DNA of 64,000 nucleotides from Streptomyces sp. AJS327 (GTDB lineage: Bacteria > Actinomycetota > Actinomycetes > Streptomycetales > Streptomycetaceae), in NCBI RefSeq assembly GCF_013450295.1, contig NZ_SKBR01000001.1, positions 1,058,001-1,122,000 of the forward strand, given 5' to 3'. The translations under genes were made by a program, and so were the position numbers. The notes under the pieces are model-generated. The model saw nothing but the letters and a program-made list of their open reading frames with translations, did not search any database and had not been told where the DNA came from. This document shows positions 1-64,000 of the stretch, piece after piece; the first letter of the stretch is position 1; each line of letters opens with the position of its first letter.

Positions 1-1
1 C

Positions 2-1087
2 TACTCCAGCGCCAACTACCTCGTCCTGTCGGCGGTCGCCGAGGCGGTCACCGGCCGTCCCTTCGCCGAGCAGCTGCGGCGCGGCGTCTTCGAACCGGCG
101 GGAATGGACGGCGCCATAGCGGACCGGACGACCGCCCGTGAACGCCAACTGCCCCCGGGGTACAGCCTCCTGTGGGGCAGGCCTGCCGCGGTGTCGGACG
201 GTGTCGACCAGCACGGTGCGGGCTACGGCTACATCGGCGGCAACCTCCAGGACCTCGCCGCCTTCGCCGCCCTCCAACTCCGCTCGGGCCAGACCGCCGA
301 CGGCGGCACCGTCCTCACCCCCGATTCCGTCCGGCGGGCGCGAACAGAGGGCAGGCTCCAGCCCGACGGCGATCCCACCGGGTACGGGATGGGCTGGCGG
401 ATCGGCGGTCTCGACGCCCCCCTCAACAACGCGCTGTGGCACACCGGCGCTTCGCCCGGCTACTCCGCCATGATCTTCCTGCTGCCGGAGCGGGACACCG
501 CACTCGTCCTGACGCAGAACCTGTACGGGCTGCTCCACGACGACGCGGTGATGCGCATCGGCTTCGACGCCGCACGGATCCTGGCCGGAGGCCAACGGCC
601 CTCCACCGAGGACCCGTTGGCGTCGGACTACCACCTGACGATCTGGGGGCTGACCGCGCTGGCGCTGGCCCTGCTCCTCGCCGCGGCGCGCGCGGCCCTG
701 CTGCTCCGCCGACCCCCCTCGCGCGGATCCGCGTGGCGCCGCGTCGTGCCGACCGCGCTCTGGTGCCTGCCCGCGGCGCTGCCCGGCACCGCGCTGCTGC
801 TCAGCCGCTACATGAGCCCGTCCCAACTGCACGCCTGGCTACCGGACGTCGCCATCGCGCTCTGGGTCGCGACCGGGGCGGGTGCTGCGACCATCGTCCT
901 GCGGGTCGTCCTCGCCATCCGCTCCGCCCGCTCCACCCGAGCCCGCTCCACCTCGACCTCACGGCCCCAACTCGCCGCCGTGGGCCGCCGGGGAACCGTC
1001 AGGACGCGGGCCGGCAGGTCGAACTGGCTGCCGCAGAGGGTCCGTTCCGTGGAACGCGCCAGCACCGCCCAGACGCCGTCGAGTTGA
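2..1087 (+). CDS. Serine hydrolase of the beta-lactamase (class C/PBP) fold with C-terminal membrane region, 5' end outside window
   Basis: The frame is open from the left window edge, so the N-terminus, including the SxxK nucleophile motif, is missing. The first visible residues, YSSANY, match the Y-x-N motif of class C beta-lactamase and D-alanyl-D-alanine carboxypeptidase-like hydrolases. The later HTGASPGYS matches the KTG/HTG motif on the opposite wall of the active site. The last ~150 residues contain about three hydrophobic segments (near bases 630-700, 740-810 and 840-920), suggesting the enzyme is anchored in the membrane with its catalytic domain outside. The substrate cannot be inferred; such proteins act on peptidoglycan peptides, esters or beta-lactams. 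The tail after the last hydrophobic stretch is Arg/Ser/Thr-rich. Confidence 0.85.
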   Translation, partial: YSSANYLVLSAVAEAVTGRPFAEQLRRGVFEPAGMDGAIADRTTARERQLPPGYSLLWGRPAAVSDGVDQHGAGYGYIGGNLQDLAAFAALQLRSGQTADGGTVLTPDSVRRARTEGRLQPDGDPTGYGMGWRIGGLDAPLNNALWHTGASPGYSAMIFLLPERDTALVLTQNLYGLLHDDAVMRIGFDAARILAGGQRPSTEDPLASDYHLTIWGLTALALALLLAAARAALLLRRPPSRGSAWRRVVPTALWCLPAALPGTALLLSRYMSPSQLHAWLPDVAIALWVATGAGAATIVLRVVLAIRSARSTRARSTSTSRPQLAAVGRRGTVRTRAGRSNWLPQRVRSVERASTAQTPSS

Positions 1088-1760
1088 CGGTTGCCATCCC
1101 GGGAAAGCCCTTCCTGCCTGCGCGTTCATCGACTGCTTAGCGTCGGCTGCTTCACTCGGTACCGGTTGTCGGTCCGCGACTCGGGGCGGACCGCGACCAA
1201 GGGGGATCTGGGCCCGGAGCCGGGGTCGGCTCCGGGCCCAGGCACAGGGGCGACGCGGTGCGCGTGGGGGCGTTCCGCCCGCCCCGCTCCTCCCGTCCTC
1301 GCCCGCGCCCCGCCCCGTTCCTTCGTCCCGTCCGACTCCACTGTCCCGTCCGCCAGTTCGGCCCCGCCCGTTCCACTCCGGCCGCCCCGCTCCCGCCGGT
1401 GGCGGCGGTGTCCGGCTCGCCGCGCCCCACCCGCCCGGGACGTCGCGTGGTGCCGATACCGTGCCGCGGGGGTCTCGCACCGTTCAGGCGCGGCGTCCTC
1501 ACGCCGTGCCCCTCCAACTCGTCCCGTGATACCGATGGTTGGTTCCTACCGGCCACGGCTGGCGGGTCGGGGGCCCTCGCTGTCCCGCGCCTCCGCGTCG
1601 TCGGCGTCCGCGTCCCGTTACTGGGGCTCGCGTTCCCGACGGCCGGAGGCGCCCGGGTCCGGCCGCCGTTGGCGCGGCACCGAGGAGCAGCGCAGGATCC
1701 CCGCTGGTTGATGGCTTGATTTCGACGCAGGGGTGGGAGAGGCTGGACGCCCCAGCATTG
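1088..1760. other. Gene-free GC-rich stretch
   Basis: Several long open frames cross here in different phases, but all are Pro/Arg/Gly-rich without recognisable domains, as expected in very GC-rich non-coding DNA. An SD-like GGGAGAGG lies about 20 bases before the ArsR-type start at 1761. I see nothing else. Confidence 0.6.
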
Positions 1761-1772
1761 ATGGATGTCCAT
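1761..1772. promoter_or_regulatory. Short palindrome overlapping the ArsR-type start, possible autoregulatory operator
   Basis: ATGGA-TG-TCCAT is a perfect 5+5 inverted repeat that contains the start codon of the regulator. ArsR-family repressors commonly bind AT-containing palindromes near their own start. The site is short, so this is a weak inference. Confidence 0.25.
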
Positions 1773-2213
1773 ATGGCCGATGCGGAGAACGGACGGGGTG
1801 CCCGGCGGGCCCCGAGCGCGCCGGACGCCGGACCCGTCCGCGACCAGACGACCTCGCCCAACGACCGCGAGCCAGCCGTCAGTTCGGCTCACCCACCGAT
1901 CGCCCCACCCGATCTCACGGCGGAGGACGCGCGCACCCTGGCCGCCGTCTTCCGCGCCCTCGCGGACCCCCTGCGCCTGCTGCTCTTCTCCCGCGTCGCG
2001 GCACACCCCGGCGGCGAGATGTGCGTGACCGACCTCGGGGAACCCGGTGTCCCCCGGCCCACCGTCTCCCGCCAGTTGCGGCTGCTGCGCCAGGCCGGGC
2101 TGCTCAGTGCGGAGCGCCGGGGCGCCTGGACGTACTACCGCGTCGTGCCCGGTGCGCTCGCCGCGCTCCACGAGTTGACGCGGCGCGGTGGGGGAGCGCC
2201 GACGGAATGCTGA
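1761..2213 (+). CDS. ArsR/SmtB-family winged-helix regulator
   Basis: 150 residues. After a disordered ~48-residue N-terminal extension there is a typical ArsR wHTH: FRALADPLRLLLF (helix 1-2), EMCVTDL (the metal-sensing segment), PTVSRQLRLLRQAGLL (recognition helix) and the beta wing ERRGAWTYYRV. Classic ArsR has a CVCDL motif; here the second Cys is Thr (CVTDL), so the usual Cys-pair arsenic site is incomplete and the inducer is uncertain. ATG 1761 is chosen because the family begins shortly before the HTH; ATG 1773 is an in-frame alternative. It probably represses its own promoter and perhaps the DUF993 gene downstream on the same strand. Confidence 0.85.
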   Translation: MDVHMADAENGRGARRAPSAPDAGPVRDQTTSPNDREPAVSSAHPPIAPPDLTAEDARTLAAVFRALADPLRLLLFSRVAAHPGGEMCVTDLGEPGVPRPTVSRQLRLLRQAGLLSAERRGAWTYYRVVPGALAALHELTRRGGGAPTEC

Positions 2214-2535
2214 ACGGTTCGACGCCCCGCGAGAAGCGGCGAGTTGTGGACCGTCCGGCGCGGCCGACCACCCGGGAGGCGGCGGGGGTCGCCCGGAGCG
2301 CGTTCTCCCCTCCCGCGCCGTTCCGCTGCCCCGTACCGTCGGGTGACGCACCGTTCGTTCACCGTCCGTCCTTCCAACGCCTCGCGAACCACCGAGCGTT
2401 GGCCCGGCGAGCACCAACCGCCGCTCCACGCACAGCCGGTGGACCAGCACCCCGTTCCCTCGACGTGGCACCCTCTTCCCGCGCCTCCGGCTGTCCTTCC
2501 TTCGAACCGTCCGTTGCCCGACCCCGGGAGACCCC
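2214..2535. other. Intergenic stretch upstream of the DUF993 gene
   Basis: No gene seen. A GGGAG ribosome binding site lies about six bases before the GTG start at 2536. Confidence 0.5.
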
Positions 2536-3699
2536 GTGACGCACACGCTGCGACTGCCCACCGCCGAGGGGCGGACCGAGCCGTACACCCCGCGCCCGGA
2601 ACCCGCCTACACGGTCCCCGAGGGCCCGCCCCGCTGCCGCGTCGCCTACGCCGCCGCCCATGTGGTGTCCGACCCGTACGCCGACAACACCCCAGGCGCA
2701 CCAGCCGTGTTGGACTGGGACCGCACGCTCGCCTTCCGGCACGAACTGTGGCGCTGGGGCTTCGGCGTGGCCGAGGCCATGGACACCGCCCAGCGCGGAA
2801 TGGGCCTGGACTGGCCCACGGCGGCCGAGTTGGTCCGGCGGTCGGCGGCCGAGGCCCGATCGGTCGGCGGACGGCTGGTCGCCGGGGTCTGCAGCGACCA
2901 CCTCACCTCGCCGGAACCCGGCCTCGCCGAGGTAACCGCCGCCTACCTGGAGCAGCTCGCCGTCGTCGAGGAGGCCGGGGCGGTGCCGGTCATCATGGCC
3001 AGCCGGGCACTCGCCCGCGCCGCCACCGGGCCGGACGACTACCTCACGGTCTACGCGAAGGTGCTCGACCAGGTCTCCGGACCCGCCGTACTGCACTGGC
3101 TGGGCGAGATGTTCGACCCGCAGCTCCGTGGCTACTGGGGCTCCACCGACCTCGACGCGGCCTCCGGAACCGTCCTCACCCTGCTGCGCGCGCACGCCGA
3201 ACGGATCGACGGCATCAAGGTCTCGCTGCTGGACGCCGAGCGCGAGCGCTGGCTACGGGCCCAACTCCCCGCTGGCGTACGCCTGTACACCGGCGACGAC
3301 TTCCACTACTCCGAGCTGGTGCTCGGGGACGCCGACGGGCACAGCGACGCCCTGCTCGGCGTCCTCGCCGCGATCGCGCCGCCCGCCTCGCAGGCCCTGC
3401 GCGCCCTCGACGCGGGCGACGTCCCCGGCTACCGGGCGGCGATGGAACCCACCGTGCCCCTGGGGCGGCTGCTGTTCACCGCTCCCACCCAGCACTACAA
3501 GACCGGAATCGTCTTCCTGGCCTGGCTCAACGGACACCAGCCCCACTTCGGCATGGTCAACGGAGCGCAGAGTGCCCGCTCGTTGACCCACCTCGCCGAA
3601 CTGTTCCGACGTGCCGACCACGCGGGGGCGTTGCTCCACCCCGAACTGGCCGTCCGCCGGATGCGCGCGCTGCTGGAGGTACACGGCCTCACCAACTGA
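2536..3699 (+). CDS. DUF993 family protein, dihydrodipicolinate-synthase-like TIM barrel
   Basis: 387 residues, normal length for DUF993. The fold resembles class I aldolases of the DapA type. Visible blocks include VAGVCSDHL, GAVPVIMASRALA, VLHWLGEMFDPQL, GIKVSLLDAE (a Lys in the position expected for a Schiff-base-like lysine), LYTGDDFHY and HYKTGIVFLAWLNGHQPHF. Family members often sit in sugar or inositol catabolism loci, but no such neighbours are visible, so the substrate is unknown. GTG 2536 is preceded by GGGAG. It lies 322 bases downstream of the ArsR-type gene on the same strand. Confidence 0.8.
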   Translation: MTHTLRLPTAEGRTEPYTPRPEPAYTVPEGPPRCRVAYAAAHVVSDPYADNTPGAPAVLDWDRTLAFRHELWRWGFGVAEAMDTAQRGMGLDWPTAAELVRRSAAEARSVGGRLVAGVCSDHLTSPEPGLAEVTAAYLEQLAVVEEAGAVPVIMASRALARAATGPDDYLTVYAKVLDQVSGPAVLHWLGEMFDPQLRGYWGSTDLDAASGTVLTLLRAHAERIDGIKVSLLDAERERWLRAQLPAGVRLYTGDDFHYSELVLGDADGHSDALLGVLAAIAPPASQALRALDAGDVPGYRAAMEPTVPLGRLLFTAPTQHYKTGIVFLAWLNGHQPHFGMVNGAQSARSLTHLAELFRRADHAGALLHPELAVRRMRALLEVHGLTN

Positions 3700-4717
3700 C
3701 CGCCTCGGCCGGTCCGTTGGCTGATCTGTGGCGCGTGCCCGGTGGCCGTCGGGGTGTTGCCGCGCCACTGCGGTCTGGTGTCCGTCCCGGCGTACCGCTT
3801 CCCGCCGTCGCCCGAGGTGGCTAGCCTCGTGCACGTCCGTACGGACGGGGTTCACAAGGTCCCGGTCCGCGGGGCGTGGTGGACGGGTGGAACTCCGAAC
3901 GGGTGCCGCCACACCGGAGATGAGATGGACGCGCGCCGACGCCTCCACGTGCCCGGCCCAACGCGGCCGTGACGCGTGGCGGGAGCGCCGTCCTCCGGCC
4001 GGGGGGACGTTCTGGCCGGGACACCGAAGTCCCGCCGGACACCGTCGAGTTACCGAGCCCGCTCCGCGCGGTCTCGCGGACACGGCCCGGCCTCCGCGCT
4101 CCGTCCGGCGCTCGTCCGCATCGCCCCGGGGCGGACGGTCCGGTCCGCGGTGACCGGACACCAGGGACCGGGCTGCCGTGGAGAGTCCCGGTGGGGGTGC
4201 ACTCCACGGCGGTCCCGTCGGTGGGTCCGGGTGGACGCGAACCCCGCGTCCACCCGGACCCCCGTCTTCACGCACCCACCGGCCCCCACGCGGGCCCCGC
4301 CCGTCGGCCCTGCCGGTGGGGGGTCCATCCCGGCGATGCGGCCCGTTCGTGGGGGAGCGCGTCCGGTGGGCGGCCCGTTCGTGGGGGAGCGCGTCCGGTG
4401 GGCGGCCCGGGGCCGTGGCGCGCGACCGTCCGACGCCGCTCCCGAGCCTCTTGCGCACCCTGTCGCGCTTCTCCCGCGCCTCCCGCGCCCCTTCCGACCC
4501 TCCCGTGCCCCTTCCGACCCTGCCGTTCCTCTCCCGTGCCTCCCGGACCCTGCCGCGCCTCTCCGCCGTCCGCGTGGCGGCTGTCCGGGGGCGCCCGGGT
4601 GCTTGGCATACGGGCGCCGGGGCGGTGCCCGCCGCGGGTGTACCACCGCGTGCGCGGTGTCGTTTTCGGCCGCCCCGCTCCCCAGATACGCGCTTTCGCC
4701 GTCTCGTGCGTATGTGC
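3700..4717. other. 1-kb gene-free stretch with short repeats
   Basis: Overlapping open frames here lack domains and are dominated by Arg, Pro, Ala and Gly. It contains the 32-bp tandem duplication listed separately and a pyrimidine-rich section (about 4440-4570) with repeated CCCCTTCCGACCCT. No RNA gene recognised. Confidence 0.6.
4340..4403. repeat. Perfect 32-bp tandem duplication
   Basis: Two identical 32-bp units, each beginning GGCCCGTTCGTGGGGGAGCG, occupy 4340-4371 and 4372-4403, and a third starts but diverges after six bases. Likely a replication-slippage product. Confidence 0.85.
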
Positions 4718-4751
4718 GACACTCATGTCTCAGCAGAGACTGGTGAGTGTC
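4718..4751. promoter_or_regulatory. Long inverted repeat, probable operator of the efflux gene
   Basis: The outer arms GACACTCA and TGAGTGTC pair perfectly, and the inner arms GTCTC and GAGAC pair around an AGCA centre, giving a 34-base near-symmetrical element 36 bases upstream of the exporter start. This geometry suits a TetR- or MarR-type dimer controlling a drug exporter. No such regulator gene is adjacent, so the regulator would act from elsewhere. Confidence 0.6.
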
Positions 4752-4786
4752 AGGCCACTCCCAGCGACGACCCGAACTGGACCCCC

Positions 4787-6340
4787 ATGCACGCCGTTGC
4801 GCCCGGCACCACTTCCGACCTCATCCCCTCCGGCGACCGCAGGCGCTGGGCGGTGCTCGCGATCCTCTCCGCGAGCCTGCTGCTCATCGCCATGGACACC
4901 ACGATCCTGAACGTCGCCTTCCCCTCACTCGTCTCCGACCTCCAGCCGACCGCCGTGGAGCAGCTGTGGATCATCGACATCTACGCCCTCGCACTCTCGG
5001 GACTGCTGGTCACGGCCGGGGCGCTCGGTGACCGCTGGGGACGTAAACGGGTGCTGCTTCTCGGGTTCGCGATCTTCGCGGGGGCCTCGCTGATCGCGGT
5101 GTTCGCCGTCTCACCGTGGCAGGTGATCGCGGCCCGCGCGCTGCTCGGCGCCGGAGGCGCGGCGATCATGCCCGCCACACTCTCCATCCTCCGCAGTGTC
5201 TTCACCGACGCCCGCGAGCGCGCCTTCGCGTACGCGGTGTGGGCGGCGGTCCTCGGCGGAGGGATGGCCCTCGGGCCGGTCATCGGCGGGCTGCTGGTCG
5301 AGAGACAGGGCTGGCACTCGGCGTTCCTGCTGAACGTCCCCGTCGCGGTCGCGGTGATCGTGGTCGGCGGCAGGATGCTGCCCGAGTCGTACGAGCCCCG
5401 GGAGGGGCGGTGGGACTGGTGGGGCGTCGTGCAGTCGATGGCCGGGATGTTCGCCCTCGTGGGCGGCATCAAACAGCTGGGCAAGGGCGGCCCGGGCTCA
5501 CCCGTGGCGTGGGGGCTGCTGGCCGTCGCCGCGGTGGTGCTCACCATCTTCGTCCGGCGGCAGGCGCGGCTGGAGCAACCGCTGCTCCAGGTGCGGCTGT
5601 TCACCAGCAGACCGTTCAGCATCGCCGCCTCCACGATCTTCCTTGGCATGATCGCCATGGGAGCGGCCCTGTTCCTCATCACCCAGTGGTTCCAGTACGG
5701 GCAGGGGTACTCCCCGATCACGGCAGGGGTGCGGCTGCTTCCAGCGCCGCTCGGGCTGATCGTCACCTCGCTGGTGACGCCGACACTGATGCATCGGCTG
5801 CCGATTCGGCACGTGCTGGGCGCCGGGCTGGTGCTGATGGCCGCCGGGCTCGCGCTGCCCTGGGTGATGGAACGGTCGGGCACCCTCGGCTACCCGGCGG
5901 TCGCGGTCTCCCTCGGGGTGATCGGCGCGGGCGTCGGCGTCGCGACGACGGCGGCCTCGGTGACGCTGATGGCCTCCGCGCCCGCGCGGGACGTCAGCGG
6001 CGCCGCCGCGGTCGACGAGACGAGTTACGAGCTGGGCGCGGCGATGGGTGTCGCCGTACTCGGCAGCCTGGCGACGGCGCTGTATCGCGCGAACCTGCCC
6101 GAGCTGCCGGTGGCGGGTGAGCCCGCGGCCCATGTGCGGGACTCGATCGGAGAGGCGGCGCACGTGGCGGGCGAGTTGGGCGGCCCCGCCGGGACCGCGC
6201 TACTCCGGGACGTCTCGGCGGCCTTCACCTCGGGCATGACGCCGACGTTCCTGATATCCGCGATCCTTCCCCTGGCCGCCGCGGTACTGGCCTGGGCGAT
6301 GGTCCCCAGGGACCTGCGCCCCACGGAGAACCCGCACTGA
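4787..6340 (+). CDS. DHA2-family (14-TM) major facilitator drug:H+ antiporter
   Basis: 517 residues from ATG 4787. Signature blocks include LLIAMDTTILNVAFPSL (TM1 with the DHA2 D-T-T-x-x-N-V-A-x-P motif), GALGDRWGRKRVLLLG (motif A, loop 2-3), RALLGAGGAAIMPATLS (motif B), WAAVLGGGMALGPVIGGLL (motif C of exporters) and GWHSAFLLNVP. About fourteen hydrophobic segments are visible, as in EmrB/QacA/LfrA proteins that export cationic drugs or toxic metabolites across the inner membrane. A further in-frame ATG at 4712 would add 25 residues but lies at the upstream edge of the inverted repeat, so 4787 is preferred. Single-gene transcript, probably repressed through the 34-base inverted repeat. Confidence 0.9.
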   Translation: MHAVAPGTTSDLIPSGDRRRWAVLAILSASLLLIAMDTTILNVAFPSLVSDLQPTAVEQLWIIDIYALALSGLLVTAGALGDRWGRKRVLLLGFAIFAGASLIAVFAVSPWQVIAARALLGAGGAAIMPATLSILRSVFTDARERAFAYAVWAAVLGGGMALGPVIGGLLVERQGWHSAFLLNVPVAVAVIVVGGRMLPESYEPREGRWDWWGVVQSMAGMFALVGGIKQLGKGGPGSPVAWGLLAVAAVVLTIFVRRQARLEQPLLQVRLFTSRPFSIAASTIFLGMIAMGAALFLITQWFQYGQGYSPITAGVRLLPAPLGLIVTSLVTPTLMHRLPIRHVLGAGLVLMAAGLALPWVMERSGTLGYPAVAVSLGVIGAGVGVATTAASVTLMASAPARDVSGAAAVDETSYELGAAMGVAVLGSLATALYRANLPELPVAGEPAAHVRDSIGEAAHVAGELGGPAGTALLRDVSAAFTSGMTPTFLISAILPLAAAVLAWAMVPRDLRPTENPH

Positions 6341-7588
6341 GCGCCTGGCCGCCCGCACCCACCGCCGATCGCCGCTGACCACCGATGACTACTCACCACC
6401 GGTCACTATTCACCGTCACTACTGACCGCCGGTCGCCACTGACTGCCGGTCGCCACTGACCCACCGGGACCGCTTGCCGCACTGGCGCTCACGCTGACGC
6501 CGTTCCGGCCCACGGCGTCGCAGGATTAACGCCCGTCGCACCGGGGCCAGTTGGACGGAGTAGCCGGGGCGGTCGGATGGGGTCGGCCAGTTGGGGCGGC
6601 CGGGTGGGGCGGGGTGGGGTCTGAGGTGCTCGGTCCCGGTGTCGGCCTCCCGGTGCCACCTCGTCGGGCCTCCCGGAGCTGCCCCGTCGAGTCCGCCGGG
6701 GCGTCCGGGCCGTCCGAGGTCGTTCGCGTCGGCGGCGGTTACTCGGGACGCCCGGGATCGTCCGGGCTGTCGCCTTGGGCCTCCGCCCCGCTCCTCCGTC
6801 GCCTCGCTGCCGTCTCGCCCGTGCTGGTGGCCCCGTCTCGCCCGTGCTGGAGGGGAGGGGAGGGGCTGCCGGTGGCCAGGGCAGGATCGCGTGCTCGGTG
6901 AACCCTTCGCTCAGCGCCCGTGTGCCGTCGCCTGCTGCGGTCCGACGCGGCGGTCCGGTGCGCGGTGCCGTTGCACCTGTCCGCGTGCCCGCCCGGCGCC
7001 GCGCCCGCCGTGTTCGCCCGCTGACCTGCTGCCCCTCGCTGCTCCGCGTTCCCGACCGTCCGTCCCGCGCCCCCGATGCCCCGGCCCCCTGCTCCGGCCC
7101 CCTCCTCCGACACCCGTCCCAGCTCGACTCCCTCGCTCTGCCCCCACACCCCGCCCCACACCCCGCCCCACACCCCGCCCCACACTCCGTCCCGCACTCT
7201 GCCTCCTCGTTCTCCCCCCTTGCTCTCTGCCCCCGCTCTCTGCCTCCTCGTCCTTCCCCTCCCCGCTCTCTGCGTCCGCGTCCCCCCGATCCCTCTCCTC
7301 GCCCGTCCTTGGCTCCGGGGCGCGTCCCGGGGTCGGCCTGCCGGGACGCGTCACCGTCCGTGTCCTGGCGCTCTGGCGTCCTGGTCTCAGACGCTCTGGC
7401 GTCCTGCTCTGGTCCTCGTCCGACCCCCGCCGGGGGGCGTACGGGGGCCGGTTCCCTTTCTCGTCGGGGCTCGCCGCCGGGGCTCGCCAACCGGGCCCGC
7501 AGGCCGTCCCCGTCGAGGTGTGGAGTGCGGCGGGTGGTCGTTTGGCCTGGTCACGGCCGTTCTGGTGGAAGCGGGGGTGGCCCGGAGA
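6341..7588. other. 1.25-kb gene-free stretch, pyrimidine-rich on + strand
   Basis: Long open frames on both strands are low complexity (Arg/Gly/Glu on -, Pro/Ser/Arg on +) and have no domain. From about 7000 to 7400 the + strand is strongly C/T-rich. Near 6400-6470 a ~20-bp unit around CGGTCGCCACTGAC recurs. No gene supported. Confidence 0.6.
7142..7189. repeat. Four tandem copies of a 12-bp unit
   Basis: CCCCACACCCCG is repeated four times head to tail, with one mismatch in the last copy, inside the pyrimidine-rich stretch. Confidence 0.85.
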
Positions 7589-7604
7589 ATACCCCCGGGG
7601 GTAA
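7589..7604. promoter_or_regulatory. CstR/CsoR-type operator 1
   Basis: ATACCCCCGGGGGTAA matches the G/C-tract palindrome bound by CsoR-family repressors. It lies 52 bases upstream of the persulfide dioxygenase start, and near-identical sites occur at 7622 and 10786. Confidence 0.8.
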
Positions 7605-7621
7605 AAGTGTTACGGTCGTTG

Positions 7622-7638
7622 ATACCCCAGCGGGGTAA
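7622..7638. promoter_or_regulatory. CstR/CsoR-type operator 2
   Basis: ATACCCCAGCGGGGTAA is a palindrome with a 3-bp centre, just upstream of the GAAAGGAG ribosome binding site of the dioxygenase gene. With operator 1 it brackets the likely promoter, so bound repressor would block transcription. Confidence 0.8.
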
Positions 7639-7655
7639 GAGAAAGGAGTCCGTCC

Positions 7656-9023
7656 GTGTTCTTCGTCGAGATCATCGAGGTGCCGGGCCTCGGTAACCGG
7701 GGCTACCTCGCCGGTGGCGCCGACACCGCCGTGGTGGTCGACCCGCCGCGCGACATTGACCGAGTCCTCGCCCATGCCGCCCGCAGGGGCGTGCGGATCT
7801 CCCACGTCGTGGAGACGCACCTGCACAACGACTACGTCACCGGGGGGCTGGAGCTGGCCCGGGTGACCGGTGCCGCCTACCTCGTGCCCGCCGGGGCGCG
7901 GGTGTCCTTCGCCCGTCTGCCGGTCGCGGACGGCGACACCGTCACCGTCGACGCGGGCCTGACGCTGCGCGCCGTGGCCACACCCGGCCACACCCCGCAC
8001 CACCTCAGCTACGTGCTGTCCGAGGACGACAGCCCCGTCGCGGCCTTCACCGGCGGTTCGCTGCTGATCGGCACCGTGGGCCGCCCCGACCTGGTCGAGC
8101 CCAGGCTCACCGGGGCGCTCGCCCGTGAGCAGCACGCCTCCGCGCGACGGCTGGCCGAACAACTCCCCGACGAGACGCGTGTCCTGCCCACGCACGGCTT
8201 CGGCAGCTTCTGCTCCGCCTCCAGCGCCGGGGCGGAGACCGACTCCAGCACCATCGGCCAGGAGAAACGCGTCAACGACGCGCTGCTCCGGGACGTCGAC
8301 ACCTTCGTTCGGGAACTGCTCGCGGAGCTGGGCGACATCCCCGCCTACTACGCGCACATGGGCCCGCTGAACGCCGCGGGCCCCGCACCCGTGGACCTCA
8401 CGCCGCCCGCCACGGCGGACGCCGAGGAGATCGCCGGACGGCTCGCGGCGGGCGAGTGGGTCGTCGACCTGCGGCACCGGGTCGCCTTCGCGGAGGGCCA
8501 CGTCGCCGGGTCGTTCAACATCGAGGGTGAGGGGCAGCTCGCCACCTACCTGGCCTGGCTGATCCCGTGGGGGAAGCCGGTGACCCTGCTGGCCGAGTCC
8601 GCCGAGCAACTCGCCGCCGCCCAGCGCGAACTCGTCCGTGTCGGCATCGACCGTCCGGCGGCCGCGGCGACGGGCGACCCCGACGGCTGGGTGCGCGAGG
8701 GCGAGTCCCTGGCCACCTACCCCCGCGCCACCTTCGCGGACCTCGCCGCGAAACCGTCCGACCCCGGGACCGTGGTGCTCGACGTGCGGCGAAACGCCGA
8801 GCGCGCCACCGGCTACCTGGAGGGCTCGACGCACATCCCGATCCACGAGCTGCCCCGCCGGGTGCACGAGGTGCCGCCCGGCACGGTCTGGGTGCACTGC
8901 GCCGGGGGCATGCGCGCCGCGACCGCCGCCTCGCTGCTGGACGCCGCCGGACGGGAGGTCGTCGCCATCGACGACCCCTTCGACGCGGCGGAGGCCACCG
9001 GACTCCGACTGGTCACCCCGTGA
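7656..9023 (+). CDS. Persulfide dioxygenase-rhodanese fusion (ETHE1/CstB-like)
   Basis: 455 residues. The N-terminal metallo-beta-lactamase fold (about 1-230) has HLHNDY (H55, H57, D59), PGHTPHH (H112), GRPDL (D145) and PTHGFGSFC (H180), the pattern of non-haem iron persulfide dioxygenases; Tyr at position 60 replaces the second His of the usual HxHxDH, as in CstB-type enzymes. A rhodanese-like domain without catalytic Cys (about 255-345) and a complete rhodanese with CAGGMR (C415) follow. It should oxidise glutathione/mycothiol or protein persulfide to sulfite and transfer sulfane sulfur, giving thiosulfate. GTG 7656 is preceded by GAAAGGAG. Two CstR-type operators control it, and the sulfite exporter follows on the same strand. 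Confidence 0.9.
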   Translation: MFFVEIIEVPGLGNRGYLAGGADTAVVVDPPRDIDRVLAHAARRGVRISHVVETHLHNDYVTGGLELARVTGAAYLVPAGARVSFARLPVADGDTVTVDAGLTLRAVATPGHTPHHLSYVLSEDDSPVAAFTGGSLLIGTVGRPDLVEPRLTGALAREQHASARRLAEQLPDETRVLPTHGFGSFCSASSAGAETDSSTIGQEKRVNDALLRDVDTFVRELLAELGDIPAYYAHMGPLNAAGPAPVDLTPPATADAEEIAGRLAAGEWVVDLRHRVAFAEGHVAGSFNIEGEGQLATYLAWLIPWGKPVTLLAESAEQLAAAQRELVRVGIDRPAAAATGDPDGWVREGESLATYPRATFADLAAKPSDPGTVVLDVRRNAERATGYLEGSTHIPIHELPRRVHEVPPGTVWVHCAGGMRAATAASLLDAAGREVVAIDDPFDAAEATGLRLVTP

Positions 9024-9180
9024 TCGCGGGCCGTCCCGCGAGCGCCGGAACCACCGCCGGGGCGGCGCTCGCCGGGCCCTCGGCCCGCCCCGGCGCGTAC
9101 TCCGGGGCATCCCGGTCCGCGCGGCAGTTCGCGCGGCGGTTCGTGCGGTGGTCCGCGCCCAGAGCGGGGCGGCCGGACTG

Positions 9181-9948
9181 GTGACGACGCTGCTGCTCGC
9201 GCTGGCCGCCGGAGCCGTGGTCGGCCTGGTGCTGGGCGCGCTCGGCGGGGGCGGCGGCATCCTCGCCGTGCCCGCGCTGACCTACCTGCTCGGCCTGGAA
9301 CCCGTCACCGCCGCCACCGTCAGTCTGGTCATCGTCGCGGGAGTCTCCGCCGTCGCGCTCCTGACGCACGCCCGGGACGGGCAGGTGCGCTGGAAGGCGG
9401 GGGCGCTCTTCGCCGCCGCCGGAGTCGCGCCCGCCGCCCTCGGCGGCTGGTTCGCCATCCGCCTCCCGAGCGCCGCCCTCACCGTCGCCTTCGCGGTACT
9501 CGCGGCCTGCGCGGCGCTGCCGATGCTGCGCCGCCGCCCGGTCACCGGCCGTGGAAGCACCGGTGGGGCGGCGCGCGCGGCGGGGGCCGGGGCCGGACTC
9601 GGCGCGGTGACCGGGGTGCTCGGTGTGGGGGGTGGCTTCCTCGCCGTGCCCGCGCTGCACCGGCTGGTGCGGCTCCCGATGCGCGCGGCGGTGGGCACCA
9701 GCCTGCTGGTGATCACGGTGAACTCCCTGGCGGGGCTGGCCCTGCGCGGCAACACGGTGGACACTCTGGACGCGGCGGTCCTGCTGCCCTTCGCGGGCGC
9801 CGCGCTGCTCGGCGTCTGGGACGGGAAGCGGCTCGCGTCGAAGGTGCCGGAGGCTCTGCTGCGCCGGACCTTCGGCCTGGTGCTGCTCGTCGTCTCCGCC
9901 GGGATGCTGGTCGAGCTGCTGCTCGGTGTGACGGGCGTGACCCGGTGA
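9181..9948 (+). CDS. TSUP (TauE/SafE) family membrane protein, probable sulfite/sulfur-anion exporter
   Basis: About 255 residues, 7-8 hydrophobic segments and two inverted half-repeats, each opening with a Gly-rich motif typical of TSUP: LGALGGGGGILAVPAL near the start and GVLGVGGGFLAVPAL in the middle. TSUP proteins export sulfite, sulfoacetate or related anions. Placed after the persulfide dioxygenase, it probably removes the sulfite produced. GTG 9181 is chosen because the first transmembrane helix starts directly after it; no upstream in-frame start leads into a plausible sequence. Confidence 0.82.
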   Translation: MTTLLLALAAGAVVGLVLGALGGGGGILAVPALTYLLGLEPVTAATVSLVIVAGVSAVALLTHARDGQVRWKAGALFAAAGVAPAALGGWFAIRLPSAALTVAFAVLAACAALPMLRRRPVTGRGSTGGAARAAGAGAGLGAVTGVLGVGGGFLAVPALHRLVRLPMRAAVGTSLLVITVNSLAGLALRGNTVDTLDAAVLLPFAGAALLGVWDGKRLASKVPEALLRRTFGLVLLVVSAGMLVELLLGVTGVTR

Positions 9949-10458
9949 CCCCCGGACGCCGCTCCCCGAGGCGCCTCGCGGCCCGGCTCCGGAAGCCGGG
10001 CGCCCGGACCGAGATGTCGGGCGCCGATCCGAGGCTGCCCGCACCGGCTCCCGGTCCAGCCGCCCGCCACGGATCCCGGGCCTGGGCGCCGCACGCCGAC
10101 GCTGGCGGCGGGCTCCGGACACGTCCACCGACTCGGGTGGCCCCACTGGCCCGGGGCCCCGCACCGCAGGCCGACCCCGAGACCAGAACCGGAACGCACT
10201 CTTCGCTCGGAGCCCCAGCCCCGGACACGGGAGCCGAGGCCCTGGGCGTGGGAGCCCCGGCTCTGGACGCGGGCACGGAACCGGCGGGCACGGAACTGGC
10301 GCGTACGGAACCGGCGGGCGTGGCCCGCGTCAGCCTGCCGCCGCCGACCCCGGGGCCGACATCCGGCCCGTTACCGGGTCCGGCAGCGGATCCGCGGGCT
10401 GGCCCGGCTCCGGACCGGGCTCCGGCCCAGGTGTCGGACTCGTGGCGCGGGAGGCGGT
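9949..10458. other. Gene-free stretch with degenerate Gly/Ala/Pro-type repeats
   Basis: A + strand frame opens with a GTGA overlap on the exporter stop and runs to 10595, but its sequence is repetitive (recurring GAPA, AGTEPAG) and its end runs antisense through the CstR-like gene. I see no convincing gene. Confidence 0.5.
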
Positions 10459-10812
<354 letters not shown>

Positions 10813-10844
10813 TCAAGGGTACGCCGATCGCTAAGGAAGCACCC

Positions 10845-11420
10845 ATGAGCACCACCCCCGTCCGCACCCTCGACGCCGCCGCGACCCGGTCCCGGCTCAC
10901 CGACCTCACCATCGTCGACGTGCGCACCCCCGGCGAGTACGCCTCCGGGCACCTGCCGGGCGCGCACAACATCCCCCTCGACCGGATAGGCCAGGCGGTG
11001 CCCGCGCTCCGCGAGGCGGCCGAGCGCTCCGAGGTACTGGTCGTCTGCGCCTCCGGCAACCGGTCGCGCACCGCCTGCGCGTCCCTGGCCGAACTCGGCG
11101 TCACCGCACTCTCCCTGGAGGGCGGCACCGGCGCCTGGGCCGCCGACGGCGGTGAACTGGAGCGCGTGGAGGGCGGCCCCGCGGTGTGGGGCATGGAACG
11201 CCAGGTCCGGCTGACCGCCGGGCTGTTGGTCCTGCTCGGCCTCGGACTCGCGCTGCTGCACCCGGCGTTCGCGTTGCTCTCCGCCGGAGTCGCCGGTGGG
11301 CTGGTGTTCTCCGCGCTCACCAACACCTGCGGTATGGCCGCCCTGTTGGCCAAACTCCCGCACAACCGCTCCCGCGCCTGCGACCTCAACACCACCGTCG
11401 CCGCGCTCCGCCGCGACTGA
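10845..11420 (+). CDS. Membrane-anchored rhodanese with C-terminal DUF2892 hairpin (YgaP-like)
   Basis: 191 residues. The N-terminal rhodanese domain (about 8-105) carries the active loop CASGNRS with C68. The C-terminal part has two hydrophobic helices (LTAGLLVLLGLGLALL and FALLSAGVAGGLVFSALT) of the DUF2892 type, followed by a short Cys-containing tail. It would carry sulfane sulfur at the cytoplasmic membrane face. ATG 10845 follows AAGGA. Its promoter region contains CstR-type operator 3. Confidence 0.88.
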   Translation: MSTTPVRTLDAAATRSRLTDLTIVDVRTPGEYASGHLPGAHNIPLDRIGQAVPALREAAERSEVLVVCASGNRSRTACASLAELGVTALSLEGGTGAWAADGGELERVEGGPAVWGMERQVRLTAGLLVLLGLGLALLHPAFALLSAGVAGGLVFSALTNTCGMAALLAKLPHNRSRACDLNTTVAALRRD

Positions 11421-12222
11421 TCGCCCGTCGCGGACCCCACAGCGCGAACCCCACACCGCGAACCCTTCCCCCACTCCCCACGCCCCCACCCCTCACGACC
11501 CACGCCCCACCCGCCGCGGCCCGGGTCGCCACCCCACCGCCTCCGGCCACGGCGGGGTGGCGGCCCACGGCTGGTCGCCGTCCGGCGTGCCCAACGGGTT
11601 CCCGGCCGCGCGCCGCCATGGCCCGACGCCTCCAGCGCGTTCCGTCAGCCGCGTTGACCCGCCTGTCGTGGCCAGCGCGCCCGACGCGTTCCCAGGCCCC
11701 GCTAAGCAGTACCGGATTCCGCGTTTCCCCGGGAAAGTGCGGGCGGAGTCGCGATCGACGATTCCCCCGACGTCTCCGGTTGCCTCCTGATACCCCCGTG
11801 ACGTTCCTGACGCCAAGTGATCCGCGTGCGGCGGATGTTTCCGAGTGATGTTGCCGTCAAACTCGTGATGCGTGGTGCGGTACTTCCGATACTTTGCCCA
11901 CTCCTCCGCAACTTCCGGACAGCATCTTTCTGAACCGCGTCGTGCATATTGCTGCCACTGATTTTTGTGGACCGACCCCGCACGTCGTGCAATTCTCATA
12001 TCAAGGCGTTCACGCAACGCCCCGAAAAAGGTGAAGCGGAATGTTTACCGTATGCGGTTGTCCCGATCGGGACCACCCTTTTCCGGGATACGGGATCCAG
12101 TGACCGGAGAATTCCGGTACGGCGCCCCGTGGCGACTCGCCCAGTCAGTTATCAGTAGCCGCACCGGTGACTCGACACCCACCGGTGCAAGTGGCAACCA
12201 GGAAAGTGCGGAGGAGGGCAAG
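11421..12222. other. 800-bp intergenic stretch, AT-richer from about 11820
   Basis: No domain-bearing frame. From about 11820 to 12110 the base composition is clearly less GC-rich than the surroundings, which usually marks a control region here. It leads to the small peptide gene at 12223. The 14-bp palindrome at 12060 is listed separately. Confidence 0.5.
12060..12073. promoter_or_regulatory. Perfect 14-bp palindrome upstream of the small peptide gene
   Basis: GTCCCGATCGGGAC is fully self-complementary and lies about 150 bases before the peptide start, in the AT-richer control region. Candidate operator; the binding protein is unknown. Confidence 0.45.
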
Positions 12223-12339
12223 ATGACCGAAATCGCGTCCTACCTCAACGAGCGGGACCTCGGCCCGATGGAGAACGGCTACCAGGACGACCCGCAGGGC
12301 CCGGTGCTGGCCACCCCGGCCGCCGCCGTCGCCACCTGA
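12223..12339 (+). CDS. 38-residue peptide of unknown function with strong ribosome binding site
   Basis: ATG 12223 is preceded at ideal distance by GGAGGAGG (12210-12217), one of the strongest SD sequences in the window. The peptide begins MTEIASYLNERDLGPMENGY, continues with an acidic DDPQGP segment and ends in an Ala/Pro/Thr/Val tail (LATPAAAVAT). It has no Cys, transmembrane segment or signal peptide. The acidic leader-like N-terminal half plus a small-residue tail would be compatible with a precursor peptide of a modified natural product, but no modification enzyme is adjacent. I do not recognise a family. A second small frame with repeats starts seven bases after its stop. Confidence 0.55.
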   Translation: MTEIASYLNERDLGPMENGYQDDPQGPVLATPAAAVAT

Positions 12340-12345
12340 CCCCGA

Positions 12346-12528
12346 GTGCGATACCCCGAGCCGCCCGCCCTGCCCGAGAGCCGTGGCCCGGCGGCCGGGC
12401 GGCCAGGAGTCGCCCCAGTCGACGTCCCCCTCCCCGAGAACCGTGGCCCAGCGGTCGGACGTACCGGAAGCGCACCATCCAGATCGCCACGACACGTCAT
12501 CGCGCGTCCACAACCGCCCACCTGGTGA
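12346..12528 (+). CDS. Possible 60-residue protein with two 20-residue tandem repeats
   Basis: A GTG start lies six bases after the stop of the 38-residue peptide, without its own SD, so translation would depend on coupling. The encoded sequence contains LPESRGPAAGRPGVAP and LPENRGPAVGRTGSAP as 20-residue tandem units, then a basic tail. The repeat is also visible at DNA level (about 60 bp), so slippage of non-coding DNA is a real alternative. Confidence 0.25.
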   Translation: MRYPEPPALPESRGPAAGRPGVAPVDVPLPENRGPAVGRTGSAPSRSPRHVIARPQPPTW

Positions 12529-12735
12529 CCGCTGTTGACCAGAAACCTTCCGCCGTATTCATTCCTTTCCATGCCTGTGGATAACTTCCCCCGACATCTC
12601 CACAGCGCCTTAGTTTGGTCCTCGCCCGCGTTCCCGAAGCGCCGCTTCGAGAACCGATGACAGCGCTGTCCGCCTGCCCGCTCCCCGCGGGATCTGGCCG
12701 CACACCACCGAGGCACGTCGGAAGGCAGGAGCCAC

Positions 12736-13554
12736 ATGGGAGTCCCCGCACGCACGCTGACGCCGGACCGCTCCGCACGGGACTTCTTCGGGGCCCAGAT
12801 GCGCGCCCTGCGCGGCGAGATGAGCCTGGAAGCCCTCTCCGGAAAGGTGAACATCAGCACCAGTCGCCTCTCCCTGATCGAGACAGCCGAACACACACCA
12901 CCCCCGGAACTCCCCGCCCTGCTGGACGAGCTGTTCGGCACCGGAGCCTTCTTCCAGAAGCTCTACGAACTGGTCAGACGCGAGGACCACGCGGACCGCC
13001 ACCGCAGGTGGACGGAGCTCGAACAGCACGCCGTGGTGCTGGAGGAGTACGCCGAGAACGAGGTGCCCCGCCTGTTGCAGACCGAGGGGTACGCCCGGGC
13101 ACTGCTCGGCGCGGAACCCCATGACCTCACCCCCGAAGAGCTGGAGGACCGCGTCACGACCCGGATGGCCCGCCAGGGGGTGCTGGGCCGGACACCCACC
13201 CCACGGTTCAGCGCGATCCTCCACGAACCGGTCCTCCGGCGGCCGATCGGCGGAACCGAGGTGATGCGGGGGCAGCTGGTCTCGCTGCTCGCCATGGTCG
13301 ACACCCGGTACAGCACGCTGCGGGTACTCCCACGGGGGCACGGAGAACACGCTCCGCTCGCTGGTTCGGTGACCTTGCTGACGCGGGCGGACGGCCCGTT
13401 GGCGGTCTGGGAGGAGTCCAGCGATGCGGGCACCCTGCTGGAGACCATGGAGAGCACGCGTCCCAGACGGCACGCCTACGACCGCCTCCGATCGCACGCC
13501 CTGTCGCCGCGTGACTCGGCGCGACTCATCCGATCCGTGATGGAGGCATGGTGA
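12736..13554 (+). CDS. XRE-family helix-turn-helix regulator with DUF5753 domain
   Basis: 272 residues. The N-terminal HTH (about 15-75) reads FGAQMRALRGEMSLEALSGKVNISTSRLSLIETAEHTPP. The rest is a DUF5753-type sensor/partner domain with EVPRLLQTEGYARALL, a Gln/Arg-rich helix and the LREPVLRRPIGG-like segment (HEPVLRRPIGG). This architecture is abundant in Streptomyces and is typically paired with a small DUF397 protein in a regulator-effector pair affecting development and secondary metabolism. No DUF397 gene follows here; the only one in the window is at 55306. ATG 12736 has AGGAG eight bases upstream. Confidence 0.88.
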   Translation: MGVPARTLTPDRSARDFFGAQMRALRGEMSLEALSGKVNISTSRLSLIETAEHTPPPELPALLDELFGTGAFFQKLYELVRREDHADRHRRWTELEQHAVVLEEYAENEVPRLLQTEGYARALLGAEPHDLTPEELEDRVTTRMARQGVLGRTPTPRFSAILHEPVLRRPIGGTEVMRGQLVSLLAMVDTRYSTLRVLPRGHGEHAPLAGSVTLLTRADGPLAVWEESSDAGTLLETMESTRPRRHAYDRLRSHALSPRDSARLIRSVMEAW

Positions 13555-13904
13555 GAAGGGCGAACTTCTCCGGCACATGGAAGGAGTTCCCCGTCGCGGT
13601 GGGCCGCGAGACGGCGGGTAGTCGTGCCGTGCCCTCCTGAACGACCGGTAGCACCGCAGCCGATGACGGTCGTCACCGCGGCCGGACGGTGACGACCGGG
13701 AGGGTGACGAGCGGGCGAGTGCGGAAGCATCGTCGGCGGAGCTGGGCGATGCCCCAACACGGGCGCGTCTTTGGCCGGTTGCGGTAGGGCCCGCTCAGTC
13801 CGGAGTGCGACCGTCTGACCGTGCGATCACGTGATCCCGTCACGCTGTCCCGACATGTGATCCAGCGGGGTCGCACGGTACCGACGGCACCGCCGGACTG
13901 TTGA

Positions 13905-13942
13905 GGGCGGAGGCGGAGGCGGAGGCGGAGGCGAGGCGGAGG
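13905..13942. repeat. GGCGGA hexanucleotide run
   Basis: About six consecutive, slightly imperfect GGCGGA units. Confidence 0.85.
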
Positions 13943-14017
13943 TGGGGAGGGGTGGGGGTGGGGGGAAGGGCCCCAAGGGAAACCCAGATACCCAAGGTGC
14001 CGCCCCCTCGCGCGCGG

Positions 14018-14180
14018 CGGGGTGTTGGTGTGCTGGGTGTGCGGCGGGGTGTTGGTGCGGTGGGTGTGCGCGGTGCGGTGTTGGCGTTGTGGGTGTGCGC
14101 GGTGCGGTGTTGGCGCGGCGGTGTTGGCGTGGTGGGTGTGCGTGTGGTGGGGGAGGGCGTGGTGGGTGTGTGGGGGGTGG
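14018..14180. repeat. Imperfect G/T-rich minisatellite
   Basis: Units of the kind GTGCGGTGTTGG and GTGGGTGTGCG recur about ten times with drift. On the opposite strand this gives CCAACACCGC-type units. Strand asymmetry is extreme (G and T only over long stretches), so G-quadruplex formation on + is possible. Confidence 0.75.
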
Positions 14181-14289
14181 TGGTTGGCGGGCGTTCACCC
14201 GGGGCGTAGGGCATATGACGACGCGGGGCGTTCGTCGGGGTACCCGGTACGGGTAGGTTCCCCTGAAGTCTGGGCGAGAAGGGAGCCAG

Positions 14290-15891
14290 ATGCCCACAGG
14301 GAACCGGCGAACGGTGCGGGACCTGCGCCGCACCAACCGCGCCGCCTTGCTGCGTGAGCTGTACTTCGACGGGCCGGTCAGCCGTCAGCAACTCGCTGTT
14401 GCCACGGGGTTGAGCCCGGCCACCGTCAGCAACGTCACCGGGGAACTCCTCGCCGAGGGGCTGCTGCGGGAGGCGGGGCTGGTCGACTCGGACGGTGGCA
14501 GGCCCCGTGCCCTGCTGCGTGTCGATCCGGATCGTGGCGCGCTGATCGGTGTCGATATCGGCGCCACCCGGTTGCGTGTCGAACGGTTCGATCTCTCCCT
14601 GGACCAACGTGCGGGCGTGGAGTACCCGTTGCGGGACGTGGGGCACGGCGCGCTGGAGTTGGCCGGGCTCATCGCGGACGGGATCCGGGCCGTGCGGGAC
14701 GCCGATCCCCTCGTACCGCTCGGTATCGGTATCGCCGTACCGGGGCCGTCCGTTGACCGTGCGCCGGACGGTACCCCGCGGGCCGGGGAGGACGTCACGG
14801 TGGAGGAGCTGCCGGGGGAGCGGCTGCCGGTGGCGGGCCCGCGGTGGACCGACCGGGATGGTGTGCCGCTGGAGCGGCTGGTTCGGGAGGCGGCCGAACT
14901 GCCCGCCGCCACTCCGGTGTTCCTGGTGGACGCGTCAACCGCGCAGGGGCGCGCGGAGATCTGGCGGGGAGCGGGACACGGCGCGCGGAACGCGGTTGTC
15001 GCGCTCGTGGGTACGGGCGTCGGCGTCGTCAGCGGGGGCAGCGCCTATGTGGGGGCCTTCGGCGGTGCGGGGGAGTGGGGCCACACCACGCTGCGGGTGG
15101 ATGGCCGTCGGTGCCGGTGCGGTGCACGGGGGCATCTGGAGGCGTACAGCGGGGCGGAGGCCATTGTTGAGCGGTGGCGGGAGGTGGGGGGTGTGCCGTT
15201 GGCGCGGACGGTGGAGCCGGCGCTCGTCGAACTTCTCGCCTCCGGGGATCCGTTGGCGGATTCCGTGCTGGACGATACCGCCGGGTACCTGGGCGCGGGA
15301 ATCGCCGATCTGGTCAACCTGTTCGGGCCGGACCGTGTGGTGCTCACCGGCTGGGCGGGCGCCCTGCTGGGGCCGCGGCTGCTGCCCGGTGTCCGGGCGG
15401 CGTGTTCCGCGCACGCCCTGCGGCATCTGATGGCCCGTACCACCATCGAACTGGGCACTGTGGAGCCGGAGTCGGCCATCACGGTTGGTGCGGCGACCCT
15501 GCCGCTCGGCCGGTTCCTCGACGGCGGGGGCCGGGCTCCGGCCGAGCCGTCGCCGGTCGCCGCCGTGGCGGTCGCTCCGGGTGTCGGTCCGCGGTCCGTG
15601 GAGGCGGAGGTGTCGACGGCGGCGCAGGTGCCCGAGGTACCCGAGGTGCCGGAGTTGCCGAAGACGGCCCGGGCGGGTAGGTCGGGCAGGGCGGGTAAGG
15701 CGGCCAGGAAGGCGGCGGCGGATCGGGCGTCAGCGGTGGACGGAGCGGACCGGGCGTCAACGGCGGTTGAGGCGACGGCTGTTGAGAGCCAGGCGGGCGG
15801 CGGGCCCCCGCTGACCGCTCCCGGCCCGGTGCGCGCGGCGCGTCGCCGCCCCCGTCCCCGTTCGACTCCCGCCGAACCCGATCCGCTCTGA
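14290..15891 (+). CDS. ROK-family transcriptional regulator with long C-terminal tail
   Basis: 533 residues. A MarR-like wHTH (about 8-65: RRTNRAALLRELYFDGPVSR, LSPATVSNVTGELLAEGLL) precedes a ROK sugar-kinase fold (about 75-400) with VDIGATRLRVE (phosphate-binding DxGxT), VGTGVGVVSGG and the zinc motif region CRCGARGHLE. The usual second half of the zinc motif, GCxE, is GHLE, so one Cys ligand is His. This is the repressor type, probably sensing a sugar or sugar phosphate. The family normally ends near residue 400; here ~130 extra residues of Ala/Val/Pro/Arg low-complexity sequence follow. The last 21 bases lie inside a 63-bp direct repeat, suggesting growth of the 3' end. SD GGGAG precedes ATG 14290. 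Confidence 0.85.
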   Translation: MPTGNRRTVRDLRRTNRAALLRELYFDGPVSRQQLAVATGLSPATVSNVTGELLAEGLLREAGLVDSDGGRPRALLRVDPDRGALIGVDIGATRLRVERFDLSLDQRAGVEYPLRDVGHGALELAGLIADGIRAVRDADPLVPLGIGIAVPGPSVDRAPDGTPRAGEDVTVEELPGERLPVAGPRWTDRDGVPLERLVREAAELPAATPVFLVDASTAQGRAEIWRGAGHGARNAVVALVGTGVGVVSGGSAYVGAFGGAGEWGHTTLRVDGRRCRCGARGHLEAYSGAEAIVERWREVGGVPLARTVEPALVELLASGDPLADSVLDDTAGYLGAGIADLVNLFGPDRVVLTGWAGALLGPRLLPGVRAACSAHALRHLMARTTIELGTVEPESAITVGAATLPLGRFLDGGGRAPAEPSPVAAVAVAPGVGPRSVEAEVSTAAQVPEVPEVPELPKTARAGRSGRAGKAARKAAADRASAVDGADRASTAVEATAVESQAGGGPPLTAPGPVRAARRRPRPRSTPAEPDPL

Positions 15892-16017
15892 CCCGGTTGT
15901 CGGGTCCGGTCCGCCGTGCGCGGCTCGTCGGGACCCCTATTCGTGTCGACGATCGCCGAACCCGATCCGCTCTGACCCGGTTGTCGGGTCCGGTCCGCCG
16001 TGCGCGGCTCGTCGGGA
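15871..16017. repeat. 63-bp direct repeat duplicating the 3' end of the ROK gene
   Basis: A 63-bp unit starting GCCGAACCCGATCCGCTCTG occurs identically at 15871-15933 and 15955-16017. The first copy contains the ROK stop codon. A third, diverged partial copy follows at about 16043-16078. Confidence 0.92.
15890..15906 (+). terminator. Hairpin at the ROK stop, repeated 84 bases downstream
   Basis: GACCCG-GTTGT-CGGGTC forms a 6-bp stem and recurs at 15974-15990 within the second repeat copy. No T-run follows, as is common for actinobacterial hairpin terminators. Confidence 0.4.
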
Positions 16018-16227
16018 GCTCCACATCCGCGTTGACAACGCGGCCGTACCCGGTCCGTTCTGATCCGGTCACCGGGAGCCCCGTCCACCCCGGCCTGGGG
16101 TGTCGATCCCGACCCCCGGGCGCCGATCCCGGCCCGACGGCGAACCGGTCCCGGCTCGGGGGGTGTCGACCCCGGGCCGTGGGCCCGGGGCCGGTGGTGT
16201 GCGCCGGTCAGATCAGGCCCTGGGTGC

Positions 16228-17610
<1,383 letters not shown>

Positions 17611-18365
17611 CTATCCAGGCTCCTTCGAGGCGTGCGGTGCTCCGACGAATGCGGGTGCTCCACGCGGGCATGCGGACACGCGGGCGTGTGAGGACACAAG
17701 CGCGGTTTCCGTACGTCGTTGGACGGCCACGGCGCGTCATGGCAAGGGGGGTGCCGCGTGAGGGCGGGGCAGCTCCCGATCGCCCTGGTCACCCCGGCCG
17801 CTTCGGTTTCCGCCGCGCGCTGGTCCCTCGTCCTGGGATGGCGCGGCGCAACCGGAGCAGGGTGCACCAGTTTCCTTTAGCACCGTCCGTCAGGAAGGGT
17901 GGGTACGTCAAGTTTTCTGCCCGCCCGCGCCAAGAATCCCGGCCGCCCTCGTCGCGGGGTGTCGTGGCGGTGCGGGAGGGGTGTCGTTCCCTTCCGGCTC
18001 TCCGGTCTCCGTGGTTCCGCGCGGTGGCGGGGCCGTGGGTGCGCGTGGCGGGGCGCGGAGTGGGTGCTGGCGGTCGCCTTCCTGGTCAGGGCGGACCCGG
18101 GCCGGGGGTGGGCGGGGGTGGGAAGTAGAGTGCGGCCTGTCCCGTGGGCTGCATTCCCGCTTTCCGTTTCCTTCTCGCTTTCCTCGTTCCTCCCGCCGTT
18201 CCGTCGGTACTGGCCGTGCCTGCCAGGTATCCGTCGGTGCTTATCCGTTTCCGTCCGTGCTCGTCCGTGTACCCCCGTGTTCGTCCGTGTGCGCCCGTGT
18301 CCCTCGGTGCGTGTCCGTGTCCGCCCTGTTTCCCCGTGATGTCTCCGTGATGTCCCCGTGTCGAG
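17611..18365. other. Divergent intergenic region between gdhA and cobL
   Basis: No gene seen. The first ~270 bases must hold the gdhA promoter. From about 18160 to 18360 there are many short CCGTG/TCCGT repeats. I looked for a cobalamin riboswitch before cobL and did not see the conserved core. Confidence 0.5.
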
Positions 18366-19610
18366 GTGACGGTCGTGGTGTCCCCGCAGTCCGCAGCAGC
18401 CGCCGTGAGCGTCGTCGGGATCGGTGCCGACGGCTGGCCTGGGCTGCCGCCCGCCGCGCGGGAGGAACTCCGCGCGGCCGAGGTGCTGATCGGCGGGGCT
18501 CGTCAGCTGGCGTTGCTGCCGGAGGACTGCCCCGGTCTCCGCGTCTCCTGGCCCAGCCCGCTGCGGCCCGCCGTGCCGACGTTGCTCGCGGAGCACGCGG
18601 GCCGCCGGATCGCGGTGCTGGCCAGCGGCGATCCGCTGTTCTACGGGATTGGGCGCGTGCTGGGCGAGGTGCTGGGCGCGGAGCGGCTGCGGGTGCTGCC
18701 GCATCCCTCGTCGGTGTCGTACGCCTGCGCGCGGCTGGGCTGGCCGGTGGAGGGGACCGAGGTGGTCTCGCTGGTCGGGCGGCCGGCGGCGGGGCTGCTG
18801 GTCCGCGCGTACGAGGGGGTGCGGCTGCTGGTGCTCAGCTCGGGCGCCGGAACGCCTCGGGAGGTGGCGGAGCTGCTGACGGCGCGGGGGTTCGGGCCCT
18901 CGCGGATGTGGGTGCTGGACGATCTGGGTGCCGTGGGGGAGACCCGGCGGGAGGGTACGGCGGAGGACTGGCGGCATCCGGAGGGCTCCGCGCTGAACGT
19001 GGTCGCCGTGGAGTGCCGTCGGGCGTCCGGCGTGCCCCGGCTGGGCGGTGTTCCGGGGCTGCCGGACGCGGCGTTCGCGCATGACGGGCAGCTGACCAAG
19101 CGGCACGTGCGGGCGGTGACCCTCGCGGCGCTGGCGCCGGAGCCGGGCGAGCTGCTGTGGGACGTGGGGGGTGGGGCGGGTTCGGTCGCCATCGAGTGGA
19201 TGCGGGCCGGGCGTGGCTGTGGCGCGGTCGGCGTGGAGCGGGACGCGGCGCGGGCGGCGCGGATCCGGGAGAACGCGGAGGCGCTGGGCGTGCCCGGCCT
19301 CCGCGTGGTGACCGGGGCGGCCCCCGGGGCGCTGGAACAACTCCCGTGCCCGGACGCGGTGTTCGTGGGCGGTGGGCTGACCGCGCCGGGTGTGCTGGAG
19401 CGCTGCTGGGAGGCGCTGCCCGGGGGCGGGCGGCTGGTGGCGAACGCGGTGACGCTGGAGTCCGAGGCGCTGCTGACCTCCTGGTACCGGCGGTACGGGG
19501 GTGAGCTGGTGCGGCTCGCGGTGTCGCACGCGGCGCCGGTGGGTGGGTTCACCGGCTGGCGCGCGGCGCTGCCGGTCACGCAGTGGGCGGTGGTGAAGCC
19601 GGGAGGGTGA
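18366..19610 (+). CDS. cobL: Precorrin-6Y C5,15-methyltransferase (decarboxylating), CbiE-CbiT fusion
   Basis: 414 residues. The N-terminal half is a tetrapyrrole methylase (SVVGIGADGWPGL, LASGDPLFYGIGRVL, VSYACARLGWP) corresponding to CbiE. The C-terminal half is a Rossmann methyltransferase (LLWDVGGGAGSVAIEWMR, the SAM-binding loop) corresponding to CbiT. Together they methylate C5 and C15 and decarboxylate the C12 acetate chain of the corrin ring, using SAM. GTG 18366 is the only start close to the conserved N-terminus. First gene of the + strand part of the cobalamin cluster, followed by cobM. Confidence 0.93.
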   Translation: MTVVVSPQSAAAAVSVVGIGADGWPGLPPAAREELRAAEVLIGGARQLALLPEDCPGLRVSWPSPLRPAVPTLLAEHAGRRIAVLASGDPLFYGIGRVLGEVLGAERLRVLPHPSSVSYACARLGWPVEGTEVVSLVGRPAAGLLVRAYEGVRLLVLSSGAGTPREVAELLTARGFGPSRMWVLDDLGAVGETRREGTAEDWRHPEGSALNVVAVECRRASGVPRLGGVPGLPDAAFAHDGQLTKRHVRAVTLAALAPEPGELLWDVGGGAGSVAIEWMRAGRGCGAVGVERDAARAARIRENAEALGVPGLRVVTGAAPGALEQLPCPDAVFVGGGLTAPGVLERCWEALPGGGRLVANAVTLESEALLTSWYRRYGGELVRLAVSHAAPVGGFTGWRAALPVTQWAVVKPGG

Positions 19611-19738
19611 GGCCCTCCGGGACGGCCGCCCCGGGGTGGGCGTGCCGTGGACGGGTGGGCGCGGTCAGGCATCCGGGGCTTGGGTCCAGTGGTGCGGGGA
19701 GACGTCTGGGGCCGTGGGGCCCCGTCTGGAGAAGAGCG

Positions 19739-20503
19739 ATGACGGTGTACTTCGTCGGTGCCGGTCCCGGCGCCGCGGACCTGATGACGGTACGCGGGGT
19801 GCGGACCCTCGCGGCCTGCGACGTCTGTCTGTACGCGGGGAGTCTGGTGCCGCGGGAGCTGCTGGCGGAGTGCCCGCCGCACGCGCGGCTGGTCGACACC
19901 GCCGATCTGGACCTGGACCAGATCACCGCCGAGCTGTTGCGGGCGCACCGGGAGGGCGCGGACACGGCCCGGCTGCACTCCGGTGATCCCTCGGTGTTCA
20001 GCGCCGTCGGCGAGCAGATGCGGCGGCTGGACGCGGCGGGGGTGCCGTACGAGGTGGTGCCGGGGGTGCCCGCCTTCGCCGCGGCCGCCGCCGCGCTGAA
20101 GCGGGAGCTGACGGTGCCGACGGTGGGGCAGACGGTGGTGCTGACCCGGCTCGCGTCGCGCGCCACGGCGATGCCGGAGGGGGAGGACCTGGCGACGCTC
20201 GGCCGTAGTGGCGCGCTGCTGGTGCTGCATCTCGCCGCGCGTTATGTGGACCGGGTGGTGGAGGAATTGCTGCCGCACTACGGGCCGGACTGTCCGGCCG
20301 CGGTGGTGGCGATGGCGAGTCGCCCGGACGAGTTGGTACTGCGGGGCACGCTGGCGGACATCGCGGAGCGGGTCACGGCGGCGGGTGTGGTCCGCACCGC
20401 GGTGATCATGGTGGGGCGGACGCTGGGCGCCGAGCAGTTCGGGGACAGTTACCTGTACTCGCCCGGGCGGGAGCGCGCCTCCGGTTCCGTCAGCGGTGCC
20501 TGA
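19739..20503 (+). CDS. cobM: Precorrin-4 C11-methyltransferase
   Basis: 254 residues, a single tetrapyrrole methylase domain. Key blocks are VYFVGAGPGAADLMTVRG at the N-terminus, LHSGDPSVFSAVGEQM (SAM-site loop), YEVVPGVPAFAAAAAAL and RTAVIMVGRTLG near the end. It transfers a methyl group to C11 in corrin synthesis. ATG 19739 is preceded by GGAGAAG; a 52-residue upstream extension is open but not conserved in character. It lies 128 bases after cobL and converges on cbiD. Confidence 0.94.
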   Translation: MTVYFVGAGPGAADLMTVRGVRTLAACDVCLYAGSLVPRELLAECPPHARLVDTADLDLDQITAELLRAHREGADTARLHSGDPSVFSAVGEQMRRLDAAGVPYEVVPGVPAFAAAAAALKRELTVPTVGQTVVLTRLASRATAMPEGEDLATLGRSGALLVLHLAARYVDRVVEELLPHYGPDCPAAVVAMASRPDELVLRGTLADIAERVTAAGVVRTAVIMVGRTLGAEQFGDSYLYSPGRERASGSVSGA

Positions 20504-20512
20504 GGGGTCGGG

Positions 20513-20539
20513 CGCCCGTACCGCCCGTACCGCCCGTAC
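20513..20539. repeat. Three tandem copies of a 9-bp unit between convergent cobM and cbiD
   Basis: CGCCCGTAC is repeated three times in the 55-base gap between the two convergent genes. Confidence 0.85.
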
Positions 20540-20558
20540 CGCTGTGGACGGTGGGCGG

Positions 20559-21728
20559 CTATGGCGCGGAGCGGGGGCCGCGTGGGGCGGCGCGGCCGAC
20601 GATGGTGCCCGCGCGGTCGACGCAGAGCACGTCGGCGCTGACGGGGGCGCCGCGCAGGACGGTGAGCGCCTGGTCGCGCGCCGCCTCGGCCACCAGGTCG
20701 CCCAGGGGTACGCCTTCGGCGGCGCACCACTGGAGCGCGGCCAGGCCGGTGTTGGCCTCGGCGACGCGTGTGGCGAGCGTCTCGGAGGCGCCTCCGGCGC
20801 GGGCCAGTTCGGCCAGGAAGCCGGTGTCCACCTGGGAGCGGGCGGAGTGCAGGTCGAGGTGGCCGGCGGCGAGTTTGGACAGTTTGGCGAAGCCGCCGCA
20901 CACGGTGAGCCGGTCGACGGGGTGGCGCCGCAGGTACTTGAGCACGGCGCCCGCGAAGTCGCCCATGTCCAGCAGCGCGTCCTCGGGGAGCCGGTACTCG
21001 GCGGTCACGGTCCGTTCCGAGGTGGAGCCGGTGCATCCGGCGACGTGGGTGCGGCCCGCGGCGCGGGCCACGTCGACGCCCCGGCGGATCGAGTCGATCC
21101 AGGCGGAGCAGGAGTACGGCACGACGACGCCGGTGGTGCCGAGTACCGAGAGGCCGCCGAGGATGCCGAGCCGGGGGTTCCAGGTGCTGCGGGCGATCTC
21201 CTCCCCGCCGTCGGCGCCCACGGTCACCTCGACGTCCGCGCTGGTTCCGCACCGGGCGGCGACGTCGGCGAGGTGGTCGCCGATGAGCGCGCGCGGCACC
21301 GGGTTGATGGCGGGTTCGCCGACGGCGAGCGGCAGTCCGGGGCGGGTGACGGTGCCGACGCCGGGGCCCGCGGCGAAGACCACCCCGGAGCCGGGCGGAA
21401 GGCGCCGCACGGTGACGCGCATCAGCACGCCGTGGGTGACGTCCGGGTCGTCGCCGGCGTCCTTGACGACTCCCGCGGTGGCCCGTTCCGGGGTCAGTTC
21501 CTCGACGGCCAGGGGGAACGCGGGCTGGTGTCCCCGGGGCAGCGTGACGTGCACGGGGTCGGGGAACTCCCCGGTGAGCAGGGCGGTGTAGGCGGCCTTG
21601 GCCGCGGCCGTGGCGCAGGCGCCGGTGGTCCAGCCGGACCGCAGTCCGGTGTGCCGCAGCTGTGCGTCCCGTCCTCCGGCGGGGCCCGGTGGGGTGCCCG
21701 TCGACTCGGTCTCGGTCGTCTCAGCCAT
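20559..21728 (-). CDS. cbiD: Cobalt-precorrin-5B (C1)-methyltransferase CbiD
   Basis: 389 residues. Characteristic CbiD blocks are LRSGWTTGACATAAAKAA at the N-terminus, VVKDAGDDPDVTHG, AINPVPR, GILGGLSVLGTTGVVVPYS and VCGGFAKLSKLAAGHLDLHS. CbiD belongs to the anaerobic-type corrin pathway, where it methylates C1 with SAM and the ring opening yields acetaldehyde. It is found here beside aerobic-type cobG and cobN, so the pathway is mixed. It starts 11 bases from the divergent cobK start. Confidence 0.94.
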   Translation of the reverse strand: MAETTETESTGTPPGPAGGRDAQLRHTGLRSGWTTGACATAAAKAAYTALLTGEFPDPVHVTLPRGHQPAFPLAVEELTPERATAGVVKDAGDDPDVTHGVLMRVTVRRLPPGSGVVFAAGPGVGTVTRPGLPLAVGEPAINPVPRALIGDHLADVAARCGTSADVEVTVGADGGEEIARSTWNPRLGILGGLSVLGTTGVVVPYSCSAWIDSIRRGVDVARAAGRTHVAGCTGSTSERTVTAEYRLPEDALLDMGDFAGAVLKYLRRHPVDRLTVCGGFAKLSKLAAGHLDLHSARSQVDTGFLAELARAGGASETLATRVAEANTGLAALQWCAAEGVPLGDLVAEAARDQALTVLRGAPVSADVLCVDRAGTIVGRAAPRGPRSAP

Positions 21729-21739
21729 GGAGGTACCCC

Positions 21740-22552
21740 GTGAGTCTCGTGGACGTCCCGCACGTGCTGGTGCTCGGTGGCACGACGGAGGCCCGGCGGC
21801 TGGTGGAGACGGTGGCTGGCTGGCCGCGGCCGCCCCGCCTGACCAGTTCGCTCGCGGGCCGGGTCGCGCGGCCGGGTCCGCTGCCCGGCGCGGTGCGGGT
21901 CGGCGGTTTCGGTGGGCCGGAGGGGATGGCGCGCTGGCTGCGCGCGCACCGGGTCGACGTGGTCATCGACGCCACTCATCCCTTCGCCGCCACCATCAGT
22001 TGCCACGCGGCGCTGGCCGCCGCCGGGGTCCATGTTCCCCTGCTCGCCCTGCGCCGCCCCGGCTGGGTGCCGGAAGTGGGTGACGACTGGCGTGTGGCCG
22101 GTTCCCTCGCGGAGGCGGCCGGGCTGCTGCCCGCGCTGGGCCGCCGGATCTTCCTGACTACCGGGCGGATGGGTCTCGGGGCCTTCGCGCACCTGGACGA
22201 GCCGTGGTTCCTGCTGCGCTCCGTCGACCCGCCGGAGCCGCCGCTGCCCGCCCGCCACATGGTGCTGCTCGACCGGGGCCCGTTCACCCTGGAAGGGGAG
22301 CGTGAGGTGCTGCGCCGCCACCGCGTCGACGTGTTGGTCACCAAGGACAGTGGGGGCGCCGCCACCGCCCCGAAGCTGGCCGCGGCGCGGGAGGTGGGGC
22401 TGCCCGTCGTGGTGGTCCGCAGGCCGCCACCGCCGGAGGGGGTGCCGGTGGCCGACGGCCCCGAAGAGGCCGCGGACTGGCTGTGGTCGCGGCTGCGCGG
22501 GGCCCTCGGCGAGGGGCCGCCGCCGGTGGCCCGCCGGGATTCGCCGGGCTGA
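21740..22552 (+). CDS. cobK: Precorrin-6A reductase
   Basis: 270 residues. Conserved segments are HVLVLGGTTEARRL (Rossmann-like NADPH site), VDVVIDATHPFAATIS, IFLTTGRMGLGAF, ARHMVLLDRGPF and VDVLVTKDSGGAATAPKLAAARE. It reduces the macrocycle with NADPH. GTG 21740 has GGAGGT (21729-21734) just upstream; that SD overlaps the cbiD start region on the other strand, so the divergent promoters must lie within one or both coding sequences. Confidence 0.93.
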   Translation: MSLVDVPHVLVLGGTTEARRLVETVAGWPRPPRLTSSLAGRVARPGPLPGAVRVGGFGGPEGMARWLRAHRVDVVIDATHPFAATISCHAALAAAGVHVPLLALRRPGWVPEVGDDWRVAGSLAEAAGLLPALGRRIFLTTGRMGLGAFAHLDEPWFLLRSVDPPEPPLPARHMVLLDRGPFTLEGEREVLRRHRVDVLVTKDSGGAATAPKLAAAREVGLPVVVVRRPPPPEGVPVADGPEEAADWLWSRLRGALGEGPPPVARRDSPG

Positions 22553-22622
22553 GCCGGCCCGGCGGGCCGGGTGGGTGCCGGCGGGCTGGCCGGGCCGTCC
22601 CCGTCCGGAGGGGCGGGGGTGG

Positions 22623-23087
22623 TCAGACCTGGTTGTGGCCGCCGTCGACGTACAGGCTCGAACCGGTGATGAAGCTGCTCTGCGCGGAGGCGAGGAAGGC
22701 GACCGCGGCGGCGATCTCCTCGGGACGGCCGAGGCGTCCCAACGGGACCTGGGCGGCGAGCTGTTGGCCGAGGTCGGCGGAGCCCTCCGGGTCGGCCGCG
22801 AGCCCCGGCGGGCCGGGGGTCTCGGTCGGGCCGGGCGTGACGGTGTTGACGCGGACACCGCGTCCGCTGAGTTCGTTGGCCCAGGTGCGGGCGAACGACC
22901 GGGTGGCGGCCTTGGTCGCCGCGTATACGCCGAACGCCTCCGTTCCGGTGTCCACGGTGGTGGAGCCGTTCAGGATGACCGAGGCGCCGTCGTTGAGCAG
23001 GGGCAGCGCCTTCTGGACGGTGCGGCGCGTGACCCGCTCGCCGCCTGGCGCGACGACGGCTGCTGCCGCCTCCGGGACCGTTTCCAA
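22623..23087 (-). pseudogene. 5'-truncated short-chain dehydrogenase/reductase
   Basis: The C-terminal two-thirds of a classical SDR is intact: SVILNGSTT, the catalytic YAATK (Tyr-x-x-x-Lys), [33 protein letters not shown] and [14 protein letters not shown]. The N-terminal Rossmann half with TGxxxGxG is absent. Homology to SDRs begins at TVQKALPLL, near 23020; the frame beyond that point is only the antisense of the TetR remnant. The fold cannot bind NAD(P), so the gene is judged dead. Confidence 0.85.
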
Positions 23088-23255
23088 CGCGCCGTCGACG
23101 AGGGCGAACTGCCACCGGAGACCGATCCCGGGCTGCTGGCCCGCTACGTCACCACCCTGGCCTTCGGCGTCGCCGTGCGGGCCGCGAGCGGCGTCGACCG
23201 TGAGGAACTCCAGAGGATGGCCGACGCCGCCCTGCGCGGCTGGCCGCTCGCCTGA
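23025..23255 (+). pseudogene. C-terminal remnant of a TetR-family regulator
   Basis: In this frame the translation reads [12 protein letters not shown]...[19 protein letters not shown]...[20 protein letters not shown]...[15 protein letters not shown], a typical TetR ligand-domain end. The DNA-binding domain is missing; homology starts at about 23025, directly where the SDR homology stops. No start codon with SD is present. Confidence 0.78.
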
Positions 23256-23465
23256 ACACCCCCCGCGGCGCCCGCCGTTCGCCCCCCGTGCGGCCGCGCC
23301 CCGTCAGTCCGCTCGCGCCAGCCGGGCCGGTCGGCGCCGGCAGGGGTCAACGACCGTGCCCCGGCGGGCGGTTGGACGCCGCCCACCGGGGGCCGCCTCG
23401 CGGGCCACCCGCCGGGGCCGTCCGCCGTACCGACCCCGGGCGCGGTCATCCACCGGTGGGGTGGG

Positions 23466-25178
23466 TCACGTTCCGGAAGCGGGCCCGGAGGGCTCCACCG
23501 GATAGCGGCGCGGGGTCCACACGGCCTCCTCACCGCCCGCCCGGCGCACCGCCCGGGTACGGGACGAACCGACCAGGATCAGGGTCCGCATGTCGACGTC
23601 CGCCGGGTCGAGGTCCGCCAGCCGGACGACGCGCACCCGCTCCCCGGCACCCCCCACGTCCCGGGCCAGCACCACCGGAGTGTCCGGGGCCCGGTGTTCC
23701 AGCAGCAGCTCCCTGGCCTTGCCGACCTGCCAGGTGCGGCTCCGCGAGCCCGGGTTGTACAGCGCGAGCGCCAGGTCCGCCCCGGCGGCGGCCCGCAGCC
23801 GTTCCGCGATCACCTCCCACGGCTTGAGCCGGTCGGAGAGCGACAGCACCGCGTAGTCGTGGCCGAGCGGCGCCCCGACGCGGGCCGCCGCCGCGTTGGC
23901 CGCCGTGACACCGGGCACCACGCGCACCGGCACTTCCCGGTACTCGGGCAGCGCCGCCGCCTCCAGGACGGCGCTGGCCATCGCGAACACCCCCGGGTCG
24001 CCCGAGGAGACGACGGCCACCCGCCGCCCCCGGCGCGCGAGGTCCAGCGCGAACTGGGCCCGCTCCGACTCGACCCGGTTGTCCGAGGGATGACGCCGCT
24101 GCCCGGGCCGTACCGGCACCCGGTCGAGGTAGGTGGTGTAGCCGACGAGGTCCTGGGCGGCGGCGAGTTCACCCCGCGCTTCCGGGGTCAGCCAGAGCGG
24201 CCCGGCCGGTCCGGTGCCCACCACCACGACCTCACCGGCCCGTTCGCCGTCCGACTCCCCAACACCCGTGCCGAACGCGGTGGTTGGGGACCCCGTCCCG
24301 GACGCGCCCCGTCCGCCAGCCGGAACACCCTCCGGCCCGGCGGCATCGGCTGGGTCGCCTGGGGAGTACCCCGGGCCGCCCGGGACTGGCACGGCCCCGG
24401 CCCGCCCCGGCAGCACCGCGACGGAGAAGTACGGCACCGCCTCCGCGTCCACCGCGTCCAGCGGGCCGATCCGCTCCCCGCTCATCGTCGCCCGCTCCAC
24501 GTAGTGCGTCTCCGCCAGCCGCCCCGAACGGGCGGCCGCCCGGCGGACGGTGGGGAAGGTACGGCCGAGCTTCATCACCACGGCGGCGTCGGTGCCCGAC
24601 AGCCGGGCCGTCAGCTCCTCCTCCGGGAGGGTGCCCGGCAGGATGGTGAGCACCTCCTCGCCCTCGGCCAGCGGTGTGCCCAGCCGGGCCGCCGCCGCGC
24701 TGACCGAGGTCACCCCCGGGATCACCTCCGTCGGGTAGCGGTGCGCCAGCCGCTTGTGCATGTGCATGTAGGAGCCGTAGAAGAGTGGATCGCCCTCGGC
24801 GAGGACGGCGACGGTCCGGCCCGCGTCCAGGTGCGCCGCGAGGCGGGCGGCGGACTCCGCGTAGAAGTCCTCCATCGCGCCCCGGTAGCCCCCCGGATGG
24901 TCGGTGCCGCCGGTGGTGACCGGGTAGACCAGCGCCTCCTCGATCTGCCCGCGCAGGTACCCGGCCGCGATGGACCGGGCGATCGAACGGCCGTGCCGCG
25001 CGCTGTGGTACGCGACCACGTCGGCCTCCTCGATGACGCGCACCGCGCGCACCGTCAGCAGCGACGGGTCGCCGGGGCCGAGCCCCACCCCGTAGAGCCG
25101 CCCGCGCGCGGGCTCCGGCGCGGCCGGTTCCTCCGAGGGGCCGGTGTCCGGGGTGTGGTGGGTCTGCTGCTCGCTCAC
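23466..25178 (-). CDS. cobIJ: Bifunctional precorrin-2 C20- and precorrin-3B C17-methyltransferase (CobI-CobJ fusion)
   Basis: 570 residues. The CobI domain (about 25-260) has [38 protein letters not shown] and [18 protein letters not shown] ~60-residue Gly/Pro linker follows. The CobJ domain (about 315-570) has [64 protein letters not shown]-type blocks and [12 protein letters not shown]. The fusion is known in mycobacteria and streptomycetes. GTG 25178 overlaps the cobH stop as GTGA, so it is translationally coupled to the upstream gene. The longer upstream open frame is discarded because it runs through cobH. Confidence 0.93.
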
Positions 25179-27961
25179 TCTGCCTCGCTCGCTATCGCGT
25201 TGATCGCGGCGGCGGCGAGGGCGCTGCCACCGCGCCGCCCGCGCACGATCAGGTAATCGAGTGCGGACGGGTCCGCCGCCAGCGCGTCCTTGGACTCGGC
25301 CGCCCCGATGAACCCCACCGGGACGCCGATCACGGCCGCCGGGCGCGGGGCGCCGTCCCGCACCATCTCCAGCAGCCGGAACAGCGCGGTCGGCGCGTTG
25401 CCGACGGCGACCACCGCGCCCTCCAGCCGGTCGCGCCAGAGTTCCAGCGCGGCGGCGCTCCGGGTGGTGCCGAGCCGCTCCGCGAGCCCGGGCACCGCCG
25501 GATCGCCCAGCGTGCACAACACCTCGTTGTCGGCGGGCAGTCGGCGCCGGGTGACGCCGCTGGCCACCATGGTGGCGTCGCACAGCACCGGCGCGCCCGC
25601 GCGCAGCGCGGCCCGGGCGCGGGCCACCACGTCCGGGGTGTATCCGAGGTCCCGCACCAGGTCGACCATGCCGCAGGCGTGGATCATCCGCACCGCCACC
25701 TGACCGACGTCCGCGGGCAGTCCCGCGAGGTCGGACTCGGCGCGGATCGTGGCAAAGGACTGGCGGTAGATCTCCGCGCCGTCCCTCTCGTACTCGAACA
25801 CCGTGCTGCCGTCCCTCTCGCCGTCGCGCTGTCTCGTCGTCTCGTCGCCGGGACCGGGAGGGGTCCCGGCCCGCCGTTCGCCGTCCCGGGCGTCCCCCCG
25901 GCGCGCCGTCGCCGTCCCGGTCCCCGGGTCGGCCCGCGCGGTCCCGTCGCGCGTCCGCACCCCCGGACGGCCCGAACCGCCCCCGTCAGCACGGTTGTTC
26001 GGCCCGGCAGGACCGGCGGGGCTGACCGCGCCGACGGGCCCGTCCGGCCCGGCCCGGCCGCGTGTGGCGGCCGTCCCGGCGTCCGCCGGTGCCCGCCGGG
26101 ACGGGGGCCGCCCTCCGACCACCGGCCTCTCCGCGCCCGGCAGTTCGCGGGACGCCGCGTCAACCGGCCCACCCCCGGCGGCCGTTGGGTCAGCCGTCCG
26201 GGGACGGGCCGCCGGGAGAACCGCCGCCGTCAGTCCGGTGGCCGCCGACACTCCGGTCCCCCCGGCCGTTCCGCCCGTCGTGGCCTCGGCGGCCGGTACT
26301 TCGGAACCCGTCGGCGGGGGCGTCAACGACCGCTCAGCGCACGACTGTTCGGCGGGCGGCTGTTCGGCGCGGCGTGCCGCGCCGACCGCCCGCCGCAGGG
26401 CGTCCCTCACCGCCCCGGGGGCGCGGCCGGTGTCCGGCACCCGAAGGGACCACGCCGGGCCCGTCGCCCCGTCCGGGGACTCCCCTCCGGACCCTCCTCC
26501 GGGATGTCCGGACCCTCCTCCGGGATTCGGCCAACTCGCCTCGCGCGTATGGGAGATCGCCTCCCCGGATCCGGACGGGACCGGCTCCCGCCCTCCGGCC
26601 CCGTCCGGATCCGGTCGCCGGACGGAGACGGTGTAGCCGTCCTCGTCGGCCACCACCTCGACGCCCGCGCCCTTCGGGCGCCCGCAGCGCCGCGCGCAGC
26701 CGGACCAGTACACCGGCAGCGGATGGGGGCCGCCGCCACGGGTCGCGGAGGCCGCCGCCCGCACGTCACGCAGCGCCCTGCCGCAGCCGGGGCGCCCGGC
26801 GCAGGCGCCGACCCCGGCCCAGGCGGACTCCGCGCCGACCACCAGCCCCTCCGCGCCGAGCGCCGCGAGGAGCCGTTCGGCCCTCGCCTCCGGCACGCCG
26901 GGCACCAGCACCCCCCGCCACGGCGTCACCCGGAGCGCGTCGCGCCCGTGCCGCTCGGCCAGCGCGGCCAGCGCCCGCCACCGCGCGGCGGGGAACCGGC
27001 CGAACGGCGCGGTGACCGAGAGGGTGTGCCGCCCGTCCGGTCCCGGTACCACGCCCAGGGGCGGGGGAGTTCCGGGCGGCCAGCCCGGTGGGTGGCCGAA
27101 TCCAGCTGTGCCGTCGGTATGTGGAGCGTGGTGGTCCGGGGTGCCCGGAGGGGGCGGAACCCCCGCCGAGCGGAGCGTCGCGGCGAGCCGTTCCGCCGAC
27201 AGCGCGTGCTCGGGCGGCAGTTCCCGCACCCGCCAGAAGCGCGGAGCGGGGGCGGGTTCCCCGTCTCGACCGGTGGTGGGACCGCCGGTGGCCGGGGGAG
27301 TGCATGTCTCCCGGGCGGCGGCGGCGCGTTCGGCCGCGGCGTGGAACGCCTCGGCGGCCAGCAGCGCGGCACGGGGCGCGGCCCCAGCCGCCACCCGCAC
27401 CCCGGGGCGCTCGGCGCCCGCGTGGAGCAGGGCGGCGGCCCCGGGGAGCGCGGTGAGCGTGATGTCCGCGCCGAGCGCCGCGACGTCACCGCGTCCGTCG
27501 TCGAGGGCGAACAGGAAGCGCCCGGAAAGCCGTACCGTCCATTCGCTGGCGCACAGTAGTTGGTCGAGCTCCGCCGCCCAGTGCGACACCGGTGCCGCGC
27601 CCCGGCCGTCCAGTCCGCTCAGCGGGGAGGCGACGATGTTGCGCACCCGCTCGTGCCGGGGTGACGGCAGTAGTCCGGCCGTCGTCAACCCGGCGGCCAA
27701 CTCCCCTTCCACGCCCGGACTCAACCCTCTGAGCTGTATGTTCCCCCGTGAGGTGAGATCGAGGTGGCCGTCCCCGTGTCGCTCGGCCAGTCCGGCGAGC
27801 GTCCGGGCGGCGGTGGCGGTCAACAGGCCGCCGGGGAGCCGGATCCGGGCCAGGAACCCGTCGTCCGCCCGGTGGACCCGGAGGGCGCCCGGGCAGGCGT
27901 CATCCCGGTCGCGAACACGCGAATCGACGCGTCTCGGTGAGCGGGAGGGGAGCTGTGGCAT
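25175..27961 (-). CDS. cobG-cobH: Precorrin-3B synthase joined in frame to precorrin-8X methylmutase (CobG-CobH)
   Basis: 928 codons without a stop from ATG 27961. Residues 1 to about 520 are CobG, a sulfite/nitrite-reductase-like oxygenase with [29 protein letters not shown], a second half-repeat, and the Fe-S Cys cluster CAGRPGC plus SGCARRC. About 200 residues of Gly/Pro/Thr/Arg linker follow. The last 208 residues are CobH with [21 protein letters not shown] and [10 protein letters not shown] (catalytic His). A GTG at 25801 with GAGAGGG upstream would start a normal-length CobH by itself, so separate translation from the same frame is possible. An alternative ATG at 27973 would add four residues. 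Confidence 0.85.
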
Positions 27962-28379
27962 GGCGGCGAGCATACCGACGCGCGCTCGGGCGGCCACGTC
28001 ACACCGGTGGCGGCCCACCCGGAAAAACGGGTGTACCGGGGCGATTCGCCGCCCCGGCGGCGCTCGTCGTCCCGGCCCACCGACGACGGTTTCCGGCCAG
28101 TCCACGACGGGTTTCCCGCACCCGAAACCCACCCCCGCGACCACCCCGGCGAACCCCGAACCACCCCCGAACCACCCCCGCGACGACCCCGGGAACCGGC
28201 CCACCGAACCCCCACCACCCGCCCAGCCCCCAACCCGAAACCCACCCGGCGCCCCGCCCGGAAGCCGCCAGCCGAGCCACCGCCCGTCGAGCCGTCGCCC
28301 GCCCAGCGCCCGCCCGTTCCAGCCGCCGGTCCATCCCCGGCGGCCGGTCCCGTATCCGGTCCGGTGAGCTGCCCGTACT
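27962..28379. other. Divergent region between cobG and the cobN leader
   Basis: C-rich low-complexity DNA with no credible gene. It should contain the promoters for both directions; I cannot point to convincing -35/-10 pairs. Confidence 0.45.
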
Positions 28380-28552
28380 ATGGTCCGCGGTGGATCGCGT
28401 CGCGTGGTCCATCACCGCCAGAGACGGCGTCATGGGAGGAAGCCCGGTGTGAATCCGGCGCGGTCCCGCCACTGTGAGCCCGGTGTGAGCCGGGTGAGCC
28501 AGGAACTCCCGCCGTCCTCGTCACCGCCCGGGGCGCGGACCCCGAGGAAGGC
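28380..28552 (+). ncRNA. Cobalamin riboswitch upstream of cobN
   Basis: The conserved core is clear: GGAAGCCCGGTGTGAATCC, then GCGCGGTCCCGCCACTGTGA, and the B12 box AGCCAGGA at 28497-28504. The outer limits are approximate. A GGGG-CGCGGA-CCCC hairpin lies just before the SD GAGGAAGG (28544-28551), so coenzyme B12 binding probably hides the ribosome binding site or ends transcription. It regulates cobN only, as far as the sequence shows. Confidence 0.92.
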
Positions 28553-28561
28553 CATACGCGC

Positions 28562-31500
28562 ATGCTCCTGCTGCTGTCCACGTCCGACACCGACCTGCTG
28601 AGCGCGCGTGCCGCGGACGGCCCGGTTCCGTACCGTTTCGCGAACCCCGCACGGCTTCCCCTGGACGCGCTCCCCGCCCTGCTCGACGGCGCCGACCTCG
28701 TCGTCGTCCGGCTGCTCGGCGGACTCCGCGCCTGGCAGGACGGCGTGGACGCGCTCCGCGCCCAGCACCGCCCGGTGATCTTCCTCACCGGTGAACAGAG
28801 CCCGGACGCCCAGCTGATGGAGGCGTCCACCGTCCCCGTCGGCCTGGCCGCCGAGGCCCACGCCTACCTCGCGCACGGCGGCGCCGAGAACCTCGCCCAG
28901 CTCGCCCGGTTCCTCTCCGACACCGTGCTGCTCACCGGCCACGGCTTCGACCCCCCGGCTCCCGCGCCCTCCTGGGGCCCGCTGGAGCGCGCTACCCCGC
29001 GCCCGGCCACCCCCGCCGCGACGGGAGACGAACCGGAGCGCCCCACCCCGCCCACCGTCGCGGTGCTCTATTACCGAGCCCACCACATGAGCGGCAACAC
29101 CGCGTTCGTGCACGCCCTGTGCGACGCCGTCGAGACCGCCGGTGGACGGCCCCTGCCGCTGTACGTCGCCTCGCTCCGCACCCCGGAGGACGGGCTGCTG
29201 GAAACGCTCCGCCAGGCCGACGCGATCGTCACCACCGTGCTGGCGGCGGGCGGCAGCCGCCCCGCCGAGGCGTCCGCCGGAGGCGACGACGAGGCGTGGG
29301 ACGCGGGCGCGCTCGCCGCGCTCGACGTGCCGATCCTCCAGGCGCTCTGCCTGACCAGCTCCCGCGCCGACTGGGAGGACAACGACGAGGGCGTCTCCCC
29401 GCTCGACGCCGCCAGCCAGGTCGCGGTACCCGAGTTCGACGGGCGGCTGATCACCGTCCCCTTCTCCTTCAAGGAGCTGGACGCGGACGGCCTGCCCCGC
29501 TACGCCGCCGACCCCGAACGCGCCGCCCGCGTCGCCGGGATCGCGGTACGGCACGCCCGCCTGCGCCACGGGCCACGCGCCGCGAAGCGGCTCGCGCTGG
29601 TCCTCTCCGCCTACCCCACCAAGCACTCCAGGATCGGCAACGCCGTCGGGCTCGACACCCCGGCCAGCGCCGTCGCGCTGCTGCGCCGCCTCCGCGCCGA
29701 GGGCTACGACCTGGGCGACGAGGACACCCACCCGGTGCCCGGCCTCGCCACCGGCGACGGCGACGAACTGATCCGCGCGCTGATCGACGCGGGCGGCCAC
29801 GACCAGGACTGGCTGACCGAGGAGCAGCTGGCCCGCAACCCCGTCCGCGTGCCCGCCGCCGACTACCGCCGCTGGTACGCCCAACTCCCCGCACAGCTAC
29901 GGGAGTCCGTCGAGGCTCACTGGGGACCGCCGCCCGGCGAACTGTTCGTCGACCGCTCCCGCGACCCGGCCGGCGAGATCGTCCTCGCCGCGCTGCGCCA
30001 CGGCAACCTGCTGATCCTCATCCAGCCGCCCCGCGGCTTCGGTGAGAACCCGATCGCGATCTACCACGACCCGGACCTGCCGCCCTCCCACCACTACCTG
30101 GCCGCCTACCGCTGGATCGCCGCCGACCGCGCGGACGGCGGCTTCGGCGCCGACGCCATGATCCACCTCGGGAAGCACGGCAACCTGGAGTGGCTGCCCG
30201 GCAAGAACGCCGGACTCTCCGCGGCCTGCGCGCCGGACGCCGCGCTCGGCGACCTCCCGCTGGTCTACCCGTTCCTGGTCAACGACCCGGGCGAGGGCAC
30301 CCAGGCCAAACGCCGCGCCCACGCCACCCTCGTCGACCACCTCGTCCCGCCCATGGCCCGCGCCGACTCCTACGGAGACATCGCCCGGCTGGAGCAACTG
30401 CTCGACGAGTACGCGGCGATCTCCTCCATGGACCCGGCGAAACTGCCCGCGATCCGCGCCCAGATCTGGACGCTGATCCGCGCCGCCCGCCTCGACCACG
30501 ACCTCGGCCTGGAGGAACGGCCCGACGACGACGGCTTCGACGACTTCCTGCTGCACGTCGACGGCTGGCTCTGCGAGGTCAAGGACGCGCAGATCCGCGA
30601 CGGACTGCACGTACTCGGCGCCGCCCCCGAGGGGCCCGAACGCGTCAACCTGGTGCTGGCCATCCTGCGGGCCCGGCAGATCTGGGGCGGCCGCAGCGCG
30701 CTCCCGGGCCTGCGCGAGGCGCTCGGCCTCGACGAGTCCGCCGCCGCCCGCGCCGGGGCCGACGCCGCCGAGGAGCGCGCCCGCGCCCTCGTCGAGGCGC
30801 TGGAGGAGACCGGATGGGACCCGGCGGCCGTGCCCGGGGTCATCCGCGAACTCCCCGGGGAACAGCGCGAACAGGTCGGCCAGGTACTGGACTTCGCCGC
30901 CCGCGAGGTCGTGCCCCGGCTGGCCGCCACCACCACCGAACTGGACCACGCGGTGCACGCGCTCAACGGCGGCTTCGTGCCCGCCGGGCCGTCCGGCTCC
31001 CCGCTGCGCGGCCTCGTCAACACCCTCCCGACCGGGCGGAACTTCTACTCCGTCGACCCCAAGGCCGTCCCCAGCCGCCTCGCCTGGGACACCGGACAGG
31101 CCCTCGCCACCTCCCTGCTGGAGCGCTACCGCGCCGACAACGGCGACTGGCCCGCCTCCGTCGGCCTCTCCCTCTGGGGCACCAGCGCCATGCGCACCTC
31201 CGGCGACGACGTGGCCGAAGCGCTCGCCCTCCTCGGCGTCCGGCCCGTGTGGGACGACGCCTCCCGCCGCGTCACCGGACTGGAGCCGGTCCCGCTCGAC
31301 GAACTCGGCCGCCCCCGCGTCGACGTCACCCTGCGCATCAGCGGCTTCTTCCGCGACGCCTTCCCCCACACCGTCGCCCTGCTGGACGACGCGGTGCGGC
31401 TCGCCGCCGGACTCGACGAACCCGCCGAACACAACCACGTCCGCGCCCACGTCCAGGCCGACCTCGCCGAACACGGCGACGAACGCCGCGCCACCACACG

Positions 31501-32248
31501 GGTGTTCGGCTCCCGCCCCGGTACCTACGGAGCCGGGCTGCTCCAGCTCATCGACAGCCGCGACTGGCGCACCGACGCCGACCTCGCGGAGGTGTACACC
31601 GTCTGGGGCGGCTACGCCTACGGCCGCGAACTCGACGGACGCCCCGCCCGCGCCGAGATGGAGTCCGCCTACCGCCGCGTCGCCGTCGCCGCGAAGAACA
31701 CCGACACCCGCGAACACGACATCGCCGACTCCGACGACTACTTCCAGTACCACGGCGGCATGGTCGCGGCCGTCCGCGCGCTGCGCGGCACCGCCCCCGA
31801 GGCGTACGTCGGGGACTCCACCCGGCCCGAGACCGTTCGCACCCGCAGCCTGGTCGAGGAGACCTCCCGGGTCTTCCGCGCCCGCGTCGTCAACCCCCGC
31901 TGGATCGAGGCCATGCGGCGCCACGGCTACAAGGGCGCCTTCGAACTCGCCGCCACCGTCGACTACCTCTTCGGCTACGACGCCACCACCGGCGTGGTGG
32001 CCGACTGGATGTACGACCGGCTCGCCGGCACCTACGTCCTCGACCCGGAGAACCGCGCCTTCCTCCAACAGGCCAACCCCTGGGCGCTGCACGGCATCGC
32101 GGAACGACTGCTGGAGGCCGAGTCACGCGGTATGTGGGCCAAGCCGGACCCCGCGGTACTCGACGCGCTGCGCGAGGTCTTCCTGCACACCGAGGGCGAA
32201 CTGGAGGACGACGAGGACCCCGACGAGGACCCTCACCCCACCCGGTAG
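28562..32248 (+). CDS. cobN: Cobaltochelatase large subunit
   Basis: 1228 residues, full family length (~1200-1270). It inserts Co2+ into hydrogenobyrinic acid a,c-diamide, with ATP hydrolysed by partner subunits. Typical blocks include VAVLYYRAHHMSGNTAFV, VPFSFKE, LSAYPTKHSRIGNAVGLDTP, IHLGKHGNLEWLPGK, LPTGRNFYSVDPKAVPS, ISGFFRDAFPHTVALLDDAV, FGSRPGTYGAGLLQLIDSRDW and YVGDSTRPETVRTRSL. The C-terminus is acidic (DDEDPDEDPHPT). ATG 28562 sits ten bases after the riboswitch-proximal SD. No chlD/cobS/cobT-type partner is in the window. Confidence 0.96.
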   Translation: MLLLLSTSDTDLLSARAADGPVPYRFANPARLPLDALPALLDGADLVVVRLLGGLRAWQDGVDALRAQHRPVIFLTGEQSPDAQLMEASTVPVGLAAEAHAYLAHGGAENLAQLARFLSDTVLLTGHGFDPPAPAPSWGPLERATPRPATPAATGDEPERPTPPTVAVLYYRAHHMSGNTAFVHALCDAVETAGGRPLPLYVASLRTPEDGLLETLRQADAIVTTVLAAGGSRPAEASAGGDDEAWDAGALAALDVPILQALCLTSSRADWEDNDEGVSPLDAASQVAVPEFDGRLITVPFSFKELDADGLPRYAADPERAARVAGIAVRHARLRHGPRAAKRLALVLSAYPTKHSRIGNAVGLDTPASAVALLRRLRAEGYDLGDEDTHPVPGLATGDGDELIRALIDAGGHDQDWLTEEQLARNPVRVPAADYRRWYAQLPAQLRESVEAHWGPPPGELFVDRSRDPAGEIVLAALRHGNLLILIQPPRGFGENPIAIYHDPDLPPSHHYLAAYRWIAADRADGGFGADAMIHLGKHGNLEWLPGKNAGLSAACAPDAALGDLPLVYPFLVNDPGEGTQAKRRAHATLVDHLVPPMARADSYGDIARLEQLLDEYAAISSMDPAKLPAIRAQIWTLIRAARLDHDLGLEERPDDDGFDDFLLHVDGWLCEVKDAQIRDGLHVLGAAPEGPERVNLVLAILRARQIWGGRSALPGLREALGLDESAAARAGADAAEERARALVEALEETGWDPAAVPGVIRELPGEQREQVGQVLDFAAREVVPRLAATTTELDHAVHALNGGFVPAGPSGSPLRGLVNTLPTGRNFYSVDPKAVPSRLAWDTGQALATSLLERYRADNGDWPASVGLSLWGTSAMRTSGDDVAEALALLGVRPVWDDASRRVTGLEPVPLDELGRPRVDVTLRISGFFRDAFPHTVALLDDAVRLAAGLDEPAEHNHVRAHVQADLAEHGDERRATTRVFGSRPGTYGAGLLQLIDSRDWRTDADLAEVYTVWGGYAYGRELDGRPARAEMESAYRRVAVAAKNTDTREHDIADSDDYFQYHGGMVAAVRALRGTAPEAYVGDSTRPETVRTRSLVEETSRVFRARVVNPRWIEAMRRHGYKGAFELAATVDYLFGYDATTGVVADWMYDRLAGTYVLDPENRAFLQQANPWALHGIAERLLEAESRGMWAKPDPAVLDALREVFLHTEGELEDDEDPDEDPHPTR

Positions 32249-32356
32249 TCCGGACCCCGACCCGGGACGGGCGGGCGACGCCCCCCCCCCCGCCCCGGCC
32301 CGGGACGGCCCGAAACGCCCCCCACGGGTGGTGGACCAGCCCGCCAACGCGCGACC

Positions 32357-32857
32357 TCACCAGGGGCGCACCAGGTCACGCCGGTACCAGGTGCCCAACG
32401 CCCCACCGAGGTCGGCCGGTTCGGCGGGGCTGACCGGGGCGAACCCGGCCTGGGTCAGCACCTTTCCGGACGCCACGTTCTCGTGTGCGGCGGCGGCCCA
32501 CAGGGTGCGCAGCCCGTACCGTGTCACCGCCAGACCGCACAGCTCCCGGACGGCCGCGCTCGCCACACCCCGTCCGGCGACGTGCCGTGCGACCCGGTAG
32601 CCGACATGAGCGGCGCCCTCCTCGACGTCGACCAGGTTGAACCTGCCCAGCACCGAACCGTCCCCGGCGACGAGCACGTGGAACGCGCAGGCTCCGGCCT
32701 CCTGTTCGGCCAGCAGGGCGGCGTACCGGTCGGTGAACCGCTCGAAGAAGGCGTCGCCACGGTCCGGGACCCAGGCGGCGAAGTAGGCACGGTTCGCCAA
32801 CTCGAAGGCCAGGACCGCGGGAGCGTGGTCGGCACGCAGCAGCGTCAGCTCGGGCAT
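32357..32857 (-). CDS. GNAT acetyltransferase, RimJ/RimL-like
   Basis: 166 residues. Visible GNAT elements are the N-terminal LLRADHAPAVLAF, GRFNLVDVEEGAAHVGYRV (beta 4), the acetyl-CoA loop RHVAGRGVASAAVREL (Q/RxxGxG/A) and the late ENVASGKVLTQAGF. The family acetylates protein N-termini or small amines; the substrate is unknown. It converges with cobN; an 11-C run lies in the gap at 32281. Confidence 0.88.
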   Translation of the reverse strand: MPELTLLRADHAPAVLAFELANRAYFAAWVPDRGDAFFERFTDRYAALLAEQEAGACAFHVLVAGDGSVLGRFNLVDVEEGAAHVGYRVARHVAGRGVASAAVRELCGLAVTRYGLRTLWAAAAHENVASGKVLTQAGFAPVSPAEPADLGGALGTWYRRDLVRPW

Positions 32858-33030
32858 CGCGCGACCCTACCCGGACGGCCGCACCGCATGTACCCACCAC
32901 CGGCGGTCACTTCCGGAACCGGGCGGCACCGGGTGGGGAAGTCCCCCCGGAGGAAGGGGGGTTGGACGCACCCTCGACGCACGCCCTAGCCGGTTTTCCG
33001 GCCTCCGCGCCGGTCCATAGCGTCCCTGGC

Positions 33031-33963
33031 ATGACGACCTGGACCGGCCCCTTACCGCTCACCCACCGCCGACGTGGGGTGATCGCCTATCTCGCCATCG
33101 CCTACGTCGGCATGTGGGCGGCCATGTCCCCGCTCCTGCTCAGCGGCTACCAGCGCGGCGACGCGCGCGAGGACACCGGCGCGCTGGAGGAGGCGTGTAT
33201 CGCGGTCGCGATGCTGGCCCCCGCCCTCGCGGCCCTCGTCGTCGTCCGCTGGATCGAACGCGGCGGCCGGGCACGGGACGTCCTCGCCCTGCGCTGGGAG
33301 AAACCCTGGGGCCGGGCCGTCCGGTCCTGCCTGACGGCCTTCGCCGTCCCCGCCGCCCTCACCGCGGCCGCCCTCATCCTCGCCGCCCTCGCCGGCCGCT
33401 ACCCCTTCGCCGGCGTGCGCTGGGACGGGCTCGGCCCGTGGGCGGCCGGAGCCGTACTGGGCATGCTGCTGTCCCTCCCCCTGTTCTTCGGCGAGGAACT
33501 CGGCTGGCAGGGCTACCTCTTCCCCCGCCTCCTGGGGAACGGCGACCGGCGCCGCGTGCTCCGCGCCTACGTGCTGACCGGGGCGGCCTTCGCCCTGTGG
33601 CACCTGCCCACCCTGCTCATGGGCGGCCAGTACCCGGGCCGACCCTGGTGGGTGTCGGTGCCCGCGATGCTGGTCAGCTGCCTCCTCATCCTGCCGGTCC
33701 TCACCTGGCTGCGGCTGCGCTCCGACTCGGTGGTCCCCGCCGTCATCGCGCACGCGGTGGTGAGTTCCGTGAGCGTCGGCATGGTCAAGGAGTTCGCCGA
33801 CTCCGACGCGGAACTCGACCCCCTGCACATGGGGCTGGCCGGATGGCCCGGCTGGATCGTCACCGGCGCGTTCGTCACCTTCCTGGCCGTGACCGGCCGC
33901 CTCCATCCCTCCCACTACGCGACCCCAACCACCCCCCGTACGAGCCCGGTTGGCCACCGCTGA
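33031..33963 (+). CDS. CPBP-family intramembrane metalloprotease
   Basis: 310 residues and about eight hydrophobic segments. Diagnostic motifs of the CAAX protease/bacteriocin-processing family are EELGWQGYLFPRL (motif 1, metal-binding Glu pair), FALWHLPTLL (motif 2, His) and VVPAVIAHAVVSS (motif 3, His). Members cleave prenylated or membrane proteins, or confer immunity to bacteriocins. No SD precedes ATG 33031, but TAGCGT (33018-33023) lies at about -10 spacing, so the mRNA may be leaderless; an in-frame upstream ATG at 32962 is an alternative. Confidence 0.87.
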   Translation: MTTWTGPLPLTHRRRGVIAYLAIAYVGMWAAMSPLLLSGYQRGDAREDTGALEEACIAVAMLAPALAALVVVRWIERGGRARDVLALRWEKPWGRAVRSCLTAFAVPAALTAAALILAALAGRYPFAGVRWDGLGPWAAGAVLGMLLSLPLFFGEELGWQGYLFPRLLGNGDRRRVLRAYVLTGAAFALWHLPTLLMGGQYPGRPWWVSVPAMLVSCLLILPVLTWLRLRSDSVVPAVIAHAVVSSVSVGMVKEFADSDAELDPLHMGLAGWPGWIVTGAFVTFLAVTGRLHPSHYATPTTPRTSPVGHR

Positions 33964-34216
33964 CCCCCTCCCGCGACCCCCGCCACAAACCAGCCCCCCA
34001 CACCGCGACCGACCCGCCCCCGGACGCACCGCGCGATCCCCCGGGGCCACCCCGCGCGCCCCGCTGCTCGCCCTCCGCCTGCCCACTCCGCCCCCACCCG
34101 CACCACCCGGCCCCTGAACCGTTCCGCCCCGCCGTCTCCACCGTCCCCACCGTCCCCACCGGCAGGGATCCGACCACATGACGACGGGAGGCCCCGCCGT
34201 CGTTGCGTGCTACACC

Positions 34217-34245
34217 TTGCCGACGCCGCCATGGCCGTCTAGCTT
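34217..34245 (+). promoter_or_regulatory. Housekeeping-type promoter of the amidase gene
   Basis: TTGCCG (34217-34222), a 17-base spacer and TAGCTT (34240-34245) fit a HrdB-type -35/-10 pair, about 35 bases before the GTG start. Confidence 0.5.
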
Positions 34246-34279
34246 GAGGTGTTCGCGACGATCATGGCGGGAGAGGTCC

Positions 34280-35692
34280 GTGAGCGAGACCGTGCACGTC
34301 TACGGCGACGACATCCTCGGAGAGCACGACGCGGTGGGCCTCGCGGCGCTGCTCCGGAAGGGCGAACTCGACCCCGCCGAGGTGGCCCGGGCCGCCGTCG
34401 AACGCGTCCGCGTGGCCGACCAGCGGCTCAACGCCGTCCAGACCCCGCTGTACGAGGAAGCCCTGGCCACCACGGCCGGGCAACCCCGGTCCGGCGCGGG
34501 GGTGTTCGCGGCGGTCCCCAGCTTCGTCAAGGACAACACCGACTACCGGGGCGCCCCCACGGGCCACGGCAGCGCCGCGTTCACCGCGCGCCCCGCCAAA
34601 CGGCACGCCGCCTTCACCCGGCAGTTCCTGAGCACCGGTGTCACCGTGCTCGGCAAGACCCGGCTGCCCGAGTTCGGCTTCAACGCCAGCACGGAGTACG
34701 AGCACGCCGAACCGGTCCACAACCCCTGGAACACCGCGCACAGCGCGGGCGGTTCGTCGGGCGGCAGCGCCGCGCTCGTCGCCTCCGGCGCCGTACCGGT
34801 CGCGCACGCCAACGACGGCGGTGGCTCCATCCGCATCCCCGCGGCCTGCTGCGGACTCGTCGGACTCAAGACCTCCCGGGGCCGCATGGTCGCCAACGAC
34901 CAGGGCAGCAAACTGCCCATCGACCTCATCAGCGACGGGATCGTCAGCCGCACAGTGCGGGACACCGCCGCCTTCCACGCCGCCGCTGAACGGCACTGGC
35001 GCAACCCGGAGTTGCCCCCGCTCGGCCACATAGAGGGCCCCTCCGACCGGCGGCTCACCATCGGGCTGCTGCTGGACTCGCCCACCGGGGCCCACACCGA
35101 CGACGCCACCCGTGCCGCCGTCACCGCCACCGCCACGGCGCTGGAGGGCGCCGGGCACACCGTCGAACCCGTCGAGATTCCCCTGGACAGCCGCTTCGAG
35201 GAGGACTTCCTCACCTACTGGGGGATGCTCTCCTTCCTCTCCGGGGCCACCGGACGACTGCTCCACGAACGCGGCTTCGACTCCCGCCGGATGGACGGCC
35301 TCAGCCAGGGACTCCGCACCCGCTTCCGGCGCCGCCTGCGCAGCGCCCCCGGCGCCCTCTCCCGGCTGCGACGCGCCACCGCCGACTACGTGACCGTCTT
35401 CCGCGAGCACGACCTCGTCCTCTCGCCCGTCCTCGCCCACACCACCCCCCGGCTCGGCCACCTCAGCCCGGCGGTGCCCTACGACACGCTCGTCCAACGC
35501 CTCACCGCCTACGTCGCGTTCACCCCGCTCAACAACGTCATCGGTACCCCCTCCATCGCGCTGCCCGCCGCCACCACCGAGGACGGACTCCCCATCGGCG
35601 TCATGCTCTCCGCGCGACACGGCGACGAACGCACCCTCATCGAGACCGCCTTCACCCTGGAAGCCGTCCAACCCTGGCCCACCCACCCATAA
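34280..35692 (+). CDS. Amidase signature family hydrolase
   Basis: 470 residues. The Ser-cisSer-Lys triad is visible: Lys in PSFVKDNTDYRG, and the serines in the Gly/Ser loop HSAGGSSGGSAALVASG with the following GGGSIRIPAACCGLVGLK. Family members hydrolyse amide bonds of small amides, or act as the GatA subunit of tRNA amidotransferase; without GatB/C nearby this is a stand-alone amidase of unknown substrate. GTG 34280 has GGGAGAGG three bases upstream and a promoter at 34217. The N-terminal 100-residue upstream extension open in this frame is not supported. Confidence 0.9.
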   Translation: MSETVHVYGDDILGEHDAVGLAALLRKGELDPAEVARAAVERVRVADQRLNAVQTPLYEEALATTAGQPRSGAGVFAAVPSFVKDNTDYRGAPTGHGSAAFTARPAKRHAAFTRQFLSTGVTVLGKTRLPEFGFNASTEYEHAEPVHNPWNTAHSAGGSSGGSAALVASGAVPVAHANDGGGSIRIPAACCGLVGLKTSRGRMVANDQGSKLPIDLISDGIVSRTVRDTAAFHAAAERHWRNPELPPLGHIEGPSDRRLTIGLLLDSPTGAHTDDATRAAVTATATALEGAGHTVEPVEIPLDSRFEEDFLTYWGMLSFLSGATGRLLHERGFDSRRMDGLSQGLRTRFRRRLRSAPGALSRLRRATADYVTVFREHDLVLSPVLAHTTPRLGHLSPAVPYDTLVQRLTAYVAFTPLNNVIGTPSIALPAATTEDGLPIGVMLSARHGDERTLIETAFTLEAVQPWPTHP

Positions 35693-36266
35693 CCCGGCCG
35701 CGCCCGGGGCCGCGTCGGTCCCTAACCGTCCCCCGCGCCGGGCCCGTTCCTCGCGCCCACCAGCCCGAGGCCCGGTCGCCCCGCCGTCCAACTACTCTGG
35801 CGCTCTGCCCTCTCCAACCTTCCGGCGCCCCGCGCCATCGGGCACCCCCGCCCGGACCCGTCACGAGGTTCCTCTCCCGCGAACGCCCGTAGCCACAGGT
35901 CCTGTTGGCGTGCAAGTGCGTTCCGGCCACCCCCACTCCACCAGCCCCGTTTCGGACACCCTGGCCTACGGGCGGTGAGCGAGTTCGCGACGGAAGGGCG
36001 TCGTGGAGGTCTTCGTCGGGCCAACTGGCCGAAGTCCGTGCGCTCCCGCCCAACCGCCGGGCACATGAGCGCCGTTCGGACGCCCCGCCCGTAACCCTCA
36101 AGCGCCCGTCCCGCACCCGCCCTTACGTCAGGGGCTCGGGCACGACGTGGCCGATACCCGCCCCCGAGGCCAACGTCCTCTGTCTGACGCGTTGTTAGTG
36201 TCCCGGCGCGGGGCGCCACTGTCCGGCGCCCCGTACGCACGGACGCACACCGACGACGGGGGTCAG
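35693..36266. other. Gene-free stretch before the secretion-like gene set
   Basis: No credible gene. The last 80 bases contain TTGTTAGTGTCC and an adequate leader for the gene at 36267. Confidence 0.5.
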
Positions 36267-36806
36267 ATGTCCGAGAAGCCGCACACGCCGGACGGTACGG
36301 CCCACCCCGGCGCGGCGAACGACGCCGACGAGAGCGCCCCCGCCACCCGGACGCGGATCAACGGCGATCCGGACGCCTGGGGACTCCACGGCGGTTCGGG
36401 CCCCGGAGCCTCCCTCAAGCACTCCCGAACCGCCAAGCAGAAGGCCGCCTTCTACGTCGAGGACCACCTCGGCCCGGAGACGCGCAAGGCGGGACGCCTG
36501 ACCGACGCCGGGAGAAGCGCCGGGTCGGGCGGGGACTCCGGCGGGATGCCGACCGAGCTGAAGGAGTGGGAGGTGGCCGCCGGGCTGGCCCACCGGCAGG
36601 AGCGCTGGCTGCGCAGCCTCACCCGCCTGGAGCGGCGCCTCGAACGGGAACACAGGGCGCTGGGCGAGAACAACCGGCTCTTCCAGAGCAACGAGGACCG
36701 TACCGGTGGACAGTTCCCCGGCCCCACCCCGTCACCCCGACTCCGCAGCCCCATCGACCAGTTCATCGACAACGCGCGCGGCGACACCCCCGGAACCGGC
36801 CGATGA
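36267..36806 (+). CDS. Hypothetical helical protein, probable partner of the downstream DUF6571-like gene
   Basis: 179 residues, hydrophilic, no signal peptide or membrane segment. The N-terminal ~100 residues look disordered. A helical section around residues 95-140 (KEWEVAAGLAHRQERWLRSL and the following Arg/Glu-rich heptad-like stretch) resembles WXG100-type helices, including a W-x-x-x-L spacing. ATG 36267 is chosen as the first ATG after a plausible leader. It is 127 bases from the next gene, and the pair recurs as neighbours of ESX-type cargo in actinomycetes as far as I know; the function is not known. Confidence 0.65.
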   Translation: MSEKPHTPDGTAHPGAANDADESAPATRTRINGDPDAWGLHGGSGPGASLKHSRTAKQKAAFYVEDHLGPETRKAGRLTDAGRSAGSGGDSGGMPTELKEWEVAAGLAHRQERWLRSLTRLERRLEREHRALGENNRLFQSNEDRTGGQFPGPTPSPRLRSPIDQFIDNARGDTPGTGR

Positions 36807-36933
36807 CCCACGGCGCCCCACGGCACGGACGACCGCTGACCGGAGTGGCGTTCGACATGCGGGCGACGCTCCCCGACACGCGTGTGACGAGACCATCCGC
36901 AAGAACGAGACCATCCGACAAGGCGGAGACCAC

Positions 36934-39336
36934 GTGGCCATCGACTACGACGCCATCATCCACACCGACCTGACTCCCCTGAAGGACGCGTCGAAGGACT
37001 GGAAGCGGATGGGGGAGCGCTTCGGCGAGCTGGAGGCGGACTACCGGCGGCATGTACGGCGCACCGTCAACGACACGTGGCAGGGCGAGTCCGAACTCGC
37101 CTACCGCACCCAGGGCGACGTGACCCTGGAGGAGTACGGCGAGGCCAAACGCGAGGCCCGGGCCGTCAGTCGGCTGCTGGCCGAGGCGCACAGCACGCTC
37201 AGCGAAGGCAGGAAGCGGCTGTTGCGGCTCGTGCGCGAAGCCAGGGAAGCCGGGATGAACGTGGACAGCCGTGGCCGCTGCACCCTCGACGTGGACCGGC
37301 TGCCGGAGAACGAACGGCCCGCCAGCCGCGAGGCCGCCATGGCCCGGCGACAGGGCGAGGAACAATGGACCGACGCGATCGCCAAGCAGGTCAAGGCCGT
37401 TCAGGAGGACGACCACAACCTCCGGCTCGCTCTCGCAGCCCGCGCGAGGGACAACGACAGGGGCACGGAGGGCGGGTTCGACGGCGGACTCAAGGGCGAC
37501 GCGGGCCACGTCAACTCCGCCCGGGCCAAACACCTCCTCACCAGACTCGGTGACGGCGACGACCTCTCCCGCAAGGAGCGACAGGAACTCGACTTCCTCC
37601 TGGGAGCCAACAAGAAGGACCCGGAGTTCAGCCGCGCCGTGCTCAACTCCCTCGGCCCGGAAGGCACCATCGAGACCGCCAACCGGCTCAACGACCTGAC
37701 GCGCGGCAGCGGACCCCACCGCGCCCAGTACGGCGATTTCCAGCAGGGGCTGGCCACCACCCTGGCCACCGCGACAAAGGTCCCGGAGTTCAAGGACGAC
37801 AACGGAAAGGTGCTCAAGCCCGGTACCTCCGGCTACGCCGAGAAGTACCGCGAGTGGGAGAAAAGCCCGGCCGGGAGTTTCTACCGGGACTGGCGCGCCG
37901 ACATGCGCAAGGCCGGAGTCGAGACGTACACCTCCAGCGCCGTGCAGAAGGAGACCTGGCAGTCGGGGCAGAACTCCAACCCCCGTGGCTACCAGACCCT
38001 CGTCACCCTGATGCGACAGGGCGACAGCTACTCCCCGCAGTTCCTGCACGACGTCGCGGACGACATCCGCGCCGCCGAGGAGAGGGAACCCGGAGTCTGG
38101 AACCTCCGCGGCGGCTTCCACGGAAAGGACGGCGGCTGGTTCGCCAACGACCCCTACGACGGGGTGCTTGGCGTCATGGCCAAGGACCCCGACACCGCCG
38201 CCACATACCTCGACCCGAAGTCCGACCCCGACCCCACCGACGGAAAGACGGAGCGGAACGACCGTCTCGCCTACCTGATCAAGGAACGGAAGGACGGCTG
38301 GGAGGTCGTCAACGGCGAGTCCGAGGGCGGCTCCACCTCCCCGGGTGTCGCGGGTGGGACACCGCGCACCGGACCCGTGAACACGGAACGGGACAAGGAC
38401 GCCTTCGCCGGGTTCGAGGACGCCCTCAAGGCCGCCGCCACCGGCCGTCTCCCCGACACCGAGGCGAGCGCGGGGCCCTCCTCCCACTCGGCGGCCAACG
38501 CCTCGGTCATGGAGGAGACGGTCAGGATCTTCGGCAAGGACCCCGACCTCATCCGAGGGGACGGCGATCTCGTCAACCTGCGCCCCACCCTCGGCAAGAT
38601 GATCTCCGACTACCCCGGTGACGTGCAGCACCCGATGTACGGCGACGACACACCGGCCAAGGGCACCCGCGCCGACTTCCGCCCCGGTGACCTGGCGAAC
38701 TTCCTCTACGCCACCGGCCGGGACCCCGACGCCTACGCCTCCATCGTCACCTCCCAGGAGACCTACACCGCCTACAACATCCGAGAAGCCATCGGCAACC
38801 TGCCGTCAGACGCGGACAAGAGCGACGCCCGGGACGAGATCAGCGACGCGGTGCGCAGCGGAGCCAAGGTCTCCGGCATCCTCAGCGAGGCCAAGGCGGC
38901 GGGAATGTACGAGGACGCGGTTGGTGAGGCCCAGGACTACAACGCGCGGATCGACGAGAACAGCAAGTGGGTCAACCGTTTCGTCGGCGCCGGTATCGAG
39001 TTCGCCTCCGGAGCCCACCGAGCAGGCGAGATCTTCGCCGCACCCGCCACCTGGCTCCAGGAAGACCTCAGCGACTCCATCACCGAACGAATGAAGAACG
39101 ACGTTCCTCAGGTCGCGCAATATGCCGAGGACAAGGGCAGATACGATTTCGCGGAAACCGAGGAGGCATTGAGAGACCATATGGAAATGGTAGTCAAGAA
39201 CGCGGCAGAGGAGGCAGGGGTTAAGGGGAGTGTGAGGGATTCCATGGAGTCGGGGGCAAGGGGGCAGGCAGGGGATTCATTCGGTGCGGGGTCCAATATG
39301 GCGCGGGGTCGCGGTAATCCGGACCCTGCGGAGTAG
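36934..39336 (+). CDS. Large WXG100-like/DUF6571-type protein, candidate ESX cargo
   Basis: 800 residues. The first ~100 residues (AIDYDAIIHTDLTPLKDASK, then KRMGERFGELEADYRRH and NDTWQGESELAYR) form a helix-turn-helix of WXG100 type with W-Q-G at the turn. The middle has a repeating helical architecture with SARAKHLLTRLG, NDLTRGSGPH, GVLGVMAKDPDTAATYLDP, and LANFLYATGRDPDAYASIV, resembling DUF6571 proteins. Near the C-terminus RYDFAE fits a YxxxD/E-type secretion signal. GTG 36934 follows GGCGGAGA. Toward the 3' end (from about 39090) codon use becomes less GC-rich, suggesting a variable or acquired tail. Could be a toxin or structural cargo; no toxin domain is recognisable. Confidence 0.7.
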   Translation: MAIDYDAIIHTDLTPLKDASKDWKRMGERFGELEADYRRHVRRTVNDTWQGESELAYRTQGDVTLEEYGEAKREARAVSRLLAEAHSTLSEGRKRLLRLVREAREAGMNVDSRGRCTLDVDRLPENERPASREAAMARRQGEEQWTDAIAKQVKAVQEDDHNLRLALAARARDNDRGTEGGFDGGLKGDAGHVNSARAKHLLTRLGDGDDLSRKERQELDFLLGANKKDPEFSRAVLNSLGPEGTIETANRLNDLTRGSGPHRAQYGDFQQGLATTLATATKVPEFKDDNGKVLKPGTSGYAEKYREWEKSPAGSFYRDWRADMRKAGVETYTSSAVQKETWQSGQNSNPRGYQTLVTLMRQGDSYSPQFLHDVADDIRAAEEREPGVWNLRGGFHGKDGGWFANDPYDGVLGVMAKDPDTAATYLDPKSDPDPTDGKTERNDRLAYLIKERKDGWEVVNGESEGGSTSPGVAGGTPRTGPVNTERDKDAFAGFEDALKAAATGRLPDTEASAGPSSHSAANASVMEETVRIFGKDPDLIRGDGDLVNLRPTLGKMISDYPGDVQHPMYGDDTPAKGTRADFRPGDLANFLYATGRDPDAYASIVTSQETYTAYNIREAIGNLPSDADKSDARDEISDAVRSGAKVSGILSEAKAAGMYEDAVGEAQDYNARIDENSKWVNRFVGAGIEFASGAHRAGEIFAAPATWLQEDLSDSITERMKNDVPQVAQYAEDKGRYDFAETEEALRDHMEMVVKNAAEEAGVKGSVRDSMESGARGQAGDSFGAGSNMARGRGNPDPAE

Positions 39337-39341
39337 GGGAA

Positions 39342-39935
39342 ATGATGTCATGTTCTGGTTCCCGTCGACGGGGCGTTGGGTTTGCGGGTGTAGTGCTGGC
39401 GTGTGTCACGTTGGCCGCCGGTTGTTCGGAGTCTCCGAAGCGTGAGTACGCGGTGCCGAAGAATCTCTGCGGTCTTGACGTTCCGCAGGCTCTCTATGAG
39501 GAGATGTTCCTCCCAGGGAAGAAGATCTACCATCAACTGCACGGTAGCTGGAAGGAGTATAAAACGGACTCTCCAACCTGCAAGTATATGGTGGACGGAA
39601 TGCCGGCGGTATCTTTCACACCTTCCTGGGAGTATTCCAGTGAGAAGGGGTATCCGGATCCGCTGTTTCAGGCACGTAGGAGGTCGGTAAGTGAATCGAA
39701 GATGTATAAGGCAAAGTATGAGACGGCGACGTGGCCGCGAGGGGCGGCTTCGGTGATGCGGTGCTTGCGTGAGCCCAGTAGCAAGAGCGGGGCTGATCGA
39801 TTCATGGTCGTCGTGTCGATGGCAAATGCTGACCTGGAGAATATTGATGGTGATCGAGCCCACGAGTACTTCGGGAAACTGTCCGAGGCGGTGATGGAAG
39901 AGGTGTCGAAAAAGATCAAGTGCCCGAAGCCTTGA
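39342..39935 (+). CDS. Lipoprotein of unknown function
   Basis: 197 residues. Arg-rich start, hydrophobic segment and lipobox LAAGC give a type II signal peptide, so the mature protein is anchored outside the membrane. Four further Cys residues (NLCGL, PTCKYM, VMRCLREP, KIKCPKP) could form two disulfides. Start 39342 (or 39345) lies five bases after the upstream stop with SD AGGGGA, so it is co-transcribed with the DUF6571-like gene. Its DNA is markedly AT-richer than the window average. Confidence 0.82.
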   Translation: MMSCSGSRRRGVGFAGVVLACVTLAAGCSESPKREYAVPKNLCGLDVPQALYEEMFLPGKKIYHQLHGSWKEYKTDSPTCKYMVDGMPAVSFTPSWEYSSEKGYPDPLFQARRRSVSESKMYKAKYETATWPRGAASVMRCLREPSSKSGADRFMVVVSMANADLENIDGDRAHEYFGKLSEAVMEEVSKKIKCPKP

Positions 39936-40191
39936 CTGGGCGAGAGGTCAAGCCGCCCCGTCCGCGAGGGTGTTGTTCCGGTTCGGCCCCACCGTGCTCA
40001 GTGCGGGCGGACGGTGCGTTCATTCCAACGTGCCCGTGGAGGCCGTGCCGACCATCAGGCTTCGAGGCCCATGCAGCCCGACCCCCGCCGTCCCGGCCGT
40101 CCAGGTGACCCCCGCGTCGGACCCGTTCCCCCCTCTGCTCGCTGCGCGGGGGCTGCCCGTCCGGCGCTGCCAGCTCTAGCCTGCTATAGGT
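39936..40191. other. Short gene-free gap before the array 1 leader
   Basis: No gene seen. Base composition returns to GC-rich, then drops in the 80 bases next to the array. Confidence 0.5.
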
Positions 40192-40260
40192 GAAATGACC
40201 GAATTCCTGAAAGTGGCAATCCATCACCTCACGCGCCCATAAACTCCCAGCTCAGTTCCT
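40192..40260 (+). promoter_or_regulatory. Leader of CRISPR array 1
   Basis: These 69 bases align without gaps to the 69 bases before array 2 (53224-53292), with about two-thirds identity by eye, including AAAGTGG and CCCAGCTCA close to the repeat. The AT-richer composition is typical of leaders, which hold the array promoter and integration signals. Confidence 0.8.
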
Positions 40261-41880
40261 CTGCTCCCCGCGCACGCGGGGATGGACCCTTCCGCGAGGA
40301 GTACACCGGGTCGAGGATCTGCTGCTCCCCGCGCACGCGGGGATGGACCCCGGATCGGGGTGATCGCCACCGCGTCCCACCCCTGCTCCCCGCGCACGCG
40401 GGGATGGACCCAGCTCCACCGCAGTGTCCGGCAGGCTCGCGCCCTGCTCCCCGCGCACGCGGGGATGGACCCGGGACCGGCTTGTTCACAGATCCATCTC
40501 CATCCTGCTCCCCGCGCACGCGGGGATGGACCCGCGGCTCCACAGGCCGCATCGAGGCGCGCTACCTGCTCCCCGCGCACGCGGGGATGGACCCCTCGCC
40601 GCATTGTCGGTCCTCCCCGTTCCCCTCTGCTCCCCGCGCACGCGGGGATGGACCCGGCGACTCCCGTGCGGCGCTGGGCCGCCTCGGCTGCTCCCCGCGC
40701 ACGCGGGGATGGACCCTTCCCCGCGTGCGGGGAACGGGTGCGGCCGGACTGCTCCCCGCGCACGCGGGGATGGACCCGGGACGCCGCTGACGCGTGACTT
40801 GTGGGACATCTGCTCCCCGCGCACGCGGGGATGGACCACAACAAGCAACTGTGCGTACGCTGCCAGGGCGCTGCTCCCCGCGCACGCGGGGATGGACCCC
40901 TGTTCGGCGAGCGGGGCCGGCACCCGTACGCGGACCGGCTGCTCCCCGTGCACGCGGGGATGGACCCGTCACGTCGCGAGAACACCAGATCGCACTCCTC
41001 TGCTCCCCGCGCACGCGGGGATGGACCCCTCGCGGATTGCAGACTCACTTTGCGGACAAGCTGCTCCCCGCGCACGCGGGGATGGACCCTCGGTCACCTC
41101 GTCCGAGGTCAGCGGCCGGGCCTGCTCCCCGCGCACGCGGGGATGGACCCGGCTTCGCGCGGTGCCAGTGAGGCCATGCCGCCTGCTCCCCGCGCACGCG
41201 GGGATGGACCCGGCTTCGCGCGGTGCCAGTGAGGCCATGCCGCCTGCTCCCCGCGCACGCGGGGATGGACCCCACCTGTGGACGGCGTTCGGGCCCACCA
41301 ATGTCTGCTCCCCGCGCACGCGGGGATGGACCCTCCCTGCCGACCTGCGCTCAGCGAGCGAATCTGCTCCCCGCGCACGCGGGGATGGACCCGCCGAAGA
41401 GGGGGTCGACTCCTCGCCCGAGACCTGCTCCCCGCGCACGCGGGGATGGACCCGGGGCCTCGAACTCCTGAAGGCGCGAGGCCAGCTGCTCCCCGCGCAC
41501 GCGGGGATGGACCCGACCACCAGATCCGCCCCGCCGAGTTCGCGACCTGCTCCCCGCGCACGCGGGGATGGACCCGCGGCAGCCAACGGCAGCACCGTGC
41601 ACCGGTTCTGCTCCCCGCGCACGCGGGGATGGACCCGTCTTCCCGAGGCTCACCCGCTGGTGACCCTCCTGCTCCCCGCGCACGCGGGGATGGACCCGCG
41701 TCCGTTCGGAGTGATGGTCCGGCGGGGGCGCTGCTCCCCGCGCACGCGGGGATGGACCCCCCCTCCCCTGTGTCGAGGTGACGGTGTTGGCTGCTCCCCG
41801 CGCACGCGGGGATGGACCCGTCCCCGAAGCCCCGATGCGCCCCGACTTCGTCTGCTCCCTGCGCACGCGGGGATGGACCC
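40261..41880 (+). CRISPR. Type I-E CRISPR array 1, 27 repeats and 26 spacers
   Basis: 29-bp repeats start CTGCTCCCCGCG and end in the 8-base handle ATGGACCC; a 7-bp stem (CCCCGCG/CGCGGGG) closes a CA loop, the Cas6e substrate. Period is 61 bp (32-nt spacers) except spacer 11 (39 nt, 40900-40938), 18 (30 nt), 24 (33 nt) and 25 (31 nt). Spacers 15 and 16 are identical. Repeat 10 ends in A; repeat 12 has C11 to T; the last repeat (41852) has C9 to T, marking the old end. The orientation, with the leader at 40192, means transcription on +. Confidence 0.97.
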
Positions 41881-42138
41881 TGTGATGGTGGGCAACTGCG
41901 CGGTATCGATGCGCGCATGGTCTGTCATGTGCCGGGCAATGGCTTTTCCAGCCTCGGGAGGCTTGCGGAGCCTGGTGGGGCGGCAGGTGCGGGTGTACAC
42001 GGCTGTAGCGGAGCGTGATACTGGCGCACGCCCTGGAGGGCCGGTGGCTGCCGCGAGCGGAGCGACGCGCCCCGGCTGGCGCCGGTCAGGCGCCCCTGAT
42101 CTATCTGGCACGGCCAACGATCCCCCGGAAGGATGAAT

Positions 42139-42783
42139 GTGACGCACCGTCATCACAGCAGCTCACACCGATCGCCTCGACGACGTGGGCTGTACACGCT
42201 GAGTCTGGTCACGGCCGTGTCCTTGAGTGCGGCGGCGTGCCAGGGCTCCGGTTCGTCGTCCTCGGACGATAAACCCTCCTCCTCCCCCAGTCCGTCTTCG
42301 GCGTCGACCGCCGCCAGCTCGCCCGCGGCCAGTCCCTCTACGGGGGAGAAGGATCAGGTCAAGCAGAAGATCCTCAAGGCGTACGAGGGCTACTGGACGG
42401 AGCAGGTCAAGGCCTACAGCGAGGGGACCACGAAGGGCACGAAGCTGGAGGGCTACGCGAGCGGCGCCGCGCTGGTGCAGGCCCAGGAGGGTGTCGCTCA
42501 GGTCACCAAGGACGGGTACCGATACCGCGGGAAGCCGCGGCACGACGCCAGCGTCACGGAGGTGACCCCTGCCCGGAATGGCCGGCTGGCGATGGCCACA
42601 ATCCGCGACTGCCTCGACATCTCGCGGTGGCACAGCGTGAACCGCAAGACCGGAAAGGTCAGCCCGCTACCGAAGGGGCAACCGGAGCAGTTCATCGTCA
42701 CGGTCACCGTCGAGGACTGGGGAGAGAAGGGGGAGGCGGGATGGGTGGTTCTCAAGGACGAGCCGTCCGCGCGGGAGTGCTGA
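42139..42783 (+). CDS. Lipoprotein of unknown function between array 1 and the mini-array
   Basis: 214 residues from GTG 42139, which has GGAAGG at good spacing; an in-frame ATG at 42133 lies too close to that SD. Signal peptide with Arg run (SPRRRGLYTLSLVTAV), then lipobox SAAAC. A Ser/Pro/Ala linker (about residues 38-72) precedes a small globular domain with QKILKAYEGYWTEQVKAYSEG and a C-terminal TVTVEDWGEKGEAGWVVLKDE. This resembles small secreted lipoproteins of Streptomyces with an NTF2-like fold. It is not a Cas protein; its stop is 13 bases before the mini-array. Confidence 0.82.
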   Translation: MTHRHHSSSHRSPRRRGLYTLSLVTAVSLSAAACQGSGSSSSDDKPSSSPSPSSASTAASSPAASPSTGEKDQVKQKILKAYEGYWTEQVKAYSEGTTKGTKLEGYASGAALVQAQEGVAQVTKDGYRYRGKPRHDASVTEVTPARNGRLAMATIRDCLDISRWHSVNRKTGKVSPLPKGQPEQFIVTVTVEDWGEKGEAGWVVLKDEPSAREC

Positions 42784-42796
42784 GCGGGCTGGTGTG

Positions 42797-42886
42797 CTGC
42801 TCCCCGCGCACGCGGGGATGGACCCCATCTGACTTGGCCTTCGTGACCTACTTTGAACTGCTCCCCGCCCGCGCGGGGATGGTCCT
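42797..42886 (+). CRISPR. Two-repeat mini-CRISPR upstream of the cas promoter
   Basis: A consensus repeat at 42797-42825 and a diverged repeat at 42858-42886 (changes in loop, handle and last base: CGCCCGCG, ATGGTCCT) are separated by exactly 32 bases, keeping the 61-bp period. No leader-like sequence precedes it; the lipoprotein gene does. It has the same orientation as the other arrays and lies 110 bases from the probable cas promoter. Confidence 0.9.
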
Positions 42887-42996
42887 CATCCGTCGATGCG
42901 CGGAGGCCCACAGCTCAGCTTCTGCCCCGGCGGAGGTGGGGGATCGGTCGGTGGACGCTAGTGGGCGCGAGTGGTCAACTGCGTTCAATTTGAGTG

Positions 42997-43026
42997 TTGT
43001 TCCGAACACCGCGCAACGAGTAGGTC
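42997..43026 (+). promoter_or_regulatory. Probable leaderless promoter of the cas operon
   Basis: TTGTTC (42997-43002), an 18-base spacer and TAGGTC (43021-43026) end six bases before ATG 43033. No SD exists between. This is the geometry of leaderless actinobacterial genes, with transcription starting at or next to the A of ATG. Confidence 0.5.
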
Positions 43027-43032
43027 TACGAC

Positions 43033-46000
43033 ATGTCGAATGGCCCCATGCATCAGGGCGACGGCGAACGGGGTTCCCCGTTCGCGCGGTTGTCCGCCCC
43101 CGCTCGCAGGGCCTGGGGCAAGCACGACCGGCGAACTGACGGCTGGCTGCCGCTGTGGCGGCACATGGCCGACAGCGCCGCCGTCGCTGGCAGGTTGTGG
43201 GACGAGTGGCTGCCGGAGAACGTCAGGGCGCTGTTGGGGGAGGGGCTACCGGGGGGAGTGGCGGACGGGCGACAGCTGGTGCGCTTTCTCGCGGGGGCGC
43301 ACGACGTGGGGAAGTGCACCCCGGCGTTCGCCTGTCAGGTGGACACGCTCGCAGACCGTATGCGGGACCGGGGCCTGGAGATGCCGTACCGGAGGGAGTT
43401 CGGTCAGGATCGGCGTATGGCCCCGCACGGGCTGGCCAGTCAACTGCTGCTGGAAGAGTGGCTGTTCGAACGCTTTGGTTGGCGGCACCGCGTGGCCGGG
43501 CAACTGGCGGTGGTGTTGGGCGGCCACCACGGGACGCCACCCTCGCAGGAGCAGATTCATGCTTTGCGTGTGCGTGCACGGTTGTTGCGGACTCCGGGGC
43601 GTAGCGAACGAGTGTGGCGGGAGGCGCAGTTCGAGTTGCTGGACGAGTGCGCTCGCGTCTCCGGAACGAACGAACGCTTTCCGGAGTGGAGTTCGGCGCG
43701 GATTCCGCAGACGGCGCAGGTCCTTCTGAGCGCGGTGGTCATCGTCTCGGACTGGATCGCGAGTTCGGCGGAGTTGTTTCCGTACGAACCGGAGTCAGGT
43801 TTCGGAGGGTTCGACGAGGCGCGCCGGTTGACCGCCGCCTGGACGGGGCTGGATCTCCCGCCGCCCTGGGTGCCGTCGGAGCCCGCTGGTTCGGTGGAGG
43901 AACTGTTCGCTGAGCGGTTCGCGTTGCCGCACGGGGCGCGGGTGCGACCCGTGCAGGCCGAAGCGGTGCGGATGGCAAGGGAGTTGGACACTGGCGGGAT
44001 GCTGGTGATCGAGGCGCCCATGGGCGAGGGCAAGACCGAGGCGGGGTTCGCGGCGGCGGAGATCCTGGCGGCGCGCTCGGGCGCCGGGGGTGTCCTGGTG
44101 GCGCTGCCGACCCGGGCGACGGGGGACGCGATGTTCCCCCGACTGCTGAGCTGGCTGGAGCGGCTGCCGTCGGTGGGGCCCACGTCCGTGACGCTCGCGC
44201 ACGCCAAGGCGGCGCTGAACGAGGTCTGGGCCGGGCTGTTGGAGGTGGGACGTCGGCGGATCGCGGCGGTCGAGTCGGACGGCGCGACGCGGATCCAGCG
44301 GGCCCGGGACGCCCGCCGGGACAATCCCGCGGAGTTGCAGGCGCACCAGTGGTTGCGTGGGCGCAAGAAGTCGTTGTTGTCCTCCTTCGCGGTGGGCACC
44401 ATCGACCAAGTGCTGTTCGCCGGCTTGAAGAGCCGCCATCTCGCCCTGCGGCACCTGGCGTTGGCGGGCAAGGTGGTCGTCGTCGACGAGGTGCACGCCT
44501 ACGACACGTACATGAACACCTACCTCGACCGGGTGTTGGGGTGGCTGGCCGCGTACCGGGTGCCGGTGGTGCTGCTCTCCGCGACCCTGCCGGAGGGGCG
44601 ACGACGGGAGTTGCTGGCCGCTTACGCGAACGGTGGTGTGACGACGCTCGGTTCGCCCTCCGCGTCCGTCTCCCCGCCGGACTCCGCCTCCCTCTCCGCC
44701 CCGGAGACCGACTCGGGGACGGACTCGGCCCCTCGTTGCCCGGCCGGGCGACCGCACGCGCAGGCGGCCGAAGTCTCCGAGGGCCACCCGCCGGACGCGA
44801 CGCCGCCGGACGCGACGCCGCCGGACGCGACGCCGCCGGACGCGACACCGGCGGGCGTCTCGTCTGACGCGATACCGGTGGGCGAGGTGGTGTCCCCCGC
44901 GGCCCCCGATCCCGACGGGGGCGTCGCGACCGGCGCGGGGGTGACCGGGACCGTGTACCCACTGATCACTGCGGTGGCGCCGGGTGGCCCGGTACGGACG
45001 GCGAGCCCGGAGGCGGCGGCCGGGCGCAGGACCGAGATCGTGCTGGAGCGGCTGGCGGACGGGCTGCCGGTCCTCGCGGACCGTCTTGAGCGTGAACTCC
45101 GCGACGGCGGTTGTGCGTTGGTGGTACGGAACACCGTCGCCCGGGTGCTGGACACCGCGCGGGTGCTGCGGGAGCGGTTCGGCGACGGTGCGGTGACGGT
45201 CGCGCACTCCCGCTTCGTCGCCGCTGACCGCGCGCGGAACGATGCCGAGTTGCGGGAGCGGTTCGGCCCGGACAGCGAGACACGTCCGGCCGGTCCGCAC
45301 GTCGTGGTCGCCAGCCAGGTCGTCGAGCAGTCGCTCGACGTGGACTTCGATCTACTGGTGACGGATCTGGCCCCGGTTGACCTCGCGCTTCAGCGCATGG
45401 GGCGGCTGCACCGTCATCCACGCCCGCGACCAACCCCGTTGAGGCGGGCACGCTGCCTGGTGACGGGGGTGGACTGGCGAACCGACCCGCCCCGCCTGGC
45501 CCGTGGATCGATCGCGGTCTACCGCGCCCACCACCTGCTGCGGGCGCTGGCGGTGCTCGGTCCTCATCTGGACGGCGCGCCACTGGTGTTGCCGAAGCAC
45601 ATCAGCCCGCTCGTGCAGGAGGCGTACGGGAAGACGCCGGTGGGGCCGGAGAGTTGGGCGCCGGTACTGGACAAGGCCGCGAGTGCCGAACGCGATGCCG
45701 TGGCGGAGCAGCGGGAACGGGCGGAGCCCTTCCGGCTGGGCCCGGTGCGCCCGGCGGGGCGACCGATCGTCGGCTGGCTGTACGGCGCCGTGGGAGACAC
45801 GGACGAGAGCCGCACCGGCCGGGCCCAGGTGCGCGACACCCGGGAGAACCTGGAGGTGCTGCTCGTCCAGCGCTGCCGGGACGGGCGGTTGAGGACCCTC
45901 AGCTGGCTGGAGGGCGGCCGGGGCGGCCTGAGCCTGCCCGAGCACATGCCGCCACCCCGGTGGGCCGCCGAGGCGGTGGCGGCGAGCGCGCTGACGCTCC

Positions 46001-47886
46001 CCGCCCAGTTCTGCAACAGCCGCACCATCGATCGGACACTCGACGAACTGGAGCGCTTCCACGTCCCGGCGTGGCAGAGCACTACCGAATGCCCGTGGCT
46101 GGCAGGCGAGTTGATTCTGGTTCTGGACGAGGAGTGTCAGACCCGGCTGGCAGGCTTCGACGTCCGCTACAGCCGCGCCGACGGGCTCCTGGTGGGGCCC
46201 TTCGAGTCGCCCCCGACACAGGAAGTGGAGTCCATGCGGCGGTCGTTCGACCTCATCACCCGACCCTGGCTGACGGCGTTGCGCACCGACGGGGAGTTCA
46301 CGGAGCTGTCGCTGACGGAGGTCTTCGCCCGGGCCGGGGAGATACGGCGGCTGGTCGGTGACCTGCCGACGCAGGAACTAGCCCTGCTCCGTCTGTTGTT
46401 GGCGATCCTGCACGACGCGGTGGACGGGCCGGTCGACCAGGAGGACTGGGAGCGGCTGTGGCAGGCGAAGGACCCGTTCGGGGGTGTGCCGGAGTATCTG
46501 GAGCGCCACCGGGAGCGTTTCGACCTGCTCCACCCTGAGCAGCCGTTCTTCCAGGTGGCCGGGTTGCACACGGCGAAGCACGAGGTGTCGCCGCTGAACC
46601 GGATCGTGGCCGACGTCCCGAGCGGCGAGGCGTTCTTCTCGATGCGCCGACCCGGGGCCGACCGTCTGGGGCTGGCGGAGGCGGCCCGTTGGGTGGTGCA
46701 CGCCCACGCGTTCGACGTGTCAGGCATCAAGTCCGGGATGGTGGACGACAGTCGGGTCAAGAGCGGGAAGGTCTATCCGCAGGGGGTCGGCTGGACCGGC
46801 AACCTCGGCGGCGTCTTCGCCGAGGGCGACACGCTCCGTGACACCCTCCTGCTGAACCTCATCCCCTACGAGGTGGACATCCTGCGCCCGGGGCGTGGCG
46901 CGCTGGACCGTCCGATCTGGCGTCGTCAGCAGCCCGGGCCGGGCGCGGTCGACCTGGACGAGGAACCGGAGACCGCGCGACCCACCGGGCCACGTGACCT
47001 GTACACCTGGCAGTCCCGGAGGATGCTGCTCCACACCGAGGGCGAGGAGGTCACCGGCGTCGTCCTCGGATACGGCGACCCACTCACGGCGCACAACCGC
47101 TGGGACCTGGAGCCCATGACCGGCTGGCGGCGGAGCCCCGCCCAGGAGCGGAAACACGGTCTGAAGGCAGTCCACATGCCGCTCCAGCATGACCCGAGTC
47201 GGGCCGCCTGGTGGGGACTTGAGGCAGTGCTTCCCCACCTGGCGACCGGTGCCGACAGCGGCCGGGACGTCCCCGAGCGGCGGACCTCCGGAGTGGTGCG
47301 GTGGCTGGCGATGCTGGCCAACGAGGGCGAACTGCCCGCGCACACGCTGCTGCGCACCCGCGCGATCGGCGCGGTGTACGGCACCCAGCAGTCCGTGGTG
47401 GACGAGGTGGTGGACGACGAGATCCCCCTCCCCGTCATCCTCCTGCACGAGGAGTACCCGCAGTACGGCACCCTGGCGCTGGACGCGGTCCGGGAGTCCG
47501 AGCAAGGTGTGCGCGCGTTGGGACAGTTGGCGGGCAACCTGGCTCGCGCCGCCGGTTCCGACCCGGCCGCCCCGAGTACCGCGGCGCGCGACCGGGGCTA
47601 CGGCGCCCTGGACGGACCGTACCGGCGCTGGCTCGCCGGCCTCGCCGCCGTCCCCTCCCCGGAGCGGGCCCGGGACGAATGGCGGCGCACCGCCCGGCGG
47701 ATCCTCACCGACCTGGGTCGCGAACTACTCGACACGGCGGGAGACTCGGCGGAGACGGGACGGCTCGTCGAGCATCAGAAGACGAAGCGCTGGGTGGACG
47801 CGGCCCGCGCTGAACTGTGGTTCCTGCGCGACCTCAACGGAACGCTGCCCCGGCCCGGTTCGCGCTTCGCCACCGACCCCGCCTGA
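43033..47886 (+). CDS. cas3-cse1: Cas3-Cse1 (CasA) fusion, nuclease-helicase joined to the Cascade large subunit
   Basis: 1617 residues. Cas3 part (1 to about 1060): HD nuclease with AGAHDVGK and GGHHGTPP; Walker A APMGEGKTE (near 327); DEVH (near 484); LLSATLP (near 514); SQVVEQSLDVDFD (near 761); QRMGRLHRH (near 786). All catalytic motifs are intact. An unusual low-complexity insert (about 535-645) between the helicase lobes contains four PPDAT repeats. Cse1 part (about 1068-1617): SFDLITRPWL start, then QPFFQVAGL, GGVFAEGDTLRDTLLLNLIPY and an intact C-terminal helical bundle. Cse1 recognises the PAM and recruits Cas3, so fusion delivers the nuclease with Cascade. ATG 46234, with AGGAAG upstream, could start free Cse1. 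Confidence 0.95.
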   Translation: MSNGPMHQGDGERGSPFARLSAPARRAWGKHDRRTDGWLPLWRHMADSAAVAGRLWDEWLPENVRALLGEGLPGGVADGRQLVRFLAGAHDVGKCTPAFACQVDTLADRMRDRGLEMPYRREFGQDRRMAPHGLASQLLLEEWLFERFGWRHRVAGQLAVVLGGHHGTPPSQEQIHALRVRARLLRTPGRSERVWREAQFELLDECARVSGTNERFPEWSSARIPQTAQVLLSAVVIVSDWIASSAELFPYEPESGFGGFDEARRLTAAWTGLDLPPPWVPSEPAGSVEELFAERFALPHGARVRPVQAEAVRMARELDTGGMLVIEAPMGEGKTEAGFAAAEILAARSGAGGVLVALPTRATGDAMFPRLLSWLERLPSVGPTSVTLAHAKAALNEVWAGLLEVGRRRIAAVESDGATRIQRARDARRDNPAELQAHQWLRGRKKSLLSSFAVGTIDQVLFAGLKSRHLALRHLALAGKVVVVDEVHAYDTYMNTYLDRVLGWLAAYRVPVVLLSATLPEGRRRELLAAYANGGVTTLGSPSASVSPPDSASLSAPETDSGTDSAPRCPAGRPHAQAAEVSEGHPPDATPPDATPPDATPPDATPAGVSSDAIPVGEVVSPAAPDPDGGVATGAGVTGTVYPLITAVAPGGPVRTASPEAAAGRRTEIVLERLADGLPVLADRLERELRDGGCALVVRNTVARVLDTARVLRERFGDGAVTVAHSRFVAADRARNDAELRERFGPDSETRPAGPHVVVASQVVEQSLDVDFDLLVTDLAPVDLALQRMGRLHRHPRPRPTPLRRARCLVTGVDWRTDPPRLARGSIAVYRAHHLLRALAVLGPHLDGAPLVLPKHISPLVQEAYGKTPVGPESWAPVLDKAASAERDAVAEQRERAEPFRLGPVRPAGRPIVGWLYGAVGDTDESRTGRAQVRDTRENLEVLLVQRCRDGRLRTLSWLEGGRGGLSLPEHMPPPRWAAEAVAASALTLPAQFCNSRTIDRTLDELERFHVPAWQSTTECPWLAGELILVLDEECQTRLAGFDVRYSRADGLLVGPFESPPTQEVESMRRSFDLITRPWLTALRTDGEFTELSLTEVFARAGEIRRLVGDLPTQELALLRLLLAILHDAVDGPVDQEDWERLWQAKDPFGGVPEYLERHRERFDLLHPEQPFFQVAGLHTAKHEVSPLNRIVADVPSGEAFFSMRRPGADRLGLAEAARWVVHAHAFDVSGIKSGMVDDSRVKSGKVYPQGVGWTGNLGGVFAEGDTLRDTLLLNLIPYEVDILRPGRGALDRPIWRRQQPGPGAVDLDEEPETARPTGPRDLYTWQSRRMLLHTEGEEVTGVVLGYGDPLTAHNRWDLEPMTGWRRSPAQERKHGLKAVHMPLQHDPSRAAWWGLEAVLPHLATGADSGRDVPERRTSGVVRWLAMLANEGELPAHTLLRTRAIGAVYGTQQSVVDEVVDDEIPLPVILLHEEYPQYGTLALDAVRESEQGVRALGQLAGNLARAAGSDPAAPSTAARDRGYGALDGPYRRWLAGLAAVPSPERARDEWRRTARRILTDLGRELLDTAGDSAETGRLVEHQKTKRWVDAARAELWFLRDLNGTLPRPGSRFATDPA
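44788..44847 (+). repeat. Four tandem 15-bp repeats inside cas3-cse1
   Basis: CCGCCGGACGCGACG is repeated four times in frame (last base changed in the fourth copy), encoding PPDAT repeats at about residues 586-605 in the insert between the helicase lobes. Confidence 0.9.
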
Positions 47887-47976
47887 CCCGCCCGTGACCC
47901 CGCCTGACCCGCCCGTCCGCCACCGTCTCCCGCGTCCGGACACGTCCGAACCCACCCATTCAACGGAGCCACCCGC

Positions 47977-48942
47977 ATGACCAGTCCATCCTCATCCGGG
48001 GCGGACGCCCAGTCCGAGCAGAACTCCCGGCGTCTCCCGCGCAGTCCCGCGGCGCTCGCCACCGCCCGCTGCGTCGTTCAGCTCCAGCGCACCTACCAGG
48101 CCGACGACCCGCACGCCGTCGCCGAACTCGCGCGTATCCGCCGAGGGGTGGGCCGCCGCGTGCACGAGGATCCCGGTCTGTGGGCGCAGGCCGGGCTGGA
48201 AGAACTCCCCGACGTCTACCGGGACTACGCCGATGTCCTCGGCTCGACGCGAACCGTCCCCGGCACCTGGAAGGCGAGCTCGGCGTTGTTCGCCGAGGAG
48301 GCGGTGCACCTCGCCGTCACGCTCTGGGCGCTGCACCAGCAGTCGTCCCGTAGCGCCGGAATGCACCAGAAGGGATGGACACTGGGCCGGTCGGTACGCG
48401 CGCTGATGGCCCCCCAACGGGGGGACGATGACGGGGAGTCCACGGCGACCGGGGACGGACGGACCAAGCCAGGCCGGGGCGGACGGCGGAAGAGCAAGGG
48501 GGACAAGGACTTCACGGAGGGCAGGGCAGAACGGGAGGCCCGGCACCCCGCCCGCAAACGCCTGGTCCGGCTGGGCTCGTCCACCTCCTTCGACGCGCTG
48601 GCCGTTCGCCTGCGCGACATCGTGGTGCTGCTGCGCAACGACCGTGTGCCGCTGGACTACGTGCGCCTCGCCGACCAGTTGCACCGCTGGCAGATGACCG
48701 GGGAGCGGAACGTCGTCAGCCGTGAGTGGGGCCGCGAGTTCCACCTCGCCGCCTACCGCCCCACGGCCGAGCAGCGCCCGGACAGCGGTGCGGTGCCGCC
48801 CGAGGGGGCCACCGACCCCTCCGCTCCCACCATCCCCGCACCACGCGACATCGACCACGAGTACGCCGACGACCAGTACGAGGACGACGAGTTCGTTGGC
48901 TACGGGTACGACGGCGCGGGAGAAGACGACACCGGCGAGTGA
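47977..48942 (+). CDS. cse2: Cse2 (CasB), Cascade small subunit, with extended C-terminus
   Basis: 321 residues, versus about 160-230 for typical Cse2. The core (about 25-255) has RGVGRRVHEDPGLWAQ, EEAVHLAVTLWALHQQS, GWTLGRSVRAL and FDALAVRLRDIVVLLRNDRVPLDY-type helices, all conserved in the family, which binds the displaced DNA strand and stabilises the R-loop. A basic insert of ~45 residues (KPGRGGRRKSKGDKDF) splits the helices. The last ~50 residues are acidic and Tyr-rich (EYADDQYEDDEFVGYGYDG). The gap to cas3-cse1 is 90 bases; GGAG precedes ATG 47977. Confidence 0.9.
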   Translation: MTSPSSSGADAQSEQNSRRLPRSPAALATARCVVQLQRTYQADDPHAVAELARIRRGVGRRVHEDPGLWAQAGLEELPDVYRDYADVLGSTRTVPGTWKASSALFAEEAVHLAVTLWALHQQSSRSAGMHQKGWTLGRSVRALMAPQRGDDDGESTATGDGRTKPGRGGRRKSKGDKDFTEGRAEREARHPARKRLVRLGSSTSFDALAVRLRDIVVLLRNDRVPLDYVRLADQLHRWQMTGERNVVSREWGREFHLAAYRPTAEQRPDSGAVPPEGATDPSAPTIPAPRDIDHEYADDQYEDDEFVGYGYDGAGEDDTGE

Positions 48943-49086
48943 CACTCGCCACGTCGCACGGTGGGGTGGGGGACGTTCGACCGTGGGTCCCTGCCCACCG
49001 TGAGGACGCGACCAACGCGCCGTCCAGACCGGTCTGTTCCGACGTGCTCCGCTTCACCCACACCCCTATCGAGGAATCGAGCTGTG

Positions 49087-50328
49087 ATGACACGAACCAT
49101 CCTGGACATCCACGTCCTTCAGACGGTCCCGCCGAGCAATCTCAACCGGGACGACACCGGCATGCCCAAGACGGCCGTTTACGGCGGTGTGCGGCGGGCC
49201 AGGGTCTCCAGCCAGGCGTGGAAGCGCGCCACCCGCCTCGGCTTCAACGAGACACTCCCACCATCCGAACTCGGCGTCCGTACCCGGAAGGTGGCCGAGC
49301 TGCTGGGAGAGCGCATCACCGAGCGTGCTCCCGCGCTGAGGCCGGTAGCGGTGGAACTCGCCGCCGAGACCCTGCGTACCGCGACCGGCACGAAGATCGA
49401 GGTTCCTCCGCGCAGGCAGAAGAAGGACGTGGAGGAGGGCGCCCAGGAGCCCGCACCGGAGTCCAGTTACCTGCTGTTTCTCAGCGCCCTCCAGCTCGAC
49501 GCGCTCGCGGCACTCGCGACGGAGGGTGCGGGGACCGAAGGCGCCGGAGCCGAGAGTGTCGAGGCCCTGAAGAAGTTCCTTAAGACGAAGGAGAACCGTT
49601 CGCGCGTCAAGGAGGCCGTCGACACGCGACACTCCGTGGACATCGCGTTGTTCGGCCGGATGGTCGCGGACTCCGCCGACCTCACGGTGGACGCCGCCGT
49701 ACAGGTGGCCCACGCCCTCGGCGTCCACGGCAGCGAGATCGAGTCTGACTACTTCACCGCCGTGGACGACCGCAGCAAGGCAGCCGAGGAGTCCGGAGCG
49801 GGAATGATCGGCACCGTCGACTTCAACTCCGCCACCCTGTACCGCTACGCGGCCCTGGATGTGAACCAGCTCCGGCAGAACCTGGGCGGCCTCAAGAACA
49901 AGGGCGCCGAGGAACCGACTCAGCGTGCGGTCGTCGCCTTCCTGGAGAACTTCCTTCTGTCGCTGCCCAACGGGAAGTCCAACTCATTCGCCCACCAGAC
50001 CGTTCCGGCCGCCGCGGTGGTGAAACTCCGCTCGCGCCGCCCCGTCAGTTTCGTCGGCGCCTTCGAGGAGCCCGTGCCCCGGGGCGAGAACGGCGGCTAC
50101 ATGCAGAACAGTTGCGAACGCCTCGCCAAGCACGCCTCGGACCTCGAACACCAACTCGGCCTCGCGGACGCCGAACACAGCTGGGTCCTGCGTTTCGGAG
50201 ACGAAACCTCCGCACTCTCCGCCCTCGGTACCCAGCTCCCCCTGGACGAGCTGCTGACAGCGGTCGGCTCGACGATGACGGAACGGCTGGCGGCGGGCAC
50301 CAACACCGCTGTGGAGCAAACGCGATGA
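49087..50328 (+). CDS. cas7: Cas7 (Cse4/CasC), Cascade backbone subunit
   Basis: 413 residues. Family blocks include ILDIHVLQTVPPSNLNRDD and GGVRRARVSSQAWKRATR at the N-terminus, RHSVDIALFGRMVAD, GTVDFNSATLYRYAALD and KSNSFAHQTVPAAAVVKLR near the C-terminus. Six copies coat the crRNA spacer in Cascade. ATG 49087 is preceded by GAGGAA; GTG 49084 in the same frame is an alternative. Its stop overlaps the cas5 start as ATGA. Confidence 0.95.
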   Translation: MTRTILDIHVLQTVPPSNLNRDDTGMPKTAVYGGVRRARVSSQAWKRATRLGFNETLPPSELGVRTRKVAELLGERITERAPALRPVAVELAAETLRTATGTKIEVPPRRQKKDVEEGAQEPAPESSYLLFLSALQLDALAALATEGAGTEGAGAESVEALKKFLKTKENRSRVKEAVDTRHSVDIALFGRMVADSADLTVDAAVQVAHALGVHGSEIESDYFTAVDDRSKAAEESGAGMIGTVDFNSATLYRYAALDVNQLRQNLGGLKNKGAEEPTQRAVVAFLENFLLSLPNGKSNSFAHQTVPAAAVVKLRSRRPVSFVGAFEEPVPRGENGGYMQNSCERLAKHASDLEHQLGLADAEHSWVLRFGDETSALSALGTQLPLDELLTAVGSTMTERLAAGTNTAVEQTR

Positions 50329-51077
50329 GCGTGCTGCTCCTGCGGCTCTCCGGACCCCTCCAGTCCTGGGGCTCCGCCTCCCGCTTCGCCCGCCGCGCCA
50401 CCCAGCAGGTGCCCACCAAGAGCGGAGTGCTCGGTCTACTCGCGGCCGCACAGGGTCGGGACCGTGAGCACGACCTCACGGACCTGGCCCGACTGGAGTT
50501 CGGGGTCCGCGTCGACCAACCAGGCACTCGCGTACGGGACTTCCAGACCGCGCGGCACCTGGACACCGGCAAGGCCATGCCGATCTCCGAGCGCTACTAC
50601 CTGGCCGACGCGGTGTTCGTCGCGGGCGTCAGAGGCGAACTCCCCCTGATCCAGGCGCTGTACGAGGCTCTACACGACCCGGTGTTCCTGCCCTTCCTCG
50701 GTCGACGCTCCTGCCCGCCGTCCCGGCCCCTCACCATGGGCCCACCGATCGACACCAGGCTGGAAGGGGCGCTGCGCCAGGCGGAGTGGCAGGCCGCGCC
50801 CTGGTACCGCGAGGGCTTTCGGGACGCCACCAGAACGCGGCGGGCCGTCGTGGGCACTCCCGACACCCTGGAACTCCTCCTGGACTGCCCACCCGCCGAG
50901 CGTCCCGACGTCACCGCCCACGACCTGCCCGTCAGCTTCTCGCCCACGCACCGGCGATACGCGCCACGTCCCATCCGCACCCTCGACGTACCCGTCCCCG
51001 GACGGGCCGGGGCGGCGGACCCCGTACCCCATGACCCCACCCCCCACCTCCGCCCGCTCACGCCGAGGACCGACTGA
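50325..51077 (+). CDS. cas5: Cas5 (CasD), crRNA 5'-handle-binding Cascade subunit
   Basis: 250 residues. Typical N-terminus VLLLRLSGPLQSWGSASRFARR and TKSGVLGLLAAAQGR, then ISERYYLADAVFVAGV and FLGRRSCPPSRPL. It holds the 8-base 5' handle of the crRNA. Translational coupling with cas7 (4-base overlap) and with cas6e (1-base overlap). Confidence 0.95.
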   Translation: MSVLLLRLSGPLQSWGSASRFARRATQQVPTKSGVLGLLAAAQGRDREHDLTDLARLEFGVRVDQPGTRVRDFQTARHLDTGKAMPISERYYLADAVFVAGVRGELPLIQALYEALHDPVFLPFLGRRSCPPSRPLTMGPPIDTRLEGALRQAEWQAAPWYREGFRDATRTRRAVVGTPDTLELLLDCPPAERPDVTAHDLPVSFSPTHRRYAPRPIRTLDVPVPGRAGAADPVPHDPTPHLRPLTPRTD

Positions 51078-51793
51078 TGTACCTGACCCGCTTCCGCGCC
51101 AACATCGCGCGAGCCGACGCCCGGAGGCTGTTCGGCTCCCCGCATCTGCTGCACGGCGCGGTCAGCATGTCCTTCCCGCGCCCACCGGGGCGGGACGGGG
51201 CGGGCCCCCGTGTGCTGTGGCGACTCGACCACGACGCATCCCACCAGACCTCACTGTTCATCGTCAGCCCCGACCGCCCCGACCTCACCCACCTTGTGGA
51301 GCAGGCAGGTTGGCCCGCCTCGGACGTCCCCGGCTGGGACACCTACGACTACGGGGCGTTCCTCGGCGGCCTCAACCAGGGCGACGTCTGGGGCTTCCGG
51401 CTCACCGCCAACCCCGTGCACCACGTCCGTCTCCCTGGCCAGCCGGAAGGCGCACGCACCAAGCGCCTCGCCCACCGCACCCCGAAACACCAGACGACGT
51501 GGCTGCTTGAGCGGCAGCAGAGTGCGGGCTTCGAGGTGCTACCGAAGCCCCCCGAACGGCAGTTGGCCCAGGAGGGTGACGAGCACCAACTCGCCGTCCG
51601 CGACTACCGCCCCCTGCGCTTCCGCAGACAACCCCGGGAGCAACGCGCGGAGGACGTCCGCATCACCCGCGTCACCTTCGACGGACGGCTGCGGATCACC
51701 GACCCCGAACTCCTCCGGCGCACCCTCACCCACGGACTCGGCAAGGCCAAGGCATACGGCTGTGGCCTCATGACCCTCGCTCCGGTGAGGTGA
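51077..51793 (+). CDS. cas6e: Cas6e (Cse3/CasE), crRNA-processing endoribonuclease
   Basis: 238 residues. The N-terminal ferredoxin-like domain contains RLFGSPHLLHGAVSMSFP with His residues near the expected catalytic site. The C-terminal Gly-rich loop LTHGLGKAKAYGCGLMTLAPV is the RAMP signature. It should cut each repeat at the 3' base of its hairpin, leaving ATGGACCC (or GTGGACCC) as 5' handle. Confidence 0.94.
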   Translation: MYLTRFRANIARADARRLFGSPHLLHGAVSMSFPRPPGRDGAGPRVLWRLDHDASHQTSLFIVSPDRPDLTHLVEQAGWPASDVPGWDTYDYGAFLGGLNQGDVWGFRLTANPVHHVRLPGQPEGARTKRLAHRTPKHQTTWLLERQQSAGFEVLPKPPERQLAQEGDEHQLAVRDYRPLRFRRQPREQRAEDVRITRVTFDGRLRITDPELLRRTLTHGLGKAKAYGCGLMTLAPVR

Positions 51794-51795
51794 CC

Positions 51796-52770
51796 ATGAG
51801 TGGTCTCGGCTCCCGAGGAGCCTCCTCCCCACGCCAACTCACCCGCGTCCAGGACCGGATGTCTTTCGTCTACCTCGAACGGTGCGTGGTGCACCGCCAG
51901 GACAACGCGATCACCGCCGAGGACACCGAGGGCGTCCGGCACATCCCCTCGGCCACCATCGGCACCCTGCTCCTCGGCCCCGGAACCCGCGTCACCCACC
52001 AGGCCATGTCCCTGTTGGGCGACTCCGGTGCGGGCGTCGTCTGGGTGGGCGAACACGGCGTGCGCTACTACGCGGGTGGCCGAGCCCTGACCCGTTCCTC
52101 AGCCCTCGTCGAAGCGCAGGCGACCGCCTGGGCCAACCGTCGCTCCCGCCTGGACGTAGCCCGGGCCATGTACGCCCTCCGCTTCCCTGACCTCGACGTT
52201 GCCCAGTTCACCCGCAAGGAGCTGATGGGCAAGGAGGGCGACCGGCTCCGGAGGTGTTACCGCGAAGAGTCCTCGCGTACCGGAGTCCCCTGGCGCACAA
52301 GGGAGTTCAACCGTGACGACTTCTCCGCCGGAGACGCCCCCAACCAGGCCGTCACCGCCGCCGCGCAGTGCATGTACGGGATCGCCCATGCCGTCGTCAT
52401 CGCCCTCGGCTGTTCCCCCGGACTCGGCTTCGTCCACGCCGGACACGAACGCTCCTTCGTCATGGACGTCGCGGACCTGTACAAGACCGATATCGGAATC
52501 CCCGCCGCCTTCGACGCCGCGGCCGAAGGCGAGGAGGAGGTGGCCAGCCGCACCCGCCGCGCCCTCCGTGACCGCATCAACACGACGGATCTCCTGGGGC
52601 GTTGTGTTCGCGACATCCAGGGCCTTCTCGCGCCCTACGCCACACGCGGCGGCAAGGGATCGCCTCATCCTGGCGGCCACCCGGAACACGACGACCAGGC
52701 CGCCCTCCAGTCCGACGGCGACGTGCGCCTCGCGAGCGGCCGAAACTACGGCGAGGAGATCGTCTGGTGA
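51796..52770 (+). CDS. cas1: Cas1, CRISPR adaptation integrase
   Basis: 324 residues. Type I-E Cas1 signatures: RMSFVYLERCVV, the active-site Glu in GKEGDRLRRCYREES, and His/Asp in GLGFVHAGHERSFVMDVADLYK. All three metal-binding residues appear intact. ATG 51796 lies two bases after the cas6e stop, with GAGGTG as a weak SD. The end overlaps the cas2 start. Confidence 0.95.
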   Translation: MSGLGSRGASSPRQLTRVQDRMSFVYLERCVVHRQDNAITAEDTEGVRHIPSATIGTLLLGPGTRVTHQAMSLLGDSGAGVVWVGEHGVRYYAGGRALTRSSALVEAQATAWANRRSRLDVARAMYALRFPDLDVAQFTRKELMGKEGDRLRRCYREESSRTGVPWRTREFNRDDFSAGDAPNQAVTAAAQCMYGIAHAVVIALGCSPGLGFVHAGHERSFVMDVADLYKTDIGIPAAFDAAAEGEEEVASRTRRALRDRINTTDLLGRCVRDIQGLLAPYATRGGKGSPHPGGHPEHDDQAALQSDGDVRLASGRNYGEEIVW

Positions 52771-53123
52771 CCGTCATCGTCCTCACCAACTGCCCCGCCG
52801 GGCTACGGGGATTCCTCACCCGCTGGCTGCTGGAGATCTCTCCCGGCGTCTTCCTCGGTTCACCCTCCACTCGGGTACGGCACGAACTCTGGGCGGAAGT
52901 ACGGGAGTACACCGGCCAGGGTCGAGCCCTGCTCGCCTACCAGACCAACACCGAACAGGGCTACGCCTTCGAAACCCACGACCACTCCTGGAAACCCACC
53001 GACCACGACGGGCTCACACTCATCCACCGCCCCAACGCCACAGCATCGACGCAGAGTTCAGCGACCTCGCCGCGCTCCGGCTGGAGCAAGGCCGCCAAAC
53101 GCCGCCGCTACGGCCGAAGATGA
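52767..53123 (+). CDS. cas2: Cas2, type I-E adaptation subunit
   Basis: 118 residues. It begins VTVIVLTNCPAGLRGFLTRW and contains LLEISPGVFLGSPSTRVRHEL and TEQGYAFETHDHSWKPTDHDGL-like beta strands of the CasE-type Cas2 group. The C-terminus is basic (KAAKRRRYGRR). With Cas1 it integrates new spacers. The GTG start overlaps the cas1 stop as GTGA. Array 2 follows about 170 bases downstream. Confidence 0.93.
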   Translation: MTVIVLTNCPAGLRGFLTRWLLEISPGVFLGSPSTRVRHELWAEVREYTGQGRALLAYQTNTEQGYAFETHDHSWKPTDHDGLTLIHRPNATASTQSSATSPRSGWSKAAKRRRYGRR

Positions 53124-53223
53124 CCACCCACTCCACGCCCACACTCCCATTCACGGTCCGGGGCCCCTCTGCGACCCCCACGACCCGGACGTCACACTGA
53201 TGACCTCATTGCGAAGGATGTCA

Positions 53224-53292
53224 AAAATGATCGATTCCCCAAAAGTGGAACCCCAGCGCCCCACCACGTGACAAACCCCCAGCTCAACTCCA
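53224..53292 (+). promoter_or_regulatory. Leader of CRISPR array 2
   Basis: Gap-free counterpart of the array 1 leader, AT-rich at its distal end (CAAAAATGATCGATT is nearby) and sharing AAAGTGG and CCCAGCTCA. It lies directly downstream of cas2. Confidence 0.8.
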
Positions 53293-55210
53293 CTGCTCCC
53301 CGCGCACGCGGGGGTGGACCCGGGGACGGCGGGGCTCGGGCTGGTGGCGGCACCTGCTCCCCGCGCACGCGGGGGTGGACCCGACACCGACACCCTCCCC
53401 AAGCACAACGTCGGCTGCTCCCCGCGCACGCGGGGGTGGACCCGGCGTTCCTCCCTTGCTCCCAGGAGCGGACCGCTGCTCCCCGCGCACGCGGGGGTGG
53501 ACCCGACGGCACCGACGTGCCCACCGGGCAGCTCCTCTGCTCCCCGCGCACGCGGGGATGGACCCGCGTCAGCCTGCTTGCGCAGCGAATCCGCCGCCTG
53601 CTCCCCGCGCACGCGGGGATGGACCCGTCACCGCTGAAATCGAGTGGGGCGGCAGCGTCTGCTCCCCGCGCACGCGGGGATGGACCCCTGAAGAGAGCGC
53701 TAGGTGTTTGAGAACTCAACTGCTCCCCGCGCACGCGGGGATGGACCCCGGGACCGGCCCGACAACGGCGCCGCCATGGTCTGCTCCCCGCGCACGCGGG
53801 GATGGACCCTTGAAAGGGCTGGTGGAGGCGGCGCGCTGCGGGCTGCTCCCCGCGCACGCGGGGATGGACCCCACGCCTGTGGATCGACCTCGTAGAGCGC
53901 GTCCTGCTCCCCGCGCACGCGGGGATGGACCCCACGCCTGTGGATCGACCTCGTAGAGCGCGTCCTGCTCCCCGCGCACGCGGGGATGGACCCGCCATCA
54001 CCATCCCCCGAAGCGAGGTCCGGTTCTGCTCCCCGCGCACGCGGGGATGGACCCGACTGGCAGCTCAAGGGCATGGGCTACGGCCACTGCTCCCCGCGCA
54101 CGCGGGGATGGACCCTGGTGGGCGCGGCCTGTCCTTGCGGCGATCCCCTGCTCCCCGCGCACGCGGGGATGGACCCGATCCCGGCTCCCCGCCGCCGTCG
54201 GCGGGCCGCTGCTCCCCGCGCACGCGGGGATGGACCCATGCCCCTGACCCTCGTCACCATCGACGAGGTCTGCTCCCCGCGCACGCGGGGATGGACCCGC
54301 ATCCAGGGCATCACCCAGCAGAGCGAGAGGCTGCTCCCCGCGCACGCGGGGATGGACCCCCCCCTCCCTTGCGTCGAGGTGGCGGCAGCGGCCTGCTCCC
54401 CGCGCACGCGGGGATGGACCCTTGCGGACCGCGAGGGCCGACAGCGCCTTGATCTGCTCCCCGCGCACGCGGGGATGGACCCGCCGTGAAGCGCGCGATC
54501 CGTTGAAAGCGTCCCTGCTCCCCGCGCACGCGGGGATGGACCCGCGGCGCCCGCGCCAGCAGTTGGCAGAGCATGCTGCTCCCCGCGCACGCGGGGATGG
54601 ACCCGGGATGCTGCCGCAGGTCGACTTCCCCGAGCTCTGCTCCCCGCGCACGCGGGGATGGACCCACGGAGTCATCCGTGTTCGCGAGGGTGTTGGCCTG
54701 CTCCCCGCACACGCGGGGATGGACCCTCACCCGCTTCCTGGCTGGTGCCTTCTCCCACCTGCTCCCCGCGCACGCGGGGATGGACCCGTCGCGATGCTCG
54801 CCTACCAGCGGAAGCACTGCTGCTCCCCGCGCACGCGGGGATGGACCTGACTCGGCCTGCGGCCGAAAGCCCACCTTCCACTGCTCCCCGCGCACGCGGG
54901 GATGGACCCCAATATCCGCAACGCTCCTCCAACCAGTCATACTGCTCCCCGCGCACGCGGGGATGGACCCGCGCGGTCCCGGAACCCGGGCGACCGCCAC
55001 TGGCTGCTCCCCGCGCACGCGGGGATGGACCCCGTACCCCGAGAGATGGACCCCGCGAACAGTGCTGCTCCCCGCGCACGCGGGGATGGACCCTGATGAA
55101 GATCGGCAAGGGGCGGACCCAGCACCTGCTCCCCGTGCACGCGGGGATGGACCCTTGCGTGCGGGGACCCCGATTCGGTGCTGACCTGCTCCCCGCGCGG
55201 GGGATGGTCT
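53293..55210 (+). CRISPR. Type I-E CRISPR array 2, 32 repeats and 31 spacers
   Basis: Same 29-bp repeat as array 1 and 61-bp period, with a few 33-nt spacers (9, 18, 28). The four leader-proximal repeats (53293, 53354, 53415, 53476) carry G at position 22, the first base of the crRNA handle (GTGGACCC); all later repeats have A. Spacers 10 and 11 are identical. Repeat 24 has G12 to A, repeat 26 ends in T, repeat 31 has C11 to T, and the last repeat (55186) is shortened to 25 bases. This marks the old end. Confidence 0.97.
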
Positions 55211-55305
55211 GCGCGGTGCCCTGTGGCGTTCTTGGGGGGCTGGTGGTCTGGTTGGTGGTGCTCTCTGTCCGCTCTTGTGTCGGATCGCTCGCTCAGGAGG
55301 AGAAA

Positions 55306-55503
55306 GTGGCTATGGGTATGCCGTCTCGCGGTGGTTGGCGTCGAAGCTCGTACTGCGACCGGCTCAACAACACCTGCCTGGAAGTCGCACGGGTCCATCG
55401 CGGGGTGGCCGTCGGGGACTCCAAAGACGTCGGTCGTCCTGAGGTGAGGGTTGGTCGGCTGGGCTGGACGCACTTCCTCGCCCACGTCACGGTCGAGGCG
55501 TAG
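55306..55503 (+). CDS. DUF397 family small protein, orphan
   Basis: 65 residues. The DUF397 core reads WRRSSYCDRLNNTCLEVARV, then VAVGDSKDVGRPEVRVG and WTHFLAHV. Such proteins are partners or antagonists of adjacent XRE/DUF5753 regulators in Streptomyces. Here no regulator is adjacent; the gene lies 95 bases after the last CRISPR repeat. GTG 55306 has AGGAGG (55295-55300) five bases upstream; ATG 55312 is an in-frame alternative. The usual family Ser/Gly loop has a Cys replacement (SSYCDR versus SSYSGG), giving two Cys in the protein. Confidence 0.85.
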   Translation: MAMGMPSRGGWRRSSYCDRLNNTCLEVARVHRGVAVGDSKDVGRPEVRVGRLGWTHFLAHVTVEA

Positions 55504-55668
55504 TCGTCGGGACCCGGTGGTTCGTGTCCCGTGCGACGGGGCGGCTGCCTCGCCTCATGTCGCGAGGGTGTCCGTGTGGCGGCGTGATGGTGACCTGTTG
55601 TGCCGCTGGCCGGGCCGGTGGCGGTCGTGGTGGGCGTCACCGGCCCGGCTTCGGTGGGTCAACTGGGG

Positions 55669-57279
55669 TTAGGTGGTGAAGTGTTGGGTGGGGGTGGAGG
55701 TGCAGGGGGCGAGGGTGAGGGGGGATTCGGGGGTGGTGAGGGTGAGGCAGAGGTCGGGGTTGGTGGTGGGGCGGATGGTCTGGTCGGCGCGGTGCTCGAA
55801 GCGCTGGTTGTCGGCGCCGGAGCACTTGTAGAGGGTCGGTTCGGCGCCCTCGGTGATGTCGCCCTTGGGGATGTCGAGGCAGCGGTCCTGGCTGAGTTCG
55901 GAGACGAGTGAGCCGTTGGAACCGTCCAGCCACCAGCCCTGGTTGCGCTGTCCGGCCTGTCCGTCGGGGCCGGGGTCGGCGCACTTCCAGCCGCCGACGG
56001 CGGTGCCGTTGCGGGAGGAGCCTTCGCGGGCGTCGAGGCATTCGCCGGTGGCCGCGTTGCGGAGCGGGGTGAACTCGTCGTCCCAGGCGGTGGGGTGGAC
56101 GCGGGGTTTGCCGGTGCCCGGCTGGTCGGCGCAGGACGCCTCGCGGACGCCGTCGCCGTGGGCCTGGTAGATCTGGGTGAGGCATTCGGCGTAGGCGCCG
56201 TGGCCGCGCTTGTTGGGGTGGAAGGACTGCCGGGCGGTGTTCTCGTCGGGCGGGACGGGGTTGTCCAACTCCAGGTGCAGGCCGCGTGCTCGGGTGTCCT
56301 CGGTGCACACCTCGTGGCCGTGGAAGAGGCGGGAGGCGTCGAGGTAGGTGGCGCCGGAGTTCTGAGCCGCGGTGCGGAGGCCCTTCTGGAACGCGGGGAC
56401 GGCGTGGTCGCGGCCCCAGGCGGTGTCGCTGTCGTATCCGGTGCCGCCGCAGACGAGCTTGCCGGGGAAGTCGGGGTTGTCGCGGAAGTCGGGGCCGATG
56501 GGGCTGGGGTAGCTCATGAGTACGAGCTGGTAGTCGTCCTCGGCGTAACCGGCGTCCCGCATCACGGTCTTGAGGTCGTTGACGGTGGCTTCGACCTTCG
56601 GGACGAGTCCGTCCACGCGGTCCTGCCAGCCCTCCTCGTACTTCTTCTGGCAGGGGCCCTGGAGGGTCAGCCAGCGCACGACGCAGTCGGTCATGACGGG
56701 GCCGAACTGGAGGTCGTCGTTGGCGCCGACGACGAGGGTGATCTGCTTGAGGCGGGTGTTGCGGGCGGTGATGGCGAGGCTGTCGCTCTGCACCAGTTCG
56801 TCGGCGTACTGTTTCTCGCCGCCGATCCGGATGTTCTTCGAACTGGCGCCGGAGCAGGCGACGTTGTACGTGACGTCGGCGTCGATGCCGGTGCGGTGCA
56901 CCGCCACGTCGGGGGAGCGGTGGCACCAGTTGTCGGGGCCGTCGGTGCCCGGTTCGTAGTTTCCGACGCCCTCGCCGGAGATCTGGCTGTCGCCGAGGGA
57001 GATCAGGGAGGTCTTCCGCTCCTCCAGCGGTCGTTCGCCGGGGTCTCCGTAGAGTTTCCGCGCTTCCTCGGCGCGGAGGCGTTCCAGCTCGGGGGTGAGC
57101 GGAGTGGCCGAGGGGGTGGCCGCCGCCTTGTCCGAGGCCGGTGCGGGCGCGGCGGCGGCGGGTCCGGTGAGCAGGCCAACTCCCAGCAGGAGCGCGGCTG
57201 TCGCCGCGATCGGGCCGGTCGACCGCCTCGTCCGGCGGGTGGGTGGGGAGTGTGGGGCTGCTCGTCTCTCGCGTGCCAT
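55669..57279 (-). CDS. Secreted SGNH hydrolase with C-terminal ricin-type lectin domain
   Basis: 536 residues. Signal peptide at 1-44 (basic RRTRRS, hydrophobic core, AAAAPA cleavage region). The SGNH domain has block I ISLGDSQISGEG with nucleophile S98, a following block with NVACSGASSKNI, VVGANDDLQFG (block III with Asn/Asp), and SFHPNKRGHGAYAEC (block V His). Conserved Cys pairs suggest disulfides. Residues about 405-536 form a beta-trefoil (GECLDAREGSSRNGTAV, DRCLDIPKGD, QxF-like QRFEHRAD), a carbohydrate-binding module. It probably de-esterifies an extracellular polysaccharide or lipid. Divergent from the coiled-coil gene. Confidence 0.9.
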   Translation of the reverse strand: MARERRAAPHSPPTRRTRRSTGPIAATAALLLGVGLLTGPAAAAPAPASDKAAATPSATPLTPELERLRAEEARKLYGDPGERPLEERKTSLISLGDSQISGEGVGNYEPGTDGPDNWCHRSPDVAVHRTGIDADVTYNVACSGASSKNIRIGGEKQYADELVQSDSLAITARNTRLKQITLVVGANDDLQFGPVMTDCVVRWLTLQGPCQKKYEEGWQDRVDGLVPKVEATVNDLKTVMRDAGYAEDDYQLVLMSYPSPIGPDFRDNPDFPGKLVCGGTGYDSDTAWGRDHAVPAFQKGLRTAAQNSGATYLDASRLFHGHEVCTEDTRARGLHLELDNPVPPDENTARQSFHPNKRGHGAYAECLTQIYQAHGDGVREASCADQPGTGKPRVHPTAWDDEFTPLRNAATGECLDAREGSSRNGTAVGGWKCADPGPDGQAGQRNQGWWLDGSNGSLVSELSQDRCLDIPKGDITEGAEPTLYKCSGADNQRFEHRADQTIRPTTNPDLCLTLTTPESPLTLAPCTSTPTQHFTT

Positions 57280-57848
57280 GGGGTGCTCTCCTTCCCGGAC
57301 AGCTGCCGGGGCAGCGACTGTTACCTACGGTTCTTACCGAGTGGTAAGGGTCTTGGGAAGACCGCGCACAACAGATTCCGTGCGCCCTGCACTCACCCGG
57401 GGGGGCGGCCCGGCACGCACCCCGGGACCCGCGCACGGGGCCCCGACCGGGTGCCGGGGTCCGGCTGTCCGATGCGACCGGATGCGACCTGTCGCGCCCC
57501 GGTGCGGATCGATGCGACCTGGCATGGCGAGGTGCGGTGTGGTGCGTGGGGCGGGGTGGCCGGAACTCCCGTGGGTGTGGGGAGCAGTTGACGGGGGCGA
57601 GGCGGCCGCCGGGACGGATGACGACGGCGCGGTGTGGTGCGTGTTTCCGGACTGCGGCGGCGAGTTCGGATCCGTGTTCGGATCGTCCGGGTAGCTCCCG
57701 GTGGGCTCGTTTCGGCCAGGTTCGCGGAGCGTGCGTGGAAGGGGTGCCCCAACGGGCAGGGTACGCACTGTTGTTGATCGACTACCGGACGCGAGGGGCT
57801 GGGTTGGCAGGCAGGGAGAAGAAGGGGGACCTCTCCGCGAGCATCACC
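57280..57848. other. Divergent intergenic stretch
   Basis: No gene seen in the first 400 bases; it includes promoters for the SGNH gene. The last 60 bases carry GGAGAAGAAGGGGG, a possible SD for TTG 57804 rather than ATG 57849. Confidence 0.45.
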
Positions 57849-59390
57849 ATGTTGCACACGACGGTGACGCACAACGCGGAGATGCTGCGGGAGGCCGTCA
57901 GCAAGGGTGTGGAGAAGCTTGAGCTGACGGGGGAGACGGCGCGGAAGCGGACGGAGTCCACCGTGAGCGCCGAACTGAACAAGATGCGCACCGAGTTGCG
58001 TGAGACGAAGAACCGGCTGGTGAACAGCAGGGACCAGCTGGGCACGGAGGTACGGGAGGCCGTCGCCTGTCTGCGGGACGAGGCCGGAGGGATGCGGAGT
58101 GAGATCCGGGAGCTGAGAGACCTGATCGCCTCTCCCGGGCCGCGCCCTGGCGCCGGGCCCGCCGAACCGGGGCACACCGAGACCCCGTTCGTCCCGGCTG
58201 CCCCGAGTGACCCGGCCAGTCCGAGGGACCCGGACGGCTCGGCCGCCGAGGCGTACGGGACGGCCGTCAATGGGCAACAGGCCGTCGTGTCAGGCCCGTT
58301 GGCGGAGGCGTCAGGGATGACGGAGGCGCCGGAGTCGGCGGCGCCGAGGGAGTCGGACGCCGCCCAGCGGTCGTTCGGGTCCGCCCGCGTGACCGTCGCC
58401 GTTCCGGAGGGTGGCTACGGAACCGTCCGGAACGGCGCTTCCACCGGTGCGCGCGTGGAGTGCGGCGAACACGCGGAGCACGGCGAGTACAGCCAGCACG
58501 GCGAGTTCGACGAGTGCGGAGCGGACGGGCGACACGGCGAGTGTGCGGGGCGGATGGGCCGGTCCCCGGAAGAGGGCGCGGAGGCGTCCACGGCGGAGGA
58601 CCGTACGGGGGCGGCGCCGGACGCTGAGGGCTTGGTGCAGCGGGTCGCCGCGCTCGTACAGGAGGGCGTGCGCGGGGAGTTGGCGGGACTGAGCGAGAAC
58701 GTGGCGGTGCTGTGCGGGGAGTTGGCCGCGGTGCGTGCGGAGGCGCGGCAGCAGCGGGCCACCGTCGAGGCGCTGGAGGAGGGGATGGAAGCCCTGCGGC
58801 TGCTGGTGTGGGAGCGGACGGAACCCGACGTTCCCTCGGGCCCCCGGTTGTCGGAGGAGCACGGGCGTCTGCTGACCGCGGCCTCGGGCATCTCCTCGGT
58901 GGTGCTGGTCGGGCACCGGGAACTCTGGGAGCACCTGGTGGTGCTCACCGCTCACCATCCGCACTGGCGGCTGCCCGCGCGGGTGGAGGAATTGCCGTAC
59001 GACCGGGTCGCGGCGCCGCTGTCGGGGCGTTCGCTGATCGCGCTGCTCGGTGTCCTCCGGGAGGCGATCGTCAACGAGCCGGAGTGGGACGCGGACTGGG
59101 CGCTCGCGGACACTGTCTACCGCCGGGTGGCGGAGCGTCTGGAGGGAGTGCGGCCCGGTGGTGGGCGGGTGACGATCACCCTGGACGACGGTGCGCCGTC
59201 CGACTCCGTCGCCTGCTCCGAGCGAGGCTCCCCGGACGGTTCCGAGGACGGTTCCGGGCGAGGCTCCGAGGACGGTTCCGCGGAAGGTTGCGAAGGGGGT
59301 TCCGAGGGAGGCTCCCAGGGTGGCGGCGACGCTACCGGTGGGGGCGGTACCGGTCCCGGCGGGGACGGCGGCAACGGCCCAGCCGCCTGA
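57849..59390 (+). CDS. Coiled-coil protein of unknown function
   Basis: 513 residues from ATG 57849; TTG 57804, better spaced from no SD but followed by an open basic segment (LAGREKKGDLSAS), could add 15. The N-terminus is a long coiled coil (about 1-100: THNAEMLREAVSKGVEKLEL and ELNKMRTELRETKNRLVNSR). A disordered middle contains a His/Glu/Cys repeat (GEHAEHGEYSQHGEFDECG). A second coiled coil (VRGELAGLSENVAVLCGELA) precedes a compact domain with VVLVGHRELWEHLVVLTAHH and LIALLGVLREAIVNEPEW. The tail is a Gly/Ser/Glu repeat (EDGS, EGGS). No family recognised; a polar-scaffold or DivIVA-like role is only a guess. Confidence 0.7.
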   Translation: MLHTTVTHNAEMLREAVSKGVEKLELTGETARKRTESTVSAELNKMRTELRETKNRLVNSRDQLGTEVREAVACLRDEAGGMRSEIRELRDLIASPGPRPGAGPAEPGHTETPFVPAAPSDPASPRDPDGSAAEAYGTAVNGQQAVVSGPLAEASGMTEAPESAAPRESDAAQRSFGSARVTVAVPEGGYGTVRNGASTGARVECGEHAEHGEYSQHGEFDECGADGRHGECAGRMGRSPEEGAEASTAEDRTGAAPDAEGLVQRVAALVQEGVRGELAGLSENVAVLCGELAAVRAEARQQRATVEALEEGMEALRLLVWERTEPDVPSGPRLSEEHGRLLTAASGISSVVLVGHRELWEHLVVLTAHHPHWRLPARVEELPYDRVAAPLSGRSLIALLGVLREAIVNEPEWDADWALADTVYRRVAERLEGVRPGGGRVTITLDDGAPSDSVACSERGSPDGSEDGSGRGSEDGSAEGCEGGSEGGSQGGGDATGGGGTGPGGDGGNGPAA

Positions 59391-59520
59391 GGGAGTTCGA
59401 CGGTCCGTCGCGCCACCGCGCGGACTGCCGGGCGGAGTTGCCGGGCGGGTTGGAGGGGTGGCCCTCCGGGCGGGCTGTCGGCAGGGGCCGGCGGCCCGCC
59501 CGGTGGGCGGACGGGTCCGG

Positions 59521-61332
59521 TCAGTAGGTGAGGCCGTGACCGTAGGGGTAGAGGGCCTTCGCCGGGTCCTTGGCGGTGGGGATGGTGACGGGCAGCTTGC
59601 CCCCGGGGGTGATGTCGCCGTAGAGGGCGCGGGCGAGGGAGACCAGCGTGGGCGGGCCGTAGGAGAAGGTCGCGAGGTAGGCGGGGACCTTCGGGAAGCG
59701 GTTGACGTCGTACGGGTTGCGCACGCCCACCGCGACGGTCGGGGTGCCGCTGTCCGTCAGCGAGCGCACCAGCGTGGCCTGGGCCGCGCCCTTGTCGGAA
59801 CCGCCGTCGGCCAGGTTGCTGAGCACCACGACGAGGTCGTGCTCCCCGGCCGCCTGGACGGCTTCCGAAATGACGGCTTCGGTGGGGGAGTTGCCCGTGT
59901 CGAGGGTGGTGGTCCGCTGTCCGGGGCGCTTGGCGATGAGCCCCGCGAGGGTGTCGAGCCGGTCGCCACCCCAGCCGGTGACCAGGACGCGCCGCTCCGT
60001 GCCGGAGAGCGGGAGGGTGCCGTTCTCGTTCCGGACGAGGGTCATGGTGCGGTCGGTGATGGCCGCCGCGTCCCTGAGGTGGGCCTCGCTGCCGACGAGC
60101 CGGGCGGCGCGCTCCTCGTCCACGTACGGCTTGGGGAACAGGCCCCGGCGCAGCTTGTGTTCGAGGATGCGGAGCACGGAGGCGTTGAGCCGTTCGGCGG
60201 AGATCTCCCCGGAGCGGACGGCGGCGAGCACGGCGGCGTGCGCGGTGTCCATCTCGGGGGCCAGCACCAGCTGGTCGACGCCCGCCTTGAGGGCGCGGAC
60301 GGGCGCCACGTCGGGCGGGAACTCCTCGGAGGCGCCCGCCATGTCGAGGGCGTCGGTGACGATCAGCCCGTCGTAGCCCAGCTCTTCGCGGAGCAGCCCG
60401 GTGATGATGGGCCGGGACATGGTGGCGGGCGCGCCGGAGGAGTCGAGGGCGGGCACCACGATGTGCGCGGTCATGATGGTGTCGACGCCGCGGGCGATGG
60501 CGGCGCGGAACGGCGGCAGGTCCAGCTCCTCCAACTCCTCCCGGGTGTGCGGGATTTCGGGGAGGCCGTAGTGGCTGTCGACGTTGGTGTCGCCGTGGCC
60601 GGGGAAGTGCTTGGCGGCGGTGGCGGTGTCGCCGTCGTGGTAGCCGCGGATGGCGGCGCTGACGAGGGAGGAGCAGAGGTCGGGGTTCTCGCCGAAGGAA
60701 CGGACGCCGATCACCGGGTTGTCCGGGTTGACGTTGACGTCGGCGACCGGCGCGTAGTTCTGGTTGATGCCCATGGCGGCGAGTTCGGCACCGATGATCT
60801 CGGCCGCGCGCCGTACGTCGTCGGTGGAGGCGTCGAGGGCGCCGGCCGCCAGCGCCATGTTGCCGGGCAGCTGGGTGGCGGGCTCCAGCATCCGGTAGAC
60901 GACGCTGCCGCCCTCCTGGTCGGTGGAGACGTGCAGCGGCACGCGGGCGCCGGTGCGCAGGGCGGCGCGCTGGAGGCCGTTGGAGAGCCGGGCTACCTGC
61001 CGGGGCTCTCGGAGGTTGTCGCTGCCGCGCCGGGCGTCGAAGTAAATGACGCCGCCGGGGCGGTACTTGGTGATGATCTCCTCCGGGGTGGAGACCCCGA
61101 ACAGCTCCTCGTTCTTCGGGTGCGCCTGGTCCGAGGTCTGTCCGTTGACCTCGACGACGAAGAGCTGTCCGACCTTGTCCTCCACGGACATCTTCCGCAG
61201 CATCGCCCTGGCCCGGTTCCGGTGCCCGGCCGCCACGGCGGGGGAGCCGAGGGCGCTCCCCGCGGCGCCGATCACGGCGGCGGCAGCGGCGGTGGCGAGG
61301 AGCTGTCTGCGGGTGGTGGCGGGCTGGTTCAT
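59521..61332 (-). CDS. Tat-exported family 3 glycoside hydrolase (beta-N-acetylhexosaminidase-like)
   Basis: 603 residues. Tat signal TTRRQLLATAAAAAVIGAAG at the start. GH3 catalytic domain: DQEGG (138-142), KHFPGHGDTNVDSH (241-254) with the NagZ-type Asp/His dyad region, and the nucleophile Asp in VTDALDM (D327). A second alpha/beta domain follows (TLVRNENGTLPL, VAVGVRNPYD, GDITPGGKLPVTIP). It should remove terminal beta-N-acetylglucosamine from peptidoglycan fragments or chitin outside the cell. ATG 61332 has AAGGAGAG upstream. Confidence 0.92.
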   Translation of the reverse strand: MNQPATTRRQLLATAAAAAVIGAAGSALGSPAVAAGHRNRARAMLRKMSVEDKVGQLFVVEVNGQTSDQAHPKNEELFGVSTPEEIITKYRPGGVIYFDARRGSDNLREPRQVARLSNGLQRAALRTGARVPLHVSTDQEGGSVVYRMLEPATQLPGNMALAAGALDASTDDVRRAAEIIGAELAAMGINQNYAPVADVNVNPDNPVIGVRSFGENPDLCSSLVSAAIRGYHDGDTATAAKHFPGHGDTNVDSHYGLPEIPHTREELEELDLPPFRAAIARGVDTIMTAHIVVPALDSSGAPATMSRPIITGLLREELGYDGLIVTDALDMAGASEEFPPDVAPVRALKAGVDQLVLAPEMDTAHAAVLAAVRSGEISAERLNASVLRILEHKLRRGLFPKPYVDEERAARLVGSEAHLRDAAAITDRTMTLVRNENGTLPLSGTERRVLVTGWGGDRLDTLAGLIAKRPGQRTTTLDTGNSPTEAVISEAVQAAGEHDLVVVLSNLADGGSDKGAAQATLVRSLTDSGTPTVAVGVRNPYDVNRFPKVPAYLATFSYGPPTLVSLARALYGDITPGGKLPVTIPTAKDPAKALYPYGHGLTY

Positions 61333-61899
61333 GGTGGCGCTCTCCTTCTACGGTGCGTGCGGACGGCCCGGCGGCCGTACAGAAGTGCGAAAGAGCCACA
61401 TCGTCCCAGCGTGTGGCGGGGAGGACCAGACGGCGCGCGGACCGCCAGTGGTCCACCCCACTGACGGCAGCGCCTGTTGGAGCGCCCCGTCACGCCGCTC
61501 TGACCAGCGGATTCCGGACGTCCCAGGACCCTTCACCCGCCCCGTCCGCCCCTGTCGTCCGTCCGTCCCCACCGATCCCGTCCGTCCCCGTCCGCCCCTC
61601 CCGGCCCGTCGGCCCGGCCGTCGTGGGCCCTCGGCCCGGCCCTGTGACGGGGCGGCCAGAAAGGCCGTCCGAGGGACCGCCCCGCCCGACCGCCGCCCGA
61701 CCGTCGCCCGATCTCCGCCCGAGTCTCACCCCCCGCCGTCAGTCCGTCCGGCCCTCACGGCGCCTGGCCCTCAGGCGTCCGGTCCTCATGGCGCCCTAAC
61801 CTCGCGGCGCCCGAACCTCACGGTGTCCGGACCTGGAAGGGGTGGGCCGGGGTGTCGTACGACCAGCGGGATACCGGGCGGACGCGAGGGGTTTCGTGG
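61333..61899. other. Gene-free stretch with short imperfect repeats
   Basis: C-rich on +. From about 61740 to 61835 a ~17-bp unit of the form CCTCACGGCGCC recurs five or six times with drift. No gene recognised. Confidence 0.5.
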
Positions 61900-62568
61900 T
61901 CAGGGCAGCTTCTTGACGATGACCGAGAGGGCGTGCGCGATGTGCTCCCGCACGATCCGTTCGGCCAGGTCGGCCTCCCCGGCGCAGACGGCCTCGATGA
62001 GATCGCTGTGCTGGCGGGAGGACTCGGCGAGGTCCTCCGTCGAATAGAGCGCCGCCACCTGGTAGTTGAAGTAGAACGAGCGGTTGCGTTCGATGAGGTT
62101 CGCCAGCCGGGCGTTGTTGGCGGCGGCGGTGACGAGGGAGTGGAAACGCTCGTTGACCTCCACCCGGTCGCGGGTGGGCAGGCCGTCCGCGACGAGGGTG
62201 GCGTCCTCGCGGCAGGCGAGGATCCGGGCGCGCTGGTCCTCGGTGGCCCGTTGTACGGCGAGGCGGGCGGCGTAGCCCTCCAGCGCCGCCCGGGCCTCGT
62301 ATATCTCGGCGACCTCCTCGGGGCTGAACTCGTGGACGAACCAGCGGCGTCGGCGGGACGCGATGAGGCCGTCGGCGGCGAGTCGCTGCATGCTCTCCCG
62401 GACCGGCGTTCGGGAGACGTTCAGCCGCTCCGCGATGTCCGCCTCGACCAAGGCCTCGTTGGGGCGGAGGGTGCCGTGCACGATCTCCTGGCGCAGCTGC
62501 CAGTAGATCTCCTCGGTGCGTCCACCGGCGGTCTCCGTGGTGGGCTTCGGGCCGAGCGTGTCAGCCAT
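61900..62568 (-). CDS. GntR-family (FadR-like) transcriptional regulator
   Basis: 222 residues. wHTH (about 17-80): EEIYWQLRQEIVHGTLRPNE, VEADIAERLNVSRTPVRESM, QRLAADGLIASRRRRWFVHE. The C-terminal all-helical FCD domain (about 90-215) has EIYEARAALEGYAARLA, the metal-ligand-type pattern NERFHSLVTAAANN and QHSDLIEAVCAGEADLAERIVREHI (His residues). FadR-type members sense small organic acids. ATG 62568 has AAGGAG upstream. It lies 92 bases downstream of the ThDP enzyme on the same strand, so it probably senses the substrate or product of that enzyme. Confidence 0.9.
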   Translation of the reverse strand: MADTLGPKPTTETAGGRTEEIYWQLRQEIVHGTLRPNEALVEADIAERLNVSRTPVRESMQRLAADGLIASRRRRWFVHEFSPEEVAEIYEARAALEGYAARLAVQRATEDQRARILACREDATLVADGLPTRDRVEVNERFHSLVTAAANNARLANLIERNRSFYFNYQVAALYSTEDLAESSRQHSDLIEAVCAGEADLAERIVREHIAHALSVIVKKLP

Positions 62569-62660
62569 GCGGCTCCTTCCCCGTCCGCCCCGGGCGGCCT
62601 GCCCGGGGCTGGTGTGTGTGCCGTCCGGCGTGGCGGCACGGGTTCGTTCGGTCTCGTCTG

Positions 62661-64000
62661 TCAGTACACGGGGCGTTCGGTGTCGCCCGCGAGCGCGGCT
62701 TCCCAGGCGGGTACCGGGGGCAGGTGGTCGATCATGTGCGGTACCTGGACGTCCACGTACAGCGGGGCCGGGGACGCGGCGAACTCTCGTACAGTTTCCC
62801 GGAGTTTGCCCAGATCCCGCACCTGGATCCCGCGCACGCCGCATGCCTCGGCGACCGCCACCGCGTCGATGGTGCCCGGGTCGACGCCGAAGTACCGCCG
62901 CTCGGTGTAGAGATGCTGGAGCATCTTGATCCAGCCGAGGCTGTTGTTGGTGAACTGCACGTAGAGCACCGGGACTCCGAGCCGCGCGATGGTCTCCAGC
63001 TCGCCGCAGGCCATGGCGAAGCTGCCGTCCGCGGTGAGGGCGACGACCCGGCGGTCGGGGCGGGCGAGGCTGGCACCGACGGCGGCGGGGATGGCGTACC
63101 CCATGGGCCCGTGCCCGCGCGGCACGATGACGGTGCGCCCGGCGTCCCGAGTCCGCCAGTACACCGAGGTGTTGGGCGTCGGGGTGCCCGGGTCCGCGAC
63201 GACGAGGGTGTCGGGGCCCAGCTCCTCCGCGAGGATCCGCACGATGTCGGAGGGCAGCAGCTGCTCGTCGGGGAGGTCGGGCAGCGTGGCGCGTTCGCCG
63301 CCCACGCTGCCGAGCGACGCCTCCCAGGCGGAGTTGGCCGCCCGCAGTTCCTCCCGGCGGATCTGGCGGACGGCGTCCGGGGCGCGGTCGACGGCGTCGA
63401 GGAGCTGGGCGAGCACGGTGTCGGCGTCTCCGACGAGCGGGATGCTGCCGGGGAAGTTGCGGCCCGCGCGGTCGGCGTCGACGTCGATCTGGATGACGGT
63501 GGGGCCGTTCCGGCTCGGCCCGGTCCAGCTGTTGGTGTCGGTGGCGTTGGCGCGGGTGCCGACCAGGAGCACCACGTCGGCCTCGGCCAGCAGCGTGTTG
63601 GCGTGCGCCCGGGCCCCGTTGTTGCCCACCGGACCGGCCGACCACGGGTCGCTGTCGGGGATGGCGCCCTTGCCGTGGATGGTGGTGGCGACCGGCATGG
63701 CCAGCCGTTCGGCGAGGGCGGCCAGGGTTCCGTGCGCCTCCGACACGTGGATCCCGGAGCCGACGAGCGCGGCGGGCGCGCTCCCCGTGGACAGTGCCCG
63801 CGCGGCCTCCCGCACCCGTTCCGCCTCGGCCGCCGGGCGGGTGCGGGGCAGTGCGGTGGCCCGCGCGGTCAGTTCTTCGGGCAGCCGCGCCTCGGCCGGT
63901 TCGACCAGCTGGTCCAGCACGTTCTCGGGGAGCACCAGGGCGACGGGTGCGGGGCGTCCGGTGGTGGCCTGGCGCAGCGCCTCGTCGAGCAGTGCCGGGA
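62661..64000 (-). CDS. Thiamine-diphosphate-dependent enzyme, acetolactate synthase/2-oxoacid decarboxylase family, N-terminus outside window
   Basis: At least 446 residues; the frame continues past the right edge. Visible parts: end of the Pyr domain (LLDEALRQATTGRPAPVALV, PENV), the central domain (ALVGSGIHVSEAHG, VLLVGTRANATDTNSW, VIQIDVDADRAGRNF) and the PP domain (GPMGYAIPAAVGASLARPDR, ThDP/Mg motif ADGSFAMACGELETIARLG, and NNSLGW). The presence of Asn-Asn in the last motif fits the family. Substrate specificity (acetolactate, benzoylformate, glyoxylate, sulfoacetaldehyde) cannot be read. A GntR-type regulator follows. Confidence 0.88.
   Translation of the reverse strand, partial: PALLDEALRQATTGRPAPVALVLPENVLDQLVEPAEARLPEELTARATALPRTRPAAEAERVREAARALSTGSAPAALVGSGIHVSEAHGTLAALAERLAMPVATTIHGKGAIPDSDPWSAGPVGNNGARAHANTLLAEADVVLLVGTRANATDTNSWTGPSRNGPTVIQIDVDADRAGRNFPGSIPLVGDADTVLAQLLDAVDRAPDAVRQIRREELRAANSAWEASLGSVGGERATLPDLPDEQLLPSDIVRILAEELGPDTLVVADPGTPTPNTSVYWRTRDAGRTVIVPRGHGPMGYAIPAAVGASLARPDRRVVALTADGSFAMACGELETIARLGVPVLYVQFTNNSLGWIKMLQHLYTERRYFGVDPGTIDAVAVAEACGVRGIQVRDLGKLRETVREFAASPAPLYVDVQVPHMIDHLPPVPAWEAALAGDTERPVY

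Follow-up and report, generated by a model that had tools for sequence, protein, structure and literature searches.

The window, by which we mean the whole 64,000-nucleotide stretch of Streptomyces sp. AJS327 DNA that was analysed, carries a type I-E CRISPR-Cas system in which cas3, cse1, cse2, cas7e, cas5e, cas6e, cas1e and cas2e lie at one locus together with CRISPR arrays, and in which cas3 and cse1 form a single gene. The features of the locus are as follows:

40261..41819, + strand, upstream CRISPR array, 26 repeats matched; repeat and orientation identical to those of the downstream array
43033..47886, + strand, Cas3-Cse1 fusion gene, 1617 aa (translation, NCBIfam, Pfam, PADLOC)
47977..48942, + strand, cse2 (cas11e), open frame of 321 aa (TIGR02548)
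48961..50328, + strand, cas7e, start codon uncertain (TIGR01869)
50325..51077, + strand, cas5e, overlapping cas7e as ATGA
51077..51793, + strand, cas6e (TIGR01907, PF08798)
51790..52770, + strand, cas1e (TIGR03638)
52767..53123, + strand, cas2e, with a GTG start as the best fit (PADLOC Cas2e, E 2.9e-45)
53293..55154, + strand, downstream CRISPR array, 31 repeats matched

The Cse2 frame of 321 aa compares with a family model of 167 positions, to which residues 38-257 are matched; the frame may contain an insert, or its start may have been called too early. Each array holds a pair of duplicate neighbouring spacers (41122/41183 and 53843/53904), and the spacers at 41731 in the upstream array and 54331 in the downstream array look related. 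In the downstream array, repeats one to four (53293-53504) have a G in place of the A found in the remainder (GGGGGTGG versus GGGGATGG). An isolated repeat pair at 42797-42890, the second repeat of which is degenerate, lies just 5' of cas3 and is separate from the upstream array.

The fusion gene has 1617 codons plus a stop in an unbroken frame, and its translation contains complete HD, helicase and Cse1 parts:

43114..43779, + strand, Cas3 HD nuclease domain, aa 28-249 (Pfam PF18019, Cas3_HD, E 6.5e-56)
43945..44637, + strand, helicase domain 1 with the DEAD motif part, aa 305-535 (Pfam PF00270 at 305-376; PDB Cas3 chains aligned to 535)
44638..44955, + strand, low-complexity insert between the helicase domains, aa 536-641, with PPDAT repeats (translation; mostly unaligned with relatives by tblastn)
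45106..45423, + strand, helicase domain 2, aa 692-797 (Pfam PF22590, Cas3 C-terminal helicase)
45832..46188, + strand, Cas3 C-terminal domain, aa 934-1052 (Pfam PF18395, Cas3_C)
46189..46233, + strand, Cas3/Cse1 linker, aa 1053-1067 (gap between Pfam domains; varies among relatives)
46234..47886, + strand, Cse1 (Cas8e) part, 550 aa from 46234 (TIGR02547, E 4.8e-62; PF09481; 3wvo)

Translation, Pfam, NCBIfam and PADLOC concur on this arrangement and bear out the sequence-only reading, which had described one uninterrupted frame of 1617 residues with complete HD, helicase and Cse1 parts. A break in the frame was considered and rejected, the frame being open throughout both the window sequence and the genome assembly. 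The Pfam Cse1 match spans aa 1073-1560 of the fusion protein. When the genome was searched for a second source of Cse1, the sole match at E 1e-3 was the fusion gene itself. The insert at 44638-44955 is about 100 aa long and includes four consecutive PPDAT repeats; a near relative (L019) has about six residues where the window has aa 533-626.

The junction between the two halves contains the elements of a second start:

46220..46225, + strand, Shine-Dalgarno (SD)-like AGGAAG, with eight bases between it and ATG 46234 (duplex energy -8.2 kcal/mol)
46234..46236, + strand, in-frame internal ATG, codon 1068; candidate start for free Cse1 (sequence; start codons similarly placed in relatives)

The sequence-only reading had put this ATG at the Cse1 boundary, with AGGAAG eight bases upstream and SFDLITRPWL as the very next residues. 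The ATG and its spacing are as described, but two arginines (RR) intervene between M1068 and SFDLITRPWL. A peptide begun here would read MRRSFDLITRPWL... and run for 550 aa. Its residues 4-543 align with positions 10-550 of 3wvo, a solved Cse1 chain of 558 residues, and because this alignment runs nearly end to end, the predicted product is a full-length Cse1. The SD and the in-frame start lie at the edge of a complete functional unit, and the internal start is a real feature of the sequence.

To place this site on a common scale, each in-frame ATG or GTG was scored by the pairing energy of bases -17 to -4 with the 16S tail. At -8.2 kcal/mol, the site at 46234 is stronger than the first start of the gene (-5.9) and the cse2 start (-5.8), and it is equalled by 4.9% of the same-length, same-frame segments of the gene, which is a modest level. 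Its openness with respect to RNA structure has a rank of 0.113. When the synonymous codons of the window's linker were resampled, a site of equal or greater strength arose in 89% of draws. This result, like the single-gene p value of 0.049, agrees with an explanation in which the Glu/Gln-rich linker itself yields AGGAAG and the Met is incidental. Such a chance origin is decidedly unlikely, however, given that the register of start and SD is common to five relatives with 66-68% protein identity (L019, L116, L036, L117 and, as GTG, L037) and that the family-level signal described below persists after codon permutation.

These five belong to the seven nearest fused relatives of the window's gene, which are 65-68% identical to it in protein sequence and form one clade; the fork at which the window's branch meets both this clade and another of thirteen rows is unresolved. 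AAAGG stands at -16 to -12 ahead of the ATG in L019, L116, L036 and L117 and ahead of the GTG in L037, that is, in five of the six short-linker near relatives, where the window has ACAGG. L118 lacks the AAAGG register, and the linker of L038 is long. For the window and these seven relatives together, 29 of 1145 positions in an alignment scan are as strong in SD plus start as the junction, and permutation of synonymous codons leaves an excess of -0.03, with 512 of 1145 positions as low. The window's gene alone is thus the weaker evidence, with no signal above that dictated by its amino acids.

We therefore turned to fused and split relatives. A sample of 392 same-genus genomes yielded 55 with a Cse1 relative (E <= 1e-60); for 18 of these the match falls within an open frame reported as 1500 aa or longer. 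Excluding G129, in which an in-frame stop separates Cas3 and Cse1 in the DNA, contrary to the reported frame length, leaves 17. We collected 161 loci, of which 145 matched Cse1 with 300 bits or more; removal of duplicates, defined as loci identical across the first 300 nt of Cse1, reduced these to 132. The final set comprises 50 fused and 82 split loci, a ratio that is not a measure of prevalence because the loci were chosen by their similarity to the window. A locus was called fused if the Cas3 C-terminal match and Cse1 lie within the same open frame; for most fused loci about 500 Cas3 codons were covered, and full frame lengths were determined separately. Among the matches listed by a further search for relatives, every fused gene was one of the collected loci. 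One genome (G023) has, besides its fused gene L031, a second, distant Cse1 (35% identity) elsewhere.

Within the 66 nt that precede Cse1, a site at -6 kcal/mol or better occurs in 38 of the 50 fused genes, and the median over all 50 is -8.05. The same threshold is reached by 91% of the start regions of split cse1 genes (n=82; median -9.90) and by 15% of background segments inside the Cse1 part of fused genes (n=1196). Two of the fused junctions, L084 (G191) and L147 (G877), lie within short open frames and may belong to broken genes; both reach -6, and excluding them gives 36 of 48. A count based on contiguous SD matches gives a similar picture, with 36 of 50 fused junctions positive versus 13.1% of 3272 segments. 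Twelve of the fused genes fall short of -6 throughout these 66 nt, and in L122 and L098 the junction is entirely without ATG or GTG. Compared with same-length segments in their own frame, 30 of the 50 junctions have p <0.1; with relatives grouped at 80% identity, the mean p is <0.1 in 19 of 34 groups.

A scan along the alignment keeps kinship equal at every position. The scan covered the final 970 codons of the 50 fused genes, and the junction outscored all 933 other positions. By subgroup, 0 of 1141 positions are as strong in the short-linker main clade, 6 of 923 in the long-linker genes and 35 of 1139 in the second clade, so the signal is weaker in the latter two. Within the second clade, the ATG is present in L137, L136 and L131 and absent from L132, L043 and L133. 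After the junction, SD plus in-frame start peaks most strongly in Cas3, in the region of residue 949 of L001, just into the C-terminal domain, and this peak may come from conserved Leu-Glu-Val codons. The family tests were chosen after inspection of the sequences and are not mutually independent. They are stronger than the single-gene evidence, and they place the junction start beyond chance in the relatives. That a start at the boundary recurs across the fused family is a well-supported reading of these alignments. The sequence-only reading, which had presented the boundary ATG as new in this one gene, was right about its placement and too narrow in its scope.

We also asked how much of this signal the amino acids demand. 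After synonymous codons were permuted within genes, the observed minus expected energy at the junction was -2.50 kcal/mol, and 0 of 933 positions elsewhere were as low. The excess is -4.30 in the short-linker genes without the window's group (0 of 1140 as low), -1.81 in the long-linker genes (43 of 923) and -2.76 in the second clade (22 of 1139). Synonymous resampling of individual linkers gave p <= 0.05 in 12 of 50 genes; for this test the junction's own p values were used, and a Mann-Whitney comparison was dropped because control segments lacking Met or Val score p = 1. Synonymous change between relatives was examined in ten non-overlapping close pairs, picked by falling identity. In 12-codon segments, the junction has synonymous differences at 12 of 81 identical residues, versus 20.2 expected (z -2.15), and 50 of 1163 other segments are as low, with similar results at 8 and 18 codons. 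A set of nine hand-chosen pairs (9 of 80 versus 20.3 expected; 4 of 1163 as low) was discarded as overstated, since its result was inflated by taking the most favourable of three pairs among L124, L126 and L039. The slowing of synonymous change is thus only suggestive as a sign of selection. The Val column at the junction is 82% GTG (18 of 22), which ranks third (tied) among 104 Val columns, but this is weak support because nearby linker Val codons are mostly GTG too.

The strength of the SD by itself is also raised at the junction, where the mean of the segment minima is -9.87 versus -7.46. This elevation is what one would expect if the SD-like sequence slowed ribosomes, so that Cas3 folds before Cse1 is synthesized, with no initiation. 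A start codon would be superfluous for pausing, however, and starts behind a strong SD are four times commoner than elsewhere and mostly in frame: ATG or GTG makes up 20.3% of 192 junction codons behind a strong SD versus 4.9% of 4795 elsewhere. Even without a strong SD the share is 9.9% at the junction versus 4.7% elsewhere, so part of the signal is due to a linker rich in Val and Met. The combination of SD and start is enriched 5.2-fold in frame 0 and 2.1-fold in another frame, and its excess is absent (0) in the third. These values use the background frames as the control; a frame comparison limited to the junction was dropped because start-codon density differs between frames everywhere. 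Junction sites are also less structured, with 17 of 48 falling within the most open tenth of positions. The in-frame enrichment and the low structure fit initiation better than a pause, to which we give a very slim chance.

Comparing fused and split genes provides a potential explanation for how such a start came to lie at the boundary. A maximum-likelihood tree quickly built from 131 Cse1 sequences (L084 omitted) requires eight changes between the fused and split states, and starred branches force no fewer than six of these. The main clade of 44 rows (SH-aLRT 96) contains 40 fused and 4 split genes (L041, L052, L134 and L049), the second clade of 8 rows contains 7 fused and 1 split (L061), and a third, less sure pair is formed by L093 and L098. 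The tree by itself cannot distinguish gain from loss of the fusion. In all five nested split loci (L052/L162, L041/L089, L134/L163, L049/L164 and L061/L165) the Cas3 and Cse1 frames are both open, which makes them natural examples of interchange between the fused and split states and means that a cse1 start is needed near the boundary.

Two cases illustrate this. In the split L061, the stop of cas3 and the start of cse1 share the sequence ATGA, and cse1 would begin MTTAEP-SFDL; its fused sister L137 reads through the same place as ...VRMTPAEP-SFDL and retains AAGGAGG upstream. The junction of the split L052 is one base shorter than those of its fused sisters L126 and L039, so that, barring a ribosomal frameshift, its Cse1 needs a start of its own close to the boundary. 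For split genes, starts were assigned from stop, SD and frame, not from annotation, and on this basis the split relatives nested among fused ones appear to start cse1 near the boundary. The fusion would have originated when an indel joined a cas3-cse1 pair overlapping or abutting at its stop and start codons. In a pair of this kind, the old cse1 start could remain in frame at the boundary.

The same history would allow the site to be a relic, in which the ATG and SD-like sequence are left over from the cse1 start before fusion and the fusion is the only product made in useful amounts. The location of the site agrees with the cse1 starts assigned to split genes, some fused genes lack the start codon or the SD (L118, L122, L132, L043 and L133), the window's group has no nucleotide-level excess, and the synonymous slowing is merely suggestive. 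Yet divergence among the fused genes is deep, with no more than 68% identity between the window's and any other, and an unconstrained site should mostly have decayed, whereas 38 of 50 junctions still reach -6 or better and exceed what the amino acids demand. We consider a relic unlikely, though it deserves to be taken seriously.

We favor, if slightly, a model in which the gene gives two products. Translation from ATG 43033 would yield the 1617-aa Cas3-Cse1 fusion and hence a Cascade with the nuclease-helicase already attached, and translation from ATG 46234 behind AGGAAG would yield free 550-aa Cse1 for a Cascade without attached Cas3. This pairing of fusion and free Cse1 had been proposed in the sequence-only reading. 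The comparative part of the evidence argues for it, with sites at 38 of 50 junctions and a median near that of split starts and well away from background; the window's own group adds no signal beyond its amino acids, 12 of 50 fused genes are without a site, and selection on synonymous codons is only suggestive. In the window's gene, ATG 46234 is probably a working start. Across the fused genes, ribosomes would initiate at the junction, selection would maintain the site, free Cse1 would enter Cascade, and the mixture of armed and unarmed complexes would be of importance to the cell.

A variant of the two-product model moves the control to transcription. A promoter, or else a processing site, within the 3' portion of cas3 would give a separate cascade mRNA, which alone would be served by the junction start, with free Cse1 still made. 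Such an mRNA would spare the junction start from ribosomes coming off Cas3, and E. coli transcribes its cascade genes separately from cas3. A scan of 45900-46300 found no sigma-70-like promoter, although such a scan covers few Streptomyces promoters. To an internal transcript we give a slim chance.

Extending the two-product model beyond the window, we tentatively suggest, while leaning somewhat against it in this full form, that actinobacterial Cas3-Cse1 fusions as a class are two-product genes under selection. One gene would then set the ratio of armed to unarmed Cascade, and the retained start would let small indels split and restore the fusion with Cse1 preserved.

The original report of Cas3-Cse1 fusions is said to be that of Westra et al. 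in 2012. The fusion in the window is of a known kind, as the earlier reading had it: reviews name natural fusions in type I-E systems that, like the window's, combine Cas3 and Cse1 in a single protein (PMC3890593, PMC3727216). In the relevant passages of these two reviews the fusion is treated as one product, and an internal Cse1 start goes unmentioned. An engineered E. coli Cas3-Cse1 fusion is described as functional (PMC3890593), and a term search of the main text of the 2025 classification update (PMC12669027) gave no occurrence of 'fusion'. Our search of open-licence papers found none on an internal Cse1 start within a Cas3-Cse1 fusion; the fusion is already known, and the internal start was not found described in the literature searched.

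Most type I systems recruit Cas3 only after target recognition, a safeguard against stray cutting that a natural fusion seems to forgo. If free Cse1 is also made, the cell would retain both forms, in a ratio adjustable by translation. A comparable mixture, in which only part of the Cascade has Cas3 tethered to it, has been assembled in yeast, where a Cas3-Cse1 fusion added to E. coli Cascade raised the reduction in transformation from 50% to 73.5% for one target plasmid; for a second target plasmid the values were 88.6% and 88.7%, with no difference from adding the fusion (PMC9241507). The fusion is called naturally occurring in that paper (PMC9241507); PMC3890593 describes an engineered E. 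coli fusion. The yeast mixture came from two plasmid genes (PMC9241507), whereas the window has one gene with two candidate starts. The yeast result shows that such a mixture can work, and it says nothing on whether one exists in the window's strain.

If the two-product model is true, it would help account for the interchange of fused and split cas3 and cse1. The first paper on internally initiated Cas11 is reportedly that of McBride et al. in 2020. It is established that Cas11 arises from in-frame initiation at internal sites of cas8b, cas8c or cas10d; there, as in the model for the window's gene, one cas gene gives two proteins, the internal start lies behind an SD-like sequence, and the shorter product is a Cascade subunit (PMC11899642). 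Cas11 corresponds to a short C-terminal part of the large subunit (PMC11899642), whereas the candidate product here is the whole large subunit without the nuclease. The internal start at the Cas3-Cse1 junction, if it works as proposed, would extend the one-gene-two-proteins pattern of Cas11 to the large subunit of type I-E.
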